Positions 1 to 64,000 of a DNA stretch of 64,000 nt are shown here, in pieces. Numbering within the stretch: position 1 is the first letter of the stretch; each line of letters opens with the position of its first letter. The notes beneath the pieces were generated by a model. That model searched no databases, was not told where the DNA came from, and saw only the letters and a program-made list of their open reading frames with translations. A program made the position numbers and the translations under genes. Where the stretch lies: assembly GCF_017312725.1 (NCBI RefSeq), contig NZ_BOPO01000130.1, forward strand, positions 62,001 to 126,000. The letters run 5' to 3'. Source of the stretch: Actinocatenispora comari (GTDB lineage Bacteria > Actinomycetota > Actinomycetes > Mycobacteriales > Micromonosporaceae).

Positions 1-1264
1 CGAACGCGAACACCAACTGCGGGTGCTTGCTGCCGAGCAGCTTCTTCGCCTTGTCCACGTTGTACGGGTAGGCGTCGTACTTCTGGAAGCCGATCGTGGT
101 CGGCGACAGCAGCGTCGTCGCCGGGTCCCCGGCCGTACTGCCGCCGAGCGTCTGGATGAACGAGCGCCGGTCGAAGCCGTAGTTCAGCGCCTGGCGTTCC
201 TTCAGATCGGTGATCCGCTGGTTGTTGATCGCCATGTACCAGACGAACTGGGTGTAGCCCGCGGCCACCCGGCTCTTCACCGCCGGGTCGCCCTGCACCG
301 TCGGGATCAGCGCCGGCGGCACGTTCGCGCCCATCACCGCGTTCGCGCTCTTGCCCTGGCTCGCCTTGATCGAGTTCGCCTGCTGGTCCGCGTTCTGCCC
401 GATGTCGGTCTCGAACGTGTCGAAGTACGCGTGCCGGACCGCGTCCGTCTTGGCGTCCCAGTACTTGTTGCGGACCAGCACCAGCTTGCTGTCCCGGGTG
501 TAGCTCTGCACCTTGTACGGCCCGGACGAGAACGGGTGCAGGTCCAGCTTGGTGCGGGTGTCCTTCGCCTTCGGCAGCGGCGTCGTGGTCCCCCACGAGG
601 CGGCGAACGGCATGTCGCAGTGCGGCTGCTTGAAGTTGAAGGTGATCTTGTTGCCGTCGACCTTGACCCCCGGCGGGATCGCGGCGCCGCCGTTGTACGG
701 GCCCTTGTAGGTCTTGTTGTAACTGACGTCGTTGGCCAGCCACTGCTGGATGTAGTGCGGGCCCTCGGCCAGGTCCGGCGAGAACGACCGCGCGACCCCG
801 TACGCCACGTCCGCGGCGGTGATCGGCGACCCGTCCTCGTACTTCAGGCCCTTCTTGAGGGTGAACTCCCACGCGGTGCACTTGGTACCGGTGGACACGT
901 CCTTGCCCGGCGTCGTGGCCAGGTCACCGACGAGCTTCAGCTTCCCGTTGCCCTCGTCCTTGAACATCGTCAGGGTCCGGGCGAACAGGTTGATCACGGC
1001 GGTCGCGTTGTTCACGTAGGCCCGGGTCGGGTCCAGGTGATCGAAGTCCGCCTCCGCGTACTGATAGAGCGTGCCGCCGGTCTTCGCGCCGCTGATCGCC
1101 TTCGCCGGCCCCTGCGAGTCGGCCGGGTCGCTCGCGATCGAGCCGCTCTGCGTCGAGCCCTGACCGCCACCACCCTCGTTCGACCCGGTGTTCTTGCTGC
1201 AGGCACCGACCGTCGCCAACAGTGCGACGGCGCCTACGGCGGCAACTGCCAGCCGTGGTCGCAT
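1..1264 (-). CDS. ABC transporter substrate-binding lipoprotein, family 5 (peptide/nickel type), 3' end outside window
   Basis: About 421 residues are visible, starting at the ATG at 1264 after a GGGGGAGA ribosome site; the C-terminus lies beyond the window edge. The N-terminus is a hydrophobic signal ending in a lipobox (VGAC, Cys about 22) followed by a Gly/Ser-rich linker, so the protein should be a lipid-anchored surface binding protein. The body has family-5 features: a GGTLYQYAEADFDHLDPT start, a WEFTLKKGLKYEDGSPITAADV block and a later YNVDKAKKLL segment. Family members bind oligopeptides or related ligands for ABC import. No partner permease is visible, so the ligand is unknown. The upstream region (1265-1526) holds an inverted repeat GTGACG-N8-CGTCAC at 1374-1393 that could be an operator. 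Confidence 0.9.
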   Translation of the reverse strand, partial: MRPRLAVAAVGAVALLATVGACSKNTGSNEGGGGQGSTQSGSIASDPADSQGPAKAISGAKTGGTLYQYAEADFDHLDPTRAYVNNATAVINLFARTLTMFKDEGNGKLKLVGDLATTPGKDVSTGTKCTAWEFTLKKGLKYEDGSPITAADVAYGVARSFSPDLAEGPHYIQQWLANDVSYNKTYKGPYNGGAAIPPGVKVDGNKITFNFKQPHCDMPFAASWGTTTPLPKAKDTRTKLDLHPFSSGPYKVQSYTRDSKLVLVRNKYWDAKTDAVRHAYFDTFETDIGQNADQQANSIKASQGKSANAVMGANVPPALIPTVQGDPAVKSRVAAGYTQFVWYMAINNQRITDLKERQALNYGFDRRSFIQTLGGSTAGDPATTLLSPTTIGFQKYDAYPYNVDKAKKLLGSKHPQLVFAF

Positions 1265-1474
1265 TCGTCTCCCCCCTCATCTCCAGGCCGCACACCGTTC
1301 GAGACGGGTACGACCGGGCGGTCGAGCATGCCGGAACGGACACTCGACCCCTGCCTGGACGGAGTTTAGGCGGGTGACGTAACTCACCGTCACGCATTGG
1401 GAATTCTGAGTTCTGGCCCACTGGCCCCACCACCCCCGAACGGGGGTCGATCGTGACGGTGTACGCGCAGACAC

Positions 1475-1508
1475 GAAACCCCGCCCGGCCGGAGCCGAGC
1501 GGGGTTTC
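1475..1508 (-). terminator. Stem-loop terminator after cvnD
   Basis: GAAACCCCGC pairs with GCGGGGTTTC, and CGGC/GCCG pairs inside after one mismatch. It lies 18 bases past the cvnD stop and is probably the end of the conservon operon. Confidence 0.7.
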
Positions 1509-1526
1509 GAGCAGAACGCGGCCGCG

Positions 1527-2135
1527 CTACCGGGACGGCGCCACCGCACCGCGCCGCATCTTCAACACGTACTCCACCAGCGTGATCAGCACCTGCTTGG
1601 TGGATTCCCTACTGCGTGCGTCGCACGGGATCACCGGCACCTGCGCACCCACCGCAAGCGCCTCCCGGACGTCCTCCAGCTGGTGCAGCTGCACGCCGTC
1701 GAAGCAGTTCACCGCAACCAGGTACGGCAGGCCACGGTGCTCGAAGAAGTCGACCGCGGCGAAGCAGTCGGCCAGTCGTCGCGTGTCCACCAGTACGATC
1801 GCGCCGATCGCGCCGCGCACCAGCTCGTCCCACATGAACCAGAACCGGGTCTGCCCGGGGGTACCGAACAGATAGAGGATCAGGTCCTGGTCGATCGTGA
1901 TACGGCCGAAGTCCATCGCGACCGTCGTCGTGCTCTTGCCCGGCACTCCGGCAAGGTCGTCGACGGACGCGCTGGCCGAGGTCATGATGGCCTCGGTGGT
2001 CAGCGGCGTGATCTCCGAGACGGATCCGACCAGTGTGGTCTTTCCGACGCCGAAGCCACCGGCGATAACGATCTTGGACGAGGTCACCCGCCCGCTCGGC
2101 CGGCGGTAGCCCTCGTCAGAGCCTCCGAAGCCCAC
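1527..2135 (-). CDS. cvnD: Conservon GTP-binding protein (CvnD-like)
   Basis: A 202-residue small GTPase of the conservon type. A P-loop GGFGVGKT sits at residues 26-33, followed by a switch-like FGTPGQTRFWFMW segment that resembles the DxxG region of Ras-like proteins, then VNCFDG in place of the usual NKxD base-recognition motif. In Streptomyces such proteins work with a sensor-kinase-like CvnA, a roadblock CvnB and a DUF742 CvnC in a membrane-associated complex likened to eukaryotic G-protein systems. It is the last gene of cvnABCD here and overlaps the end of cvnC by 20 bases, which suggests coupled translation. The signal that activates it is unknown. Confidence 0.9.
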   Translation of the reverse strand: MGFGGSDEGYRRPSGRVTSSKIVIAGGFGVGKTTLVGSVSEITPLTTEAIMTSASASVDDLAGVPGKSTTTVAMDFGRITIDQDLILYLFGTPGQTRFWFMWDELVRGAIGAIVLVDTRRLADCFAAVDFFEHRGLPYLVAVNCFDGVQLHQLEDVREALAVGAQVPVIPCDARSRESTKQVLITLVEYVLKMRRGAVAPSR

Positions 2136-2490
2136 TCAGCACCCTCTCCAGCAGTTCCGTGCCCACGGCGTCGTCCCCGACCGCGGTCGGTTCGTACACG
2201 GCGACGAGCCCGTCCGCGGCCATGTCCGCGACCAGCACCCGAGCCACTCCCAAGGGCATCTGCATACGTGCGGCGATCTCGGCGAGCGACTGCACCCGCA
2301 GGGCGCACAGCCCCGCGATCAGCTGTTGCTCCCGCCCACCGACCACGCTGGCGTCACGACCTCTTGCGGTCGTCTCCACCAGCGCCTCGATCGCGATCTC
2401 CACCCGGGGCCGGGTCCGGCCACGGGTCACGGCGTAGGGGCGAACCAGCGCGTTGCTCGGCTCATCAGGGTCATTCATCATGCCCCACAC
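2116..2490 (-). CDS. cvnC: DUF742 conservon protein (CvnC-like)
   Basis: A 124-residue DUF742 protein. The N-terminus carries the family's NALVRPYAVTRGRTRP segment. The middle has a winged-helix-like pattern (SLAEIAARMQMPLGVARVLVADMAADG) and the C-terminus ends ELLERVLSGLRRL. Two close ATGs (codons 1 and 5) could each be the start. It lies 93 bases after cvnB and overlaps cvnD by 20 bases. Members of this family accompany roadblock and GTPase proteins in conservons; no enzymatic activity is known. The winged-helix reading is inferred from sequence pattern only. Confidence 0.88.
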   Translation of the reverse strand: MWGMMNDPDEPSNALVRPYAVTRGRTRPRVEIAIEALVETTARGRDASVVGGREQQLIAGLCALRVQSLAEIAARMQMPLGVARVLVADMAADGLVAVYEPTAVGDDAVGTELLERVLSGLRRL

Positions 2491-2583
2491 CCCGATCCAG
2501 GATGGTCCCGACTCGATGCGCGGAACCGGCGTACCACGCCGCCGCGCACCGAGCCGTCAGCCCGAGGGAATCCACGAGACCCC

Positions 2584-3000
2584 TCAGCTCAACCGTGCGG
2601 TCCCCTCGCGCGGTGCCGGGGTGAGCGCATCGCCGACTCGGTCGACCAGCAATGCCATCTCGTACCCCACCTGCCCGACGTCACAACTCCGGGCAGCCAG
2701 CACCGCGAACGAGGATCCGTCGCTGATCGACATCAGAAAGAGAAAGCCGTTGTCCATCTCGACGACGGTCTGCAAGACCGCGCCGCCCTCGAAACACCTC
2801 GATGCGCCCTGGGTCAGGCTGACCAGCCCGGACGCGATGGCGGCAAGCTGGTCGGCCCGGTCGCGGGGCAGGTCCCGGGAGGAGGCGAGTAAGAGGCCGT
2901 CGGCGGAGACCGCGACCGCGTGCGCCACTCCTGGAACCCTGTCCGCAAAGTTGGACAGCAGCCAACCGAGGTCCTGGGTACCTATCTGCTGGGTCGTCAT
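2584..3000 (-). CDS. cvnB: Roadblock/LC7 domain protein (CvnB-like)
   Basis: A 138-residue single-domain roadblock/LC7 protein; the segment [18 protein letters not shown] is characteristic. Bacterial roadblock proteins form dimeric platforms that regulate small GTPases such as MglA, and in conservons CvnB is thought to bind CvnD. Its ATG overlaps the cvnA stop by four bases (ATGA at 2997-3000), so the two are translationally coupled. It has no membrane segment or signal peptide, so any membrane location would come from CvnA. Confidence 0.92.
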
Positions 3001-6000
3001 GCCTCCTGCTCCTCGCCAGCACCGTTGCCGGTGCTCCTGTGTCCGGGCGCGGCACCCGCCCGCGGCGAGTCACCGCCGCCGGCGCGCCCGCGCTGGACGC
3101 CTCGGTGGTACGCGGACAACAGCCCGCGGACCGCTTCGGGTGAACGTTCCCGTGCCTGGGACTTCGGGCGGGACGCTTCCTCGATGCCGCCCGGCACGAG
3201 CTGTGCCATCGGCCGACGGATCGGCAGCCCGGCGGAGGTCGTGTCGGACTCCCGCGGGGTGGTGATCGCCGAGGCCGCCTGCCAGCCCTTGTCCGCGGCC
3301 GAACGCCACGGATCGATGTCCGGCCGGCCTTCCGAGGGCACCTCGGCGGTGCGGCTCGGCGGCATCTCGGCCATCGGTCGGTTCAGCGGTGTCCCGGGCA
3401 TCGGCGGGGTCGCCGACCTCGCCGGGCCGGACTCGGCCGGACGACGAGCCGGCTCGGCGGGCCGGGCCGCCGGCTGGTTGCGCGGCGCATCGCCGCCGGA
3501 CGGCACCCGGGTGGGCAGCACGGTGGGCCGCTTCTTCGGCTCGGCCGCACGCACCGGCGCCTCCTGTGCCCGGGTCGCCGTCACCCCCGCCGGCCGGGCC
3601 GCGGACGCCACCGGTGCGGGGGGCGCACCGACCGCCGGCGCGGTCCGGGGCCGGGACGGGCTGGTCCGGAACCAGGCCGACTCGACCTCGCGGAAGATGG
3701 GCAACTCCATCGTGTCGTCGACATTCCTCGGGATGATCTCGGCCCGACCTGCCCCGGAACCGTGCTCCGGCTCCGGCGTGGCCGAGTCTAGCCCGCGGTG
3801 CGCCGAAATCTCCTCGTCCGAGCGGCCGTCGTACCGGCGCTGGTGTGTCGCCGTGGCCGGCTCGGCCGGGGCCGGCTCGGCCGGCGACCAGACGTCCCGG
3901 CCGGGCAGCTGCGGTGTCTCCACCGTCAGGTCGTCGGCCATCGGGCGTGCCGGCGGCTCCGCCCACGGGTCGTGCCCGCCGAGGGTGCCGGCGATCGACT
4001 CGTTGGCCGGCTCCGGGTCGGACACCGGCCGTTGCGGGGCGCGCCGGACCGAGTCGTCCAGCGACCGGCGCGGCGGCTCGGCCGGGATCCGGTCGAACGT
4101 GACGGTGTCGTCCGCCGCCGAGACCGGCGGCCTGCTGTCGTCCCGCCGCAGCGACGCCGTCCGGTCCGGCTCCGCACCGGTCAGCCGCTGGTACGGCGCG
4201 GGCTCGGACTGCTGCTCGAACGACTGCGGCTCGGGCTGCTGGTACGAGGTCTGCTCGAACGCGGTCGGCTCGGGCTGCTGGTAGGCGGCCGGCCGCGACT
4301 GCTCGTACGGCTCGGGGGGCGGCGGCGCGTCGAAGCTGCCCGTCTGCTCCTGGGCGAGCTTGCGGGGCGGCGGGTCGAACAGGCTGCGCCGGATCGGCTC
4401 GTCCGCACCGCGGGTCGGTGTCGGGTCGGCGGTCGTGGGCTCGTCCGGCTGGCCCGGCTGGCGCCGGGGCAGCGCGCTCGACCCGTTGTTGAGCCGGTGC
4501 CCGTTGGCCGCGTCGGCGAGGCTGTCGCGTGCCGGCGGCTGGAACGGGATACCCGGCATCGGGTCGGCCGGCTCCGGCGCGACCGGCCGGGACGGCTCCC
4601 GGGTGGACCGGCCGGAGCCGGTCTCCAGCGCCAGCGGGCCACCCTGGCTCGGCAGCTCGGTCGGCCGGACCCCCGGCCGCTCGGTCGGGACCAGCACGGC
4701 TGCCGGCAGCACCACGTCGGCGACGGTGCCGCGCTCCGGCGCGGGCCGCAGCTCGATCTTGATGCCGAGCCGGGACGCCAGCCGGCCGACCACGACCAGA
4801 CCCATCATCCGGGACACCGCGACGTCGACCAGCGGCGGATTGGCCAGCCGCTCGTTCACCTCGGCGAGCACGTCACCCGACATGCCGATGCCGCGGTCCT
4901 CGATCTGCACGATCGCCCGGTCACCGACCCGGCGCGCGTCGACCACCACCGCGGTGTCCGGCGAGGAGAACGCGGTCGCGTTGTCCAGCAGCTCGGCGAC
5001 CAGGTGCACCACGTCGTTGACCGCGGTCGCCTCGACCTCGACGTCCCGGTCGACCACGCCGAACTCGATCCGGGTGTACTGCTCGACCTCGGACTGGGCG
5101 GCCCGCAGCACGTCGCCGAGCGGCGCCGCCTCGCGCCGCGCGCGGGTGGAGTCGGCGCCGGCGAGGACCAGCAGGTTCTCGTCGTTCCGGCGCATCCGGG
5201 TGGCCAGGTGGTCGAGCTGGAACAGCTGCGCCAACCGGTCCGGGTCCTCCTCGCCCTGCTCCAACCGGTCGAGGTGACCGATCAGCCGGTCGACCAGCAG
5301 CTGGGACCGGCGGGCCAGGTTGATGAACATGGTGGAAACGCTGGCGCGCAGCACGGCCTGGGCGGCGGCCACCCGGACCGCCTCCCGGTGGACGACGTTG
5401 AACGCCTCGGAGACCTGGCCGATCTCGTCCCGGCCGCGCACCTGGATCGGGTCGCGGACCTGGCCGGCGATCTCCTCCGGCGTCATGCCGCCGATCGACT
5501 CGGCCGACTCCAGCTGGCCGACCGCCTGCGGCAGGCCCTCGTACGCCACCTGCAGGGCGCCCTCCCGCAGCCGCCGCAGCGACCGGGCCATCGCCCGGGC
5601 CACCAGCAGGGCCAGCAGGATGGCGATCACCAGGACGACGAGGCCGGCGCCGGCCTCCGCGATCACCTGGCGGACCACCGAGGCGACCGTCGCCTTGGCG
5701 TGCGCCGCGGCGTTCGCGTCGAGCACCTTCTCCACCGTGCGGATCGCGTTGATCCGCTTCGACATGGCCGAGTTCCAGTCGCTGGCCTGGATGCCGAGGT
5801 GGTTGTTGAGCCCGACGGTACGGGCGTCGGTCTCCAGCCGGGTGGAGTCCTGCACCTGCGGGCCGCTGACCGACTCTTCCAGTTCCTGCTTCTGGTCGTC
5901 GGACGCGGACCGGTTGAACGAGTCGTACGCGCTCTGCTGGTCGGTCAGGGTGCCGAGGAACGTCTCGAAGCTGGTCGCGTCGAACCCGCTGGAGTCGTCG

Positions 6001-6668
6001 ATGACCCGCAGCAGCGCCAGCTGCTCCTGCGCCGCGTACTCCTTGGCGTCGGAGAGCGCCGCGTTCGCGGTGAGCTCGCTGGACAGGCTGCGGTCGTTGG
6101 TCAGGTGCGTCATCGAGTCGCGCAGGTCCAGCAGCTCGGAGATCAGCACCTGGTACCGGAACGTCACGGACGCGACGGTGGCCTCGCTGGAGGAGGAGAG
6201 CACCTCGCTGCGGCCGGTCTTGGTCAGCGAGTCGAGCTGGTCGTCGATGACCGTGAGGTTGCCCGAGATGTCGTCGGAGGCGCCGTTGAGCTTGTCCCGC
6301 TCGGCGCGGTAGCTGCCGATCGAATCGTCGGTGGCGGAGGACTGCTTCTTGAACTGGTCGGCCAGGTCGGAGTGGCCCGACCGGCCCTTGGACATCATGG
6401 CCTCGGCCGCGTCCAGCCGCTCGTCCTGCAACTGCTCGATCAGGTTGCCGGCCTGGGTGCTCAGCTTCAACGTCGCGTCCACCCGGCGCGCCTCGGACAG
6501 CGTCTGGCCGGCGTTGGCGAGCTCGATTCCGGCCAGCGCGACCACCGCGAGCACCGGGACGACCAGGATCAGGCCCAGCTTCGACTGGATGCGGACGTCG
6601 CTCAGCCGCGGAATCGGGCGCCGCCGGCGTTGGCGTCCTGCCTGGGTCGCCGCGGTCCGCTTGCTCAC
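2997..6668 (-). CDS. cvnA: Nitrate-sensor-type histidine kinase (CvnA-like)
   Basis: A 1223-residue membrane sensor kinase. I chose the GTG at 6668 because GGAAGG lies just upstream; an in-frame start at 6803 would add 45 residues with no clear ribosome site. Order: basic N-terminus, membrane helix at about 28-50, an extracellular nitrate/nitrite-sensing-type helical domain to about 320, a second helix near 325-350, HAMP, a candidate phospho-acceptor in [11 protein letters not shown], then HATPase_c with N box [14 protein letters not shown] and G box IEDRGIGM. The last roughly 500 residues are a low-complexity Pro/Glu/Arg-rich tail in which YQQPEPxxFEQ occurs twice. It heads cvnABCD. The tail may be a protein-docking region, which is inference. 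Confidence 0.9.
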
Positions 6669-7142
6669 TTGCTGCCGCCTTCCAAGACTGCGTGACTGCT
6701 TGTGCTTGTCGGGCCGGGCCACCACACCGAGCCCCCGGGGATTCCACCACGCTCGATCAGAAAGAGAAACCCCGAGCAGGGTACGGCAAGTGGGACACCG
6801 CATACCGGCCGGCCGGGTTGCGTCCCGACCGTCCGGAGAGTGTCGAAACCACTACTGACAGTGCCGCCCATCTGCCCTGGTCACGGAACCCGGAACCGGT
6901 CCCCGCCGACATCATGTCATCGATCCGTATCAATCTGACAGCGGTGGGTTCGTGTCCCCTTGACGCGAAACGGTCGAGCTACGAAGATATCGCCGCGGTC
7001 CGGCACAAGCCAGCTGTCCGGCCACCATTCCTCCCGTCGCTCGACGGCGCGAGAATGACCCGCGACAGAACGGCCAGGACGTGCCGTGTGGATCGAGCGT
7101 TGGTAAGGGAAAAATGTCAGCTTTGCATCGGCCGTCGATCCG
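6669..7142. other. Divergent intergenic region between cvnA and livG
   Basis: No gene seen in these 474 bases. On the livG side it holds the element shared with the second liv locus (6926-6988) and then about 154 bases of presumed leader. I see no clear terminator or riboswitch fold. Confidence 0.6.
6926..6988 (+). promoter_or_regulatory. Putative liv promoter with upstream motif, copy 1
   Basis: The motif CGTATCAATCTGACA (6926-6940) is followed after 19 bases by TTGACG (6960-6965), a 17-base spacer and GAAGAT (6983-6988), 154 bases before livG. The same three blocks recur at 13023-13084. TTGACG and GAAGAT fit a sigma-70-type -35/-10 pair, with the A-rich motif as a possible activator site. 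Confidence 0.5.
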
Positions 7143-7910
7143 ATGAACTGTGCCCTCGAGGTCTCCTCGGCGACCGTGCGTTACGGCGGCGTCGCGGCCA
7201 TCGACGACCTGTCCTTCCAGCACGAAGACGGCGGTGTCGTCGGCCTGATCGGGCCGAACGGCGCCGGCAAGACCACCCTGCTGAACGTGCTGTCCGGCGC
7301 GGTCCGGCTCACCACCGGCCGGATTTCGTTGCAGGGGCGTGACCTCACCAGCCGCAAGCCGCACCAGATCGCCCGGCTCGGCATCACCCGCACCTTCCAG
7401 AACCTGCAGGTCTTCGGTTCACTGTCGGTGCTGGACAACGTGCTGCTGCCGCGGGTCGCGCGCGGCTGGGCGACCGCCGTCGGCGACATGGTGCTGCTGC
7501 CCCAGGCGCACCGAAAGGTCCAGGCCGAACGGGCCCGGGCACTCGACCTGCTCGACCGGGTCGGCATCGCCGAGTACGCCCAGCAGCCGGCCGGCTCGCT
7601 GGCGTACGGGCTGCAGCGGCGGGTGGAGATCGCCCGCGCACTGGCCGGCGACCCCGAGCTGATCCTGCTGGACGAGCCGCTCGCCGGGCTGTCCGCCTCG
7701 GAGAGCGTCGACCTCACCGAACTGTTCACCAAGGTGTCCACCGAGGGCATCACGGTGCTGCTGGTCGAGCACGACGTGGCCAGCGTGCTGTCGGTCTCCA
7801 AGCGGGTCCTGGTGCTCGACCACGGCCGGCTGCTCGCCGACGGGACGCCGGACGAGGTGTCCGCCAACCCCGAGGTCCGGGCCGCCTACCTCGGTGAGGA
7901 GTGGACATGA
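7143..7910 (+). CDS. livG: Branched-chain amino acid ABC transporter ATP-binding protein LivG
   Basis: A 255-residue cytoplasmic ATPase of the LivG type. Visible motifs are Walker A GPNGAGKTT (about residues 37-45), a signature region SLAYGLQRRVEIARAL and Walker B LILLDEPLAGLS. It powers import of branched-chain or related amino acids with LivF, LivH, LivM and a binding lipoprotein. The ATG start fits the family alignment (ALEVSSATVRYGGVAAIDDLSF) although no strong ribosome site precedes it. Its stop overlaps the livF start (ATGA at 7907-7910). It heads livGFHMJ. The second liv locus at 13-16 kb has no ATPase, so this protein may serve both. Confidence 0.93.
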   Translation: MNCALEVSSATVRYGGVAAIDDLSFQHEDGGVVGLIGPNGAGKTTLLNVLSGAVRLTTGRISLQGRDLTSRKPHQIARLGITRTFQNLQVFGSLSVLDNVLLPRVARGWATAVGDMVLLPQAHRKVQAERARALDLLDRVGIAEYAQQPAGSLAYGLQRRVEIARALAGDPELILLDEPLAGLSASESVDLTELFTKVSTEGITVLLVEHDVASVLSVSKRVLVLDHGRLLADGTPDEVSANPEVRAAYLGEEWT

Positions 7911-8674
7911 GCGAGCAGGCCGCGGAGGAGAAGACGCCGAGCGGTGCCGGCGACGGCGAGCTGGTGCTGTCGGTGACCGAGCTGGTCGCCGGGTACGACC
8001 GGATCGAGGCGCTGCACGGCATCGACATCGAGGTACGCGCCGGCGAGGCGGTGACGCTGATCGGCGCCAACGGTGCCGGCAAGACCACCCTGCTGGGCAC
8101 GATCGCGGGCCTGCTGAAGGCGTGGCGCGGCCGGATCCAGTTCGCCGGCGAGGACGTCACCCGGTGGTCGGCGGAACGGCGCACCCGCGCCGGGCTCGCC
8201 CTGGTACCGGAGGGCCGGCGGGTGTTCGCCGGCCTCACCGTCGAGGAGAACCTGCACCTCGGGGCGTACTCGCGGGCCCGGTCGTCCACCGCCGAGGGGC
8301 TCGCCACCGTGTACGAGCTGTTCCCGAAGCTGAAGGACCGCCGCCGGCAACCGGCCGGCACCATGTCCGGCGGCGAGCAGCAGATGCTCGCGATCGGCCG
8401 GGCGCTGATGAGCCGGCCCAAGCTGCTGCTGCTGGACGAGCCGTCACTGGGGCTCGCCCCGCTCGCGGTGCGCGAGGTGGCCGACGCGCTGGTCGAGCTG
8501 GCCGGCCGGGACACCACGCTGGCGCTGGTCGAGCAGAACGCGCAGGTCGCGTTCCACGTGGCGCAGCGCGGCTACCTGCTGGACCGCGGCCGCGTGGTGA
8601 CCGCCGGTTCGGTCGACGAGCTGCGCGACGACCCGCGGGTGCACCAGGCGTACCTGGGGCAGCCGGCCCAGTGA
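7907..8674 (+). CDS. livF: Branched-chain amino acid ABC transporter ATP-binding protein LivF
   Basis: A 255-residue LivF-type ATPase: Walker A GANGAGKTT, signature MSGGEQQMLAIGRAL and Walker B LLLLDEPSLGLAP, the last typical of LivF rather than LivG. I took the ATG at 7907 as start because GAGGAG lies six bases upstream and the codon overlaps the livG stop; the GTG at 7901 is less well placed. The first roughly 20 residues are a charged extension before the conserved LSVTELVAGYDRIEALHGI. It pairs with LivG to drive transport through LivHM. A 29-base gap separates it from livH. Confidence 0.93.
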   Translation: MSEQAAEEKTPSGAGDGELVLSVTELVAGYDRIEALHGIDIEVRAGEAVTLIGANGAGKTTLLGTIAGLLKAWRGRIQFAGEDVTRWSAERRTRAGLALVPEGRRVFAGLTVEENLHLGAYSRARSSTAEGLATVYELFPKLKDRRRQPAGTMSGGEQQMLAIGRALMSRPKLLLLDEPSLGLAPLAVREVADALVELAGRDTTLALVEQNAQVAFHVAQRGYLLDRGRVVTAGSVDELRDDPRVHQAYLGQPAQ

Positions 8675-8703
8675 ACAGCTGCAGAGCGGCGCGGTAGCGG
8701 CGC

Positions 8704-9576
8704 ATGTCGGAGTTTCTGACCTTCACCCTGACCGGCCTGGGCACCGGTACCACCTATGCCCTGGTCGGTCTCGGCGTCGCGATGGTCTTCCAGGTCACCG
8801 GCGTGATCAACTTCGCGCAGGGCGACTTCGTGATGATCGGCGGGCTGTCGTTCGCCAGCTTCGCCGAGGCCGGCCTGCCGGAGCCGGTCGCCGCGCTGCT
8901 CGCCCTGCTGATCACCACCGTGGTCGGCGCGCTGCTCAACCTGCTGGTGATCCGGCCGGCCCGGCGGGCCAACCGGGAACGGCTGGTCATCCTCACCATC
9001 GGCGCCTCGATCACCCTGGAGGGCGTCGCGCTGCTGGTGTTCGGCGCCGACTCGCACTTCGCCAGCGCGTTCACCGGCGGTGACCCGATCTCGATCGGCG
9101 GTGCGCGACTGCCCCGGCAGTACCTGTGGTGCGCCCTCGCCACGGTGGTCGCGGTCGTGCTGATGTGGCTGTTCCTGACCCGCACGCGGCCCGGTACGGC
9201 GATGCGGGCCACCGCGATGGACACCGACGCGGCCCGGCTGATGGGCATCTCGCCGGCCCGGATGAGCCTGCTCGCGTTCACCCTGGCGGCGGCGCTCGGC
9301 GCGATCGGCGGCATCGTGTTGACGCCGCTGCAGCCGCCGGACGCGTCGGTCGGCATTCCCTTCGGGCTCAAGGCGTTCACCGCGGCGGTGATCGGCGGGC
9401 TGTCGTCGCCGGTCGGCGCGGTGTTCGGCGGGCTGCTGGTGGGCCTGGTCGAGGCGTACGCGACCGGCTACATCAGCAGCGACTACAAGAACACGTTGAC
9501 CTTCGGGTTGCTGCTGCTGGTGCTGCTGATCCGGCCGACCGGACTGCTGCACCGGGCTTCGGTGGTGCGGGTATGA
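8704..9576 (+). CDS. livH: Branched-chain amino acid ABC transporter permease LivH
   Basis: A 290-residue polytopic membrane protein of the LivH family. The conserved opening (TGTTYALVGLGVAMVFQVTGVINFAQG) and the cytoplasmic MRATAMDTDAARLMGIS loop are both present, with about eight hydrophobic segments. It forms half of the transmembrane channel with LivM. Its stop codon overlaps the ATG of the first of two 13-codon mini-ORFs (9573), so translation can pass from livH through them to livM. The paralogue at 14422-15303 is the same length class and clearly similar. Confidence 0.93.
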   Translation: MSEFLTFTLTGLGTGTTYALVGLGVAMVFQVTGVINFAQGDFVMIGGLSFASFAEAGLPEPVAALLALLITTVVGALLNLLVIRPARRANRERLVILTIGASITLEGVALLVFGADSHFASAFTGGDPISIGGARLPRQYLWCALATVVAVVLMWLFLTRTRPGTAMRATAMDTDAARLMGISPARMSLLAFTLAAALGAIGGIVLTPLQPPDASVGIPFGLKAFTAAVIGGLSSPVGAVFGGLLVGLVEAYATGYISSDYKNTLTFGLLLLVLLIRPTGLLHRASVVRV

Positions 9577-9614
9577 CCGACGACGCACTCGCCGCCGCGG
9601 AGGAGCTGGGATGA
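9573..9614 (+). CDS. 13-residue mini-cistron 1 between livH and livM
   Basis: Encodes MTDDALAAAEELG. The ATG overlaps the livH stop (ATGA) and the TGA overlaps the next mini-ORF start. The peptide nearly matches the first residues of LivM (MSDDALAAAE), so it arose by duplication of that start region. Translation is likely from its position, but the peptide itself may be only a by-product of ribosome hand-over. Confidence 0.45.
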   Translation: MTDDALAAAEELG

Positions 9615-9652
9615 CCGACGACGCGCTCTCCACCGCGGAGGAGCTGGGATGA
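9611..9652 (+). CDS. 13-residue mini-cistron 2 between livH and livM
   Basis: Encodes MTDDALSTAEELG. Its ATG overlaps the first mini-ORF stop and its TGA overlaps the livM ATG at 9649. GGAGGAG lies five bases before its start and again before livM. It differs from mini-cistron 1 at two residues. No independent function is suggested by the sequence. Confidence 0.45.
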   Translation: MTDDALSTAEELG

Positions 9653-10707
9653 GCGACGACGCACTCGCCGCCGCGGAGCGGTCGGCGACCAGCGTGCTGC
9701 ATGCGGTGCTGCGGTCCCGGTGGCTGCGGTACGCGATCTTCCTCGGGGTGCTGGCGCTGGTGCCGGCGGTGTTCACCCGGGTGCCCTTCTACACCATGTC
9801 GGTCGGCGTGCTGATGGCGATCCAGGCGATCGCCGCGCTCGGGCTGATCCCGCTGACCGGCCACGCCGGGCAGATCTCGCTGGGGCAGGCGGCGTTCTTC
9901 GCGATCAGCGGCTACACCTCGGCGCTGCTGACCACCCGCTGGCACACCAACGCGCTGCTGGCGATGATCGCCGGGATGGCGTTGTCGGCCGCGGTCGCCT
10001 ACCTCGTCGGTACGTTCATCTTCCGGGCCCAGGGGCAGTACCTGGTGCTCGCCACGCTGTCGTTCGGGCTGCTCGTCAGCTACCTGGCCAACCAGCTGCC
10101 GCTCACCGGCGCGGCGGACGGCATCCCCGGCATCCCGGCGCTGGCACCGTTCGGCTTCACCATCTCCGGCGACGTCGACATGTACTACCTCGTCGCGCTG
10201 GTGCTGCTGATCGCGGTGATCGTGGTGGACGCGCTGCTGCGCTCGCCGGTCGGCAAGGCGCTGACCGCGCTGGGCGACAGTCCGGTCGCGACGGCCGCGG
10301 CGGGAGTGTCCATCGCCGGCCTGCGCCGCAACGCGTTCACGCTGGCCGCGGCGTTGTCCGCGCTCGCCGGCAGCCTGTACGCGCACTGGTCGACGTACAT
10401 GGATCCCGGCCAGGCCGGCATTCTCAGCTCGGTCCAGCTGCTGATCATCGCCACCATCGGCGGGCAACGGCTGGTCTGGGGGGCCCCGGTGGGCGCCTTC
10501 GTGGTGATCACGTTCTCGGAGGCGTCCAAAACCCTGATCCCCAAGGTGATCCCGCAGGCGACCGGCAACTACGAGATCGTGGTGTACGGGATCGCGCTGA
10601 TCGTCATCCTGCTGTTCCTGCCCCGGGGTGTGGGCGGCGGGCTGATCGGACTGGCCGGGCGACTCGCCCGGGCGGTACGCGGCCGGGAGGCAACCGCGGT
10701 GGACTGA
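9649..10707 (+). CDS. livM: Branched-chain amino acid ABC transporter permease LivM
   Basis: A 352-residue LivM-family permease. After a roughly 35-residue polar N-terminus come about nine hydrophobic segments and the conserved GLIPLTGHAGQISLGQAAFFAISGYTSA region. It pairs with LivH to form the membrane channel. The start is the third copy of a 38-bp repeat, with an optimal GGAGGAG site inherited from copy two, so its translation probably depends on two upstream 13-codon cistrons. A 46-base gap separates it from livJ. Confidence 0.93.
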   Translation: MSDDALAAAERSATSVLHAVLRSRWLRYAIFLGVLALVPAVFTRVPFYTMSVGVLMAIQAIAALGLIPLTGHAGQISLGQAAFFAISGYTSALLTTRWHTNALLAMIAGMALSAAVAYLVGTFIFRAQGQYLVLATLSFGLLVSYLANQLPLTGAADGIPGIPALAPFGFTISGDVDMYYLVALVLLIAVIVVDALLRSPVGKALTALGDSPVATAAAGVSIAGLRRNAFTLAAALSALAGSLYAHWSTYMDPGQAGILSSVQLLIIATIGGQRLVWGAPVGAFVVITFSEASKTLIPKVIPQATGNYEIVVYGIALIVILLFLPRGVGGGLIGLAGRLARAVRGREATAVD

Positions 10708-10753
10708 ACGTCCCACCTCACGGCCGAACCGGACACTCCGAGGAGGAGCACAC

Positions 10754-11938
10754 GTGTTTCAGCTACGGCGTACTGCTGCGGCCCTCAGCTGTGCCGCGCT
10801 GGCGGCGGCTGCGGTCGGGCTCAGCGGCTGCGCGGCCGACGAATCGAGCGCGTCGGACAGCAAGGGTGACATCAAGATCGGAGCCAGCCTCGAGCTGTCC
10901 GGTCCCACCCAGAGCATCGGCACCGTCTACAAGAAGGCGCTGCAGCTCGAGGTCGCGGACCTCAACAAGAAGGGTGTCCTGAACGGCCGCAAGCTCAAGC
11001 TGATCATCAAGGACAACGGCACCGACCCGGCCAAGAACACCACCAACATCAATGACTTCATCAAGAACGAGCACGTCGCAGCGCTGATCGACGGTGGCTG
11101 CTCGGCCTGCACGGTGCCGGTGACGAGCGTGGTCGAGAAGGCCAAGGTGCCGATGATCGCGCTCTCCTCGGCCAGCGCCGTGACCGAGCCGGTGGCGCAG
11201 CGGCAGTACACGTTCAAGATCTCGCCGAACCCGGCGCAGGACGCCGATGTGCTGATGACGTCGTTGAAGCAGAAGCACATCACCTCGATCGGGCTGCTCA
11301 ACGTCTCCAACACCTACGGGCAGGACGGCCGCAAGTCGGTGACCGCGCTGGCGAAGAAGAACGGCATCAAGGTGGTCAGCACCCAGTCGTTCGGCCAGGA
11401 CGACAAGGACATGAGCGCGCAGGCCACGAAGATCAAGAACGCGCACCCGGACGCGGTCGTGATGTGGGCGGTCATGCCGGCCGCCGGTATCGCCGCGAAG
11501 AACCTCGAGGACGCCGGGATCAAGGGCAACGAGGTCTACATGGACGCCGGTGCCGGTGCCGAGCTGTTCGTCAAGGGCGCGCAGAGCGCCGCCGAGGGCA
11601 CCCACATGGTGTTCCCGCAGACGCTCGCGATCAACGACGTCACCTCCACCACGCCGCAGGTCGCCGACCAGAAGCAGTGGTTCAAGGAGTACTCCTCGAA
11701 GTACGGGAACTACTCCGGCTTCGCCTCGTTCGCGGCCGACGCGCTGCGGATGATCAAGCAGGCGATCGAGAAGACCCAGGGCACCGACCACACCAAGCTG
11801 CGCGACGCCCTGGAGACGATGGGCATCGACGGGCTCTCCGGCCGGATCCAGAACTCGGCGAAGCAGCACTCCGGGCTGCAGGAGTCGGCGCTGGCCGTAC
11901 TGGAGGTCAAGAACGGCGAGTGGCACCTGAGCAACTGA
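10754..11938 (+). CDS. livJ: Branched-chain amino acid-binding lipoprotein LivJ
   Basis: A 394-residue periplasmic-binding-protein type I (Leu/Ile/Val-binding) lipoprotein. The GTG start follows CGAGGAGGAGC. A signal peptide ends in lipobox LSGC (Cys about 27), and the mature part begins with a Ser/Asp-rich linker then IKIGASLELSGPTQSIG, the family's ligand-domain opening. It captures substrate outside the membrane and delivers it to LivHM. Being last in the operon is unusual for a binding protein, whose product is usually needed in excess. The paralogue at 13238 is first in its own operon. Confidence 0.93.
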   Translation: MFQLRRTAAALSCAALAAAAVGLSGCAADESSASDSKGDIKIGASLELSGPTQSIGTVYKKALQLEVADLNKKGVLNGRKLKLIIKDNGTDPAKNTTNINDFIKNEHVAALIDGGCSACTVPVTSVVEKAKVPMIALSSASAVTEPVAQRQYTFKISPNPAQDADVLMTSLKQKHITSIGLLNVSNTYGQDGRKSVTALAKKNGIKVVSTQSFGQDDKDMSAQATKIKNAHPDAVVMWAVMPAAGIAAKNLEDAGIKGNEVYMDAGAGAELFVKGAQSAAEGTHMVFPQTLAINDVTSTTPQVADQKQWFKEYSSKYGNYSGFASFAADALRMIKQAIEKTQGTDHTKLRDALETMGIDGLSGRIQNSAKQHSGLQESALAVLEVKNGEWHLSN

Positions 11939-11963
11939 CGCCACCGGCGGACGGCCGGGCGAT

Positions 11964-11993
11964 GCGGCCCCGGGGCGTGCTCCCCGGGGCCGC
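11964..11993 (+). terminator. Stem-loop terminator after livJ
   Basis: A perfect 12-bp stem (GCGGCCCCGGGG with CCCCGGGGCCGC) and a six-base loop, 26 bases past the livJ stop. It has no U-tract, as is common in actinomycetes. Confidence 0.75.
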
Positions 11994-12162
11994 GCACTGT
12001 TCGCCGACCGTGTTTCCGGCCACCCTGCGCAACCGCACTCACGGAACGAAACAGCAGGTCAGCGACGCTTTCCGGTCGCGGGCGAGGTTCGGCGCCGCCG
12101 CTGCGGCACGGCCACACCGGTACCCTGCTCGAGACTTGTCGACGGAGCCGAACGGAGGGGCG

Positions 12163-12816
12163 ATGCACGCCGACGGAGGTATCGCCCGGGTCGTGCTGCT
12201 GGCCGGGCCGTCCGGCTCCGGCAAGTCGTACGTGGCGCACCGGTGCGGCGTGCCGGTGCTGCCGCTGGACGACTTCTACCTCAACGGCGACGACCCGCGG
12301 CTGCCCCGGGTCGGTGACGGGCCGGCGACCGGCCCGCACCCGGCCCCGGTCGACTGGGAGTCGCCGGCCAGCTGGGACGCCACCGCCGCGGTCGCCGCGA
12401 TCGAGCTGCTGGCCCGCACCGGCTCAGTGGAGGTGCCGCACTACGACATCAGCGTCGACCGGTGCACCGGGTACGAGCGGCTGGAGCTGCGGGGCGCCCG
12501 GGTGTTCGTGGCCGAGGGCATCTTCGCCGCGGAGATCGCCGCCGCCTGCCGGGACCGCGGTGTGCTGGCCGCCGCGTACGCGCTGCGCCGGCCCCGGGCC
12601 GTCACGTTCTGTCGCCGGCTGGCCCGCGACCTGCGCGAGCACCGCAAGCCGCCGGGGGTGCTGCTGCGCCGTGGGGTGCGGCTCTACCGGGACGAGTCGC
12701 GGGTGCTGACCCGGCAGGCGGCGCTGGGCTGCCGGCCGGCGTCGGCCACGGCGGTCCGCCGGACGATCATCGCGGCGGCCCGGCCGGCGACCGACCGGCA
12801 GACCGCGCTGTCCTGA
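12163..12816 (+). CDS. Uridine-kinase-like P-loop protein
   Basis: A 217-residue P-loop kinase. Walker A GPSGSGKS is at about residues 15-22, followed by PLDDFYLNGDD, which matches the DDFY region of uridine/phosphoribulokinase-type enzymes, and a VPHYDISVDR segment like the substrate loop of uridine kinases. The ATG follows GGAGGGG. It probably phosphorylates a nucleoside or similar small molecule; uridine is the best guess from the family but is not proven. It stands alone between two liv loci, separated from both by more than 200 bases, so it is unlikely to be part of either transport operon. Confidence 0.8.
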   Translation: MHADGGIARVVLLAGPSGSGKSYVAHRCGVPVLPLDDFYLNGDDPRLPRVGDGPATGPHPAPVDWESPASWDATAAVAAIELLARTGSVEVPHYDISVDRCTGYERLELRGARVFVAEGIFAAEIAAACRDRGVLAAAYALRRPRAVTFCRRLARDLREHRKPPGVLLRRGVRLYRDESRVLTRQAALGCRPASATAVRRTIIAAARPATDRQTALS

Positions 12817-13237
12817 GCACGACGGGCCGACCCTCCGTGCCGGCCGGTACGGGCTCCGGACACCTTCCCGTCACCCGCTCGACGTCACGGATCGACGATG
12901 GGTGGCCGGCCCGACACCCGCGGTGGCCAGGACCGCGACGTACGTCACCACGCATCGATCGGCACCTATGTCGTGGCGTACGGTCGGCTGCGCGCTGGCC
13001 TGCGTGCGCTGTCTTTCGGTTGCGTATCAATCCGACATCCGCGCAGGTCCACCGCTTGACGCCTGGCACGAAGATCATGAAGATCATCGCTGCGCTGCAC
13101 TGCGGTAGTCGTACGCACGTCGACCCGCCCGACCCGCGGCGGCCACGCACGTTGTGGTCCGGCTGAGCGGTGGCGCGACGGGTTGTGCCGTCTCGGCCCA
13201 CCCGTTCGATCCCACGAACTGAGCAGGGGGCGAGCAG
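12817..13237 (+). other. Intergenic region before the second liv locus
   Basis: No gene seen in these 421 bases. It contains the second copy of the shared liv promoter architecture (13023-13084) and about 153 bases of presumed leader before the binding-protein gene. No obvious terminator follows the upstream kinase gene. Confidence 0.6.
13023..13084 (+). promoter_or_regulatory. Putative liv promoter with upstream motif, copy 2
   Basis: CGTATCAATCCGACA (13023-13037), then 18 bases, TTGACG (13056-13061), 17 bases and GAAGAT (13079-13084), which ends 153 bases before the GTG. It matches the copy at 6926-6988 in motif, spacing and distance to the gene, while the sequences between the blocks differ. 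Confidence 0.5.
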
Positions 13238-14422
13238 GTGTCCACGCGACACTGGGTAGCGGCTGGTCTTGCCGCAGTGGTGACACTCTCCGTCGGCACG
13301 GGCTGTGCCAAGGAGCAGAGTTCCGGCGGTGACGACAGCTCGCAGATCGTCATCGGGGCCGACCTCGAACTGTCCGGCCCCGCCGCGGTTCAGGGCGAGG
13401 CGTACCAGCGGGCGCTCAAGATGGTCCAGGCCGACATCAACAAGACCGGTATCAAGGTCGGCGACAAGACCAAGAAGGTCAAGCTGGTCATCCGGGACAA
13501 CAAGTCGGATCCGGCCGAGTCGCTGACGGTGGCGAAATCGCTGATCAACAACGACCACGTGGCGGCGATCGTCGGTGCCGGCGCGTCCCCCACCACCATG
13601 CCGATGATCCCGGTGGCCGAGAAGGCCAAGATCCCGATGATCTCCATGGGCTCGTCCGGCGCCATCGTCAACCCGGTCCAGAAGTACGTCTTCAAGACGC
13701 CGGGCAACACCGACGTCATCGGCAACGTCATGATGAAGGCGTTCGCCAAGAAGAAGATCAAGAAGATCGCCGTGCTGTCGGTGGACAACCCGTACGGTGA
13801 GGCCGGGCTGAAGGAGTGGCAGGCCCTCGACAAGGCCGGCAAGATCGACCTGGTCACGAACCAGAAGTTCTCCGACTCGGTCAAGGACCTGAGCGTGCAG
13901 GCGACGAAGGTGACCGCCGCGAAGCCGGACGCCGTCGTGGTGTGGGCGATCCCGCCGCAGTCCGGCCTGGCCGCGAAGGCGCTGCGGCAGAAGAAGTTCC
14001 CCGGCGACAAGGTGTACTACGACACCGGCGCCGGTTCGGAGCTGTTCGTCAAGGGCGCCGGTGCGGCGTCCGAGGGCTCGTACATGGTGCACTCCCGGGT
14101 GCTGGCCGGTAACGAGATCACCGCGACCACCCCGGCCGCGCAGACCGAGAAGAACTTCTTCACCGAGTACTCCGCCAAGTACGGCGGCTTCTCCGGCTTC
14201 GCGCCGATGGCCGCCGACGCGCTGAACCTGATCGTCGCCGCGATCAAGAAGGGTGGCTCCGCCGACCCGCAGGACATCCAGAAGTCGCTGGAGAACCTGA
14301 GCTACGACGGCGCGTTCGGCACGTACCAGTTCAGCCCGACCAACCACGGCGGGGTCAGTGAGTCCTCGTTGACCGTCCTTCAGGTGAAGAACGGGACGTG
14401 GTCTCTCAGCGATCTCGGCTGA
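13238..14422 (+). CDS. Branched-chain amino acid-type binding lipoprotein, second locus
   Basis: A 394-residue type I binding protein, paralogous to LivJ at 10754. The signal peptide ends at a Cys near residue 23 (VGTGC, an imperfect lipobox because -3 is Gly). The mature domain starts IVIGADLELSGPAAVQG. The GTG start follows CAGGGGGCG. It overlaps livH by one base (TGATG). Amino acid differences from LivJ, for example an SPTTMPMIP segment in place of SACTVPVTS in the ligand cleft region, suggest a different ligand preference, which is inference. No ATPase gene is linked. Confidence 0.92.
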   Translation: MSTRHWVAAGLAAVVTLSVGTGCAKEQSSGGDDSSQIVIGADLELSGPAAVQGEAYQRALKMVQADINKTGIKVGDKTKKVKLVIRDNKSDPAESLTVAKSLINNDHVAAIVGAGASPTTMPMIPVAEKAKIPMISMGSSGAIVNPVQKYVFKTPGNTDVIGNVMMKAFAKKKIKKIAVLSVDNPYGEAGLKEWQALDKAGKIDLVTNQKFSDSVKDLSVQATKVTAAKPDAVVVWAIPPQSGLAAKALRQKKFPGDKVYYDTGAGSELFVKGAGAASEGSYMVHSRVLAGNEITATTPAAQTEKNFFTEYSAKYGGFSGFAPMAADALNLIVAAIKKGGSADPQDIQKSLENLSYDGAFGTYQFSPTNHGGVSESSLTVLQVKNGTWSLSDLG

Positions 14423-15303
14423 TGAGCGAACTGCTGCAGTACGTGGTCACCGGTCTCACGACCGGGTCCGCATACGCCCTGGTGGGCCTGGGCATCGCCC
14501 TGATCGCCCAGGTCACCGGGGTGATCAACTTTGCTCAGGGTCAGTTCGTGATGCTCGCCGGGCTGCTGTTCGCGGTCCTTCAGGAGCACCGGGTACCGAC
14601 GGTGCTCGCGGCGCTCGCCGCGCTCGCGGTGACCGTACTGGTCGGGCTGGCCCTGGAGCGGCTGGTGCTGCCGCGGCAGGCCGCCGGGCGTACCGACCAG
14701 GCGATCATGCTGACCATCGGCGCCTCGATCGTCATCGAGGGCATCGCGTTCGTGACGATCGGTACCGAACCGAAGTTCGCCCGGCCGTTCACCGCCGGTG
14801 AGGCGCTGCGGTTCGGCGGCGCCTCGATGGACCGCCAGTACCTCTGGGTGATCGGCATCGCGGCGCTGGTGATGCTCGCGGTGTGGCTGGTGCTCACGCA
14901 CACCCGCACCGGCTGGGCGATGCGGGCCACCGCGATGGACCCGGACGCCGCCCGGCTGTCCGGCATCTCGCCGAGCCGGATGTCGCTGCTGGTGTTCCTC
15001 GCCGCGGCGGCGCTCGGCGCGATCGGCGGCATCGTGCTGGCCCCGCTGCAGTCGCCGGACGCGAGCGTCGGCATCGGGCTGGGGCTGAAGGGGTTCGCGG
15101 CGGCGGTGATCGGCGGGCTGGACCGGCCGGCCGGCGCGGTCGCCGGCGGTCTCGCCGTCGGCGTCGTCGAGGCGCTGGCGAGCGGGTACCTGCCGTCGTC
15201 CCAGTCCGGGTTCGCCGACGGCATCGCCTACGCGGTACTGCTGGTGGCACTGATCGCCCGGCCCACCGGGCTGCTGCGCCGAGTCACGGGGGAACGGGTC
15301 TGA
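14422..15303 (+). CDS. Branched-chain amino acid ABC transporter permease LivH, second locus
   Basis: A 293-residue LivH-type permease with the same conserved opening (GSAYALVGLGIALIAQVTGVINFAQG) and the MRATAMDPDAARLSGIS loop. The ATG at 14422 shares one base with the stop of the binding-protein gene. An in-frame GTG lies 24 bases upstream but inside that gene. It overlaps livM by one base as well, so all three genes of this locus are tightly coupled. It should form a channel with the adjacent LivM and use ATPases encoded elsewhere, most simply LivG and LivF at 7.1-8.7 kb. Confidence 0.92.
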   Translation: MSELLQYVVTGLTTGSAYALVGLGIALIAQVTGVINFAQGQFVMLAGLLFAVLQEHRVPTVLAALAALAVTVLVGLALERLVLPRQAAGRTDQAIMLTIGASIVIEGIAFVTIGTEPKFARPFTAGEALRFGGASMDRQYLWVIGIAALVMLAVWLVLTHTRTGWAMRATAMDPDAARLSGISPSRMSLLVFLAAAALGAIGGIVLAPLQSPDASVGIGLGLKGFAAAVIGGLDRPAGAVAGGLAVGVVEALASGYLPSSQSGFADGIAYAVLLVALIARPTGLLRRVTGERV

Positions 15304-16370
15304 TGGCCGCGACCGACACCGCACCGGCCGAGGCGCCGGGCGGGCTGCTCGACCGGGTGGACGCCAACCGGTTGCTGCGACCGCTGGTCCGGGTGGGCCT
15401 GCCGGCCGTGTTGCTGCTGATCGCGCTGCTGCTGATCCCGTTCGTGTTCACCCGGGTGGCGCCGTACACGATGTCGGACGGCGTGCTGCTGGTGCTGCTC
15501 GCCACCGCGTCGCTGGGGCTGGTGCCGCTGACCGGGTACGCCGGCCAGGTCTCGCTGGGGCAGGCGGCCTTCTACGGCACCGGCGCCTACACCACGGCGA
15601 TCCTGACCGTCCGGTACCACCAGAGCCCGCTGCTGGGCATCCTGGTCGGCCTGGTCGTGGCCGGGCTGCTGGCCTGGTTGCTGGGGTTGGCGCTGTTCCG
15701 GGCCGCGGGCCACTACCTGACCCTCGCCACGATCGCGGTCGGTCTGGTGCTCGCCGTCGTGGTCAAGCAGTTCGACCTGACCGGCGGCGCCGAGGGAATC
15801 TCCGGGCTGCCGGCGCTGTCGCTGGGCGGGCTGGAGTTCTCCGACGACGTGAGCTTCTTCTACCTGGCGGCCGGGGTCCTGGTGGTGGCGAGCCTGGTGG
15901 TGCAGCGGGTCTGCCGCTCGCAGCTGGGTACCACCCTGCTGGCGATCTCCGACTCGCCGATCGCGGCGCAGTCGGCCGGGGTGGACCCGGCGCCGCAGAA
16001 GCGGTTCGCGTTCGTGCTGGCCGCGGTGGTCAGCGCGCTGGCCGGCTCGCTCTACGCGCTGTGGTCCAGCTTCGTCGACGTGAACACGCTGGACCTGAAC
16101 CTGTCGCTGCAGCTGCTGATCATCGCCACCGTCGGCGGTCGGCGCAGCGTGTACGGGGCGACGGTCGGCGCGTTCGTCATCGTGTCGCTCGCCCGGTTCG
16201 CCAAGGAGTGGCTGCCGGCGGTGTCCAGTCACGCCGGCGGTCAGGTCGAGATCATCGCCTACGGCCTGGCGCTGATCCTGGTACTGCGGCTGCTCCCGCG
16301 CGGCATCGTCGGCGCCATCGCGGCGTCGTTGAAGCGTCTGGTGACGCCGACGGCGAAGGCGTCCGAGTAG
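15303..16370 (+). CDS. Branched-chain amino acid ABC transporter permease LivM, second locus
   Basis: A 355-residue LivM-type permease with the conserved GLVPLTGYAGQVSLGQAAFYGTGAYTTA region and about nine hydrophobic segments after a roughly 35-residue polar N-terminus. It lacks the 38-bp start repeats of the first locus and overlaps livH directly by one base. It is the last gene of this three-gene operon and is followed by a strong hairpin at 16396-16432. Pairs with the LivH at 14422. Confidence 0.92.
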   Translation: MAATDTAPAEAPGGLLDRVDANRLLRPLVRVGLPAVLLLIALLLIPFVFTRVAPYTMSDGVLLVLLATASLGLVPLTGYAGQVSLGQAAFYGTGAYTTAILTVRYHQSPLLGILVGLVVAGLLAWLLGLALFRAAGHYLTLATIAVGLVLAVVVKQFDLTGGAEGISGLPALSLGGLEFSDDVSFFYLAAGVLVVASLVVQRVCRSQLGTTLLAISDSPIAAQSAGVDPAPQKRFAFVLAAVVSALAGSLYALWSSFVDVNTLDLNLSLQLLIIATVGGRRSVYGATVGAFVIVSLARFAKEWLPAVSSHAGGQVEIIAYGLALILVLRLLPRGIVGAIAASLKRLVTPTAKASE

Positions 16371-16395
16371 CGGGGGCGACTCAAGTAGCGAACAA

Positions 16396-16432
16396 GAGCC
16401 GGGAATCGTTGCCGCGCAACGGTTCCCGGCTC
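16396..16432. terminator. Bidirectional terminator between livM and P450
   Basis: GAGCCGGGAATCGTTG pairs with CAACGGTTCCCGGCTC around a five-base loop, a 16-position stem with one T-G wobble, between two convergent genes. Confidence 0.85.
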
Positions 16433-16439
16433 GTTCGTC

Positions 16440-17756
16440 TCAGCGCAGGGTCCAGCTGATCGGCAGGTGCTTGATGCCGTGCTGGAAGTTGGAGCGCAGC
16501 CGCTGTGGCTCGCCCGCGGCGCGGACCTCGACCAGCCGGTCCAGCAGCGCGTCGAACATCGCGACCAGTTGTGCCTTGCCCAGCATCGAGCCCAGGCAGT
16601 AGTGCGGGCCGTGGCCGAACGACAGGTGGTCGCCGGCCGACCGGCCCACGTCGAACGTGTCCGGATCGTCGAACACCCGCGGGTCCCGGTTCGCCGAGGC
16701 GAAGTAGACGACGACCTTGTCACCGGCGGCGATGCGCTGGCCGGCCAGCTCGGTGTCCTCGGTGGCGGTCCGGCGGAAGTGGATCACCGGGGTCCACCAG
16801 CGCAGCATCTCGTCGGCGGCGCCGGGCAGCAGCGACCGGTCCGCGGCCAGCCGCTGCCACTGCTCCGGGTGGTGCAGCAGCGCGTACATGCCGCCCGGGA
16901 TGCCGTTGCGCAGCGTCTCGTTACCGGCCACCGCGAACAGCCAGAACATGTTCTCGAACTCGTCGGTGGACAGCCCGTCGCCGTCCACCTGGGACAGCAT
17001 CAGGGACATGATGTCCTCGCCCGGCGCGCGCCGCTTCTCGGCCGCCAGCTCGTGCGCGTACGCGTACAGGTCGGGGATGCCGCCGCGGGTGCGCGGGTCG
17101 GGCATGGTGCCGTCCGGGCCGGGGCTCGGACGCACCGCGAGCGCCGCCTTCGCCATCGGCGTGGCGCCGGTGGCGTCGGTGAGCGAGATCGCCGCGTACT
17201 CCGGGTCCTGGAAGCCGATCACCCGGCTGGCCCAGTCGAACATCAGGTACCGGTCGGTCTGCGGCACGCCGAGCACGTCGGCGAGGGTCCACACCGGCAG
17301 GTCGGCGGCGACCTTGGCGAAGTCGGCGGTGCGGTCGGTGGCGCCGTCGATCATCTGGTCGACGATCAGCCGGGCCCGCTCCACGATGCGTTCCCGCAGC
17401 CGGTCGACCGCCCGCGGGGTGAACGAGCGGCTCACGATCCGGCGCAGCCGGGAGTGCTCCGGCGGGTCCATGTTCAACATCGACTTCCGCGTGTACGCCA
17501 GGTCCTCGGGCGTCGCGGGGTCGCGGATCTGGGTGGCACCCAGTTCGGACGAGAACAGCTGCGGTCGCTTCAGCGCGTACTTGACCTCGGCGTGCCGCCA
17601 GACCGCCCAGTACCCGGGGCCGTGCTCGACACCGTCGACCGACCGTTCCGGCACCCAGGACACCGGCGCCGCCTCGCGCAGCCGGGTCAACTCCTCGTAC
17701 GGCATGCCGGTCTGGTAGGTCTGCGGGTCGTAGATGACCTGCTCGTCGGTTGCCAC
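16440..17756 (-). CDS. Cytochrome P450
   Basis: A 438-residue soluble bacterial P450. The GTG at 17756 follows AAGGGAG; longer in-frame readings run into repetitive DNA. Visible motifs are the I-helix AVAGNETLRNG, the K-helix EMLR (ExxR) and the haem-binding FGHGPHYCLG with its Cys ligand. The AGNET-type I-helix, with Asn-Glu replacing the usual Asp/Glu-Thr pair, is characteristic of the CYP124/125/142-like clade, whose known members oxidise sterol side chains or branched lipids. That substrate class is inference. No ferredoxin or reductase gene is adjacent, so electron partners must come from elsewhere. Confidence 0.93.
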   Translation of the reverse strand: MATDEQVIYDPQTYQTGMPYEELTRLREAAPVSWVPERSVDGVEHGPGYWAVWRHAEVKYALKRPQLFSSELGATQIRDPATPEDLAYTRKSMLNMDPPEHSRLRRIVSRSFTPRAVDRLRERIVERARLIVDQMIDGATDRTADFAKVAADLPVWTLADVLGVPQTDRYLMFDWASRVIGFQDPEYAAISLTDATGATPMAKAALAVRPSPGPDGTMPDPRTRGGIPDLYAYAHELAAEKRRAPGEDIMSLMLSQVDGDGLSTDEFENMFWLFAVAGNETLRNGIPGGMYALLHHPEQWQRLAADRSLLPGAADEMLRWWTPVIHFRRTATEDTELAGQRIAAGDKVVVYFASANRDPRVFDDPDTFDVGRSAGDHLSFGHGPHYCLGSMLGKAQLVAMFDALLDRLVEVRAAGEPQRLRSNFQHGIKHLPISWTLR

Positions 17757-17904
17757 CGCTGCTCCCTTGCCGCCCCGGGCCGCCCGCCGGGTACTTCCCC
17801 GGCACGACCCGGGTGCCACTGATCTTGCGCTCGCGAGCTTGCCAGCCCTGCCGACCGAAGGCAATACGACGGCAATCCCCGCTGGCTCACACCCGCGCTG
17901 TCCC

Positions 17905-18010
17905 GGATCGTCCCGGCCGGCACGCGCGCCTTCCCGGCCGGCCTCGGATCGTCCCGGCCCCGGATCATCCCGGCCGGCCCCGGATCGTCCCGGCGGGCGC
18001 GGATCGCGGA
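17905..18010. repeat. Cluster of GGATCGTCCCGG repeats
   Basis: GGATCGTCCC or one-mismatch versions begin at 17905, 17946, 17962 and 17982, with a degenerate GGATC at 18001. Spacing is irregular (41, 16, 20, 19). It fills much of the 316-base gap between the P450 and aldehyde dehydrogenase genes. I see no gene in this gap. Confidence 0.6.
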
Positions 18011-18072
18011 TCCCCGGCGGGAGCGGGGCCGGCTCGGCCGGCACGCGCGCCGCCGGCCGGATCGGCAGCGGG

Positions 18073-19629
18073 TCAGCCGCGGACGACCGGGCCGTCGCCG
18101 AGCACGCCGTTCAGCCGGCGCGGCAGGCCGAGCGGGTTCGCGTCCCGCAGGGCGGCGGGCAGCAGCGCGTCCGGCACGTCCTGGTACGCCACCGGGCGCA
18201 GGAACCGGCGGATCGCGGTGACGCCGACCGAGGTGAACAGCGGCGCCGTGGTCGCCGGCCAGGGGCCGCCGTGGTGCTGCGCCCAGGAGACCGCCACGCC
18301 GGTCGGCCAGCCGTTCCACAGCACCCGGCCGGCCCGCTCGGCGAACGCCTCCAGCAGCGCCGCCGGCAGCTCCGGCTCGGTCGCCTCGCCCTGGATGGTG
18401 CCGGTGAGGCTGCCCGGCAGCAGCTCGATCGCGCGCAGCAACTCGTCGGCGTCCGCGTACTCGACGATCAGCGAGACCGGGCCGAAGCACTCCCGCAGCA
18501 GCTCGTCGGCGTGCGCCACCAGGGTCGGTACGTCGACCGCGAGCAGCGCCGGGTTCGCCCCGAAGCCCGGACCGTCCACGGTGGACGGTGCCAGCAGCGG
18601 CCGGACGCCGTCGACCGCGGCGAGCTCCCGCACGCCCGCGTCGTACCCGGCCCGGATCCGCGCGTTGAGCAGCGGCGCGACGGTGGCCGCCCGGCTCGCC
18701 TGCACCAGCGCCTCGGTCAGCGCGTGCCCGGTGGGCAGGAACAGCAGCCCCGGCTTGGTGCAGAACTGGCCGCTGCCCATCGTGTACGACCCGACGAAGC
18801 CCTTGGCGATCTCGGCGCCGCGCACCGCGACCGCGGCCGGCGTGGCCACCGCCGGGTTCAGCGACCCCAGCTCCCCGTAGAACGGGATCGGATCCGGCCG
18901 CGACGACGCCAGGTCGAACAGCGCCCGGCCGCCGCCGAGCGAACCGGTGAAGCCGACCGCGGTGATCGCCGGATGCGTGACCAGCTCCCGGCCGGCCTGC
19001 TCCCCGTGCACCACGGCGAACGTCCCGGCCGGCGCGCCGGCCGCGGCGAGCGCCGCGGCGACGACCTCACCGGTACGCACGGACGTGACCGGATGGCTCG
19101 GGTGCGCCTTGACCACGACCGGGCAGCCGGCCGCGAGCGCCGACGCGGTGTCGCCGCCGGCCACCGAGAACGCGAACGGGAAGTTGCTCGCCGCGAACAC
19201 GGCGACCGGCCCGAGCGGCAGCAGCAACCGGCGCAGGTCCGGCCGCGGCGGCGTCGCGCTCGGGTCCGGCAGATCGACCGTCGCCTCGCAGAACGAGCCC
19301 TCCTCGACCGCGTCGGCGAACAGCTCCAGCTGCGCCGCGGTCCGGGCCAGCTCGCCCGGCAACCGCGGCGAGCCCAGCGCGGTCTCCGCGTCGGCCAGCT
19401 CGATCAGCTCGGCGTCGCGCTCGCGCAGGGCGGTCGCGACCGCGCGCAGCAGCGCGGCCCGCTCCGGCAGGCCCAGCGCGGCCAGCGGGCCGGCCGCCTC
19501 GGCCGCCGCCCGGGCGGCCGCGTCGAGGGTCGCCGGATCCGTCGCCGGCACCGGCGACCCCACCTCCGCGCCGGTCCGCGGGTCGTACCCGCGCAGTTCC
19601 TCCGCCGCTCGTACGACCTGCTCGGTCAC
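18073..19629 (-). CDS. NADP-type aldehyde dehydrogenase (ketoglutarate semialdehyde dehydrogenase-like)
   Basis: A 518-residue aldehyde dehydrogenase. The GTG at 19629 follows GGGAGG. The catalytic Cys is in GSGQFCTKPG and the general-base Glu in YGELGSLNP; the cofactor region has AASNFPFAFSVAGGDTASALAAGCPVVVKAHPSHP, whose KAHPSHP is typical of the family that oxidises 2,5-dioxopentanoate (alpha-ketoglutarate semialdehyde) with NADP+. That activity would finish pentose, sugar-acid or hydroxyproline breakdown, but no such pathway gene is next to it. The gene appears to be monocistronic. Confidence 0.88.
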   Translation of the reverse strand: MTEQVVRAAEELRGYDPRTGAEVGSPVPATDPATLDAAARAAAEAAGPLAALGLPERAALLRAVATALRERDAELIELADAETALGSPRLPGELARTAAQLELFADAVEEGSFCEATVDLPDPSATPPRPDLRRLLLPLGPVAVFAASNFPFAFSVAGGDTASALAAGCPVVVKAHPSHPVTSVRTGEVVAAALAAAGAPAGTFAVVHGEQAGRELVTHPAITAVGFTGSLGGGRALFDLASSRPDPIPFYGELGSLNPAVATPAAVAVRGAEIAKGFVGSYTMGSGQFCTKPGLLFLPTGHALTEALVQASRAATVAPLLNARIRAGYDAGVRELAAVDGVRPLLAPSTVDGPGFGANPALLAVDVPTLVAHADELLRECFGPVSLIVEYADADELLRAIELLPGSLTGTIQGEATEPELPAALLEAFAERAGRVLWNGWPTGVAVSWAQHHGGPWPATTAPLFTSVGVTAIRRFLRPVAYQDVPDALLPAALRDANPLGLPRRLNGVLGDGPVVRG

Positions 19630-19796
19630 CTGCTGCCTCCCCGACCGTCGGTTCCGTGACCGGCGCACCACCCCGGTACGTCGATGTCGGCACCGACCCT
19701 AGTCCGCAACGGCCGAATCGTCCCCACGACCCGTGCCGCGCGGATGGGCCGCGGCACCCGGGGACCGCCGGGTTCGGGAGGCGGCCGGTACCCGGG

Positions 19797-19889
19797 TCAG
19801 GAGCCGTCGCGGCGGATCGCGCGGATCGCCTTCACCAGGACCAGGATCGACAGCACGGCAAACAGTACGGTGAACACAGTGGTACGCAT
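19797..19889 (-). CDS. 30-residue single-helix membrane protein
   Basis: A short ORF with ATG at 19889 after GGTGGGGGAA, a good ribosome site. The product starts MRTTVFTVLFAVLSILVLV and ends KAIRAIRRDGS: one hydrophobic helix with a basic C-terminal tail, the pattern of small bacterial membrane proteins. No family recognised. The ribosome site and clean helix support it; its size makes it uncertain. Confidence 0.5.
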   Translation of the reverse strand: MRTTVFTVLFAVLSILVLVKAIRAIRRDGS

Positions 19890-19974
19890 TTCCCCCACCT
19901 CGGAATGTCGTCCGCCTCCCCCAAGGCCGGACCCAGCCAGTTCAACACGCTCGTGACCTGCAAAGACACGCAGG

Positions 19975-20006
19975 TGCGGACAATGAGTGCCGCGCCACTG
20001 TCCGCA
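19975..20006. promoter_or_regulatory. Inverted repeat upstream of DUF1269 gene
   Basis: TGCGGACA and TGTCCGCA are perfect complements separated by 16 bases, about 95 bases before the gene start. Could be an operator or a small hairpin. Confidence 0.35.
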
Positions 20007-20102
20007 ACCGGAATCGGCCGCCGGGCGTGAAGAACGACCGTGCGGCCACCGCGCCGACGAGCCGCTAGGCTTGCCCCAGGAGCTGGATGCCGGGAGGGGT
20101 CA

Positions 20103-20852
20103 GTGGCCGAAGAGAATGCCCGCAAGCTGGTCGTCATCGACTTCGACGACGCGATGCGCGCCCAGGAGTTCCTGCTGGCCGCGACGCGGCTGGTGAAGGA
20201 GGGGCAGCTGACCCTGCACGACGCCGTGTTCGTCAGCCGCGGCACCGACGGCCGGTCCATGGTGCGGGAGACGACCGATCTCACCCCGGGCCGGGGCGCG
20301 CTCGGCGGCGCCATGTGGGGCGTGCTGATCGGCACCTTGCTCGGCGGCCCGATCGGCGCGCTGGTCGGCGGCGCCGCCGCCGGCGGTGGCGGCGCGCTGC
20401 TCGGCAAGCTGATCGACACCGGCATCAAGGACCACGAGGTCAAGCAGCTGCGGGAGACCGTCCGGCCCGGCACCACCGCGTTGGCGTTGCTGGTCAGCAA
20501 CGTGTCCACGGCGGCGCTGCAGAGCGAGCTGGAGCGCTTCCCCGGCGCTACGATCATGCAGTCGGAGCTGCCGGAGAGCGCCCTGCACGTGGTGCGCGAC
20601 GCGCTCGACGCGGCGCCGGCCGAGGTCTCGCACGACCCGAACATCCGGATCGGACTGGACGATCCGCCGCCGGCCGCCATCCCGACCGACCCGAACATCC
20701 GCATCGGGCTGGACGAGCCGGCCCGGCCGCCGGCCGACGAACCACCGTCCCGGCCGGTCGCCCCGCAGGACCCGACCGCACCGCCGACCGAGCAGCCGTC
20801 CGGCCCGCCGCGCAGCAGCACCGAGCCGAACGGCCCGACCACCCCGGCCTGA
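20103..20852 (+). CDS. DUF1269 family membrane-associated protein
   Basis: A 249-residue protein. Residues about 8-60 form an alpha/beta region (KLVVIDFDDAMRAQEFL); residues about 70-105 are a Gly/Ala-rich hydrophobic hairpin (GALGGAMWGVLIGTLLGGP onwards) typical of DUF1269, likely inserting in the membrane; the rest of the domain runs to about 170. The tail is Pro-rich and disordered and contains DPNIRIGLD twice. The GTG start at 20103 follows GGGAGGGG. Function of the family is unknown. It is separated from the convergent gene by a hairpin. Confidence 0.8.
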   Translation: MAEENARKLVVIDFDDAMRAQEFLLAATRLVKEGQLTLHDAVFVSRGTDGRSMVRETTDLTPGRGALGGAMWGVLIGTLLGGPIGALVGGAAAGGGGALLGKLIDTGIKDHEVKQLRETVRPGTTALALLVSNVSTAALQSELERFPGATIMQSELPESALHVVRDALDAAPAEVSHDPNIRIGLDDPPPAAIPTDPNIRIGLDEPARPPADEPPSRPVAPQDPTAPPTEQPSGPPRSSTEPNGPTTPA

Positions 20853-20858
20853 CCGCAC

Positions 20859-20890
20859 CGGTGCACCGGTCGGGCGACGCCGGTGCACCG
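20859..20890. terminator. Bidirectional hairpin between convergent genes
   Basis: CGGTGCACCGG pairs with CCGGTGCACCG around a 10-base loop, seven bases after the DUF1269 stop. Confidence 0.6.
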
Positions 20891-20965
20891 ACCCCGCCGG
20901 GCCGGACGACGTCCGGTGGCGGCTCGACCGTTCCAGGCCGAGCGGCCGCCAGCCGGACGAGGGTG

Positions 20966-21889
20966 TCAGCTGACCGCGAGGTCGGCGACGAGGATCCGGT
21001 GGCTGGTGCCGCCCAACTGGTAGGTGTCGATGTCCCGCGGCCTGACGCCGCGGTCGAGCAGCACGTGGTCCACCGGCGTCGGCGGCACCGGCCACCCGGC
21101 GTACGTCGGCTTCAGGCCGGCGCCGACCCCGATCGCCGCGTCGTCGTAGCCGTTGTCCTCCAGCTGCCGGAACGCCTGGTTGTCCTGGGTGGCGTTGAAG
21201 TCGCCGAGCAGCAGCTGGCTCCCCGACTCGGTGGTACGCGGCAGCGCCGACAGGTCACGGGTCCAGTCGCCCACGGTGGACCCCAACATCGGCGTACGGG
21301 TGTGCACCGAGACGACGTCGAGCGTGGTGTCGCCGACCCGCACGCTGGCCCGGGCCAGCGTCGAGGTGGTACCGGACAGGCTGCTCGCGGTGAGGTTGCC
21401 GGCCGAGTACAGCCCGGTGCCGGTGGTCTTGTCCGCCGGCTTGAGCACCTGGCTCGGCAGGTACTTGTCGATCCCGGCCCGGCGCAGCGCACTCACCGCG
21501 CCCGGGGTGAGCTCCTGCACCGCGAGCAGGTCGGGCTTGGCCGACGCGATGCGCCGCACCAGGCCGGCCGCGTCCGCGCCGCCCTCGTGCAGGTTCACCG
21601 TCATCACCCGCAGCTGGTAGCCCTGGGGTTTGGGCACCGGGCCGACCGCCCACCGCGGCAGCAACGCACCCGCGTACGCGATGGTCACCAGGACCATGAA
21701 GATGCCGAGCTTCTTGCGGCCGCCGGCGAACAGGATCAGCATGCCGAGCAGGCTGAGCCCGGTCAGGTACGGCACGAAGACCATCGCCTGCACGAACGGG
21801 GTGATCCGGTCCCAGCCGGCCCAGCGCACCACGATGACCACGGTGAGCAGGACGATCAGGACCCAGCCGAGCGCACGCAGCAGCCGCAC
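20966..21889 (-). CDS. Membrane-anchored endonuclease/exonuclease/phosphatase family protein
   Basis: A 307-residue protein with two or three N-terminal membrane helices (residues about 3-80) followed by an extracytoplasmic EEP-fold domain. Metal and catalytic motifs are visible: MTVNLHEGG, LLAVQEL (Glu ligand), LLGDFNA (GDFN) and the late PVDHVLL with SSHR-like TSHR replacing it near the end. Such proteins hydrolyse phosphodiesters in nucleic acids, lipids or sugars; the substrate here is unknown. The GTG start lies four bases beyond the adenosine deaminase stop, so it is probably co-transcribed with add. Confidence 0.85.
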   Translation of the reverse strand: MRLLRALGWVLIVLLTVVIVVRWAGWDRITPFVQAMVFVPYLTGLSLLGMLILFAGGRKKLGIFMVLVTIAYAGALLPRWAVGPVPKPQGYQLRVMTVNLHEGGADAAGLVRRIASAKPDLLAVQELTPGAVSALRRAGIDKYLPSQVLKPADKTTGTGLYSAGNLTASSLSGTTSTLARASVRVGDTTLDVVSVHTRTPMLGSTVGDWTRDLSALPRTTESGSQLLLGDFNATQDNQAFRQLEDNGYDDAAIGVGAGLKPTYAGWPVPPTPVDHVLLDRGVRPRDIDTYQLGGTSHRILVADLAVS

Positions 21890-21893
21890 CGGC

Positions 21894-22985
21894 TCAGCCG
21901 ATCAGCTTCGCGTACGCCGGCTTGATCACGTCGTTGATCAACGCCAGCCGCTCGTCGAAGCCGATGAACGCGCTCTTCATCGCGTTGACGGTGAACCACT
22001 GCAGGTCGTTCCAGCCGTACCCGAACGCGTCGGCCAGCAGCGCCATCTCCCGCGACATGCTGGTACCGGACATCAACCGGTTGTCGGTGTTGACGGTGAC
22101 CCGGAACCGCAGGTCGTGCAGCAGCCCGATGGGGTGCTCGGCGATCGAGGCGGCGGCCCCGGTCTGCACGTTCGACGACGGGCACAGCTCCAGCGGGATC
22201 CGCTTGTCCCGCAGGTACTGGGCGAGCCGGCCGATGCGGTGCCCGTTCGGGGTGCGGGCGATGTCGTCGACGATCCGCACGCCGTGGCCGAGCCGGTCGG
22301 CGCCGCACCACTGGATCGCCTGCCAGATGCTCGGCAGCCCGAACGCCTCGCCGGCGTGGATGGTGAAGTGGAAGTTCTCCCGCTGCAGGTACTCGAAGGC
22401 GTCCAGGTGCCGGGTGGGCGGGAAACCGGCCTCGGCGCCGGCGATGTCGAAGCCGACGACGCCCTCGTCCCGGAACTCGACCGCCAGCTCGGCGATCTCC
22501 ATCGACCGGGCCTGGTGGCGCATCGCGGTGAGCAGGGTGCCGACCCGGATCTGGTGGCCGGCCTCGGCGGCGCGGTGGCTGCCGATCGCAAAGCCGGACA
22601 GGACCACCGCCACCACCTCGGACAGGCTCAGCCCGCGGGCGGTGTGCTGCTCCGGCGCGAACCGGACCTCGGCGTACACGACGCCGTCGGCGGCCAGGTC
22701 CTCGGCACACTCGGCGGCGACGCGCTGCAGGCCCTCCGCGGTCTGCATCACCGCCACGGTGTGGTCGAACGTCTCCAGGTATCGCTCCAGCGAGCCCGAG
22801 TTCGCCGCCTCGACGAACCAGCGACCCAGCTCGTCCGGGTCGGTCGAGGGCAGGTTGTCCGTGTAGCCGATCTCGCCGGCCAGCTCGATGATGGTCGCGG
22901 GCCGCAGCCCGCCGTCCAGATGGTCGTGCAGCAGGACCTTGGGTGCCTGCCGGATCTCGTCGATCGTGGGTACTGGTCGTGCCAT
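21894..22985 (-). CDS. add: Adenosine deaminase
   Basis: A 363-residue enzyme converting adenosine or deoxyadenosine to inosine products. Zinc-binding and catalytic motifs are present: HDHLDGG, IHAGE and [11 protein letters not shown]. Length is normal. The ATG appears leaderless: TAGGGT, a good actinobacterial -10 hexamer, ends exactly six bases upstream with no ribosome site between. It is followed within four bases by the EEP-family gene. It fits functionally with the nucleoside importer and the cdd and deoA genes at 28.7-36 kb, although it is a separate transcription unit. Confidence 0.95.
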
Positions 22986-23125
22986 GTACCGACCCTAGTC
23001 GCTCGGTGCGGGCGGCGACATTTCGGCTACCGCGTGGCGGCCGGAGGTCACTCCTTCGACCACCACGCGGGGTCCGGTGTCCGCCGGCCGTTCACCGGAC
23101 GCCGGCGGCGCCAGCGACGCACCGC

Positions 23126-23938
23126 TCACCGGGCACCGGCGGCGCGGAGCTGGCCGGCGATCTGCTGCTGCCCGCGGGAGATCGCGTGCCGCAGCGGCGT
23201 GACGCCGTCCCGGTCGGCCAGGTTCACGTTCGCACCGTGCCGGATCAGCGACCGCACCACGCGCTGGTGCGCCTCGCCGCCGTCGCCGAGCAGTACCGCC
23301 TCCAGCAGCGCGGTCCAGCCCAGGTTGTTGACGTGGTTCACGTCGATGTCGGTACGGGCGAGCACCGCCTCGACGTAGTCGGCGTGGCCGCGCTCGGACG
23401 CCGGAATCACCGCGGTCCCGCCGTACCGGTTGACGATCGTGGTGTCCGGCCGGGCCGGCCGCAGCGCGTCGAGCATCGCCACGCTGCCGGTCACCCCGGT
23501 CACCAGGAACGGCGTGTCGTGCCGGTCGTCCAGGGCGTCCGGGTCGGCGCCGGCGGCGAGCAGCGCCGTGGCGGCGGCCACGTGGTCGGCCGCGGCGGCC
23601 CGCAGCAGCGCGGTACGCCGGTGCGCGTCCCGCACCTCGATCCGGGCGCCGTCGGCGAGCGCGGCGCGCACCCCGTCGGCGTCGCCCCGGCCCGCCGCGG
23701 CCAGCAGCGCCGCGTCCGCGGACGGGTTGGGGCTCGCCGCCGGCGACCGGCTCGGCGCACCGGGCCGCGCGGCACCCGACGACGCGGACGGGCTGGTGGT
23801 GGGCATGTCGGTTCCTTTCGCCTCGGGGTGGGCGCCCTGGCAGGCCGCGAGCACCAGCGGCACCGCGACCGCCAGGGCGGTCAACGCCCGTACGGCTCGG
23901 GGAGCGCCGGCCGACGCTCCCCGGTCCGGGCGCGTCAT
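23126..23938 (-). CDS. Ankyrin-repeat lipoprotein
   Basis: A 270-residue protein with signal peptide and lipobox LAAC (Cys about 33), a Ser/Pro/Thr-rich linker to about residue 70, then four to five ankyrin repeats: RRTALLRAAAADHVAAATALLAAGADPD, a degenerate pair, GWTALLEAVLLGD and GVTPLRHAISRG. It should be a surface lipoprotein binding another protein. Its ATG overlaps the stop of the haem-binding gene (ATGA at 23935-23938), so the two are co-translated and may act together at the envelope. Ankyrin lipoproteins next to GlcG/HbpS genes suggest a haem- or peroxide-related role, which is inference. Confidence 0.85.
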   Translation of the reverse strand: MTRPDRGASAGAPRAVRALTALAVAVPLVLAACQGAHPEAKGTDMPTTSPSASSGAARPGAPSRSPAASPNPSADAALLAAAGRGDADGVRAALADGARIEVRDAHRRTALLRAAAADHVAAATALLAAGADPDALDDRHDTPFLVTGVTGSVAMLDALRPARPDTTIVNRYGGTAVIPASERGHADYVEAVLARTDIDVNHVNNLGWTALLEAVLLGDGGEAHQRVVRSLIRHGANVNLADRDGVTPLRHAISRGQQQIAGQLRAAGAR

Positions 23939-24384
23939 CGTCCCTGGATGGCGGCGAGCCCGGCGGCCGCGTACTTCTCGTCCAGCGAGCCCTGCGGCGC
24001 GCCGCCGACGCCGATGCCGGCGACCGGCGCCCCCTTGACCGTGACCGGTACGCCGCCGGCCAGGAACAGGGTGCCGTCCATGTCCCGCAGGGTCGCCCCC
24101 GGCTCGGTGACCCGCTTCGCCAGGTCGGAGGTCTTCGCGTTGAACGACACGGCGGTGAACGCCTTCTCCTGCGACGACGAGCCGGTCTGCGGGCCGGAGC
24201 CGTCGCCGTGCAGCTGCACCCGGACGTTGCCGGCGCGGTCCACGACCGTGACCGTGACGTGCTGGCCGTCCTGCTCCGCGGCGTCCAGCGCGGCCTGGGC
24301 CGCCCTGGTCGCCGCGTCGACCGTCAGTACCTCGGTCTGCTGGGTGATCGCCGCCCGGCCGCTCCGGACGGTTCGGCGCCGCAT
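23935..24384 (-). CDS. HbpS/GlcG family haem-binding domain protein (mature part)
   Basis: The 149-codon reading covers the full GlcG/HbpS domain: AITQQTEVLTVDAATRAAQAALDAA, VTVTVVDRAGNVRVQLHGDG, TAVSFNAKTSDLA, GGVPVTVKGAPVAGIGVGG. Streptomyces HbpS is secreted, binds haem and controls the SenS/SenR pair; a similar pair lies divergently upstream here. The ATG at 24384 has no ribosome site and the product would lack a signal peptide. A proper start and signal lie at 24487 in another frame (separate entry), so the natural gene probably reads 24487-23935 with a one-base frame change near 24340-24360. Confidence 0.75.
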   Translation of the reverse strand: MRRRTVRSGRAAITQQTEVLTVDAATRAAQAALDAAEQDGQHVTVTVVDRAGNVRVQLHGDGSGPQTGSSSQEKAFTAVSFNAKTSDLAKRVTEPGATLRDMDGTLFLAGGVPVTVKGAPVAGIGVGGAPQGSLDEKYAAAGLAAIQGR

Positions 24385-24487
24385 CGGCGCCGGTCGGGTG
24401 GCTCAGGCCGAGCGCGGTGACCCCGGCGGCCGCGGCCACCCCGACGCCGGCCAGGGCGACCCTGCTGCGGGAGATGCTCTTGATCAT
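24385..24487 (-). pseudogene. Out-of-frame signal peptide belonging to the HbpS-like gene
   Basis: From the ATG at 24487, preceded by GAAGGGA, the frame encodes MIKSISRSRVALAGVGVAAA and continues to an Ala-rich cleavage region (GADAAPN), a textbook secretion signal. Around 24340-24360 the HbpS domain continues in the next frame: skipping one base joins RPERPG to AAITQQTEV. Either a real frameshift has left the protein unsecreted or the sequence has a one-base error. Confidence 0.7.
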
Positions 24488-24606
24488 CGGACGTGTCCCT
24501 TCGGATGCATGCGGTCCCGGCGCCCTCGTGGCGTCCGGGTTGCGATGGGCGGCTCGTCGCCGAGGCGTGGCACCAGGCGCTGCCACGGCGGCTCGGCGCC
24601 ATTCGG

Positions 24607-24675
24607 TGCACCCGCCCGGTCGGGCCGGCTGCCGGGCCGGCGACCGGAACCCGTGGGGGGCACCGGGCGGGTGCA
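24607..24675. repeat. 14-bp perfect inverted repeat with 41-base spacer
   Basis: TGCACCCGCCCGGT at 24607-24620 and its exact complement at 24662-24675. The spacer also holds GGGCCGGC twice. It may fold in the leader of the HbpS-like transcript or bind a regulator as two separated sites. Confidence 0.6.
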
Positions 24676-24750
24676 TCTCCACCATGGCGCCGCGGCGGGG
24701 CGGGCGAATCGCGCCGACGATGGGGCTCGACGGCACCGGCCGGCGGCCCC

Positions 24751-24768
24751 CGATCAACCTTTTGATCG
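24751..24768. promoter_or_regulatory. Palindromic operator candidate
   Basis: CGATCAA-CCTT-TTGATCG, a perfect 7-bp dyad with four-base spacer, 35 bases before the kinase start. Its position and symmetry fit a NarL/LuxR-family response regulator site. Confidence 0.5.
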
Positions 24769-24802
24769 ATGCCGGTACCGGCCCCGGCGCTAGCGTGGGT
24801 GC

Positions 24803-26041
24803 GTGACTGGTGAGGGCCACGGCGGTGCCGATCCGACCGGTACCGGCCGGGTCGGGTCCGGTCCGTCCGGATCGACCGACTCCGCGTCGATCGAGGCGCC
24901 GGCCTGGCTGCGGCCGGTCATGCACGCCGGCTTCTACCTGCTGCTGGTCGCCTCGGCGACCCGGTTCGTCGGCCATCACGGCTGGCACGGCGCCACCCCG
25001 GCGGTGACCGGCCTCGGCGCCGGCCTCGCCGTCGCGTACGCGCTGGGCATGCTGCTGCCCGCCCGCGCGCCCCGGCCGGTACGGGTGGGCTGGCTCGGGC
25101 TGGTGGTGCTGCTGTGGGTGGCCCTGGTGGTGGCGGCGCCGAGCTTCGCCAGCTGCGCGGTGCCGCTGTTCTTCGTCGCGTTGCCGGTGCTGTCGGTCCG
25201 GGCCACGATCGCGCTCGCCGCGGTGCTCACCGCGGTGGTGATCGTGGCGCAGGTACGGCTGGGCGCGGCGGTGGAGCCGAGCCTGTTCCTGACCCCGGTG
25301 GCGATCGCCGGCGTGACCGTCGCCGGGTACGCCGCGCTCGCCGCGCAGACCCGCCGGCAGCGCCGGCTGATCGCCGAGCTGGTCGCCACCCGGGACGCGC
25401 TCGCCACCGCCGAACGCACCGCCGGCGTGCTCGCCGAGCGGGGCCGGCTGGCCCGGGAGATCCACGACAGCCTGGCGCAGGGCTTCTCCAGTACCCGGAT
25501 GCTGCTGCAGGCCGCGCAGCGGGCGTGGGAGTCGGATCCGGTCGCCGCCCGCGGGCACGTGGCGCGGGCCGAGGCGGCCACCGCGGACAACCTGGCGCAG
25601 GCGCGCCGGGTGATCAACGACCTGACGCCGCCGGAGTTGGCCGGCGCCCGCCCGCTGCCGGAGGCGCTGCGCGAGCTGGCCGACCGCGCCGACGCCGACC
25701 TCACCGTGACGGTACGGGTGGACGGCACGCCCGGGCCGGTCGCACCGCCGGTGGCCGCGGCGCTGCTGCGGATCGCGCAGGGTGCCCTCGCCAACGTCCG
25801 GGAGCACGCGCACGCGCGCACCGCGGTGCTTACGCTGTCCTATGTGGACAACGGCATCGCGCTCGACGTGTACGACGACGGGGTCGGCTTCGAGCCGTCG
25901 CGGGTCCGGCCGGACGGGGTGCGCGGCAACGGGTTGCGGCTGGCGGCCGACCGGCTCGCCGAGCTCGGCGGCACCCTGGCGGTGGAGAGCGAGCCCGGCC
26001 GGGGCACCGTGATCGCCGCCGCCGTACCGGACGCACGATGA
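24803..26041 (+). CDS. Sensor histidine kinase (NarL-type HisKA_3; SenS-like by context)
   Basis: A 412-residue membrane kinase. Five or six hydrophobic segments fill residues about 35-180, then HisKA_3 with [13 protein letters not shown] (phospho-His) and HATPase_c with [18 protein letters not shown] and [16 protein letters not shown]. The GTG is probably leaderless: TAGCGT ends six bases before it. The gene is divergent from the HbpS-like gene. In Streptomyces reticuli the haem-binding HbpS signals through the SenS/SenR pair, so this kinase may sense haem or oxidative stress; that assignment rests on neighbourhood and general kinase type. It overlaps the regulator gene by four bases. Confidence 0.88.
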
Positions 26042-26655
26042 TCCGGGTACTGCTGGTCGACGACCATCCGGTGGTGCGTGCCGGCATCGTCGCGCTGCTC
26101 GGCGGCGTGGCCGACCTGGAGGTGGTCGGCGAGGCGTCCACCGGGGCGGAGGCGCTGTCGCTGGCCGCCGCGCTGGCCCCGGACGTGGTGCTGGTCGACC
26201 TGGCGCTGGGCAGCGGGATCGACGGGGTCGAGGTGATCCGCCGGCTCCCGGACGGCACCAACACCCTGGTGCTCACCACGTACGACTCGGACGCCGACCT
26301 GGATCGCGCGGTGTCCGCCGGCGCCAACGGGTACCTGCTCAAGGCCGGCCCGCCGGACGACCTGTACCAGGCGATCCGGACCGTCGCCGCCGGCGGCACC
26401 GCGCTCGCCCCCGCGGTGGCGAACCGGTTGATGCGCCGGCTGCGCGACCCCGGTACCGCGCTGTCGGACCGGGAGACCGACATCCTGCAGCTGGTCGCCG
26501 AGGGGCTGGCCAACCGGGACATCGCGGCCCGGCTCTACCTGAGCGAGGCGACGGTCAAGACACACCTGGTGCACGTGTTCGGCAAGCTCGGCGTCGACAG
26601 CCGTACCGCGGCGGTCGCCGAAGCGGTCCGCCGCCGCCTGATCCGCCTGGACTGA
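26038..26655 (+). CDS. LuxR/NarL-type response regulator (SenR-like by context)
   Basis: A 205-residue regulator. The receiver domain has [10 protein letters not shown] acidic residues, the phospho-Asp in VVLVDLALG and the conserved Lys in YLLKAG. The C-terminal LuxR-type helix-turn-helix reads [43 protein letters not shown]. The ATG overlaps the kinase stop (ATGA at 26038-26041), so the pair is co-translated. The palindrome at 24751-24768 is a reasonable binding-site candidate. Confidence 0.92.
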
Positions 26656-26707
26656 CGCGCCCCGCGAAGCGACCGATCGCACGCCGGGCGGCGACGCGGG
26701 TAGCGGG

Positions 26708-27412
26708 TCAGACCGAGAGGTCGACGTCGTCCCAGTTCGGCGGGTCGTCGTGGTACGGGCCGCGCAGCACCACCGCCCACTCCAGCGCCCAGCGGCGGGC
26801 ACCGATCGCGACCGGCGGTACCGGTCCCGGCGTCGGGTCGCCGTGCCGCTCGCCCTCCTGGTACGCCCAGTCCAGGCAGCAGTACAGGTCGAGCAGCGCG
26901 GCGGCCTCGGCCGGGTCGCGCCGCGTCGGGGGCAGCCGGGTCAGCCAGCCGTCGAACGCGGCCGGGTCGGCCCACGGGTCGGGCAGCAGGATCTCCAGCC
27001 GCCCCGACCGGGGCAGCAGCGGATCCAGGTCGTCGGCGAGGCCAAGTACCCAGACCAGCCCGTGCAGCGTGTCGCGTTGCAGGTCGACCAGTGCCGGGTC
27101 GCCGACCCGGCCGGCGATGTAGCGCCACTCCCGCCGGCTGACCCGGTCCAGCAGCCGGGCCTCCCGCAGCCAGCGCATCGCGCCGCGCCGCGGCAACCCG
27201 TCGTGCACCGCCAGCAGCACGGTGAGGATCGCGGCCCGGCAGCCGAGTTCGCGCCGCGGTCGGATCGCCACCCGGTCGCCCGGATCCCAGATCAGCGGGT
27301 ACTGCGGGGGCGGCAGCCGGACGCCGAGCCGGCTCAGCTCGTCGAGCGTGCCCCGCCGTACCTCGGTCGGGTCCGGGGCGAGCGCCATCCGGTCCAGGAT
27401 CGAGCCGTCCAC
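26708..27412 (-). CDS. DUF4272-like protein
   Basis: A 234-residue soluble protein, Arg- and Trp-rich, with no signal or membrane segment. The pattern GCRAAILTVLLAVHDGLPRR, HGLVWVLGLADDLDPLLP, LYCCLDWAYQEGER and a C-terminal AIGARRWALEWAVVL..WDDVDLSV resembles DUF4272 proteins, where the last block is conserved. Function unknown. It converges on the response regulator gene and stands alone. Confidence 0.65.
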   Translation of the reverse strand: MDGSILDRMALAPDPTEVRRGTLDELSRLGVRLPPPQYPLIWDPGDRVAIRPRRELGCRAAILTVLLAVHDGLPRRGAMRWLREARLLDRVSRREWRYIAGRVGDPALVDLQRDTLHGLVWVLGLADDLDPLLPRSGRLEILLPDPWADPAAFDGWLTRLPPTRRDPAEAAALLDLYCCLDWAYQEGERHGDPTPGPVPPVAIGARRWALEWAVVLRGPYHDDPPNWDDVDLSV

Positions 27413-27577
27413 GCCCCCGTCACCTCCTGCGTCGTGCCGGGTCGGCGAGACCCGAAATCAACCTCTCGGTGATCAACGCGGCACGCAGCGTTTGATGACG
27501 CGGGTGAGCAGTGGAGTGCCCTTATCGGTGGACCTCGCCGGGCGGCCCGTCGCCGGCGCCGCCCGGGGCCGGCGCGA

Positions 27578-27925
27578 TCAGGCGCGGTGGGCCAGGTCCG
27601 GAGCGAACGCCGGCAGGCAGACCGCGACGTACTCGGCGCCCTCGGTCGTGGTGTACCGGATGGTCTCGCCGGCGCGCGCGATCACCGCCTGGCCGGCCGC
27701 CACCTCGATCACCCCGCCGTCGTGTTCCACCCGGAGCAGACCCCGCAGCACGACCGTGTACTCGTCGAAGTCCGGGGTCTGCGCCGGCTCGTCCCAGCCG
27801 GCCGGGGCGATCATGTGGGCCACCGACACCGCCTCGGTGCCGCTGTTGACGCGTCCCACGTACTCCTTGATCACCTTGCCGCCGGGCACCGGGATCTGGG
27901 TCGGTGTGCTGATCAGTTCAGGCAT
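27578..27925 (-). CDS. Cupin domain protein
   Basis: A 115-residue single cupin barrel. The two cupin motifs are visible as DEYTVVLRGLLRVEHDGG and GQAVIARAGETIRYTTTEGAEYVAVCLPAF, though metal-binding His residues are sparse, so it may lack a canonical metal site. The start is probably leaderless: TAGGCT ends exactly six bases before the ATG. Function unknown; such proteins can be isomerases, dioxygenases or binding modules. Confidence 0.8.
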   Translation of the reverse strand: MPELISTPTQIPVPGGKVIKEYVGRVNSGTEAVSVAHMIAPAGWDEPAQTPDFDEYTVVLRGLLRVEHDGGVIEVAAGQAVIARAGETIRYTTTEGAEYVAVCLPAFAPDLAHRA

Positions 27926-27985
27926 GTGCCGAGCCTAGGAGGTCCGCCCGGAACGCCCGCCGGCGACCGGACCGACCGCGGCCGG

Positions 27986-28693
27986 TCACGGGGTCTGGTT
28001 GCGCTCGCGCACGATCCCGGCGATCTGCTCGACCACGTTGTCCTGCACCGCCTGGTGGGTGATGTCGCGCTCGGCAAGCAGCCGGGCCGCGACCGACGGG
28101 TCGTCGTCCGGGCCGGCGGCGAGCAGGCCGAGCAGCAGGTGCTCGGTACCGATGTAGTTGTGGTTCAGGCGGATCGCCTCGTTCATCGCGCCGGTGAGCG
28201 CGGCCATCGCCTTCGGCGTGAACCGCGGCTTGCCCTGTACCGGGCTCGCCGGGCCGAGCGCCGCGGTCGCCGCGTCCCGGATCTCCGCGAGCGGTCCGCC
28301 GACCGCGTCGAGCGCGATCGCCGCGACGCTCTGGGCGTCCGCGCACAGCGCCAGCAGGATGTGCTCGGTGCCCATGTAGCTGTGCCGGTGCTCGATCGCG
28401 ATCGCCTCGGTACCGGTCATCACGTGCCGGGCGCGGGCGGTGAAGCGCGAGAAGTCGGGTGAGAAGCGCTTCTGCGCGGCCTGCTTGCTCACCCCGCCGA
28501 GCGCCTGCCCGATCTGCGCCCAGGAGACACCGGACACCCGCGCGGTGTCGACGAAGTGACCGATGAGCTGGTCGCCGAGCGCGCTGAGCTCGCCGGCGCG
28601 ACGGGCCGCGCTGGCGAGCCGCTCCACGGGATCGTCGGTGGTGGAGTTGACCTGGTCGATGAGTGCCCCCAGGGACACGATGACGTCTGCCAT
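27986..28693 (-). CDS. HTH-Clp-N double-domain protein, probable autoregulator
   Basis: A 235-residue soluble protein. Residues about 57-77 (SWAQIGQALGGVSKQAAQKRF) form a helix-turn-helix pattern; two Clp N-terminal repeats follow, with HSYMGTEHILLALCAD near 105 and HNYIGTEHLLLGLLAAG near 180. It has no ATPase module, so it is not a Clp chaperone; the repeats may sense or bind proteins or antibiotics. A leaderless promoter (TTGACG-N18-TATGGT-N6-ATG) covers its start, and five GTTGAC/GTCAAC half-sites overlap it, including the first codons. Autoregulation through the HTH is the simplest reading and is inference. Confidence 0.85.
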   Translation of the reverse strand: MADVIVSLGALIDQVNSTTDDPVERLASAARRAGELSALGDQLIGHFVDTARVSGVSWAQIGQALGGVSKQAAQKRFSPDFSRFTARARHVMTGTEAIAIEHRHSYMGTEHILLALCADAQSVAAIALDAVGGPLAEIRDAATAALGPASPVQGKPRFTPKAMAALTGAMNEAIRLNHNYIGTEHLLLGLLAAGPDDDPSVAARLLAERDITHQAVQDNVVEQIAGIVRERNQTP

Positions 28694-28747
28694 GCGTCAA
28701 CCATAAGTTGACGCATGGCAGATCGTCAACCGGTCGTTGACGTCAAC
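28688..28747 (-). promoter_or_regulatory. Operator array and leaderless promoter of the HTH-Clp-N gene
   Basis: Two identical dyads GTCAAC-N5-GTTGAC (28696-28712 and 28725-28741) lie 29 bases apart, and a further GTCAAC (28742-28747) makes GTTGACGTCAAC with the second. The first dyad extends to a perfect 14-bp inverted repeat (28688-28720). On the minus strand TTGACG (28729-28724) and TATGGT (28705-28700) are the -35 and -10, six bases before the ATG. Confidence 0.65.
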
Positions 28748-28749
28748 CG

Positions 28750-30027
28750 TCAGCTGACCCGATCCAGGACCAGCGGCCGGCGCGGCGGGGCCGCGTCGGC
28801 GACCGTGATCGCGCCCCGCAAGTCGTCCAGCGCCGGCGCGATCCGGGCCGGATCGTCGGCCCGCAACTCCGCCAGCACGTCGCCGCGCTCCACCCACTCG
28901 CCCGGCTTGCGGTGCAGCAGCACCCCGGCCGCCGCCGACACCGGGTCCTCCTTGCGGGCCCGGCCGGCACCCGCCCGCCACGCCGCGATGCCCACCCCGT
29001 ACGCGTCCATCGTGGCCACCACGCCGGCCCGGTCGGCGCGCAGCAGCTCGGTCTCCGCCGCGGTCGGCAGCGGCGCGTCCGGGTCGCCGCCCTGCGCCCA
29101 CACCATCGCGCGCCACGAGTCCATCGCCGTACCGTTCGCCAGCGCCGCCTCCGGGTCGACATCCGGCCGACCCGCCGCGGCGAGCATCTCCCGGGCCAGC
29201 GCCAGCGTCAGCTCCACCACGTCGGCCGGACCGCCACCGGCCAGCACCTGTACCGACTCCGCCACCTCGATGCCGTTGCCCACCGCGAGGCCCAGCGGGG
29301 TGGCCATGTCGGTGAGCAACGCGACGGTACGCACCCTGTGCGCGCCACCGAGCTCCACCATCGTGCGGGCCAGCTCGCGGGCCGAGTCGGCGTCCTTCAT
29401 GAACGCGCCCGAGCCGACCTTGACGTCCAGTACCAGCGCGTCGGTGCCCTCGGCGATCTTCTTGCTCATGATCGAGCTGGCGATCAGCGGGATCGACTCG
29501 ACGGTGCCGGTGACGTCGCGCAGCGCGTACAGCTTGCGGTCGGCCGGGGCGAGCGCGTCGGAAGCGGCGCACACCGAGGCGCCGACCTCGCGCAGCTGGC
29601 CGACGAACTCCTCGGTGGACAGCCGGACCCGGAAACCCGGGATCGCCTCCAGCTTGTCCAGAGTGCCGCCGGTGTGGCCGAGGCCGCGCCCGGACAGCTG
29701 CGGTACCGCCACGCCGAAGCTCGCGACCAGCGGAGCCAGCGGCAGCGTGATCTTGTCGCCGACGCCGCCGGTGGAGTGCTTGTCGACGGTCGGTCGCTGC
29801 GCGCCGGACAGGTCCAGCCGCTCACCGGAGGCGATCATCGCCGCGGTCCACCGGGCGATCTCGGCGCCGGTCATGCCGTTCAGCAGGATCGCCATCGCGA
29901 GCGCCGACATCTGCTCCTCGGCGACCTCGCCCGCGGTGTACGCGCCGATCACCCAGTCGATCGCCGCGTCGGACAGCACCTGCCCGTCCCGCTTCGCCCG
30001 AATCACATCGACCGCAGCAAAACCCAT
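28750..30027 (-). CDS. deoA: Thymidine phosphorylase
   Basis: A 425-residue pyrimidine-nucleoside phosphorylase that cleaves thymidine or deoxyuridine to base and deoxyribose-1-phosphate. The signature KHSTGGVGDKITL (about residues 80-92) and SSIMSKKIAEGTDALVLDVKVGSGAFMK are present; length is normal. The ATG at 30027 follows GGGGGAG. It is the last gene of the nucleoside uptake operon, 50 bases after cdd, so imported cytidine can be deaminated and then phosphorolysed. Only two bases separate its stop from the operator array of the next gene. Confidence 0.95.
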   Translation of the reverse strand: MGFAAVDVIRAKRDGQVLSDAAIDWVIGAYTAGEVAEEQMSALAMAILLNGMTGAEIARWTAAMIASGERLDLSGAQRPTVDKHSTGGVGDKITLPLAPLVASFGVAVPQLSGRGLGHTGGTLDKLEAIPGFRVRLSTEEFVGQLREVGASVCAASDALAPADRKLYALRDVTGTVESIPLIASSIMSKKIAEGTDALVLDVKVGSGAFMKDADSARELARTMVELGGAHRVRTVALLTDMATPLGLAVGNGIEVAESVQVLAGGGPADVVELTLALAREMLAAAGRPDVDPEAALANGTAMDSWRAMVWAQGGDPDAPLPTAAETELLRADRAGVVATMDAYGVGIAAWRAGAGRARKEDPVSAAAGVLLHRKPGEWVERGDVLAELRADDPARIAPALDDLRGAITVADAAPPRRPLVLDRVS

Positions 30028-30077
30028 CGTCTCCCCCTCGTGTCCCGTCGTCGGGTCGGCCCGGCGTACCGGCCGGG

Positions 30078-30506
30078 TCAGCCCGGTGTGCCGGACGACA
30101 GGTCGGTGACGTCGAACGCGTGCGGCAGCAGCTCCGCCATCGGGATCGGCGCCGGGTCGGCGTCGACCAGACAGGTCGGCCCGCCCTGCTCCCACAGCAA
30201 CTGCCGGCACCGGCCGCAGGGCATCAGCGCCGCACCGCGACTGTCCACACAGGACAGCGCCACCAGCCGGCCGCCGCCGGTGGCGTGCAGCGCCGACACC
30301 ACCCCGCACTCCGCGCACAGCACCACGCCGTACGCGGCGTTCTCGACGTTGCAGCCGGTCACCACGCGGCCGTCGTCGGTCAACCCGGCCGCACCGACCG
30401 GGTACCTCGAGTACGGCACGTACGCGCGCGTCATCACCTCGCGCGCCGACGCCCGCAGCGCCGCCCAGTCCACGCCCGGCTCGCGTCGCCCGGCCCCGTC
30501 TTCCAT
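30078..30506 (-). CDS. cdd: Cytidine deaminase
   Basis: A 142-residue tetrameric-type cytidine deaminase converting cytidine and deoxycytidine to uridines. Zinc motifs CAEC (with the catalytic Glu) and PCGRC are present, with GCNVENAAYG in the substrate region. It begins one base after the upstream permease stop and belongs to the nucleoside uptake operon, ahead of deoA. Confidence 0.95.
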   Translation of the reverse strand: MEDGAGRREPGVDWAALRASAREVMTRAYVPYSRYPVGAAGLTDDGRVVTGCNVENAAYGVVLCAECGVVSALHATGGGRLVALSCVDSRGAALMPCGRCRQLLWEQGGPTCLVDADPAPIPMAELLPHAFDVTDLSSGTPG

Positions 30507-30507
30507 G

Positions 30508-31791
30508 TCAGCTCTTCACGTACGGTTTGCCGTCCGCGGACGGCGCGCGCACCTTGCCGACCAACCCGGCCACCGCGAGGATCGTCGCGATGTACGGCAG
30601 CATCGTCAGGAACTGCGACGGGATCACGCTGTTCATCGACGTCAGGTAGCTCTGCAGCGCGTCGGCGAAGCCGAACAGCAGGGCGCCGGCGAGCGCGCCG
30701 GTCGGGCTCCACCGGCCGAAGATCAGCGCCGCCAGCGCGATGAACCCGCGCCCGGCCGACATGTCCTTGCCGAACTGGCCGACCGAGCCGATGGTCAGCG
30801 CGGCGCCACCGACACCGGCGATCAGGCCGCCGATGATCACGTTGCGGTACCGGACCAGCCGGACCCGGATGCCCAGGGTGTCGGCCGCGGTCGGGTGCTC
30901 GCCGACCGCCCTGGTCCGCAGGCCCCAGCGGGTCTTGTTCAGCGCCAGCGTGACGATCACGACGAGCACGATCGCCAGGTACGTGATGATCGTGTTCTGG
31001 AACAGCACCGGGCCGATCACCGGGATGTCGGCGAGCAGCGGGATCTTGAGCTGGCCGAAGATCGGCGGCGTGTTGTACGCGGCGGAGTTCGGCTGCATGA
31101 ACCGGTCGTACAGGTAGCCGGTGACGCCCATCGCGAACACGTTGAGCACCACGCCCAGCACCACCTGGTCGACCAGGTAGCGGATCGCCAGTACGGCGAG
31201 GATCGCGCCGATCAGCCCGCCACCCAGCGCGGCCGCGACCAGGCCCACCCAGGCGCTGGCGAAGATCGAACCGAACAGCGCGCCGCAGAACGCACCGGTC
31301 AGCAACTGTCCCTCGATCGCCACGTTGATCACGCCGGACCGCTCGCCGAGCACGCCGGCCAGCGAGCCGAGGATCAGCGGCACCGCGAGGTAGAGCGTCT
31401 GCTGGGCCAGGCCGACCAGCGGCAGGAAGTGGCCGGCGATCTGCCAGCACAGGAACGACAGCACGAACGCGGTCACCGCGACCGCGGTCGACGCGCCGAA
31501 CCGCCGCTTCAGGTACCCGCCCAGCATGCCGGCGCCGACCAGCACGCACACCACGCCGAACGCGACCGCGAACACCCGCGCGGGCAGGTCGATGCCGGCG
31601 CCGTTGGACCGCACCGACAGGGTGAAGCGCGCCGTCTCGTGTGCCGGGGTGGCCAGGCCGAACACCACCGCCGCGAACACGCCGGCGAGCAGGTAGACCA
31701 GCCCCGCCTTCCGCGACCGGGTCCAGTACCCGTGCACCGCGACGGACTCCGCCACGGCGTCGGAGAGGACCGCCTGTCCTGGGCCGACCAT
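30508..31791 (-). CDS. Nucleoside ABC transporter permease (NupQ/YufQ-like)
   Basis: A 427-residue membrane protein of the BPD_transp_2 (RbsC-like) family. Conserved segments include the LGERSGVINVAIEGQLLTGAF motif near the middle and a C-terminal GGLIAGVGGAALTIGSVGQFGKDM region, with about ten helices. It has an unusually long N-terminal part (about 70 residues plus an extra helix) before the core. The ATG at 31791 overlaps the stop of the partner permease by one base (TGATG). With its partner it forms the channel for the BMP-type nucleoside importer. Confidence 0.9.
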   Translation of the reverse strand: MVGPGQAVLSDAVAESVAVHGYWTRSRKAGLVYLLAGVFAAVVFGLATPAHETARFTLSVRSNGAGIDLPARVFAVAFGVVCVLVGAGMLGGYLKRRFGASTAVAVTAFVLSFLCWQIAGHFLPLVGLAQQTLYLAVPLILGSLAGVLGERSGVINVAIEGQLLTGAFCGALFGSIFASAWVGLVAAALGGGLIGAILAVLAIRYLVDQVVLGVVLNVFAMGVTGYLYDRFMQPNSAAYNTPPIFGQLKIPLLADIPVIGPVLFQNTIITYLAIVLVVIVTLALNKTRWGLRTRAVGEHPTAADTLGIRVRLVRYRNVIIGGLIAGVGGAALTIGSVGQFGKDMSAGRGFIALAALIFGRWSPTGALAGALLFGFADALQSYLTSMNSVIPSQFLTMLPYIATILAVAGLVGKVRAPSADGKPYVKS

Positions 31792-33221
31792 CAGCCGTTC
31801 CACCCCTTCGCCAGATTCTGTCCGATCGTGCCGACCCGCTGCGCCCGCAGCCGGAACACCGCCTTCACCAGCGCCGGCGCCGCCACGAAGATGACGATCA
31901 ACGACTGGATGATCGTCGAGACCTCCAGCGGGATCTGCGAGGTCACCTGCATCTGCGACGCGCCGGCCTGCAGCGCGCCGAACAGCAGCCCGGCCAGTAC
32001 GGTCCCGACCGGCTTGCCGCGGCCCAGCAGCGCCACGGTGATGCCGTCGAAGCCGATGTTGCCGACCACCGACGGGGTGATCGAGTTCGGCGTGTTGCCC
32101 AAAACGATGGCCGCGCCGCCGAGCCCGGCCAGCGCGCCGGCGAAGATCATCACCAGCAGGTAGGTGCGGTCGATGTTGATCCCGGCGGTACGGGAGGCGT
32201 TCGGGTTCGAGCCGACCGCCCGGAACTCGAAGCCGAGGGTGGAGCGCCGCAACAGCCAGGACACCCCGATCGCGGCCGCGACCACCAGGATGATCGCCAG
32301 GTTCGCCCGCAGCCCGCTGCCGAACAGGTGCGGCAGCTGCGCGTTGTCCACCACCGGCTTGCTGATCGGGTCGTTGCGGCCCGGCTGCTGGATCCCGTGC
32401 TGGACCACCAGCCAGGTCACGAAGCTCGGCGCGGCGATGTAGTTGAGCATGATCGTGGTGATCACCTCGTGCGCGCCGAACTTGGCCTTCAACCAGCCGG
32501 CGATCAGGCCCCAGATGCTGCCGCCGAGCAGGCCGCCGAGCACCGCCGCGATCACGCCGATCACCGGCGGCCAGGGCAGTACGAAACCGACCAGGCCGGC
32601 GCCGATCGCGCCCATCATCGCCTGGCCCTGCGCGCCGATGTTGAACATGCCGGCCCGGAACGCCAGGCCGACCGCGAGGCCGGTACCGATCAGCGGCGCC
32701 GCGTAGGTCAGCGTCTCCGAGATCGGCGTCAGCACCTGGGTCCAGCTCGCCATCCCCCACCAGGCGTAGTTCAGCGTCTCCGGGTCGACGATCGAGCCGG
32801 TGAACAGCGCCGCGTACGCGGTGGAGACCGCCTGCCACGCCGCCGAGAAGGTGTCGCCCGGCCGGCTGAAGAAGTACTGCATGGAGTCCAGCACCTGCTG
32901 GTCGGACAGCGCGATGACCAGCGCACCGACCACCAGCGCCAGGACGACCGCGAGCACCGTGACGGTGGCGGTGTTCGCCGTGGTCAGCGCGTCGATGACG
33001 ATCGCGGTACGGGTGCGCCGCGGGTCACCGGCCTTCCCGTCCCGCGCTTTCGGCGTGCCGCCCTTCCCGTCCTGTGCCTTCGGCGTGCCGCCCGTCGGCT
33101 TCGCGTCGGGGTCGCCGGCCCGGCTCGCCGGAGTGGGCTGACCGGTCGGCTCGTCGTCGCGGCCCGGGGTGTGCCCCGCCGCGCCGGAGTCGTCCGCCGG
33201 CTTCTCGTCGTCGCTACTCAT
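31791..33221 (-). CDS. Nucleoside ABC transporter permease (NupP/YufP-like) with acidic N-terminal extension
   Basis: A 476-residue RbsC-family permease. The core has the conserved [25 protein letters not shown] block and about ten helices. The first roughly 75 residues are a polar, Asp/Gly/Pro-rich tail containing the repeat [20 protein letters not shown], encoded by two tandem 30-base units at 33032-33090. The ATG at 33221 follows GGAGGACGGCG and overlaps the ATPase gene by eight bases (its TAG lies inside the second and third codons). The extension is unlikely to matter for transport but shows recent repeat growth. Confidence 0.9.
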
Positions 33222-34815
33222 CGCCGTCCTCCGCGGCCGACCCGTCACCGGCGGTCTCCTCGGTCACGCCGGCCATCAGCAGGCCGATCCGTTCCCGTGG
33301 CGTGTCCGGAGCCACCACCGCAAGCACCTTCCCCCGGTACATCACCGCGATCCGGTCGGCCAGGCCGAGAATCTCGTCCAGTTCGCTGGAGACCAGCAGC
33401 ACGCCGGCGCCGTTGTCGCGTTCGGCGACGATCCGGGCGTGGATGAACTCGGTCGAGCCGACGTCCACCCCGCGGGTCGGCTGCGCCGCCACCAGCAGCG
33501 ACAGCGGGCGCGACATCTCCCGCGCCACCACCACCTTCTGCTGGTTGCCGCCGGACAGGGTGCCGGCCGGCGTCGCCTGCGAGGAGGTACGGATGTCGAA
33601 CTCGTCGATCAGCTCGCGGGCCGAGTCGCGGATCGCGGTCGGCTTCAGCGACAGGCCCCGACCGAACGGGGCGCTCCGGTACCGGTCCAGCACCAGGTTC
33701 TCGCCCACGGAGAAGTCGGCGACCAGCCCGTCGTGGCCCCGGTCGGCCGGCACGTACCCGACCCCGCTGGCCAGCACCGCCGCGGTACTGGCGGCCACGT
33801 GCCGGGCCGACGACAGCACCGGCCGACCGTCCAGCTCGACCGCGCCGCCGATCGCCGGCCGCAGCCCCATGATCGCCTCGACCAGCTCGGTCTGCCCGTT
33901 GCCCTCCACCCCAGCGACGCCGAGGATCTCGCCGCGGTGCACGGTCAGGTCGATCGCGTCGACCGCCCGGTGCCCGCGGTCGTCGGCCACCGACAGCCCG
34001 TCGACCCGCAGCACCGGATCGCCGGGTGTCGCCGGCTCCTTGTCCACGGTGAGCTTCACGTTGCGGCCGACCATCAGCGCGGCCAGCTCGTCCTCGGACG
34101 CGGACGGCTCGGCGGTACCGACCACCCGGCCCCGGCGCACCACGGTGATCCGGTCCGCGATGGCCTTGACTTCCTTCAGCTTGTGCGTGATGAACACGAT
34201 CGACTTGCCGGCCGCCTTCAGCGACCGCATCACGGTGAGCAGGTCGTCGATCTCCTGCGGGGTCAGTACCGCGGTGGGCTCGTCCAGGATCAGCAGGTCG
34301 GCCTCGCGGACCAGCGCCTTGATGATCTCGACCCGCTGCTGGATGCCGACCGGCAGGTTCGCCACCAGCTCGTCCGGATCGACCCGCAGCCGGTACTCCT
34401 CGGACACGGCGGCCACGTCGCGCCGGGCCCGGCGGCGGTCCAGCCAGCCGAACGCGCTGGTGCGCTCGGCACCGAGCATGACGTTCTCCGCCACGGTGAA
34501 CACCGGAACCAGCATGAAGTGCTGGTGCACCATGCCGATGCCGGCGTTGATCGCGTCCCGCGGCGAGGCGAACTTCCGCGGTACGTCGTCGACGACGATC
34601 TCGCCCTCGTCCGGGTCGAGCAACCCGTAGAGGACGTTCATCAGCGTCGACTTGCCCGCGCCGTTCTCCCCGAGCAGCGCGTGGATCTCGCCCGGCTCCA
34701 CCGTGAGGTCGATGCGGTCGTTCGCGACCAGGTCACCGAACCGCTTGGTGATGCCCCGCAGTTCGAGTTTCAGCGTCCCGCCCCTTCTCTGCCGGCTCGG
34801 CGGACGACAGCGCAC
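33214..34815 (-). CDS. Nucleoside ABC transporter ATPase, two nucleotide-binding domains
   Basis: A RbsA/YufO-type ATPase with two fused domains. Domain 1 has Walker [10 protein letters not shown], signature [10 protein letters not shown] and Walker [13 protein letters not shown]. Domain 2 has the degenerate VEGNGQTEL loop, signature [15 protein letters not shown] and [12 protein letters not shown], as usual for the family. The GTG at 34815 gives 533 residues, but homology starts at [14 protein letters not shown]; a CTG at 34773 lies seven bases after AAGGGG and may be the real start. It powers the two permeases encoded downstream. Confidence 0.92.
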
Positions 34816-34835
34816 CGAGCCGTAGGTGACGCCTC

Positions 34836-34870
34836 GGCGGCGGTACGGCAGGTGCTGCCGTACCGCCGCC
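34836..34870 (-). terminator. Perfect hairpin between BMP lipoprotein and ATPase genes
   Basis: GGCGGCGGTACGGCA pairs perfectly with TGCCGTACCGCCGCC around a five-base loop. Lying inside the operon, it probably attenuates transcription or protects the upstream mRNA so that the lipoprotein outnumbers the channel. Confidence 0.65.
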
Positions 34871-34932
34871 GGGCGGCGCCGGAGGTCGCGGACCGGGATC
34901 GGCGGGTGGCCGAACGGTCCGCGCCGCTCCTG

Positions 34933-36018
34933 TTACTTGGGCTGCGCCCCGGAGGTGATCGTGATCTTGCCGGCCTTGATGTCCGCGCCGACCTGGGTCA
35001 CGTCCTTCTGCAGCGCCGCCGGCACCTTGGACTCCCAGTCGTGGTACGGGGCCAGGCCGACACCGTCGTTGCTCAGGTCACCGATGTAGCTGCCGGTCAG
35101 CGCCTTGCCCTGCTGACCGCCCTCGACCGCCTTCTGCACCGCGGCCGCGATGCCCTTGGTCACCGAGGTCAGGAACGTGGAGCAGTAGTTCTTCGCGCTG
35201 ACGCAGCCGTCGAAGTCGACGAAGATGGTGGACTGCTTGCCGCCGCTCTTGACCGTCGTCGCCGCCGTGCCCAGCGCGGTACCGCCGGCCACCGGCAGGA
35301 TGATGTCGGCGCCCTGCGAGATGAACGTCTTCGTCAGCGACTGACCCTTGTTCTGGTCGGTGAAGCTGTTCGCGAACACGCCCTTCTTGGACTTCTCGTT
35401 CCACCCCAGGACCTGCACGTTCTTGTGCTTGGCCTTGTTGTAGTACTGGACGCCCTCCCAGAAGCCGTCCATGTAGATCGTCACCGGCGGGATGTTCACG
35501 CCGCCGTAGGTGGCGACCTTGCCGGTCTTGCTCATGCCGGCCGCGAGGTAACCCGCCTGGAACGCCGGCTGCGCGGTGTTGAACTGCATCGAGTAGACGT
35601 TCGGCAGGTCGACCGAGGCGTCGATGATGGCGAACTTCTGCTTCGGGTTGGCCTTCGCCACCTTGGTCAGCGCGTCCGACATCAGACCGCCGACGCCGAT
35701 CACCAGGTCGCACTTGGCGTTGACGAACTTCGTCAGGTTCGGCTCGTAGTCCTGCTCGCTGGAGGACTGCGTGTTCTGGATCGCGACCTTGCTGTCGTCC
35801 TTCTTCGCGTCCTGCATGCCCTGCCAGGCCGACGCGTTGAACGAGTGGTCGTCGATGCCACCGGTGTCGGTGACCATGCATGCCTTGTACTGGCCGCCGC
35901 TGCCGCTGCCGCCGTCGGCCTTCTTCTCCGGCGGCTTGCCACAGCCTGCGGCCAGGGCGAGCGAGAGCCCTCCGACCGCGAGCACCGTGACGAGCCGCAC
36001 CCCACGCACCCGGCGCAA
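34933..36018 (-). CDS. BMP-family nucleoside-binding lipoprotein
   Basis: A 361-residue BMP/PnrA-family binding protein. I place the start at TTG 36018 because GGAAGGAG lies six bases upstream and the product then begins MRRVRGVRLVTVL, a clean lipoprotein signal ending LAAGC; the GTG at 36093 would add 25 residues. Family motifs: ACMVTDTGGIDDHSFNASAWQG near the mature start, GVGGLMSDAL and IDASVDLPNVYSMQF. Members of this family bind purine and pyrimidine nucleosides for import. It heads the operon with the ATPase, two permeases, cdd and deoA. Confidence 0.92.
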   Translation of the reverse strand: MRRVRGVRLVTVLAVGGLSLALAAGCGKPPEKKADGGSGSGGQYKACMVTDTGGIDDHSFNASAWQGMQDAKKDDSKVAIQNTQSSSEQDYEPNLTKFVNAKCDLVIGVGGLMSDALTKVAKANPKQKFAIIDASVDLPNVYSMQFNTAQPAFQAGYLAAGMSKTGKVATYGGVNIPPVTIYMDGFWEGVQYYNKAKHKNVQVLGWNEKSKKGVFANSFTDQNKGQSLTKTFISQGADIILPVAGGTALGTAATTVKSGGKQSTIFVDFDGCVSAKNYCSTFLTSVTKGIAAAVQKAVEGGQQGKALTGSYIGDLSNDGVGLAPYHDWESKVPAALQKDVTQVGADIKAGKITITSGAQPK

Positions 36019-36182
36019 GACGGTCTCCTTCCGCACCAGCCACCGCTCCGCTGCGGTGGCGTTACCGGTGGGCAGCGTAGTCGTAGCGGACACGCCGCAT
36101 CGGCGCGGCCTGGCACCCCGGTACCGAGCCGTGACCTGCCCGGACGACAGCGGCCCGGAAGGTCACCTTCGGGCCAGCCAGA

Positions 36183-36458
36183 TCAATGTGTATGTATCTT
36201 TCCAGCCTTTTCGTTCGCACCGGCCCGGGCGGCGGCGCGAAACGCCAGCCAGCCGCGCACGCCGAGCACCGCGATGGCGGTACCGAACAGTACGGATGTG
36301 GCGATCAGCAGCACGTGCACCCACAGGAACGCGGTCGGCGAACCGTGCTGCCAGGCCCGGTCGTCCTGCCAGACCGCGAGCGCGAACCGGGGCCAGATGA
36401 TCCAGGTCCACCCGCCGAAGGCGATCAGCAGCGTGGAGGTCAGTCGGGACAGCTTCAC
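36183..36458 (-). CDS. SCO4848-like small membrane protein
   Basis: A 91-residue protein with two membrane helices: residues about 5-30 (LTSTLLIAFGGWTWIIWPRFALAVW) and about 45-70 (FLWVHVLLIATSVLFGTAIAVLGVRGW), and a basic tail. The opening MKLSR..., the DPTA-like SPTAFLWVH and GVRGW match the SCO4848 family of actinobacterial membrane proteins as I recall it. Function unknown. Confidence 0.75.
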   Translation of the reverse strand: MKLSRLTSTLLIAFGGWTWIIWPRFALAVWQDDRAWQHGSPTAFLWVHVLLIATSVLFGTAIAVLGVRGWLAFRAAARAGANEKAGKIHTH

Positions 36459-36585
36459 CGGGCCAGTATCGCCGCCCTTCTACCGCCCGTCGAAGCCGCC
36501 CCGACACGCCGCGAAAAAGACCTTGGCGACCAGCGCGTCGCGGGCGTACTGTTCGAGCCACGTGGGAAAGGAGGTGGTCCGATAC

Positions 36586-36624
36586 ATGTGTGGTAAACGG
36601 ACTCGCGAGGTGGTTGTCCGCTAG
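36586..36624 (+). CDS. 12-residue mini-ORF with exceptional ribosome-binding site
   Basis: Encodes MCGKRTREVVVR. The preceding GAAAGGAGGTGGTCC (36566-36580) matches the complement of the 16S rRNA 3' end at 14 of 15 positions. A weak hairpin surrounds its stop codon. It could be a leader peptide or part of a small transcript ending at 36834. No homologue recognised. Confidence 0.4.
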   Translation: MCGKRTREVVVR

Positions 36625-36799
36625 GCCGCCGTTCGGACGACTGGAATTGCCGACCCGGCAGCCCCGATGTCAAACACGACGTCGGCGACCGTGGCGGCCG
36701 GCGAATCCCAGGCAACCATCCGGCCCATGGGTCCCAGGCTTTGTCCACCTGGGCCTTCCATCTGGAAGGAAGCACCCATGGGTCGCTTCATGTTCGGCC

Positions 36800-36834
36800 G
36801 ACGGCCCCGAGGCGGTAGCCCGCCCGGGGCCGTC
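36800..36834 (+). terminator. Terminator-like hairpin in the 36.6-36.9 kb region
   Basis: GACGGCCCCG then, after a bulged A, GGCGG pairs with CCGCC-CGGGGCCGTC around a TAGC loop: 15 base pairs. Confidence 0.65.
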
Positions 36835-36966
36835 GCGCTGCCCGGTAGCGTCACTCATGGTTCCCCTGCGGTAGCTGAGTGATTTCACCAGGCATATCAG
36901 ACACAACCCGTGCAAGCCGGTCGGTATCCCTACGCTGCGGTCACCGACTCGCAGAAAGGCACGGAC

Positions 36967-37290
36967 ATGATCCGTCAAGCCACGATCACCATGGCCGCCG
37001 GGGCGCTGACCGCCGGCGTGCTCAGCGCGCTCGCCCCCGCTGCCGCCGCCCAGGCGACCACCCATCGTCCAGACACGATCTTCTCCCAGTGCCAGTACAC
37101 GGTCGTCGTCGACCGGGCCGCGGTGTACGCGGACGCGGACGTCGACAGCCGGGTGGTCGAGTGGGAGCCCCAGGGCGCCACCGGCTACGCGCCGGACGGG
37201 TACCTGGTCGGCGACGGCGCCAACTTCGAGTCCGTCTTCGCCGGCTACGTGAAGCTCTCCGACCTGCAGAAGCACGACTGCATCTACTGA
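36967..37290 (+). CDS. Small secreted protein
   Basis: A 107-residue protein with a classic signal peptide (MIRQATITMAAGALTAGVL through APAAAAQA, cleavage near residue 29). The mature part of about 78 residues has two Cys (in SQCQYTV and HDCIY) that can form a disulfide, and an SH3-like pattern (AAVYADADVDSRVVEWEPQG ... DGYLVGDG ... GYVKLSDLQ) resembling bacterial SH3 domains of secreted actinomycete proteins. The ATG follows AAAGG. Function unknown. Confidence 0.75.
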   Translation: MIRQATITMAAGALTAGVLSALAPAAAAQATTHRPDTIFSQCQYTVVVDRAAVYADADVDSRVVEWEPQGATGYAPDGYLVGDGANFESVFAGYVKLSDLQKHDCIY

Positions 37291-37305
37291 CAGCCGCCAG
37301 CCCTA

Positions 37306-37343
37306 CCGGCACGGTCACCGGCAACTGCCGGCACGGTCACCGG
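37306..37343. repeat. 16-bp direct repeat
   Basis: CCGGCACGGTCACCGG occurs at 37306-37321 and 37328-37343, just after the secreted-protein gene. Confidence 0.7.
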
Positions 37344-37447
37344 TCCTGGCGACCGCCGACCCCGCCGTACCGGCGACCAGCAGCCTGCCGAGCCGGCGAG
37401 CGCCGGCCCCGCCCGGCACGACCGTCACCGGGTCGGACACCGGCGCG

Positions 37448-37484
37448 CCCCGGCCGGTCCCGGCGATCCCGGGACCGGCCGGGG
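37448..37484. terminator. Bidirectional terminator between convergent genes
   Basis: A perfect 16-bp stem, CCCCGGCCGGTCCCGG with its complement, and a five-base loop. Confidence 0.85.
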
Positions 37485-37497
37485 ACGGCACCGCCGG

Positions 37498-38520
37498 TCA
37501 GGCGGCGTTCGGCGCCGCCAGCGGCAGGCGGCGGCGCGGCCGGGCCCTCCCGACCAGCAGCAGGACCAGCCCCAACACCGCCCAGCCGGCCAGTACCGCG
37601 AGGGGTGTGGCCGCACCGGCCGAGTCGAAGTAGACCACCGAGCGCAGCAGCGTGCCGCCGGCGCCGGGCGGTAGGTACTGGCCGACGGCGCCCCACCCGG
37701 TCGGCAGCAGCGCCGGCGCCGAGGTCAGCCCGGCCAGCGGGATCCCGACGACGAACAGCACGGCCACCCCGAGGCCGGCGCCGGGCGCGCCGAGCAGCGC
37801 GACCAGCCCGGCCATACTGCCGGCCACGGACAGCGCCAGGAGCCCGACGACGGCGGCGTTGAGCAGGTAGTCGCCCGGCACCGCACCCAGCGCGTACTGC
37901 CCGATCGCCATCGACGCCAGCCCGGCGAGCACGGCGAACAGCAGCACCCCGACGAGCCGCAGCCACCGGGAGGAGATCGCCAGCCCGAGCAGGATGCCGG
38001 CCAGCATGCTGGTCATCACCAGCGGCAGGATGCCGATCGACAGCACGACGCCGTTCGGGTCGTCGGAGTCGGTCGGTACCACGTCGGTGACCGTGACGTG
38101 CGCGCCGGTGCGCTGCTCGGCGGCCTGGGCGACCTGCCGCAGCAGCGTCGCGATCTGCGGCGACGCGGCCGACGCCACGTGCAGCCGCACCCCGCCGGGG
38201 CCGATCAGGAACGCCCCGTACGCGTCCCGCTGGCGCAGCGCGCGGTCGGCCGCGGCGCTGCTCGCGACGGTGTCGACGTCGAACGCGCCGGGCTTGGCGG
38301 TGGCGAGCTGGCCGGCCAGCTGGTGCGCGGCGGGTGCCGGGCCGGCCACGACGATCGGCAGGTCGCGGGGGGCGCTGTGCAGCGCCGGCCAGGCGAACAT
38401 GGTGAGCAGCGCAGCCTGCACGGCGACGACGGCCAGCACGATGCCGACCAGTGGGCCGACGGTGCGCCGGCGGGCGGTGTCGGGCGCCTCGGTACCGGAT
38501 TCGACGGTGCGGATGTTCAT
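37498..38520 (-). CDS. Integral membrane protein with extracytoplasmic domain (YhgE/ABC-2-like topology)
   Basis: A 340-residue protein: one N-terminal helix (about 22-45), a soluble domain to about 165, then five to six helices and a basic tail. This layout resembles YhgE/Pip-type or ABC-2-type membrane proteins of the DUF3533 group, often under TetR control and linked to export or stress. The ATG at 38520 follows TTTTGGAG. It is divergent from a TetR gene with matching operators on both sides, so it is very probably the regulated target. Substrate unknown. Confidence 0.75.
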   Translation of the reverse strand: MNIRTVESGTEAPDTARRRTVGPLVGIVLAVVAVQAALLTMFAWPALHSAPRDLPIVVAGPAPAAHQLAGQLATAKPGAFDVDTVASSAAADRALRQRDAYGAFLIGPGGVRLHVASAASPQIATLLRQVAQAAEQRTGAHVTVTDVVPTDSDDPNGVVLSIGILPLVMTSMLAGILLGLAISSRWLRLVGVLLFAVLAGLASMAIGQYALGAVPGDYLLNAAVVGLLALSVAGSMAGLVALLGAPGAGLGVAVLFVVGIPLAGLTSAPALLPTGWGAVGQYLPPGAGGTLLRSVVYFDSAGAATPLAVLAGWAVLGLVLLLVGRARPRRRLPLAAPNAA

Positions 38521-38533
38521 GACCGCTCCAAAA

Positions 38534-38547
38534 AACGAATGGTCGTT
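38534..38547. promoter_or_regulatory. TetR operator, site 1
   Basis: AACGAATGGTCGTT, an imperfect dyad matching site 2 on the opposite strand at 13 of 14 bases. It lies 14 bases before the membrane-protein gene. Confidence 0.7.
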
Positions 38548-38583
38548 CTCCTTTAGTCCCAGGGTGCGCCGCACGGGTCGCGG

Positions 38584-38612
38584 TTGTCAAGAACGAACAT
38601 TCGTTTTATTGT
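38584..38612 (+). promoter_or_regulatory. Leaderless tetR promoter with embedded operator site 2
   Basis: TTGTCA (38584-38589), 17 bases, TATTGT (38607-38612), then six bases to the ATG. The operator AACGAACATTCGTT (38592-38605) fills the spacer, which predicts direct autorepression. Confidence 0.75.
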
Positions 38613-38618
38613 GGCGGC

Positions 38619-39215
38619 ATGCCCCGGGTCTCCGCGGAACACCGCACCGCGCGGCGACGCCAGATCCTCGACGCCGCCCGCCGCTGCTTCGACCGCAACG
38701 GGTTCCACCGCACCTCGATGCAGCACATCCTGGCCGAGTCCGGGCTGTCCGCCGGCGCCGTCTACGGCTACTTCCGCAGCAAGGACGAGATCATGACCGC
38801 GATCGCCGGCGAGACGATCGGCCAGGTCCTCGCCGGGGTCGGGGCGAGCCTGACCGCCGATCCGCCCCCGCCGGTCCCGCAGCTGCTCGACAGCGTCCTC
38901 ACCGAGGTCGACCGGCACGTCGGTGAGGGCGGCATCCTGCGGCTCGCGGTCCAGGTGTGGGGCGAGTCGATGCACGACGCGACGATGTCCGAGTTCGTCG
39001 CCAGCACGTACGAGCGGCTGCGGGCGCTGTTCGTCGGCTACGCGCAACGGGCCACGGCGGCCGGGGTGCTGCCCGCCGGTACCGATCCGGAGCAGGCCGG
39101 CGCGGCGCTGTTCGGGCTGGTCCCCGGCTACATCCTGCAGCGGGTGCTGATCGGCGGGCCGGAGCGGCCGGACTACCTCGCCGGGGTCCGGGCGCTCCTG
39201 TCCAGCGCGGAGTGA
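38619..39215 (+). CDS. TetR-family transcriptional regulator
   Basis: A 198-residue TetR repressor. The N-terminal HTH region reads RRQILDAARRCFDRNGFHRTSMQHILAESGLSAGAVYGYFRSKDEI; the C-terminal ligand domain is helical. It is transcribed from a promoter that appears leaderless and has an operator between -35 and -10, and a second copy of the site precedes the divergent membrane-protein gene. It most likely represses both genes until an unknown ligand binds. Confidence 0.92.
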   Translation: MPRVSAEHRTARRRQILDAARRCFDRNGFHRTSMQHILAESGLSAGAVYGYFRSKDEIMTAIAGETIGQVLAGVGASLTADPPPPVPQLLDSVLTEVDRHVGEGGILRLAVQVWGESMHDATMSEFVASTYERLRALFVGYAQRATAAGVLPAGTDPEQAGAALFGLVPGYILQRVLIGGPERPDYLAGVRALLSSAE

Positions 39216-39292
39216 CAGGCCCGCTCAGGGTGGCCCGCCGCAGTCCGGCCCGCAACGGCGCCCCCCTCGACAGACCTCCGCCAGCCAGGCGG

Positions 39293-39805
39293 TCAGGCGG
39301 TCAGGGCGAAGTCCCGGCGGGGGCGCCAGCGACTGTCGCCGTTGTGCACGAACAGCCGGAACCCGACCACGTCGAACCGCACCTCGAAGCCGGCCAGGTC
39401 GGCGAACACCTGGTCCAACGCCGGCTGCGACACGTCCTGCGCCACCGTGATGTGCGGGTGGTACGGGTACTTGATGTCGCGCTCGAGCGGGCCGGACCGC
39501 ACGTCGGCGGCGAGCCGCTCGCACTCGCTGATGCCGGCCGCGACCGCGACGAACACCACGTCGGTGATCGGCCGGAACGTACCGGTGCCGCGCAGCAGCA
39601 GGCTGAACCCGGCGTGCCGGTCGGCCACCTCGGCCAGGTGCCGCTCGACCGTCGGCTCGGCGTCGTCGTCGATCTCGGTCGGCGGCAGCAGGGTCAGATG
39701 GGTCGGGACGTACTCGGCCTGGGGGTCGCCGGCCTGGGCCCGGCACCTGTTCAGATAGCTGCCCCAGGGTTCGGGAACGTCGATCGCCACCCCGATGACC
39801 CGCAT
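39293..39805 (-). CDS. 2'-5' RNA ligase superfamily (2H phosphoesterase) protein
   Basis: A 170-residue protein with the two HxT/S-type motifs that define 2H phosphoesterases: THLTLLPP (about residues 35-42) and HPHITVAQDV (about 115-124), 80 residues apart. The ATG at 39805 follows CTGGAGG. Such enzymes process 2',5'- or cyclic phosphates in RNA or nucleotides. The natural substrate is unknown. It stands alone between the TetR gene and trpS. Confidence 0.85.
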   Translation of the reverse strand: MRVIGVAIDVPEPWGSYLNRCRAQAGDPQAEYVPTHLTLLPPTEIDDDAEPTVERHLAEVADRHAGFSLLLRGTGTFRPITDVVFVAVAAGISECERLAADVRSGPLERDIKYPYHPHITVAQDVSQPALDQVFADLAGFEVRFDVVGFRLFVHNGDSRWRPRRDFALTA

Positions 39806-39986
39806 CGCGCCTCCAGCAAAAGACCGTGTCACACCACGCCCGACGGCGCCACGCCGGCGAGCGCACCTCCTGCCTCCGAGGTCCCGCGAGGCAGACCCTA
39901 ACCGGCCGGTACGCCTGTCGTACAGCCCGGCCTCGGGTGTGGGCCACCGGCGCACCGCGAGAACTGGCCGGCCGCCGGCGGTCTCG

Positions 39987-41012
<1,026 letters not shown>

Positions 41013-41065
41013 TCAGCAGCCCGACAGCGCGCTGCCACCCGTCCCACACCTTTCCGGAAAGTCGC

Positions 41066-41115
41066 GCACGGGGTCGCCGTCCTCGGCAAGCGCTTGCCGG
41101 ACGGCGACCCCGTGC
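41066..41115 (-). terminator. Strong terminator of the sugar importer operon
   Basis: A perfect 17-bp stem (GCACGGGGTCGCCGTCC and complement) whose 16-base loop contains its own palindrome GGCAAGCGCTTGCC. It lies 17 bases past the permease stop. Confidence 0.88.
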
Positions 41116-41131
41116 GCGGCGGGTACCCGGA

Positions 41132-42043
41132 TCAGCCCTTGGTCGAGCCGAGGGTGAGGCCGGAGATGAACTGGCGCTGCAGCAACATGTAGACGACCAG
41201 CGTCGGGATCGCGACGATCATCGCGGCCGCCGCGATCAGGTTCTGGTTGGACACGAACTGGCCCTGCAGGTTGGCCAGCGCCGAGGTCACCGGCCGGCGG
41301 CTGCCGGTCTCGATCAGCGTGATCGCCCAGAAGAAGTCGTTGTAGATCCAAGTCGTCAGCAGCGTCGCCAGCGCGGCCAGCGCCGGCCGCACCAGCGGCA
41401 GGGTCAGCTTCCAGTACCGGGTCCACAGCGAGGCACCGTCCACGATGGACGCCTCGTACATCTCGTCCGGGATGGTGCGCATGAAGTTGCTCAGCACGAA
41501 CACGCAGAACCCGAGCTGGAACGCCACGTTGATGGCGACCAGGCCGGCGATCGAGTTGTACATCAGGCCGCTGTCGGCGAGGAAGTGCGGCAGCGGGATC
41601 AGCAGGTAGAGCCGGTACAGCGGGGTGATGATGACCTGCTGCGGCAGCAGGTTGCCGGCGGTGAACAGGATCAGCAACGCAACGTTGATCTTGATGTTCA
41701 CCCGGGTCAGGACGAACGCCACCAGCGACGCCAGGAACAGCGTGATGATCACGGCGGGGAGCGTGATCAGCACCGAGTTCAGGAAGAAGTGGAACATGTC
41801 CGACTCTTGCCAGGCGTTCACGTAGTTCGAGAACGTCAGCTTGTGCGGCAGCGAGACGTACCCCAGCTTGGACGTCTCCGCGTACGGCCGCAGCGAGACG
41901 TACAGCGCGAACAGGATCGGCACCAGCCACAGCACCGTCGCGCCGATCATCAGCACGTAGGACAGGATCCGGCCGATCGGGAACCGCCGCCCGGCCTGCT
42001 GCCGCACCACGCCACCCCGGGCGAGTGCACCGTCGGCCGTCAT
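41132..42043 (-). CDS. Sugar ABC transporter permease (MalG-type)
   Basis: A 303-residue inner-membrane permease with six helices and the EAA loop EASIVDGASLWTRYWKLTLPLVRPALAAL that contacts the ATPase. Its ATG overlaps the MalF-type stop (ATGA at 42040-42043). It completes a binding protein-MalF-MalG operon divergent from the galactose genes. No ATPase is encoded, so a shared MsiK-type ATPase elsewhere in the genome is expected, as is usual in actinomycetes. Confidence 0.93.
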   Translation of the reverse strand: MTADGALARGGVVRQQAGRRFPIGRILSYVLMIGATVLWLVPILFALYVSLRPYAETSKLGYVSLPHKLTFSNYVNAWQESDMFHFFLNSVLITLPAVIITLFLASLVAFVLTRVNIKINVALLILFTAGNLLPQQVIITPLYRLYLLIPLPHFLADSGLMYNSIAGLVAINVAFQLGFCVFVLSNFMRTIPDEMYEASIVDGASLWTRYWKLTLPLVRPALAALATLLTTWIYNDFFWAITLIETGSRRPVTSALANLQGQFVSNQNLIAAAAMIVAIPTLVVYMLLQRQFISGLTLGSTKG

Positions 42044-43035
42044 CGGCCTTCCTTCCGCTTGAAGTTCTGGTACAGGAAGATCGAGATCGGGATCAGCGAG
42101 ATGACCAGCAGCACCACGCCCAGCGCGGAACCGAAGCCGACCTGCGAGGTCTCGCCGACGATGTTGTTGGTGACCAGCACCGACAGCAGTTCCAGCCCGT
42201 TCGAGCCCTTGTTGATGATGTAGACCAGGTCGAACGCGCGCAGCGACTCGATCACCGTGACCACGATGATCACGATGTTGATCGGCCGCAGCGTCGGGAA
42301 GATGACCCGCCAGAACGTCTGCCACGCATTCGCGCCGTCGACCTGTGCCGCCTCGCGCAGCGCCGGATCGGCGGCCTTCAGTCCGGCCAGGTAGAGCACC
42401 ATCACGTACCCGGCCTGTCGCCAGGTCGCCGCCACCAGCACCGCCCACAGGTTCAGGTGCGGGTTGCCCAGCCAGTCGATCAGGTTGTTGTCCTGGTTGT
42501 GGCCGATCACCGTGTTGATCAGGCCGTAGTTCGGCGAGTAGACGAACTCCCAGATGATCCCGATCAGCGCGAGCGACAGCATCACCGGCAGGAACAGCAC
42601 GCTCTGGTAGACCCGGCTGCCCTTGATACCGCGGTCGATGACCACCGCGAACAGCATCCCCAGCGGGGTGGCGATCACGATGAACACCAGCAGCCACAGC
42701 ACGTTGTGCTCGACCGCCGGCCAGAACGGCGGGTAGTTGGTCGCCGCCCGGTGGTAGTTGTCCACGCCGGTGAAGCAGCCGTTGTCCTGGATCAGACCGC
42801 CGGAGGGCCGGCAGGCCCGCGGGTGCAGCCCGCCGACGCCCGACCACCGGAAGAACGACAGCACCACCGAGGCGAGCGCCGGGCCCCAGACGAACGCCAG
42901 GTCGACCACGACCGGTACGGCGAGCATGCCGAGGACGACCAGGATCTCCTTCTTGGTCAACCGGCCGAGCCGGCGGCGACGGCGCTTCGGCGCCTGCGCC
43001 ACCGCCGGCGACGCGTCGTTCACCGTCGAAGCCAT
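42040..43035 (-). CDS. Sugar ABC transporter permease (MalF-type)
   Basis: A 331-residue permease with six helices, a large periplasmic loop after helix 1 (including two Cys, in RACRPSGG and NGCFTG) and the EAA loop REAAQVDGANAWQTFWRVIFPTLRP. The ATG at 43035 follows GGAG. The start of the protein is a basic stretch (KRRRRRLGR). It pairs with the MalG-type partner encoded four bases into its stop. Galactose or a galactoside is the likely cargo because of the divergent gal operon; this is inference. Confidence 0.93.
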   Translation of the reverse strand: MASTVNDASPAVAQAPKRRRRRLGRLTKKEILVVLGMLAVPVVVDLAFVWGPALASVVLSFFRWSGVGGLHPRACRPSGGLIQDNGCFTGVDNYHRAATNYPPFWPAVEHNVLWLLVFIVIATPLGMLFAVVIDRGIKGSRVYQSVLFLPVMLSLALIGIIWEFVYSPNYGLINTVIGHNQDNNLIDWLGNPHLNLWAVLVAATWRQAGYVMVLYLAGLKAADPALREAAQVDGANAWQTFWRVIFPTLRPINIVIIVVTVIESLRAFDLVYIINKGSNGLELLSVLVTNNIVGETSQVGFGSALGVVLLVISLIPISIFLYQNFKRKEGR

Positions 43036-43089
43036 CCGTTCGGACTCCAATCTGCGTCTTCCCGCCGGCACGCGGTACCGGCACACGCA

Positions 43090-43122
43090 CACCGCCGGTA
43101 CGCACGTGACGTACCGGCGGTG
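43090..43122 (-). terminator. Perfect hairpin after the sugar-binding protein gene
   Basis: CACCGCCGGTACG pairs with CGTACCGGCGGTG around a seven-base loop, seven bases past the binding-protein stop and before the permease genes. It probably lowers downstream expression relative to the binding protein. Confidence 0.65.
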
Positions 43123-43129
43123 GGCGAAC

Positions 43130-44479
43130 TCAGCCGTTGAAGATCGACTTGGCCTGCTTGGCCAGGCTCTGCTGGATCGTCGAGATCATGCCCGCGGTGG
43201 GCTCACCGATGAACTTCTGGATCGCCTGCTCCAACGCGGTGGCCATGGCCGGGTCGGTGTCCCGGTCGCCGAACTGCGCGACCGCCTTCTGCTGGGCGAT
43301 CATCTGCGCCGACTTCTTCTGGATGTCGTTGTAGGTCGGCGCGACGAGGTCCTTGGCCAGACCGACGTCCCACTGGTCGTACTTGAGGTACGCGATCTCG
43401 GCTTCCTTGGTGCCGATGTACTCCAGCACCTTCTTCGCGCCGGCGGTGTTCTTCGCCTTCTTCGGCATCATGAAGCCGTCCGCCGGGGCGTCCATGTAGT
43501 CCTGGCCGAACGACGGGTTGATCGCCGGGTAGGCGAAGAAGTCCAGGTCCTTGATGTCCTTCTTGTCGGTCACGTACTGCGCCGCGACCTGGTTGGTGCC
43601 CTGGAACATCATGCCGGCCTTCTTGGCCTCCAGCGTCTTCGCCGCGTCCTGCCAGATCCGGCCGTTCGCGCCGGACTGCAGGTACGGCATCAGCTCACGC
43701 CACTGGTCGAAGACCTTGGTGACTTCCTTGTCGGTGTACGCCGCCTTGTTCTGCATGAGCTTCATGTGGTAGTCGTACCCGTTGATCCGCATGTTCAGGA
43801 TGTCGAACATGCCCAGGGCCGGCCACAGGTCCTTGTCGGCGAACGCGAGCGGGACGATCTTGTCCTTCTTCATCTGCTTGCACAGCGCGATGAAGGCGTC
43901 CCAGTCCTTCGGGACCTCGTAGCCCTTGCTGGCGAAGGTGCTCTTGTTGTAGTGCACCACCCACGGGTAGTTGTAGATCGGCACCAGGTAGTAGTGCCCG
44001 TCCACGCCCTTCGACAGGTTCTTCGCCACGTCGGGGAAGTTGTCGCCGATCTTGTCCCACACGTCGTCCAGCGGGTCGAGCAGACCCTGGTTCGCGAAGT
44101 ACTGCATGCGGTAGCCGGCGAACCAGGTGGCCAGGTCGTCCGGGGTGCCCTGCAGGTAGGACGTGATGTTGTTCTGGAACGTGTTGTGGTCGGTGGTGTT
44201 GATCTTGGTGGTGACGCCGGTCTTGGCCTTCGCCGCCGAGATCAGCGAGGCGAACGCCTGCTTCGGCGCGGGGTCGGAGTAGTTGGAGCCGAAGGTGATC
44301 TTCGAACTGCTGCCGCCACCCTTCGTGGTCCCGCCGGAGCCGCTGTCGCTGCTGCACGCCGCGGCCAGGCCGGGCACCGCCAGCGCGCCCGCGCCGATGC
44401 CGGCCGCACGCAGCAGGCCGCGCCGAGAGACGGCATGGCCAGCGGCACCGGGACCGCTTCCGGTCGATGACTGCGCCAT
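43130..44479 (-). CDS. Sugar ABC transporter substrate-binding lipoprotein
   Basis: A 449-residue family-1 solute-binding protein. The N-terminus has a twin-arginine-type signal (SRRGLLRAAGIGAGALAVPG) ending LAAAC, so it is probably exported folded by Tat and lipidated. The mature domain has extended Lys- and Tyr-rich ligand lobes typical of carbohydrate-binding proteins (WDAFIALCKQMKKDKIVPLAF, GKEAEIAY-type tail). It heads the operon divergent from the DeoR-gal genes. Ligand probably galactose or a galactoside. Confidence 0.92.
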   Translation of the reverse strand: MAQSSTGSGPGAAGHAVSRRGLLRAAGIGAGALAVPGLAAACSSDSGSGGTTKGGGSSSKITFGSNYSDPAPKQAFASLISAAKAKTGVTTKINTTDHNTFQNNITSYLQGTPDDLATWFAGYRMQYFANQGLLDPLDDVWDKIGDNFPDVAKNLSKGVDGHYYLVPIYNYPWVVHYNKSTFASKGYEVPKDWDAFIALCKQMKKDKIVPLAFADKDLWPALGMFDILNMRINGYDYHMKLMQNKAAYTDKEVTKVFDQWRELMPYLQSGANGRIWQDAAKTLEAKKAGMMFQGTNQVAAQYVTDKKDIKDLDFFAYPAINPSFGQDYMDAPADGFMMPKKAKNTAGAKKVLEYIGTKEAEIAYLKYDQWDVGLAKDLVAPTYNDIQKKSAQMIAQQKAVAQFGDRDTDPAMATALEQAIQKFIGEPTAGMISTIQQSLAKQAKSIFNG

Positions 44480-44913
44480 GGGAAACCCCCTACAGGAAAG
44501 AACGAGGAATCAAACGCGACCCTTCAAAAGTCCCCACATTCCACCGCCAGTGTGCGGACCTGTCAAGTCCCTCGCCGCGCTCGTGGCCCGATCGATGCCA
44601 AACCCGCCCGGTACGTCGATACGCGCTGCCCACACGGTAGTCACGGATCGGCTATCCGGTGGCAACGCACGGGAAACAGGCCGACGGGACGAGGCCGACC
44701 CGACCGATCGGGTGGTGGCGGAGGTGTGCAACACTCTCGTTCGAACGTGTTGACTCTTGGTCGGTCTGGCATAAGAGTTGATAACGGCGACGACGGACTC
44801 CGTCGACTGGGGGCCACGCCGCCGACCGGCGGGCCACCCCGTCAGCCGGGCCGAACACGTCCGCACGTTCGGCCCGGTGCATCGCAGTCGGCGCACCCGC
44901 AGGAGGCCCCCAG
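44480..44913. other. Divergent control region of sugar importer and gal operon
   Basis: No gene in 434 bases. The gal side holds a compound palindrome at 44729-44752 and a promoter-like TTGACT-N16-TAAGAG (44750-44777), giving a leader of about 130 bases before deoR. An ACTCTT-N14-AAGAGT repeat (44753-44778) overlaps that promoter. Confidence 0.6.
44729..44752. promoter_or_regulatory. Compound palindrome, candidate DeoR operator
   Basis: CAACAC and GTGTTG flank the perfect dyad CGTTCGAACG (44738-44747). The right arm overlaps the presumed -35 hexamer, so binding would block the gal promoter. Confidence 0.55.
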
Positions 44914-45734
44914 ATGCTCGCACAGCAACGGCAGTCCGCGATCCTGGACCTGGTCCGCCGGCACGGCGGCGTCCGGGTCTCCGATCTGGTGCGCGAGTTC
45001 AACGTCTCGGACATGACGATCCGCCGCGACCTCGAATCGCTCGCCCAGCGCGGGCTGCTCGCCAAGGTGCACGGCGGCGCCACCACCCTCGCCCCCGGCT
45101 CCACCGACGAACCCGGCTTCGCCGCCAAGTCGATGCGCCAGCAGGCCGAGAAGGAGGCCATCGCCCGCCGGGCCGCCGAACTGGTCTCCCCCGGTACCGC
45201 GATCGCGATGTCGGCCGGCACCACCACCTGGACGCTCGCCCACCAACTGCTGGACGTGCCGTCGCTGACCGTGGTGACCAACTCGGTGCCGGTCGCCGAG
45301 GTCTTCTACCACAACGGCCGCACCGACCAGACCGTCGTGCTCACCGGCGGCATCCGCACCCCGTCCGACGCGCTGGTCGGCCCGTTCGCCGAGACCGCGA
45401 TCCGGTCGCTCAACCTCGACCAGCTGTTCCTCGGCGTGCACGGCATCAACGAACGGTCCGGCTTCACCACCCCGAACCTGATGGAGGCGGAGACCGACCG
45501 GGCGCTGGTGGCCGCGGCCCGCCGGCTGGTCGTGCTGGCCGACCACACCAAGTGGGAGACGGTCGGCATCTCCACCATCGCCCGGCTGGACGAGGCGGAC
45601 GCCCTGGTCACCGACGACGGACTGCCCGACGAGGCGCAGCAGATCCTGGGCGGGCTGGTCGGCGACCTGCTGGTGGCGCCGGCCGGCGGCACCCCCGATA
45701 CCGACAACGACGTGGACGCTGGACAGGCGAGTCG

Positions 45735-45738
<4 letters not shown>
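44914..45738 (+). CDS. DeoR/GlpR-family transcriptional regulator
   Basis: A 274-residue DeoR-family repressor. The N-terminal winged HTH contains VRVSDLVREFNVSDMTIRRDLESLAQRGLLAKVHGGA, the family signature, and the C-terminal sugar-phosphate domain has SAGTTTWTLA and TNSVPVAEV. The ATG follows AGGAGG and its stop overlaps galT (ATGA at 45735-45738), so it is the first gene of the gal operon and probably controls it and the divergent importer in response to a phosphorylated sugar intermediate. Confidence 0.92.
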
Positions 45739-46820
<1,082 letters not shown>

Positions 46821-46824
46821 AACC

Positions 46825-47817
46825 GTGAAGCTTCTCGTCACCGGCGGCGCCGGTTACATCGGCAGTATCGTCACCCGCCAGCTGCTCGCGGCCGGCCACC
46901 AGGTGGAGGTCCTGGACGACCTGTCGAAGGGCTTCCGGGACAACGTGCCCGACGGGGTGGTGTTCCACCAGCTGTCGATCCACGACGTGGCGCAGGTGCT
47001 GACGCCGGACGCCGGGTTCGACGGGGTGCTGCACTTCGCGGCGAAGATCTCGGTCGAGGAGTCGGTCTCCAAGCCCGGCCTGTACTGGGACACCAACGTG
47101 CGCGGCACCCTCGACCTGCTGGACGCGGTGCGCGCCGCCGGCACTCCCCGGCTGATCTTCTCCTCCACCGGCACGGTGCACGGCAACGTCTCCGGCGACG
47201 ACCCGGCCGCGAAGATCACCGAGGACGCGCCGGTCGGGCCGACCAACCCGTACTCGTCCAGCAAGCTGATGATCGACCTGATGCTGACCGGCGAGTGCGG
47301 CGCCTCCCAGCTCGGCGCGGTGAGCCTGCGGTACTTCAACGCGGCCGGCGCGTCCCTGTCCGACGCCGGGCACCTGGGCGAGCGGCACGACCCGGAGACG
47401 CACCTGATCCCGATCGCGCTGCAGGCGGCGGCCGGCGACCGGGACGAGTTCTTCCTGTTCGGCGACGACTACGACACGCCGGACGGCACCTGCATCCGCG
47501 ACTACATCCACGTCGAGGACCTGGCCACCGCGCACCTGCTGGCGCTGGAGCACACCGAGCCCGGCCAGCACAAGATCTTCAACCTGGGCAACGGCAACGG
47601 GTACAGCAACAAGCAGGTGATCGACGTGGTCCGCGAGGTGACCGGGGCGAAGCTGCCGGTGACGCTGGCACCGCGCCGGGACGGCGACGCGGTGGTCGTG
47701 GTCGCCTCGTCCGAGAAGGCGCGCCGCGAGCTGGGCTGGGTGCCGGCGCGGGCCGACCTGCACGCCATCATCGCCGACGCCTGGACCTTCTACCAGTACG
47801 ACAAGGGCCGGTCGTGA
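46825..47817 (+). CDS. galE: UDP-glucose 4-epimerase
   Basis: A 330-residue short-chain dehydrogenase-type epimerase interconverting UDP-galactose and UDP-glucose with bound NAD. The Rossmann motif GGAGYIGS opens the protein; the catalytic Tyr and Lys are in NPYSSSKLMID and the Ser in IFSSTGTVHG. The GTG start is four bases after galT. It acts in the Leloir pathway with galT and galK and may also supply UDP-galactose for cell surface sugars. Confidence 0.95.
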   Translation: MKLLVTGGAGYIGSIVTRQLLAAGHQVEVLDDLSKGFRDNVPDGVVFHQLSIHDVAQVLTPDAGFDGVLHFAAKISVEESVSKPGLYWDTNVRGTLDLLDAVRAAGTPRLIFSSTGTVHGNVSGDDPAAKITEDAPVGPTNPYSSSKLMIDLMLTGECGASQLGAVSLRYFNAAGASLSDAGHLGERHDPETHLIPIALQAAAGDRDEFFLFGDDYDTPDGTCIRDYIHVEDLATAHLLALEHTEPGQHKIFNLGNGNGYSNKQVIDVVREVTGAKLPVTLAPRRDGDAVVVVASSEKARRELGWVPARADLHAIIADAWTFYQYDKGRS

Positions 47818-47910
47818 CGCGCTCGCCGGACCGTACGGGGGTGCGCCCGTGAGCCCGCGTCGGCATCGGGTGTCGTGCCTGCTGAGCGTTCCGACGAAGG
47901 GGGAAGGCTC

Positions 47911-49044
<1,134 letters not shown>

Positions 49045-49049
49045 CCGAC

Positions 49050-49080
49050 CCGGTGCCCGTCCGCGCCGAACGGGCACCGG
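49050..49080. terminator. Terminator between galK and convergent GNAT gene
   Basis: CCGGTGCCCGT pairs with ACGGGCACCGG around a nine-base loop, five bases past the galK stop. Confidence 0.8.
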
Positions 49081-49126
49081 GGCGGGCCGCCCGTCGGGCT
49101 CAGGACGGCGCTTCCGCCCAGTCGCC

Positions 49127-49987
49127 TCAGGCCTGCTCGACGGGGCGCCAGACGTAGGGCACGGTGACGGCGACCGGCCGCAGGCCGAGCCGCGTCAGGA
49201 TCGGCCGGCTGTCCGGTGACGCGTCCACCTGCAGGTAGCGGAAGCCGCGCTCGGCGGCGAGCCTCGCCCGGTACGCCACCAGGGCCCGGTAGATGCCCTT
49301 GCCGCGCCACTGTTCCAACGTCGAGCCGCCCCACAGCGAGGCGAACTCGGTACCGGTGTGGAACACCGCCCACGACGCGCAGACGACCTCGTCGCCGGCC
49401 TCGGCGAGTACCACCACGGCCGGGTCACCGTCGTCGGGGTCCATGAACCGGGCCAGCGCGTCCGGCAGCCAGGAGTGGTCGAAGCCCCAGACCTTCTCCT
49501 CCATCGCCCGGATCCGGTCCAGGTCGGCACGGCCGGTGGCGGCCCGCACCACGACCCCGTCCGGTACCTCGGCCGGCACGGCGAGCGGCCCGACCGGTCC
49601 GATGTGGACGGTCTCGTCCTCTTCCGGGGTGAAACCCTTGGCGCGCAACCGGTCGGTCAGGTCGTCCGGCTCGTCGTAGTGGTGCCACTTCCACTCGAAC
49701 GACCGGCCCAGCGCGGCGAAGTGCCGCACCTGGTCGTCGATCAGCGCGTCGAGCTCGGCGCCGCGCAGCCCGCCGAGATCGCGGTACAGCACGAAGCCGG
49801 CGCCCTGCTCCGGGGTCCGGCGGACCAGCGGGCCGACCCGCTCGATCGTGCTGCCGCGGCTGTCGCCGAGCCGGGCCCGCAGTTGGTCGTCGTACGCCCG
49901 GCGGTACGCCAGGGCCTGGGCTGAGGTGTCCAGTTCGATCACGCCGCAGTGCAGCACGGATTTCGCTTGCGCCGCAACCGGTTTCAC
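49127..49987 (-). CDS. GNAT-family N-acetyltransferase
   Basis: A roughly 286-residue acetyltransferase whose N-terminal half lacks clear motifs and whose C-terminal half carries the GNAT fold: VVVLAEAGDEVVCASWAVFHTGTEFASLWGGSTLEQWRGKGIYRALVAYRARLAAERGFRYLQVDAS, with the acetyl-CoA loop QWRGKGI. The start is uncertain: GTG at 49987, 49957 or 49942 are all possible; GGAGGA touches the first. Substrate unknown. It ends against the galK terminator and begins after the icd terminator, so it is probably its own transcript. Confidence 0.8.
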   Translation of the reverse strand: MKPVAAQAKSVLHCGVIELDTSAQALAYRRAYDDQLRARLGDSRGSTIERVGPLVRRTPEQGAGFVLYRDLGGLRGAELDALIDDQVRHFAALGRSFEWKWHHYDEPDDLTDRLRAKGFTPEEDETVHIGPVGPLAVPAEVPDGVVVRAATGRADLDRIRAMEEKVWGFDHSWLPDALARFMDPDDGDPAVVVLAEAGDEVVCASWAVFHTGTEFASLWGGSTLEQWRGKGIYRALVAYRARLAAERGFRYLQVDASPDSRPILTRLGLRPVAVTVPYVWRPVEQA

Positions 49988-50041
49988 TCCTCCGGCGGAC
50001 CCGCGGTGGCCGGTGCTGCCCGCCCTCGGTCCGGGCACGCG

Positions 50042-50073
50042 GACGGCCCGGACCGAGCACGGTCCGGGCCGTC
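50042..50073 (-). terminator. Terminator after icd
   Basis: A perfect 14-bp stem (GACGGCCCGGACCG and complement) with an AGCA loop, 42 bases past the icd stop. Confidence 0.85.
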
Positions 50074-50114
50074 GAACGACTCACGCTCGCCGGAAGCGCC
50101 GGCAGGCGGGAGGG

Positions 50115-51329
50115 TCAGGACCGCTTCGCGGCGAGCCGGTCGGCGATCGAGGACATGAACTCGTCGGTGGACTGCCACGGGGCGTCCTTGCCGATCAGCA
50201 GCGCCAGGTCCTTGGTCATCTGACCGGCCTCGACGGTCTCCACGCAGGCCGCCTCGACCTGCTGGGCGAACTCGCCGAGCTCCGGGGTGTTGTCCAGCTT
50301 GCCGCGGTGCTCCAGGCCCCGGCTCCAGGCGAAGATCGACGCGACCGGGTTGGTCGACGTCTTCTCGCCCTGCTGCCAGCGCCGGTAGTGCCGGGTCACG
50401 GTGCCGTGCGCGGCCTCGGCCTCGACCGTGCGGCCGTCCGGGGTCATCAGCACCGAGGTCATCAGGCCGAGCGAGCCGAAGCCCTGCGCCACCACGTCGG
50501 ACTGCACGTCACCGTCGTAGTTCTTGCAGGCCCAGACGTACCCGCCGTCGCCCTTGATGGCCTGCGCCACCATGTCGTCGATCAGCCGGTGCTCGTACCA
50601 GATGCCGGCGGCGTCGAAGTCGGCCTTGAACTCCGCCTCGAAGATCTCCGCGAAGATGTCCTTGAACCGGCCGTCGTACGCCTTCAGGATCGTGTTCTTC
50701 GTCGACAGGTAGACCGGGAACTTGCGGTCCAGCCCGTACCGGAGCGACGCGCGGGCGAAGTCCCGGATCGAGTCGTCGAAGTTGTACATGCCGACCGCGA
50801 CGCCGCCGCCGTTGAAGTCGGCGACGTTGAACTCCATCGGCTCGCCCTCACCGGACGGCGTGTAGGTGATCGTCACCTTGCCCGGCCCCGGCACCACGAA
50901 GTCGGTCGCCTTGTACTGGTCACCGTGCGCGTGACGGCCGATGACGATCGGCTTGGTCCAACCCGGCACGTACCGCGGGATGTTGGACATCACGATCGGC
51001 TCGCGGAAGATCACGCCGCCGAGGATGTTGCGGATGGTGCCGTTGGGCGAGCGCCACATCTTCTTGAGGCCGAACTCCTCGACCCGCGCCTCGTCCGGGG
51101 TGATCGTCGCGCACTTGACGCCGACGCCGTGCCTCTTGATCGCGTTCGCCGCGTCGATCGTGACCTGGTCGTCGGTCGCGTCGCGGTGCTCGATGCCCAG
51201 GTCGTAGTACTCAAGATCGACATCGAGATACGGCAGGATCAGCTGGTCCTTGATCTGCTTCCAGATGATCCGGGTCATCTCGTCGCCGTCGAGCTCGACG
51301 ACCGGGTTGGCTACCTTGATCTTGGCCAT
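50115..51329 (-). CDS. icd: NADP-dependent isocitrate dehydrogenase, homodimeric eukaryotic-like type
   Basis: A 404-residue enzyme of the type II (eukaryote-like) isocitrate dehydrogenases, converting isocitrate to 2-oxoglutarate and making NADPH in the citric acid cycle. Substrate-binding [12 protein letters not shown] and the later [14 protein letters not shown] and [21 protein letters not shown] cofactor regions are intact. The ATG follows GAGGAGAG. A 16-base palindrome at 51358-51373 overlaps its promoter and may control it. Confidence 0.96.
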
Positions 51330-51357
51330 CCGCCCGGCTCTCCTCTCACGTCATTAA

Positions 51358-51373
51358 CAGTACGAGCGTACTG
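51358..51373 (-). promoter_or_regulatory. Palindrome upstream of icd
   Basis: CAGTACG-AG-CGTACTG, a perfect 7-bp dyad 29 bases before the icd ATG. On the minus strand it ends in TACTGT, a -10-like hexamer, so a bound protein would block initiation. Confidence 0.5.
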
Positions 51374-51548
51374 GACAGGCCTCCGCCCGTACACCCTGGG
51401 GCCCGGTCGGCGTCGAAAGCGGTGGGGACAGCTCCAGGATCCGGACGCCGGGTCGCCGGATCGTCACCGACCGGCCGTTCGGGCAGGTTGGTAGGTGCAG
51501 GACCGCCAACCCCGACGCACACCCCGACACGCCCCCAGGAGCCGCACG

Positions 51549-52001
51549 ATGAGCGCCACGTCCACGGTCGCCACCCACCTACTGTGGCCCGAGATACTGC
51601 CGATCGACGACATCGACCGGCGGATCGCCCGCGACTCGGTGCGCACCGCGTACCAGCGCAACGACGTCGACGCCGAAACCTACGCCGGGGCGCTGAACCG
51701 GATCGACGGCGCCACCAACCGCGGCCACCTCACCACCGCGCTGCGCGGCGTGCCGATCACCCCGTACCCGCCGGCCGGGCTGTTCGTCGCGCTGCGGCTG
51801 TTCACCGGGCTGACCCTGGTGTCGACCGCGGTACAGATCGTGGTCTGGCTGCTGATCGGGCTGATCGGCGGCTGGGACGCGCCCTGGTGGCTGTGGTCGG
51901 CGATCCCGAGCGCGTTCGTGGTGTTCTGCCTGTGGTGCGCCGCCGAGGGGCCGCCCCGCGCCGCCCGCAGCCAGTACCGCATCGCGCTCGCCCGCCGCTG
52001 A
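51549..52001 (+). CDS. DUF1707-like membrane protein
   Basis: A 150-residue protein. The N-terminal region (RIARDSVRTAYQRNDVDAETYAGALNRIDGATNRGHLTTAL) has the pattern of DUF1707, an actinobacterial helical domain where a later GEL/GHL segment is conserved. Two hydrophobic segments follow (about 86-108 and 115-135), then a basic tail. The ATG follows AGGAG. Function unknown. It converges on mdh. Confidence 0.65.
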   Translation: MSATSTVATHLLWPEILPIDDIDRRIARDSVRTAYQRNDVDAETYAGALNRIDGATNRGHLTTALRGVPITPYPPAGLFVALRLFTGLTLVSTAVQIVVWLLIGLIGGWDAPWWLWSAIPSAFVVFCLWCAAEGPPRAARSQYRIALARR

Positions 52002-52070
52002 TCGCCGCGGCCAGCGCCTGCGGCCGGCACCGCCTGACGCGTCGGCACCGCCTCGCGCGGCGGGCCGCGA

Positions 52071-53015
52071 TCAGCGCAGGTTCGCCTGGCGGGCCCGGAC
52101 GGTGTCCGCCGCCTCGGTCAGCGCGGCCAGCTCCGACTCGGTCAGCGGCGCCGTGACCACCCGGCGCACCCCGGTCGCGCCGAGCTCGACCGGCACCCCG
52201 AGATAGACCTCGCTGATCCCGTACTCGCCGGCCAGCCACGCGCACACCGGCAGCACCGCACCGGTGTCGCCGGCGATCGCCCGGGCCATCGCGGCGGCCG
52301 CCGCGGACGGCGCGTGGTAGGCCGACCCGGTCTTGAGCAGCGCGACGATCTCGCCCCCACCGGTACGGGTGCGTTCGGTCAGCGCGTCCAGCGCGTCCGG
52401 TTCGAGCACCTCGGCCAGCGGCCGACCGTCCACAGTGGACCTTGACGGCACCGGCACCATCGCGTCGCCGTGGGACCCGAGCGTCAGGGTATGTACCGAC
52501 GAGACCGGCACGCCGAGCTCGTCGGCGACGAACGTGGTGAACCGGGCCGAGTCGAGCACCCCGCCCTGGCCGATCACCCGCGCCGGCGGGAACCCGGTCA
52601 CCCGCTGCGCCAGCGCGGTCATCTCGTCCAGCGGGTTGGTCACCACGATCAGCACCGCACCCGCCGCGTACCGGGCGATCTGCGCGGCGGCGTCGCGCAC
52701 CACCGCGGCGTTGGTCTCCAGCAGCTCCTGCCGGCCCATCCCCGGGGTACGCGGCACGCCGGCCGCCAGCACCACCACGTCCGAACCGGCCAGCACGTCG
52801 TACCCGTCGCCGTTGCGGCCGGTGGTGCGCCCGACCACGTGCGTCTCGAACCCGACGATCGGCCGGCACTGGCCGATGTCCAGCGCCAGCCCCTCCGCGC
52901 GGCCCTCCGCCACGTCGGTGAGCACGACGGTGTCGAACGCGTCGCACTCGGCCAACCGGTGCGCCGTCATCGCGCCGTACGCGCCGGCGCCGATCACCGA
53001 CACCTTGCCGGCCAT
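52071..53015 (-). CDS. mdh: Malate dehydrogenase (lactate dehydrogenase-like)
   Basis: A 314-residue NAD-dependent dehydrogenase of the LDH-like malate type. The Rossmann opening VSVIGAGAYGAMTA, GVPRTPGMGRQELL (its Arg after VP fits malate rather than lactate), VVTNPLDEMT and the catalytic His in GSHGDAMVP are visible. The ATG at 53015 follows GGAGGTGGGC, better than the GTG two codons before. It oxidises malate to oxaloacetate in the citric acid cycle. icd lies close by (50.1-51.3 kb) but in a separate unit. Confidence 0.93.
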   Translation of the reverse strand: MAGKVSVIGAGAYGAMTAHRLAECDAFDTVVLTDVAEGRAEGLALDIGQCRPIVGFETHVVGRTTGRNGDGYDVLAGSDVVVLAAGVPRTPGMGRQELLETNAAVVRDAAAQIARYAAGAVLIVVTNPLDEMTALAQRVTGFPPARVIGQGGVLDSARFTTFVADELGVPVSSVHTLTLGSHGDAMVPVPSRSTVDGRPLAEVLEPDALDALTERTRTGGGEIVALLKTGSAYHAPSAAAAAMARAIAGDTGAVLPVCAWLAGEYGISEVYLGVPVELGATGVRRVVTAPLTESELAALTEAADTVRARQANLR

Positions 53016-53114
53016 GCCCACCTCCCGGCCTCGGATCGGTCCGTTGCGCCGCCGGGTGCCGGCCGAGGATCTCGCACCAGACCCTACCGCCGACCGGGTT
53101 GCGCGCCGGCCCGG

Positions 53115-53987
53115 TCAGGCGAGCTGCGCCTCGGCGGCCTCGACCACGTTGGTCAGCAGCATCGCGCGGGTCATCGGGCCGACCCCGCCGGGCATCGGCG
53201 CCAGGTGACCGGCCACCTCCCGGACGTCCGGGTGCACGTCGCCGACCAGCTTCGCCTTGCCGGACTCCTGCGGTACCCGGGTGATGCCGACGTCGAGCAC
53301 CGCCGCGCCCGGCTTGATCATGTCCGCGGTCAGCAGGTGCGGCTTGCCCGCCGCGACCACCACCACGTCTGCGGTACGGGTGTGCACCGCGACGTCCTTC
53401 GTCCCGGTGTGGCACAGCGTCACCGTGGCGTTCTCGGTACGCCGGGTCAGCAGCAGCCCGAGCGGCCGGCCCACCGTGGTCCCGCGGCCGATGATGGTGA
53501 CCTCCGCGCCGCGCAGCGCCACGCCGTAGCGGGTGAGCAGCTCGACGATGCCGCGCGGCGTGCACGGCAGCGCCCCGGCCTCGCCGAGCACCAGCCGGCC
53601 CAGGCTCACCGGGTGCAGGCCGTCGGCATCCTTGTCCGGATCGATCCGCTCCAGGATCGCCTGCGTGTCGATCTGGTTCGGCAGCGGCAACTGCACGATG
53701 TAGCCGGTGCAGGCCGGGTCGGCGTTCAGCTCGTCGACCGCGCGCTCCACGTCGGCCTGGCTGGCGTCGGCCGGCAGGTCACGCCGGATCGAGGTGATGC
53801 CGACCTCGGCGCAGTCGCGGTGCTTGCCCGCCACGTACGCGTGCGAGCCGGGGTCGTCGCCGACCAGGATGGTGCCCAGCCCGGGGGTGACGCCCCGCTC
53901 GGTCAGCGCCTTGACCCGGGCCCGCAGCTCGTCCTTGATCGCCGCCGCGGTCGCCTTGCCGTCGAGAATCGTCGCCTGCTCGCTCAC
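53115..53987 (-). CDS. folD: Bifunctional methylenetetrahydrofolate dehydrogenase/cyclohydrolase
   Basis: A 290-residue FolD. The catalytic Lys is in [17 protein letters not shown], followed by [10 protein letters not shown] and the NADP motif [13 protein letters not shown]. It interconverts methylene- and formyl-tetrahydrofolate in one-carbon metabolism. The GTG start at 53987 has only a weak ribosome site. A large palindrome lies 65 bases upstream. Confidence 0.95.
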
Positions 53988-54051
53988 ACATCGCAGTCTG
54001 TCACGCCACCCCGGTGCCGCTGTCCACACCCCGTCGCACGTCCGGTCCTGT

Positions 54052-54110
54052 TGATCATGGTGGGGATACCCCGCGCACGCGCTTGCGGCGCGGCCCCGAC
54101 ACCATGATCA
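54052..54110. repeat. Large interrupted palindrome between folD and zinc-finger genes
   Basis: TGATCATGGTG (54052-54062) and its exact complement (54100-54110) flank a 37-base GC-rich centre that can pair further (GGG with CCC, CCGCGC with GCGCGG). It may terminate the zinc-finger transcript or be a dispersed repeat. Confidence 0.55.
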
Positions 54111-54160
54111 CCCGCTGGCCGGACCCCGTGATCGGCGCGGACCAGCGACGGCGGTGCGGC

Positions 54161-54427
54161 TCAGCCGACCATGGCGTCGGGAAAGCACCAGCGCCAGGAC
54201 TCGCCCGGTTCGGCCGAGCGCATCACCGGATGCTCGGTGCCCTGGTAGTGCCGGGTCGCGTGGGTCGCCGGCGACGAGTCGCAGCAGCCGACGTGACCGC
54301 AGGTCAGGCAGAGCCGCAGGTGCACCCAGTCGTGCCGGCCCTCGGCCAGGCAGTCGGTACAGCCGGCCGGCGTCTCCGGCTGCGGGTCGGGCCGCTCGGC
54401 CGCCCGGTCCAAATGGCTGCAGGACAT
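54161..54427 (-). CDS. UBP-type zinc-finger protein
   Basis: An 88-residue protein carrying most of the Cys and His pattern of a UBP zinc finger: Cys3 and His5, Cys23/Cys26, Cys40/Cys43, Cys48/Cys49, and His56, His60 and His66. In eukaryotes this fold binds ubiquitin C-termini. In actinobacteria such stand-alone proteins have no assigned role and may bind C-termini of other proteins. The ATG at 54427 follows GGAGGAAG. Confidence 0.88.
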   Translation of the reverse strand: MSCSHLDRAAERPDPQPETPAGCTDCLAEGRHDWVHLRLCLTCGHVGCCDSSPATHATRHYQGTEHPVMRSAEPGESWRWCFPDAMVG

Positions 54428-54597
54428 TTGCTTCTTCCTCCCCGGGGAGCCTCTCCTCGATTCGGCAGACCGCCACGGCCGACCGAACGGCAGCTGGATC
54501 GACCCGACCGACCAACGCGAACCGCGGAGCGGTGCGCGCATCCCCGCCGGGCGTTCCCCAGGCCGAGCGTACGGGGTGACCGAGCCGGCGGGGGGCG

Positions 54598-55224
54598 TTA
54601 TGCCTCGACGATCGCGCCGTACGAGCTGGCGACCTGGACGGCCTGGCCGAGGTCGATGCGGGCGCCGGTGAGGTCGAGCCCGCGCAGCGCGACGGCGGTC
54701 AGGTCGGCCCCGCGCAGATCGGTGTCGACCAGCTTGACGTGCGACAACTTCGCGTAGCCGAGGTCGGCGCCACGCAGGTCGGCGCGGCTCAGATCGGACT
54801 CGGACAGGTCGGCCTCGCGCAGTCGCACCGCGCGCAGGTCGAGCCGGCCGAGGTCGTGACCGCGCAACGACACGTACGACCAGTCGCCGCCGCGGACCGT
54901 CAGCGGCCGCAGCGTGCAGCCCAGGAACGTCGTTCCGGTCAGCTTGCAGTCGTCGAACGTGACGCCGAACAGCGACGCAGCCCGCAGCGTGCAGTGCAGC
55001 AGCGCGCATCGGGTGAACACCGCGGCGTTCAGCCGGACGCCGACGAACGTGCACCGCTCGAACGTGCAGCCGGTCGCGGCCAGCTCGGTCAGGTCGGCCT
55101 CGACGAACTCGCAGTCGACGAACCGCTGCCGGTCGAGGGTCGTGCACGCCCAGTCCTCGTGGTCGATCCGCTCACCGGTGCGTTCCGGCCGGTCGCCGCG
55201 GTCGGGCTGTTCGTCGTCGGTCAT
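54598..55224 (-). CDS. Pentapeptide-repeat protein
   Basis: A 208-residue protein made almost wholly of A(D/N)LxX repeats, for example RFVDCEFVEADLTELAATGCTFERCTF and SESDLSRADLRGADLGYAKL, which fold into a right-handed quadrilateral helix. Some family members (such as MfpA) mimic DNA and protect gyrase; this one shows no specific signature of that group. The start is either ATG 55224 or ATG 55236. It has several Cys in the outward positions. It is followed by the zinc-finger gene on the same strand after 170 bases. Confidence 0.85.
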   Translation of the reverse strand: MTDDEQPDRGDRPERTGERIDHEDWACTTLDRQRFVDCEFVEADLTELAATGCTFERCTFVGVRLNAAVFTRCALLHCTLRAASLFGVTFDDCKLTGTTFLGCTLRPLTVRGGDWSYVSLRGHDLGRLDLRAVRLREADLSESDLSRADLRGADLGYAKLSHVKLVDTDLRGADLTAVALRGLDLTGARIDLGQAVQVASSYGAIVEA

Positions 55225-55263
55225 GCGGTGCAGCATGCCACCCGGCTGTGACCGTTCACCGCC

Positions 55264-55968
55264 TCACGGCAGGTACCGGGCGACGCCGTCCAGGATCATG
55301 TCGAGGCCATGCTCGAACCGCTCGTCGGAGCCGCCGGACATCAGCGTGTCGACCATCGCCACGGTGTTCGGGAACCGTTCCGGCGGCAGCGCCCGCAGGT
55401 AGTCGGCGGCCTGTTCGAAGTAGGCGTGCGCCTGCTCCTCGGTCTTCCAGCCCTTGGCGTAGTAGTACGCGCCCTCCAGCACGTCGGCGGTCACGTACAG
55501 GGCGAGCCGGTCGACGGCCCAGGCGACGATCTGGTCGGGCAGCCCGGCGCCGCGCAGGATCGCCAGGTACGCCTCGGTGACGCGCAGGCTGTTCGTCGCG
55601 AACGGGAACCCGGTCATCGCCACCCGGGCGAGGTCGCGGTGCCGGCGCAGCGCGTCCCGGCCGGCCCGCGCGATCCGCCGTGCTCCCTGCTGCCAGTCAG
55701 GCTCGTGCACCGCGCTCTCGGCGTCCGCGACGGTCTCGCCGACCACCGAGTCCAGCATCAGTTCGTACAGTTCGTCCTTGTTCGCGACGTGCGCGTAGAG
55801 CGACGCCGGTCCGGTACCGAGCTCCTGCGCGACCCGGCGCATCGAGACGGCGTCCAACCCCTCGGCGTCCAGCACCCGGATCGCGGCGGCGACGATCGCG
55901 TCCTGGCTCAGCGGCTGGCGCACCGGCCGCTTGTCGGTGCGCCACGGCGGCGCCGGGATCTCGGTCAT
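55264..55968 (-). CDS. TetR-family regulator with TetR_C_1-type ligand domain
   Basis: A 234-residue repressor. HTH: SMRRVAQELGTGPASLYAHVANKDELYELM, followed by a C-terminal helical domain with the LARVAMTGFP region typical of the TetR_C_1 group. It is divergent from the MFS transporter at 56116, with a palindrome between them, so it almost certainly represses that exporter gene until a drug-like ligand binds. Confidence 0.9.
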   Translation of the reverse strand: MTEIPAPPWRTDKRPVRQPLSQDAIVAAAIRVLDAEGLDAVSMRRVAQELGTGPASLYAHVANKDELYELMLDSVVGETVADAESAVHEPDWQQGARRIARAGRDALRRHRDLARVAMTGFPFATNSLRVTEAYLAILRGAGLPDQIVAWAVDRLALYVTADVLEGAYYYAKGWKTEEQAHAYFEQAADYLRALPPERFPNTVAMVDTLMSGGSDERFEHGLDMILDGVARYLP

Positions 55969-56072
55969 GCAACCTCCTCGCGCCGCGTCGTCGGCGTGTC
56001 CCTCGGCACAGTGACGCCGCCACGATACCAGTTGACGCGATCACCATTCGCATCGTAGAACGGTAGTCGAGC

Positions 56073-56089
56073 AACGAACACTGTTCGTT
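56073..56089. promoter_or_regulatory. TetR operator upstream of MFS gene
   Basis: AACGAAC-ACT-GTTCGTT, a perfect 7-bp dyad with three-base spacer, 27 bases before the MFS start. Confidence 0.7.
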
Positions 56090-56115
56090 CCACGATCGAC
56101 GTACGGGAGCCTTCG

Positions 56116-57573
56116 ATGACCACGACCCAGACCGGCCCGGTGACCCGCACCGCGGCACCACCCGGATACCGCTGGCGCTGGCTCGGCCTCGCCGTCGTGC
56201 TGTGCGCCGAGGTGATGGACCTGCTGGACAGCACGATCACCACCATCGCAGCGCCGGGCATCGCGCACCGGCTCGGCGGCGGTACCACGTTCATGCAGTG
56301 GCTCGGCGCCGCCTACACGCTGGCGTTCGCGCTCGGGCTGATCACCGGCGGCCGCCTCGGCGACCTGTACGGGCGGCGCCGGATGTACCTGCTCGGCGCG
56401 GTCGGCTTCACCGCCGCGTCCGTCGCCTGTGGACTGTCGACCGGGCCGGCGATGCTGATCGCCTGCCGGGCCGCCCAGGGCGCGTTCGGCGCGATCCTGA
56501 TCCCGCAGGGTCTCGGGCTGCTCAAGGACATGTTCGGCCCGAAGGACCAGGCGAAGGCGTTCGGCGCGTTCGGGCCGGTGATGGGACTGTCCGCGGTCGG
56601 CGGGCCGATCCTCGCCGGGGTACTGCTCGGTGCGAACCTGTTCGGCACCGGCTGGCGGTCGATCTTCCTGATCAACCTGCCGATCGGGCTCGCCGGCATC
56701 GTCGGCGCCCTGCTGTTCCTGCCGTCGGTGCGACCCACCCGCGGCCAGCGGCTCGACCCGGTCGGCATGCTGCTCGTCGGCGCCGGCCTGGTCACCCTGC
56801 TGTACCCGCTGGTGCAGGGCCGCGAGCTCGGCTGGCCGTGGTGGAGCTTCGCGCTGCTCGGTCTCGGCGCCGCGCTGCTCGCAGTGTTCGCCGCCCACCA
56901 GGTACGCCGCAGCCGCGCCGGCCGGGATCCGCTGGTACTGCCGGCGTTGTTCCGGCGGCGCTCGTTCACCGGCGGGCTGGTGCTTGGCGTCGTGTTCTTC
57001 ACCGCGGTGATGGGCGTGACCCTGGCGTTCGCGCTGTACCTGCAACTCGGGCTGCACTACAGCGCACTGCGGGCCAGCCTGGCCAGCGCGCCGAACGCGC
57101 TGGGCATCGTGGCCGGCAGCATCGTCGGCGGCGCCGTCGCCGGCCGGCTCGGCCGCCGCATCCTGCACCTCGGGGTCGTGGTGATCGCCGTCGGCCTGGC
57201 CGCCCTGACCGGGCTGCTCGCGGTGGTCGGCGCCGGCCTGGCCTGGTGGCACTTCGCCCCGGCGCTGCTGGTCCTCGGCTTCGGCCTGGGTACCGTCTTC
57301 GCGCCGCTGTTCACCTTCGTGCTCGGCGACGTGTCCGACGACCACGTCGGCGCCGGTGCCGGCCTGTTGAACGCGGTGCAGCAGGTCGCCACCGCCACCG
57401 GTACCGCGGTGATCGGCTCGCTGTTCTTCGGCCTCGCCGGCCCGCACCCCGACGCCGCGGACTGGACCGCCGCCCTGCGCACCACGATGCCGGTCGCCAT
57501 CGCGCTGCTCGCCGTCACCTTCGCCCTGGTCTACCTGCTCCCCCGGCACGCGTCCGAACCGGCGGAGCAGTAG
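56116..57573 (+). CDS. MFS drug efflux transporter, DHA2 (14-helix) family
   Basis: A 485-residue exporter with about 14 membrane helices. MFS motif A appears as GGRLGDLYGRRRMY after helix 2; the acidic LCAEVMDLLDSTI in helix 1 is typical of DHA2 proton antiporters (EmrB/QacA type), which export drugs and dyes. The ATG follows GTACGGGAG. It is controlled by the divergent TetR gene through the operator at 56073-56089. Substrate unknown. Confidence 0.93.
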   Translation: MTTTQTGPVTRTAAPPGYRWRWLGLAVVLCAEVMDLLDSTITTIAAPGIAHRLGGGTTFMQWLGAAYTLAFALGLITGGRLGDLYGRRRMYLLGAVGFTAASVACGLSTGPAMLIACRAAQGAFGAILIPQGLGLLKDMFGPKDQAKAFGAFGPVMGLSAVGGPILAGVLLGANLFGTGWRSIFLINLPIGLAGIVGALLFLPSVRPTRGQRLDPVGMLLVGAGLVTLLYPLVQGRELGWPWWSFALLGLGAALLAVFAAHQVRRSRAGRDPLVLPALFRRRSFTGGLVLGVVFFTAVMGVTLAFALYLQLGLHYSALRASLASAPNALGIVAGSIVGGAVAGRLGRRILHLGVVVIAVGLAALTGLLAVVGAGLAWWHFAPALLVLGFGLGTVFAPLFTFVLGDVSDDHVGAGAGLLNAVQQVATATGTAVIGSLFFGLAGPHPDAADWTAALRTTMPVAIALLAVTFALVYLLPRHASEPAEQ

Positions 57574-57579
57574 CGCCAC

Positions 57580-57612
57580 GGTGGCACCGGCGGGCGGCCC
57601 GCCGGTGCCACC
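57580..57612. terminator. Bidirectional terminator after the MFS gene
   Basis: GGTGGCACCGGCGGG and its exact complement form a 15-bp stem with a three-base loop between convergent genes. Confidence 0.85.
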
Positions 57613-57618
57613 CGGGTG

Positions 57619-59892
57619 TCAGTCCACTGTGGATCGACCGGCGGCGGAGACGATCGCGTCGCCCTGGTCGTCGGTGACAGATCCGTTGCGTACCAGCGTG
57701 TCCACCGCCTTGGTGACGGCGGAGACGTAGCTGCCGTGGCTGGCCCAGTGCGCGGTCGGGTCGGGCAGCCGGTCGATGATCGTGCAACCGTCGCCGACGA
57801 ACCGGTTGGGTACGCCGCTGTCGACATCACCGGCCCAGACCGTGCCGCGCAGGTCGGAGTCCGGGCAGGCGTCGGCGGGCGGGGTGAAGGCGGCCAGGTG
57901 GGTACGGTCGACGCCGCCGGCCGGCTGCAGCAACGTGTACATGGTGCCGTCGGCGGCCGGCGCCAGCCGGAGCAGCCCGCTCGACCGCAAGACCTGCGCG
58001 GTGCCGGCGAGGGAGTCGACCACGAACAGCCGACCGCCGGACACCCCGTACAGCATGCCGTCGCGCCAGACCAGCGCGCCGTCCTGGGCACCGGTACCGC
58101 CGGTGAACACCGGGATCCGGCGCACCACCCGCTGCGTGTCCGGGTCGAACACGAACACCGTGCCGTCGGCGAGCCCCCACAGGTCGTGGTCCGGGCCGGC
58201 GGTCAGCGCGGTGATGCTCTCGGCGCCCGGAACCGGGGTGTACTCGGCGGTCTTCGTGCCGGTCGCCGGGTCGTAGCGGAACAGCGTCGCCTCGGTGGCC
58301 TTCGGTTCGGTGCCCTGGCCGCCGTCGATGCTGGAACCGCCCCACACCTCGTCGCCGACCGGCAGCAGCGAGGCGACGGTCTGGTCCGGGACGATGTTGC
58401 GGTGCACGGCGAGGTCGCCGGTGTCCAGGTCGTACACGCTCAGCGCCCCGCCGTACACGCCATAGCCGGGTGTCGTGCCCACGTAGACCTTGCGCCCGTG
58501 CGGTACCACGGCCACCGGGCGGTTCTGCTCGTCGCTGTCCACCAGCGCGAACAGCGTGCGCGGGTTGTCGGCGCCGGCCGGCGCGTGCGGATCCCACACC
58601 GACAGCTGCCCGTACGGGTAGATGCCGAAGTAGACCTTGCCGTCGTCGCCCCAGGCCCAGTCCTCGACCTGGCCGAGCCGCGGCGCGGCGGTCGTCTTGC
58701 CCGTCGCCGGGTCGTACGCGCCGGCCGACCCGTTCAGGAACGCGTCCACCAGCACCGTGCCGTCGGTCGGGTCCGGCAGCACGTTCATCAGCGGCACCGG
58801 CACGTACCGCAGCGGCGAGGACCACTGGGTGAGCCCCTTGGTCGCCGGGTCGAACCGGAACGTGCCGGCGGAGTAGTTGCCGGCCAGGCCGTACAGGGCG
58901 GGTCCGGTCGGGTCGTCGACCCAGCCGTACCCGATGCCCGCGCCGCGGGTGACCCGCACACCGCTGTCGGTCAGCGTGTCGGTGGCGAGGTCGTACCGGA
59001 TCAGGTGCAGGGTGCTGGTGGTGAACCAGACGGCACCGTCCCGGGCCGGGGAGACGCCGCGGCCGGACAACGGGAACTCGCTCACCGAGGTACCGGACGG
59101 GTCGGTGAAGTGCAGTTGCTCGCCGGTCTTCGCGTCGAACACCACCAGCTGCCCGTGGTCGTTGCCGAGCACCCGGCCGTCCGCGTAGGTCAGGTCGGAG
59201 AACTCGGTGCCGGGGAAGTCGGGTGGGGTCAGCTCGGTCGTCGCGCCGGAGTCGACGTCGATGCGCATCAGCCGCGCCTTCGGCGTCGCCAGGCCGACGA
59301 ACAGCGCCCGGTCGTCCGGGTCGTACGCGGCGGAGCGGGCGTACTGCTGCACGTCGTCCAGCGAGCCGTAGTCGGTGACCTTGCCGTCCGCGGGGTCGTA
59401 GCGGAACGCGTGCGCGTGCGGGTAGGTGCCGCCGTACACGGTGCCGTCGTCGCCGGCGGTCAGCCCGTAGAGGAAACTCTCGCCGGCGATCGGCTGGCCG
59501 AGGTCGGTGACCGTGCCGTCGGCCGGGGTGTACCGGTAGAGGTGCGCGTTGGAGTAGCTGCCGACGTAGACGCTGCCGTCGCTGGCGACGGTGATCGCCC
59601 ACGCGCCGGCCGCGCCGGGCAGCGGTACCGCCCGCTTCAGCGTCCTGCTGTGCACGTCGACGACGTTGAGTTCGGCGTTCTCGCCGGCCGGTACCGCGTA
59701 GATGACGTCGGAACCGTCCGGTTCGTGGCCCACCGCGCCCTGCATCACTGTCAGCGAGGTGAGCGGGGTACCGAGGTCCTGCACCGGATCGGCGCCACCG
59801 GCCGGCGCGGCGGGTGCGGCGCCGGCGGTGCCGGCGAGCAGCAGCGGGGCGAGCAGCGCGAGTACGAGGGGGACGAGGCGGAGTCTTCGCAC
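57619..59892 (-). CDS. Secreted beta-propeller protein
   Basis: A 757-residue protein with signal peptide (MRRLRLVPLVLALLAPLLL, cleavage near AGAAPA). The body is a run of four-stranded blades marked by YDPATGK, FRYDPADG, VYDLDTGD and similar sequences, consistent with a seven- or eight-bladed propeller of the PQQ-like/SMP-30 type; some polysaccharide lyases share this fold. The last roughly 60 residues (SHGSYVSAVTKAVDTLVRNGSVTDDQGDAI) resemble C-terminal tails on other actinomycete secreted proteins. The GTG follows GAAGGG. It ends the operon with a sugar importer and oxidoreductase, so it may act on or bind an extracellular carbohydrate; this is inference. Confidence 0.8.
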   Translation of the reverse strand: MRRLRLVPLVLALLAPLLLAGTAGAAPAAPAGGADPVQDLGTPLTSLTVMQGAVGHEPDGSDVIYAVPAGENAELNVVDVHSRTLKRAVPLPGAAGAWAITVASDGSVYVGSYSNAHLYRYTPADGTVTDLGQPIAGESFLYGLTAGDDGTVYGGTYPHAHAFRYDPADGKVTDYGSLDDVQQYARSAAYDPDDRALFVGLATPKARLMRIDVDSGATTELTPPDFPGTEFSDLTYADGRVLGNDHGQLVVFDAKTGEQLHFTDPSGTSVSEFPLSGRGVSPARDGAVWFTTSTLHLIRYDLATDTLTDSGVRVTRGAGIGYGWVDDPTGPALYGLAGNYSAGTFRFDPATKGLTQWSSPLRYVPVPLMNVLPDPTDGTVLVDAFLNGSAGAYDPATGKTTAAPRLGQVEDWAWGDDGKVYFGIYPYGQLSVWDPHAPAGADNPRTLFALVDSDEQNRPVAVVPHGRKVYVGTTPGYGVYGGALSVYDLDTGDLAVHRNIVPDQTVASLLPVGDEVWGGSSIDGGQGTEPKATEATLFRYDPATGTKTAEYTPVPGAESITALTAGPDHDLWGLADGTVFVFDPDTQRVVRRIPVFTGGTGAQDGALVWRDGMLYGVSGGRLFVVDSLAGTAQVLRSSGLLRLAPAADGTMYTLLQPAGGVDRTHLAAFTPPADACPDSDLRGTVWAGDVDSGVPNRFVGDGCTIIDRLPDPTAHWASHGSYVSAVTKAVDTLVRNGSVTDDQGDAIVSAAGRSTVD

Positions 59893-59935
59893 GGTTGATC
59901 CCTTCTCGGGGCCGGGCTCCGCGGCGGAGCCCGGA

Positions 59936-60871
59936 TCAGGGCTGTGCTGCGTTGCGGTCCGGAGCCGGCGGCGTCGTCGGGCCGGATCCGGTCTGTGCCA
60001 GGTGATGCGCGACCGGGGCGAGGAGCCGGACCGGTCGCAGCAGGTCGTCGAGCGGCACCGGTGGGGTCCCGGTACGGACCATGCCGAAGAACGCGTCCAG
60101 GCCCGGATGCAGGTAGTCCGGGCCCAGCTCCAGTGCGGTACCGACGACCTCCGCAGCGCCGGTCACCTGCACGTGGAACGGCACCGGCGGATCCGCCGGC
60201 GCGACGAACTGGACGGTGACCGCGGTACCGCCGACGAGCGCGTGCGCGACCACGATCCCGTCGCCGGTCTCGATGCGCACCGGCCCGATCGGCCCCGGCG
60301 CGAGCAGCAGCGCCAGCTCGACCGGGTGGGTGCCGTAGAAGTGGATCCCGGCGTACGGGCTGGCCGGATCGGCCGGCCCGGTGGCCACCACGGCGCGCGG
60401 GGCGATCCGGGTCACCGCGGCGAGCGCCGGATGCCAGCGCAGCGCCGAGTACGAGGTGAGCGGCGCACCGTGCCGCCGGGCCGCGGCGACCATCGCCTCG
60501 CCGTCCGCGACGTCGGCGGCGAACGGCTTGTCCACCAGCGTCGGCAGCCCGGCGGTCAGGAACGGCAGCGCCTGCCCGGCGTGCCGGCGCGCGTCCCGGT
60601 CGGCGATCACCACCGCGTCGACCAGCCCGAGCAGCTCCGCCGGCGCTCCGACCACCCGGTCGATGCCGAGATCGCGTACCCGCTCGTCCGGTGTGGCCGG
60701 CGCGACCGCCACCACCCGGGCCGGGCCGGCGCGGTGCTCGGCGTTGCAGTACCGGACGACGTGGTCGACGTGCGAGCTCTCGGTGCCGACGATGCCGATC
60801 CGCGCACCGCCGGTACGCCTGCCGACCCGCGCCTCGTCGCCGCGCCGGCCGCTTCGCCCAGCGCCGCTCAC
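59936..60871 (-). CDS. Gfo/Idh/MocA-family oxidoreductase
   Basis: A 311-residue oxidoreductase. After a short basic N-terminus the Rossmann motif is GIVGTESSHVDH, in place of the usual GxGxxG, and VDKPFAADVADGEA carries the catalytic EKP/DKP-type Lys. The DHVVRYCNAE and YSALRWHPAL segments belong to the sugar-binding half. The GTG overlaps the upstream permease stop (GTGA at 60868-60871). Such enzymes oxidise or epimerise sugars or inositols with NAD(P). The altered cofactor loop is shared by some family members and suggests a distinct subgroup. Confidence 0.87.
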   Translation of the reverse strand: MSGAGRSGRRGDEARVGRRTGGARIGIVGTESSHVDHVVRYCNAEHRAGPARVVAVAPATPDERVRDLGIDRVVGAPAELLGLVDAVVIADRDARRHAGQALPFLTAGLPTLVDKPFAADVADGEAMVAAARRHGAPLTSYSALRWHPALAAVTRIAPRAVVATGPADPASPYAGIHFYGTHPVELALLLAPGPIGPVRIETGDGIVVAHALVGGTAVTVQFVAPADPPVPFHVQVTGAAEVVGTALELGPDYLHPGLDAFFGMVRTGTPPVPLDDLLRPVRLLAPVAHHLAQTGSGPTTPPAPDRNAAQP

Positions 60872-61710
60872 TTCAGCCCGCTCATCGTCACGCCGCGGAC
60901 GAAGTACCGCTGCAGCAGCACGTAGACCACCAGGATCGGCAGGAACGTCAGTACCGCGCCGGCCATCGTCACCGTCAACGACGAGTCCTGCGCCTGCAGG
61001 CTGTTGAGCCCGACGGTGAGCACGTAGTGGTCCGGCGAGCGGGTGGCGACCAGCGGCCAGAGGAAGTCGTTCCAGTGCCACAGGAACACGAACACGCCGA
61101 GAGTGGCGAGGATCGGCTTGGTCTGCGGCAGCACGATCTGCCAGAACAGCCGGATCTCGCCGGCGCCGTCGATCCGGGCCGCCTCGATCAGCTCGTCCGG
61201 GATGCCCATGATGAACTGCCGCATCAGGAACAGCGCCTGGGTGTTCGCCAGCGTGGGCACGATCAGACCCCACAGCGTGTCCAGCCCGTTCATCCGGGAG
61301 ATCAGGATGAACTGCGGGATCAGCGTCAGGTGGTAGGGCACCATGAGCGTGGCGAGCAGCGTCCAGAACATCACGTTGCGGCCGAAGAACCGCTTCTTCG
61401 CGAACGCGTACGCCGCGAACGACGCGAACACGAGCACCAGCACGACGCTGAGCACCGAGTACGCGGCGGTGTTGAGCATCCAGCGCACCACCTGCGCGTG
61501 CGCCAGCACGTCGGCGTACGCGCCGAAGTTGACGTGGAACGGCAGCAGCGCGTCCGGCAGCGACAGCGACTGCCCCTTGCGCAGCGACAGCACGATCATC
61601 ACGTAGAACGGGAAGATCGTGGCGACCGCGACGATCGCCAGCGGCAGGTGCGCCCACAGCCGCCGCCTGTTGCGGCGCGGCCTCCGGGCGACTCGCTCCA
61701 CAGTGGACAC
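60868..61710 (-). CDS. Sugar ABC transporter permease (MalG-type), second operon
   Basis: A 280-residue permease with six helices and the EAA loop EAARIDGAGEIRLFWQIVLPQTKPILATL. The GTG start follows GGAGG within the end of the MalF-type gene, three bases away. It is coupled to the oxidoreductase by a four-base overlap. As in the first sugar operon, no ATPase is encoded. Confidence 0.93.
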   Translation of the reverse strand: MSTVERVARRPRRNRRRLWAHLPLAIVAVATIFPFYVMIVLSLRKGQSLSLPDALLPFHVNFGAYADVLAHAQVVRWMLNTAAYSVLSVVLVLVFASFAAYAFAKKRFFGRNVMFWTLLATLMVPYHLTLIPQFILISRMNGLDTLWGLIVPTLANTQALFLMRQFIMGIPDELIEAARIDGAGEIRLFWQIVLPQTKPILATLGVFVFLWHWNDFLWPLVATRSPDHYVLTVGLNSLQAQDSSLTVTMAGAVLTFLPILVVYVLLQRYFVRGVTMSGLK

Positions 61711-61713
61711 TGG

Positions 61714-62643
61714 TCAGTCCTCCCGGAACAGGCGCCGCTGCACGAGCGACACGACGAGGGTGATGGCGAACAGCACCACGCCGGCGGCGCTGGCATAACC
61801 GAAGTCGAAGTAGTGGAAACCCTGGTCGTACACGAAGAACACGAGCGAGTAGCTGGACCGCACCGGGCCGCCGCCGGTCATCACGTAGATCACGTCGAAG
61901 ACCTGGAACGACTGCACGATTTCCAGGATCACCACGAAGAACATCGCCGGCTTGAGCTGCGGCAGGGTGATGTGCCAGAACCGTTGCCAGGCCGAGGCGC
62001 CGTCCAGCATCGCCGCCTCGGTGTACTCCTTCGGGATCGCGAGCAGCCCGGCCAGCAGGATCAGCATGTCGTAGCCGAACCGGGTCCAGACGCTGAGCAG
62101 CGACAGCGACGGCAGTACCGCCGCACCGGACGACAGCCACGGCACCGGCCCGATGCCGAGCAGCCCGAACAGCCCGTTCAGCGGGCCGTGCTCGGCGTAC
62201 AGCCACTGCCAGATCACGCCGCTGGTGACCAGGCTGGTGATCACCGGCAGGAAGTACAGCGCGCGGTAGACCCGGATGCCGCGGATCGAGCGGGCCGACA
62301 GCTGCGCCATCACCAGCGCCACGGCCAGCGTCAGCGGCACCGCGATCACCGTGTACACCGCCGTGACCCGCAGCGCGTTCCAGAACAGGTCGTCGGTGAA
62401 CAGCCGCTGGAAGTTCGACAGCCCGCGCCACTCGACGATCCCGGTGATCTGGTACTTCGCCAGGCTCAGCGCCATCCCGGCGAGCGTCGGGCCGATCCGG
62501 AAGACCAGGAACAGCAGCAGGTACGGCGCGACGAACAGCAGCGCTATCCCGCTGCCCGACCGCCGCATCCGGCTCCAGCGGGACGGGCGCGCCGGCCGGC
62601 CGGCACCGGCCGGCTCGGTGCGCCGCGCGGTCTGGGTCGTCAT
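61714..62643 (-). CDS. Sugar ABC transporter permease (MalF-type), second operon
   Basis: A 309-residue permease with six helices and the EAA loop TEAAMLDGASAWQRFWHITLPQLKPAMFFV. The first 30 residues are basic and polar. It sits 63 bases after the binding-protein gene, with a strong hairpin in the gap, and three bases before the MalG-type gene. It pairs with that protein in a carbohydrate importer of unknown specificity. Confidence 0.93.
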   Translation of the reverse strand: MTTQTARRTEPAGAGRPARPSRWSRMRRSGSGIALLFVAPYLLLFLVFRIGPTLAGMALSLAKYQITGIVEWRGLSNFQRLFTDDLFWNALRVTAVYTVIAVPLTLAVALVMAQLSARSIRGIRVYRALYFLPVITSLVTSGVIWQWLYAEHGPLNGLFGLLGIGPVPWLSSGAAVLPSLSLLSVWTRFGYDMLILLAGLLAIPKEYTEAAMLDGASAWQRFWHITLPQLKPAMFFVVILEIVQSFQVFDVIYVMTGGGPVRSSYSLVFFVYDQGFHYFDFGYASAAGVVLFAITLVVSLVQRRLFRED

Positions 62644-62666
62644 GTACCGCTCCTGTTCTCACGGAC

Positions 62667-62698
62667 GCCGCCGCCCGGACGGTGGTCCGGGCGGCGGC
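62667..62698 (-). terminator. Perfect hairpin after the second sugar-binding protein gene
   Basis: GCCGCCGCCCGGAC and its complement form a 14-bp stem with a GGTG loop between binding-protein and permease genes. It probably sets the ratio of binding protein to channel. Confidence 0.65.
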
Positions 62699-62706
62699 GG
62701 GCCGGG

Positions 62707-63975
62707 TCAGCCCCGGGCGAGTTGCTTGTTCGCGTCCTTCTCGGCGTCGGCGAGCGCCTGCTTGACGCTGACCTTGCCGAGCAGCGCCGCCTGCAGGTGC
62801 GGCTTGACGACGTCCATCAGCTGCCGAGGTGCCGCGGCGTTGGTGACGCCGGTCTTCATCTCACCGAGGTACTTCTCGCTCTGGCCCACCAGCGGCTGGT
62901 CGGCCAGCAGGCTGCCCTGCGAGGTACGCGGGGACGAGTAGCCGTGGTCCAGGTCGAACTGCTTGAGCTGGCTGGCCGAGCTGATCCACTGCACCCAGGC
63001 CTTCGCGGCGGCCGCGTTCTTGGACCCGGACAGCACGCTCAGCCCGCCGACGGTGCCGTACGACACCGACTTGGTCTGCTTCAGCGGCGCGCCGACCTCC
63101 CAGTCTCCGGCCTGGTATCCGGGGCAGATCGTCACCTCGGCGGTGGAGCTCGCGAAGCCCATCGCCGCCTTGTCGGTGCACAGCACGCTCTGGTCCGGCT
63201 TCGGCGTGACGGTCAGGCTGTCCTTCGGCACGTACCCCTTGTCCACCAGGGTCTTGACGAACGTCAGCGCCTTGACCCCGGCCGGCGAGTTGAACGCGGC
63301 CTTCTTGCCGTCGGAGGACAGCACGTCGCCGCCGGCCTGCCACAGCAACGGGTAGAACGTCTGGTTCAGGGTGGCGTCCGGGGTGGCCACGTAGTCGGTG
63401 AGGTAGAGGCCCTTCTTCTTCAGCTTGGCCCCGTCGGCGAGCGCCTCGTCCCAGGTGGTCGGCGGCGCGTCGATGCCGGCCGCAGCGAGCACCTTCTTGT
63501 TCGCCACCGTGGTGGTCACCGACATGAGCATCGGTACCCCGTACAGCTTGTCCTGGTAGGTCATCGCGTCCAGGGCGTTCTGCCGGAAGTCGGCCTTGTC
63601 CTTGGCGACCACGTCGGACACGTCGGCCAGCGCGCCGGTGTTCGCGTACTGCGGGACCTGGTCGGGGATCAGGTAGACCACGTCGGGGCCCTTGCCGCCG
63701 GCGATCGCGGTGGTCAGCTGCTCGTCCCGGTTCGCCCACGGCTGGACGACGACCTTGACGTTCACCTTGGAGTACTTCTTCTCGAAGGCCGCGACCCTCG
63801 ACTTCCACCAGGTGTTCTCGATCTTCTCGTTGATCGGGTAGATCCACATGGTGACCGTGCCGGACACCTTGCTCGGATCGGACGGCACCTTCGCGTCCGA
63901 ACCCGAGCTGCATGCGCTGGCGGTCACCGCCAGCACGCCCGCGACCAGCGCCGCGGCCATTGCCCGTACTCGCAT
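62707..63975 (-). CDS. Sugar ABC transporter substrate-binding lipoprotein, second operon
   Basis: A 422-residue family-1 binding protein. I chose the ATG at 63975, eight bases after GGGAG; a GTG three codons earlier is too close to that site. The signal peptide ends TASAC (Cys about 22). Mature motifs include TVTMWIYPINEKIENTWW, GKGPDVVYLIPDQV and TTWDEALADGAKLKKKG, typical of sugar-binding proteins. It heads the operon of MalF, MalG, oxidoreductase and propeller genes. Ligand unknown. Confidence 0.92.
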   Translation of the reverse strand: MRVRAMAAALVAGVLAVTASACSSGSDAKVPSDPSKVSGTVTMWIYPINEKIENTWWKSRVAAFEKKYSKVNVKVVVQPWANRDEQLTTAIAGGKGPDVVYLIPDQVPQYANTGALADVSDVVAKDKADFRQNALDAMTYQDKLYGVPMLMSVTTTVANKKVLAAAGIDAPPTTWDEALADGAKLKKKGLYLTDYVATPDATLNQTFYPLLWQAGGDVLSSDGKKAAFNSPAGVKALTFVKTLVDKGYVPKDSLTVTPKPDQSVLCTDKAAMGFASSTAEVTICPGYQAGDWEVGAPLKQTKSVSYGTVGGLSVLSGSKNAAAAKAWVQWISSASQLKQFDLDHGYSSPRTSQGSLLADQPLVGQSEKYLGEMKTGVTNAAAPRQLMDVVKPHLQAALLGKVSVKQALADAEKDANKQLARG

Positions 63976-64000
63976 TGCCTGCACTCCCTGTCCGTGACTC

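Follow-up and report, generated by a model that had tools for sequence, protein, structure and literature searches.

A chain of 38-nt repeats joins livH to livM

The window, a 64,000-nucleotide stretch of the Actinocatenispora comari genome, contains two neighbouring branched-chain amino-acid transporter clusters, at 7143-11938 and 13238-16343. The second cluster holds a livM-like match (48% identical) and two ORFs that are presumably livK- and livH-like. At the livH-livM junction of the first cluster, we annotated the following features, where R1 denotes one of two models of the repeat unit:

8704..9576, + strand: livH, branched-chain amino-acid permease (Pfam BPD_transp_2, E 6.3e-44)
9573..9614, + strand: repeat unit 1 / mini-cistron 1, MTDDALAAAEELG and stop (R1, E 3.2e-12; the unit is among the R1 training set)
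9599..9605, + strand: GGAGGAG, Shine-Dalgarno-like, 5 nt 5' of ATG 9611 (sequence)
9611..9652, + strand: repeat unit 2 / mini-cistron 2, MTDDALSTAEELG and stop (R1, E 3.3e-12; the unit is among the R1 training set)
9637..9643, + strand: GGAGGAG, Shine-Dalgarno-like, 5 nt 5' of ATG 9649 (sequence)
9649..9678, + strand: repeat unit 3, truncated, fused in frame to livM (R1, E 3.7e-5)
9683..9684, + strand: junction with 2 nt fewer in the window than in the sister genome G002 (alignment with G002)
9649..10707, + strand: livM, branched-chain amino-acid permease, 352 aa (Pfam BPD_transp_2, E 3.2e-27)

The array (9573-9678) consists of three direct copies that start at 9573, 9611 and 9649, at a spacing of 38 and 38 nt, with copies 2 and 3 being 84% and 88% identical, respectively, to copy 1 over 43 nt. 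Tandem Repeats Finder returned 19 rows for the window, and the array had the top score (184 versus 106 for the next row). Other tandem repeats were reported at 17904-18006 (20 nt, 5.3 copies) and 33028-33093 (30 nt, 2.2 copies). An assembly artefact at the array is unlikely, because the three copies differ from each other.

As an earlier sequence-only reading of the window had proposed, livH, two mini-ORFs and livM are chained by three successive ATGA overlaps, at 9573, 9611 and 9649, and both mini-cistrons (9573-9614 and 9611-9652) are 13 codons long. The TGA of livH sits within the first ATGA of the array (9573-9576). The same reading had given each of the three repeats an ATG and a GGAGGAG; all three ATGs are present and GGAGGAG follows copies 1 and 2, but copy 3 is shortened (9649-9678) and runs on as GGAGCGG instead. 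On the 5' side of the first ATG, livH offers only GGTGGTGCGGGT and no GGAGGAG.

The unit is dispersed within the genus and sited mostly at gene starts

The repeat belongs to a dispersed family with a characteristic siting and orientation. We compared the window genome (G000) with the other three of the four genomes of its genus (G001, G002 and G003), G002 being that of the sister species. A BLAST search of window positions 9500-9750 against the window genome yielded nine matches: the query itself, six rows at five other unit-bearing places (C25, C90, C50 with two rows, C39 and C115; 75-87% identity), all five of which are gene starts, and two weak rows (C64 and C150) that were not accepted as units. 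When the unit core, stripped of the overlaps, was used as a pattern on the forward and reverse strands, it matched 25, 17, 25 and 15 times in the four genomes, compared with 4, 3, 1 and 0 matches for the reversed pattern. At two or fewer mismatches, the core pattern identified eight places in the window genome, namely, six arrays at gene starts, one position in coding sequence (C8:87792) and one on C30.

Model R1 was trained on 22 units, and model R2 was trained on 13, most of which belong to a second subfamily. The consensus of subfamily A is ATGACCGACGACGCGCTC..CCGCCGCGGAGGAGGC.G.ATGA, and that of subfamily B is NTGAGCACCGCCGACGTGATC..TCCCGCGGAGGCGGC-NTGA; both are 38 nt long, with 3 nt gained near the start offset by 3 nt lost towards the end. 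A census restricted to R1 or R2 matches at E<=1e-4, with neighbours merged into loci, comprised 29 loci in the four genomes (G000, 12; G002, 9; G003, 6; G001, 2), and by our own count at this threshold, the 12 loci of the window genome hold 26 units. The repeat lies at a gene start and on the same strand as the gene at 26 of the 29 loci and within coding regions at the other three (G002 1778824, included with a printed value of 1.0e-4; G003 3382252; and G001 C31), a siting that is partly by construction, as the training units contain overlaps. Twenty of the 29 loci had been used in a model. The nine that are in neither model include the three in coding regions and six at gene starts (C123, C45 and C13 in the window genome, otsAB and 6630727 in G002, and C46 in G001), three of which have an orthologue among the training units. 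E-values are rough, with R1 matching 300 of 300 family genomes at E<=0.05, and weaker matches (e.g., G002 2668840, G002 4142395, and G001 C13, C21 and C12) lie outside the census.

Relatives of the unit core appear to lie inside coding regions or at their ends at G003:C1:3382252-3382356 (L069), G001:C31:200373-200404 (L067) and G002:C1:4142395-4142459 (L215), and two of these three show 39-nt steps. The G001 C31 copy is seemingly antisense in a gene that we take to be methylmalonyl-CoA-mutase-like, and junction alignment with the other three genomes of the genus found no copy at that place.

Most of the scanned ORFs that flank the units fall in known families (Pfam and NCBIfam). The host pairs comprise oppD-oppF-type ABC ATPases, otsA-otsB, PadR-ABC ATPase, peptide permeases, livH-livM, a HisKA_3 histidine kinase with a NarL-type regulator, IclR-sugar permease, solute-binding protein-permease, PAPS reductase-CbiX (cysH-cbiX) and argC-argJ, in which ArgJ was assigned by Pfam and the upstream product is presumably ArgC. 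One host gene, clpS, is without an upstream partner. No NCBIfam model matched the downstream ORFs at C115 and C45 at 1e-10, and no Pfam model matched that at G002 2668840; the family scan excluded the downstream ORFs of G001 C46, G099, G128 and G270.

Unit length preserves a series of 4-nt overlaps

Within its 38 nt, the unit has an overlap at the start, 13 codons, GGAGGAG or GGAGGCGG near the 3' end and a new ATGA or GTGA at the end. The overlap series is intact across arrays: an unbroken succession of 4-nt overlaps (ATGA/GTGA) leads from the first unit to the downstream gene at 22 of the 26 gene-start loci, and across all genera, this holds for 34 of the 38 junction loci examined, a description and not an unbiased rate. 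The 38 loci are the 26 of the census, G002 2668840 and 11 from other genera that were picked as junction-like; G008 C610, C421, C552 and C316 and G005 C707 and C566 were left out. The series is broken at oppDF in G002, where the first unit is fused to the upstream ORF, at the G002 kinase-regulator junction, where the final ATGA reads ATGG, and at C115 and its G002 counterpart, which have no start.

Because 38 leaves a remainder of 2 on division by 3, the overlap series survives however many units are placed head to tail. A 39-nt step instead extends a single mini-ORF, with the total array length remaining 2 mod 3 (e.g., 38+39+39 = 116). Mini-ORFs of 13 codons predominate, with one of 14 and two of 21; arrays with 39-nt steps form a single ORF of 26, 39, 50 or 52 codons, and one 35-nt unit occurs in G002. 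An open 39-nt frame is not diagnostic in itself, the +2 frame also being open in 34 of 34 listed units. At the Peripla_BP_4-permease junction (L213, L163 and L238), a 21-codon mini-ORF (MNSVEAGG...) is present in the window genome, in G002 and, by eye, in G003, with an additional 38-nt unit in G002 only; this mini-ORF is perhaps an old, decayed unit.

Relatives without the unit carry a bare overlap

Using one joined query, we located the sequence downstream of 20 sites in each of the four genus genomes and then aligned the junctions. Eight sites have a relative without the unit, in every case with a bare ATGA or GTGA, and these comprise five clean cases and three with nearby differences. At C5, the window genome has 116 nt between two ATGAs, and G002 (flank 99% identical) and G003 have a single uninterrupted ATGA. 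The clpS site is filled by 38 nt in the window genome and is empty in G002. G003 has a bare ATGA at the kinase-regulator junction, and G002 and G001 have a bare GTGA at the GFO/IDH-TIM barrel junction. The argC-argJ junction carries the unit in G064 and G005 and a bare GTGA in G045, a congener of G064; the end of argC could be located at 24 of 31 loci, among which, by eye, argJ begins in ATGA or GTGA at 10 and follows a unit at 2, the rest having other spacers. Less clean are oppD-oppF (G003), PadR-ABC (G003) and cysH-cbiX (G002 and the window genome), where ATGA or GTGA is present without a unit and the adjoining sequence differs too. Insertion into a pre-existing overlap would be the simplest account of the bare relatives, the alternative being repeated precise loss, and we infer that the units move, rather than having been lost on many separate occasions.

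At L245 (G000:C111, GFO/IDH-TIM), an array of four in G003 corresponds to seemingly one decayed unit in the window genome and to no unit in G001 and G002.

Copy number differs between species at orthologous junctions

The sequence-only reading had suggested that copy number could vary, and inspection of the livH-livM junction in relatives bore this out, with three units in the window and one in G002. In comparisons between species only, copy number also differs at the kinase-regulator junction (1 versus 5), at otsAB (4 in the window genome, 2 in G002 and 1 in G003), at the solute-binding protein-permease junction (3 in the window genome versus 2 in G003) and at C45 (2 in the window genome versus 4 in G002). 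Unit identity at oppDF was 0.965 and 0.895 within arrays versus 0.868 between orthologues (the fused first G002 unit was left out), and at the solute-binding locus, it was 0.895 and 1.0 within versus 0.816 between. At otsAB, units are equally alike within (0.987 and 1.0) and between (0.993) the two species, and homogenization of arrays is therefore not general.

Such differences at orthologous junctions (livHM, 3/1; kinase-regulator, 1/5; otsAB, 4/2/1), together with the many hosts that form two-component pairs or encode subunits of a single transporter, would fit a selected rheostat, in which unit number is tuned because every round of termination and reinitiation would shift the amount of downstream relative to upstream protein, either down or up (LivM versus LivH). 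However, the same unit is found at unrelated junctions (clpS, argC-argJ and cysH-cbiX), and orthologous junctions of relatives do without it, and we regard such tuning as unlikely. The units are most likely near-neutral passengers, which would survive by keeping translation of the downstream gene intact.

Tests of RNA structure and of the encoded peptides

If the unit were maintained for some property of its DNA or RNA (a promoter, a hairpin or a protein site), its ORF would be incidental. In favor of this, mycobacterial interspersed repetitive units (MIRUs) are reported, in the accessible parts of two papers, to change promoter activity or transcription according to their copy number (PMC4128351, PMC3635867), and B units can fold a hairpin, CCGCC..GGCGG (alignment A2), that includes the ribosome site and has 94% of its cells paired. 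Against it, six of seven arrays folded no better than their shuffles (z 0.16 to 1.89), the seventh, of B type, reaching a z of -1.63; the B hairpin has a single covarying pair, and 45 of 500 shuffles pair equally well. Unlike REP-like palindromic repeats, A-type arrays did not fold better than their shuffles, and the hairpin of B units is a possible, weakly supported one. Near livHM, no Rfam family reached its cutoff, and none of three sub-threshold matches lay within the array. We consider a nucleic acid feature very unlikely as the reason for which the unit is kept.

We also weighed whether the 13-residue peptides themselves act, as a small-protein family or a nascent-chain signal. The peptides are alike across loci and genera (M-S/T-DDAL..AEE and MSTADVI.PAEAA), as this would predict. 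However, change showed no excess at third codon positions in 17 A units (p=0.50) or in 14 of the 17 B units (p=0.71; the other 3 have a differing offset and were omitted), and the codons that differ in pairwise comparison are mostly non-synonymous (A, 601/752; B, 487/577). In-frame 39-nt steps, moreover, merge several copies into one longer peptide. Peptide action is thus highly improbable: as third codon positions are no more variable than the others, the peptide sequence is probably unimportant, and the start, the stop, the ribosome site and the length would be what is kept.

Unit 3 is the most likely source of the livM start codon

Beside the junction, G002 and the window are 95% identical in livH (570 of 599 columns) and 96% identical in livM (479 of 500). 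G002 has a single unit, followed by a separate livM ATG. The window is 2 nt shorter after 9683, lacks the G002-type livM ATG and has unit 3 in the livM reading frame; the sequence between the livH stop and 9649 contains no in-frame ATG, GTG or TTG. Because the G002-type ATG is gone and no other in-frame start precedes 9649, the start codon and initial residues of livM (MSDDALAAAE) most likely come from unit 3, in place of the old start. A GTG at livM codon 16 could serve as an alternative start, weaker than the repeat ATG. The claim of the sequence-only reading that the livM start region had been triplicated locally accords with three tandem copies that end in livM but is contradicted by the dispersal of the unit over many unrelated junctions and by the sister species, in which one unit precedes a livM start of different sequence, and it is extremely improbable.

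Junction units occur in other genera of the same family

Junction units were found only in the window's own family (f1), which we take to be Micromonosporaceae. Outside the genus, they occurred at E<=1e-6 in four genera (g43, g16, g6 and g4), with a weaker junction unit in genus g3 (5.4e-5), and five of these out-of-genus sites are absent from both models (G099, G128, G064 C46, G064 C460 and G270). A further match at the level of the out-of-genus junction units, G008 C610, is not at a junction, and other-genus matches at 3e-6 to 1e-5 (L142, L143 and L145) lie in long open frames, not at junctions. In class samples of 246 genomes each, searched at E<=1e-5, R1 had two matches outside the family and R2 had one, and no full junction unit was found there with either model. 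Both R1 matches are within long open frames and were rejected as units. The R2 match (G302, L301), from another family of the same order, consists of the B-unit-like last codons of an ORF that closes in GTGA; there is no overlap at the start of the match, and the frame from its GTG closes after 13 codons. We did not count it as a unit, yet it is no plain negative.

A proposed mobile translational relay

We are fairly confident that the livH-livM array is one locus of a dispersed short-repeat family that resides in stop/start overlaps and would relay ribosomes, its units most likely being near-neutral passengers. A unit would take up residence in the 4-nt ATGA or GTGA overlap of adjacent genes, or at a lone ATGA start, where it would capture the stop of the upstream gene and pass ribosomes to the downstream gene. 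A ribosome that finishes the upstream gene would re-enter at the unit, whose GGAGGAG would serve to hand it on. From the anatomy of the unit, we infer translation of the units and passage of ribosomes along the array by termination-reinitiation.

With less assurance, we lean towards the view that start-codon-seeking repeats have arisen independently outside mycobacteria and that the present family is such a lineage: a mobile translational relay of 38 nt, with a length rule that spares operons and the ability to donate start codons, as at livM. Under this rule, length would be 2 mod 3 at overlaps and 0 mod 3 when extending one mini-ORF or inside coding regions, which would allow spread and expansion through operons without breakage. 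If the relay works as proposed, it would be a stackable translational coupler of natural origin and an example of a repeat furnishing a gene's start codon.

Comparison with known repeats

MIRUs were reportedly described by Supply et al. in 1997. The statement of the sequence-only reading that no system of this type had been described does not stand beside them: as far as the accessible part of a 2025 review goes, MIRUs are apparently mobile, insert at start codons and have an internal ORF coupled at -4 nt (PMC12548453). According to the accessible parts of further papers, senX3-regX3 carries two versus three MIRU copies of 77 bp (PMC9392950), a 77-nt class I MIRU forms an entire 5' UTR (PMC4128351), MIRUs are 46-101 bp long and occupy 41 loci (PMC3914561), some are said to be inside coding regions (PMC3635867), and MIRU copy number is in wide typing use, with the role of the repeats said to be poorly understood (PMC2734929, PMC3635867).

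Like MIRUs, so far as these sources describe them, the present family is scattered over a single chromosome (12 loci in the window genome), is sited at start codons or stop/start overlaps (26/29 loci), has an internal ORF that overlaps its neighbours by 4 nt (22/26 and 34/38 loci), appears to insert into existing overlaps, judging from the eight sites with unit-less relatives, and varies in tandem copy number, here between species (3/1, 1/5, 4/2/1, 3/2 and 2/4). Both families have a two-component host junction (senX3-regX3 for MIRUs and a HisKA_3 kinase with a NarL-type regulator here) and some copies in coding regions (PMC3635867), and the 77 nt of the class I MIRU are likewise 2 mod 3. They differ in that the 38-nt unit, which also occurs in 39-nt steps, is under the 46-101 bp given for MIRUs in the accessible text (PMC3914561) and was found in the window's family only. 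The 38-nt family would work like MIRUs, the closest known kind; since its length falls outside their range and the likeness is by described siting and architecture, not by MIRU sequence, we do not file it as a MIRU.

REP, ERIC, BOX, RUP, STAR and BRE elements are, in the available portions of the sources, likewise short, dispersed, apparently non-autonomous and mostly intergenic (PMC3733652, PMC3532100, PMC3110155). REP elements, however, are palindromic, and BRE elements, ~90 bp long and mostly intergenic, are not described in the accessible text as coupled to start codons (PMC3110155), whereas the 38-nt unit sits in a stop/start overlap with its own start, stop and ribosome site. Coupled leader ORFs and bicistronic designs resemble it in that a short upstream ORF brings ribosomes to the next gene (PMC12548453, accessible part); those are single-locus, whereas here the leader is a dispersed repeat. 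In the literature searched, mostly excluding subscription journals, we recognized no start-codon repeat of the 38-nt kind outside mycobacteria. The family described here would thus be a second one with MIRU-like siting, at half the length, and its filled and bare alleles in closely related genomes make function and spread testable.
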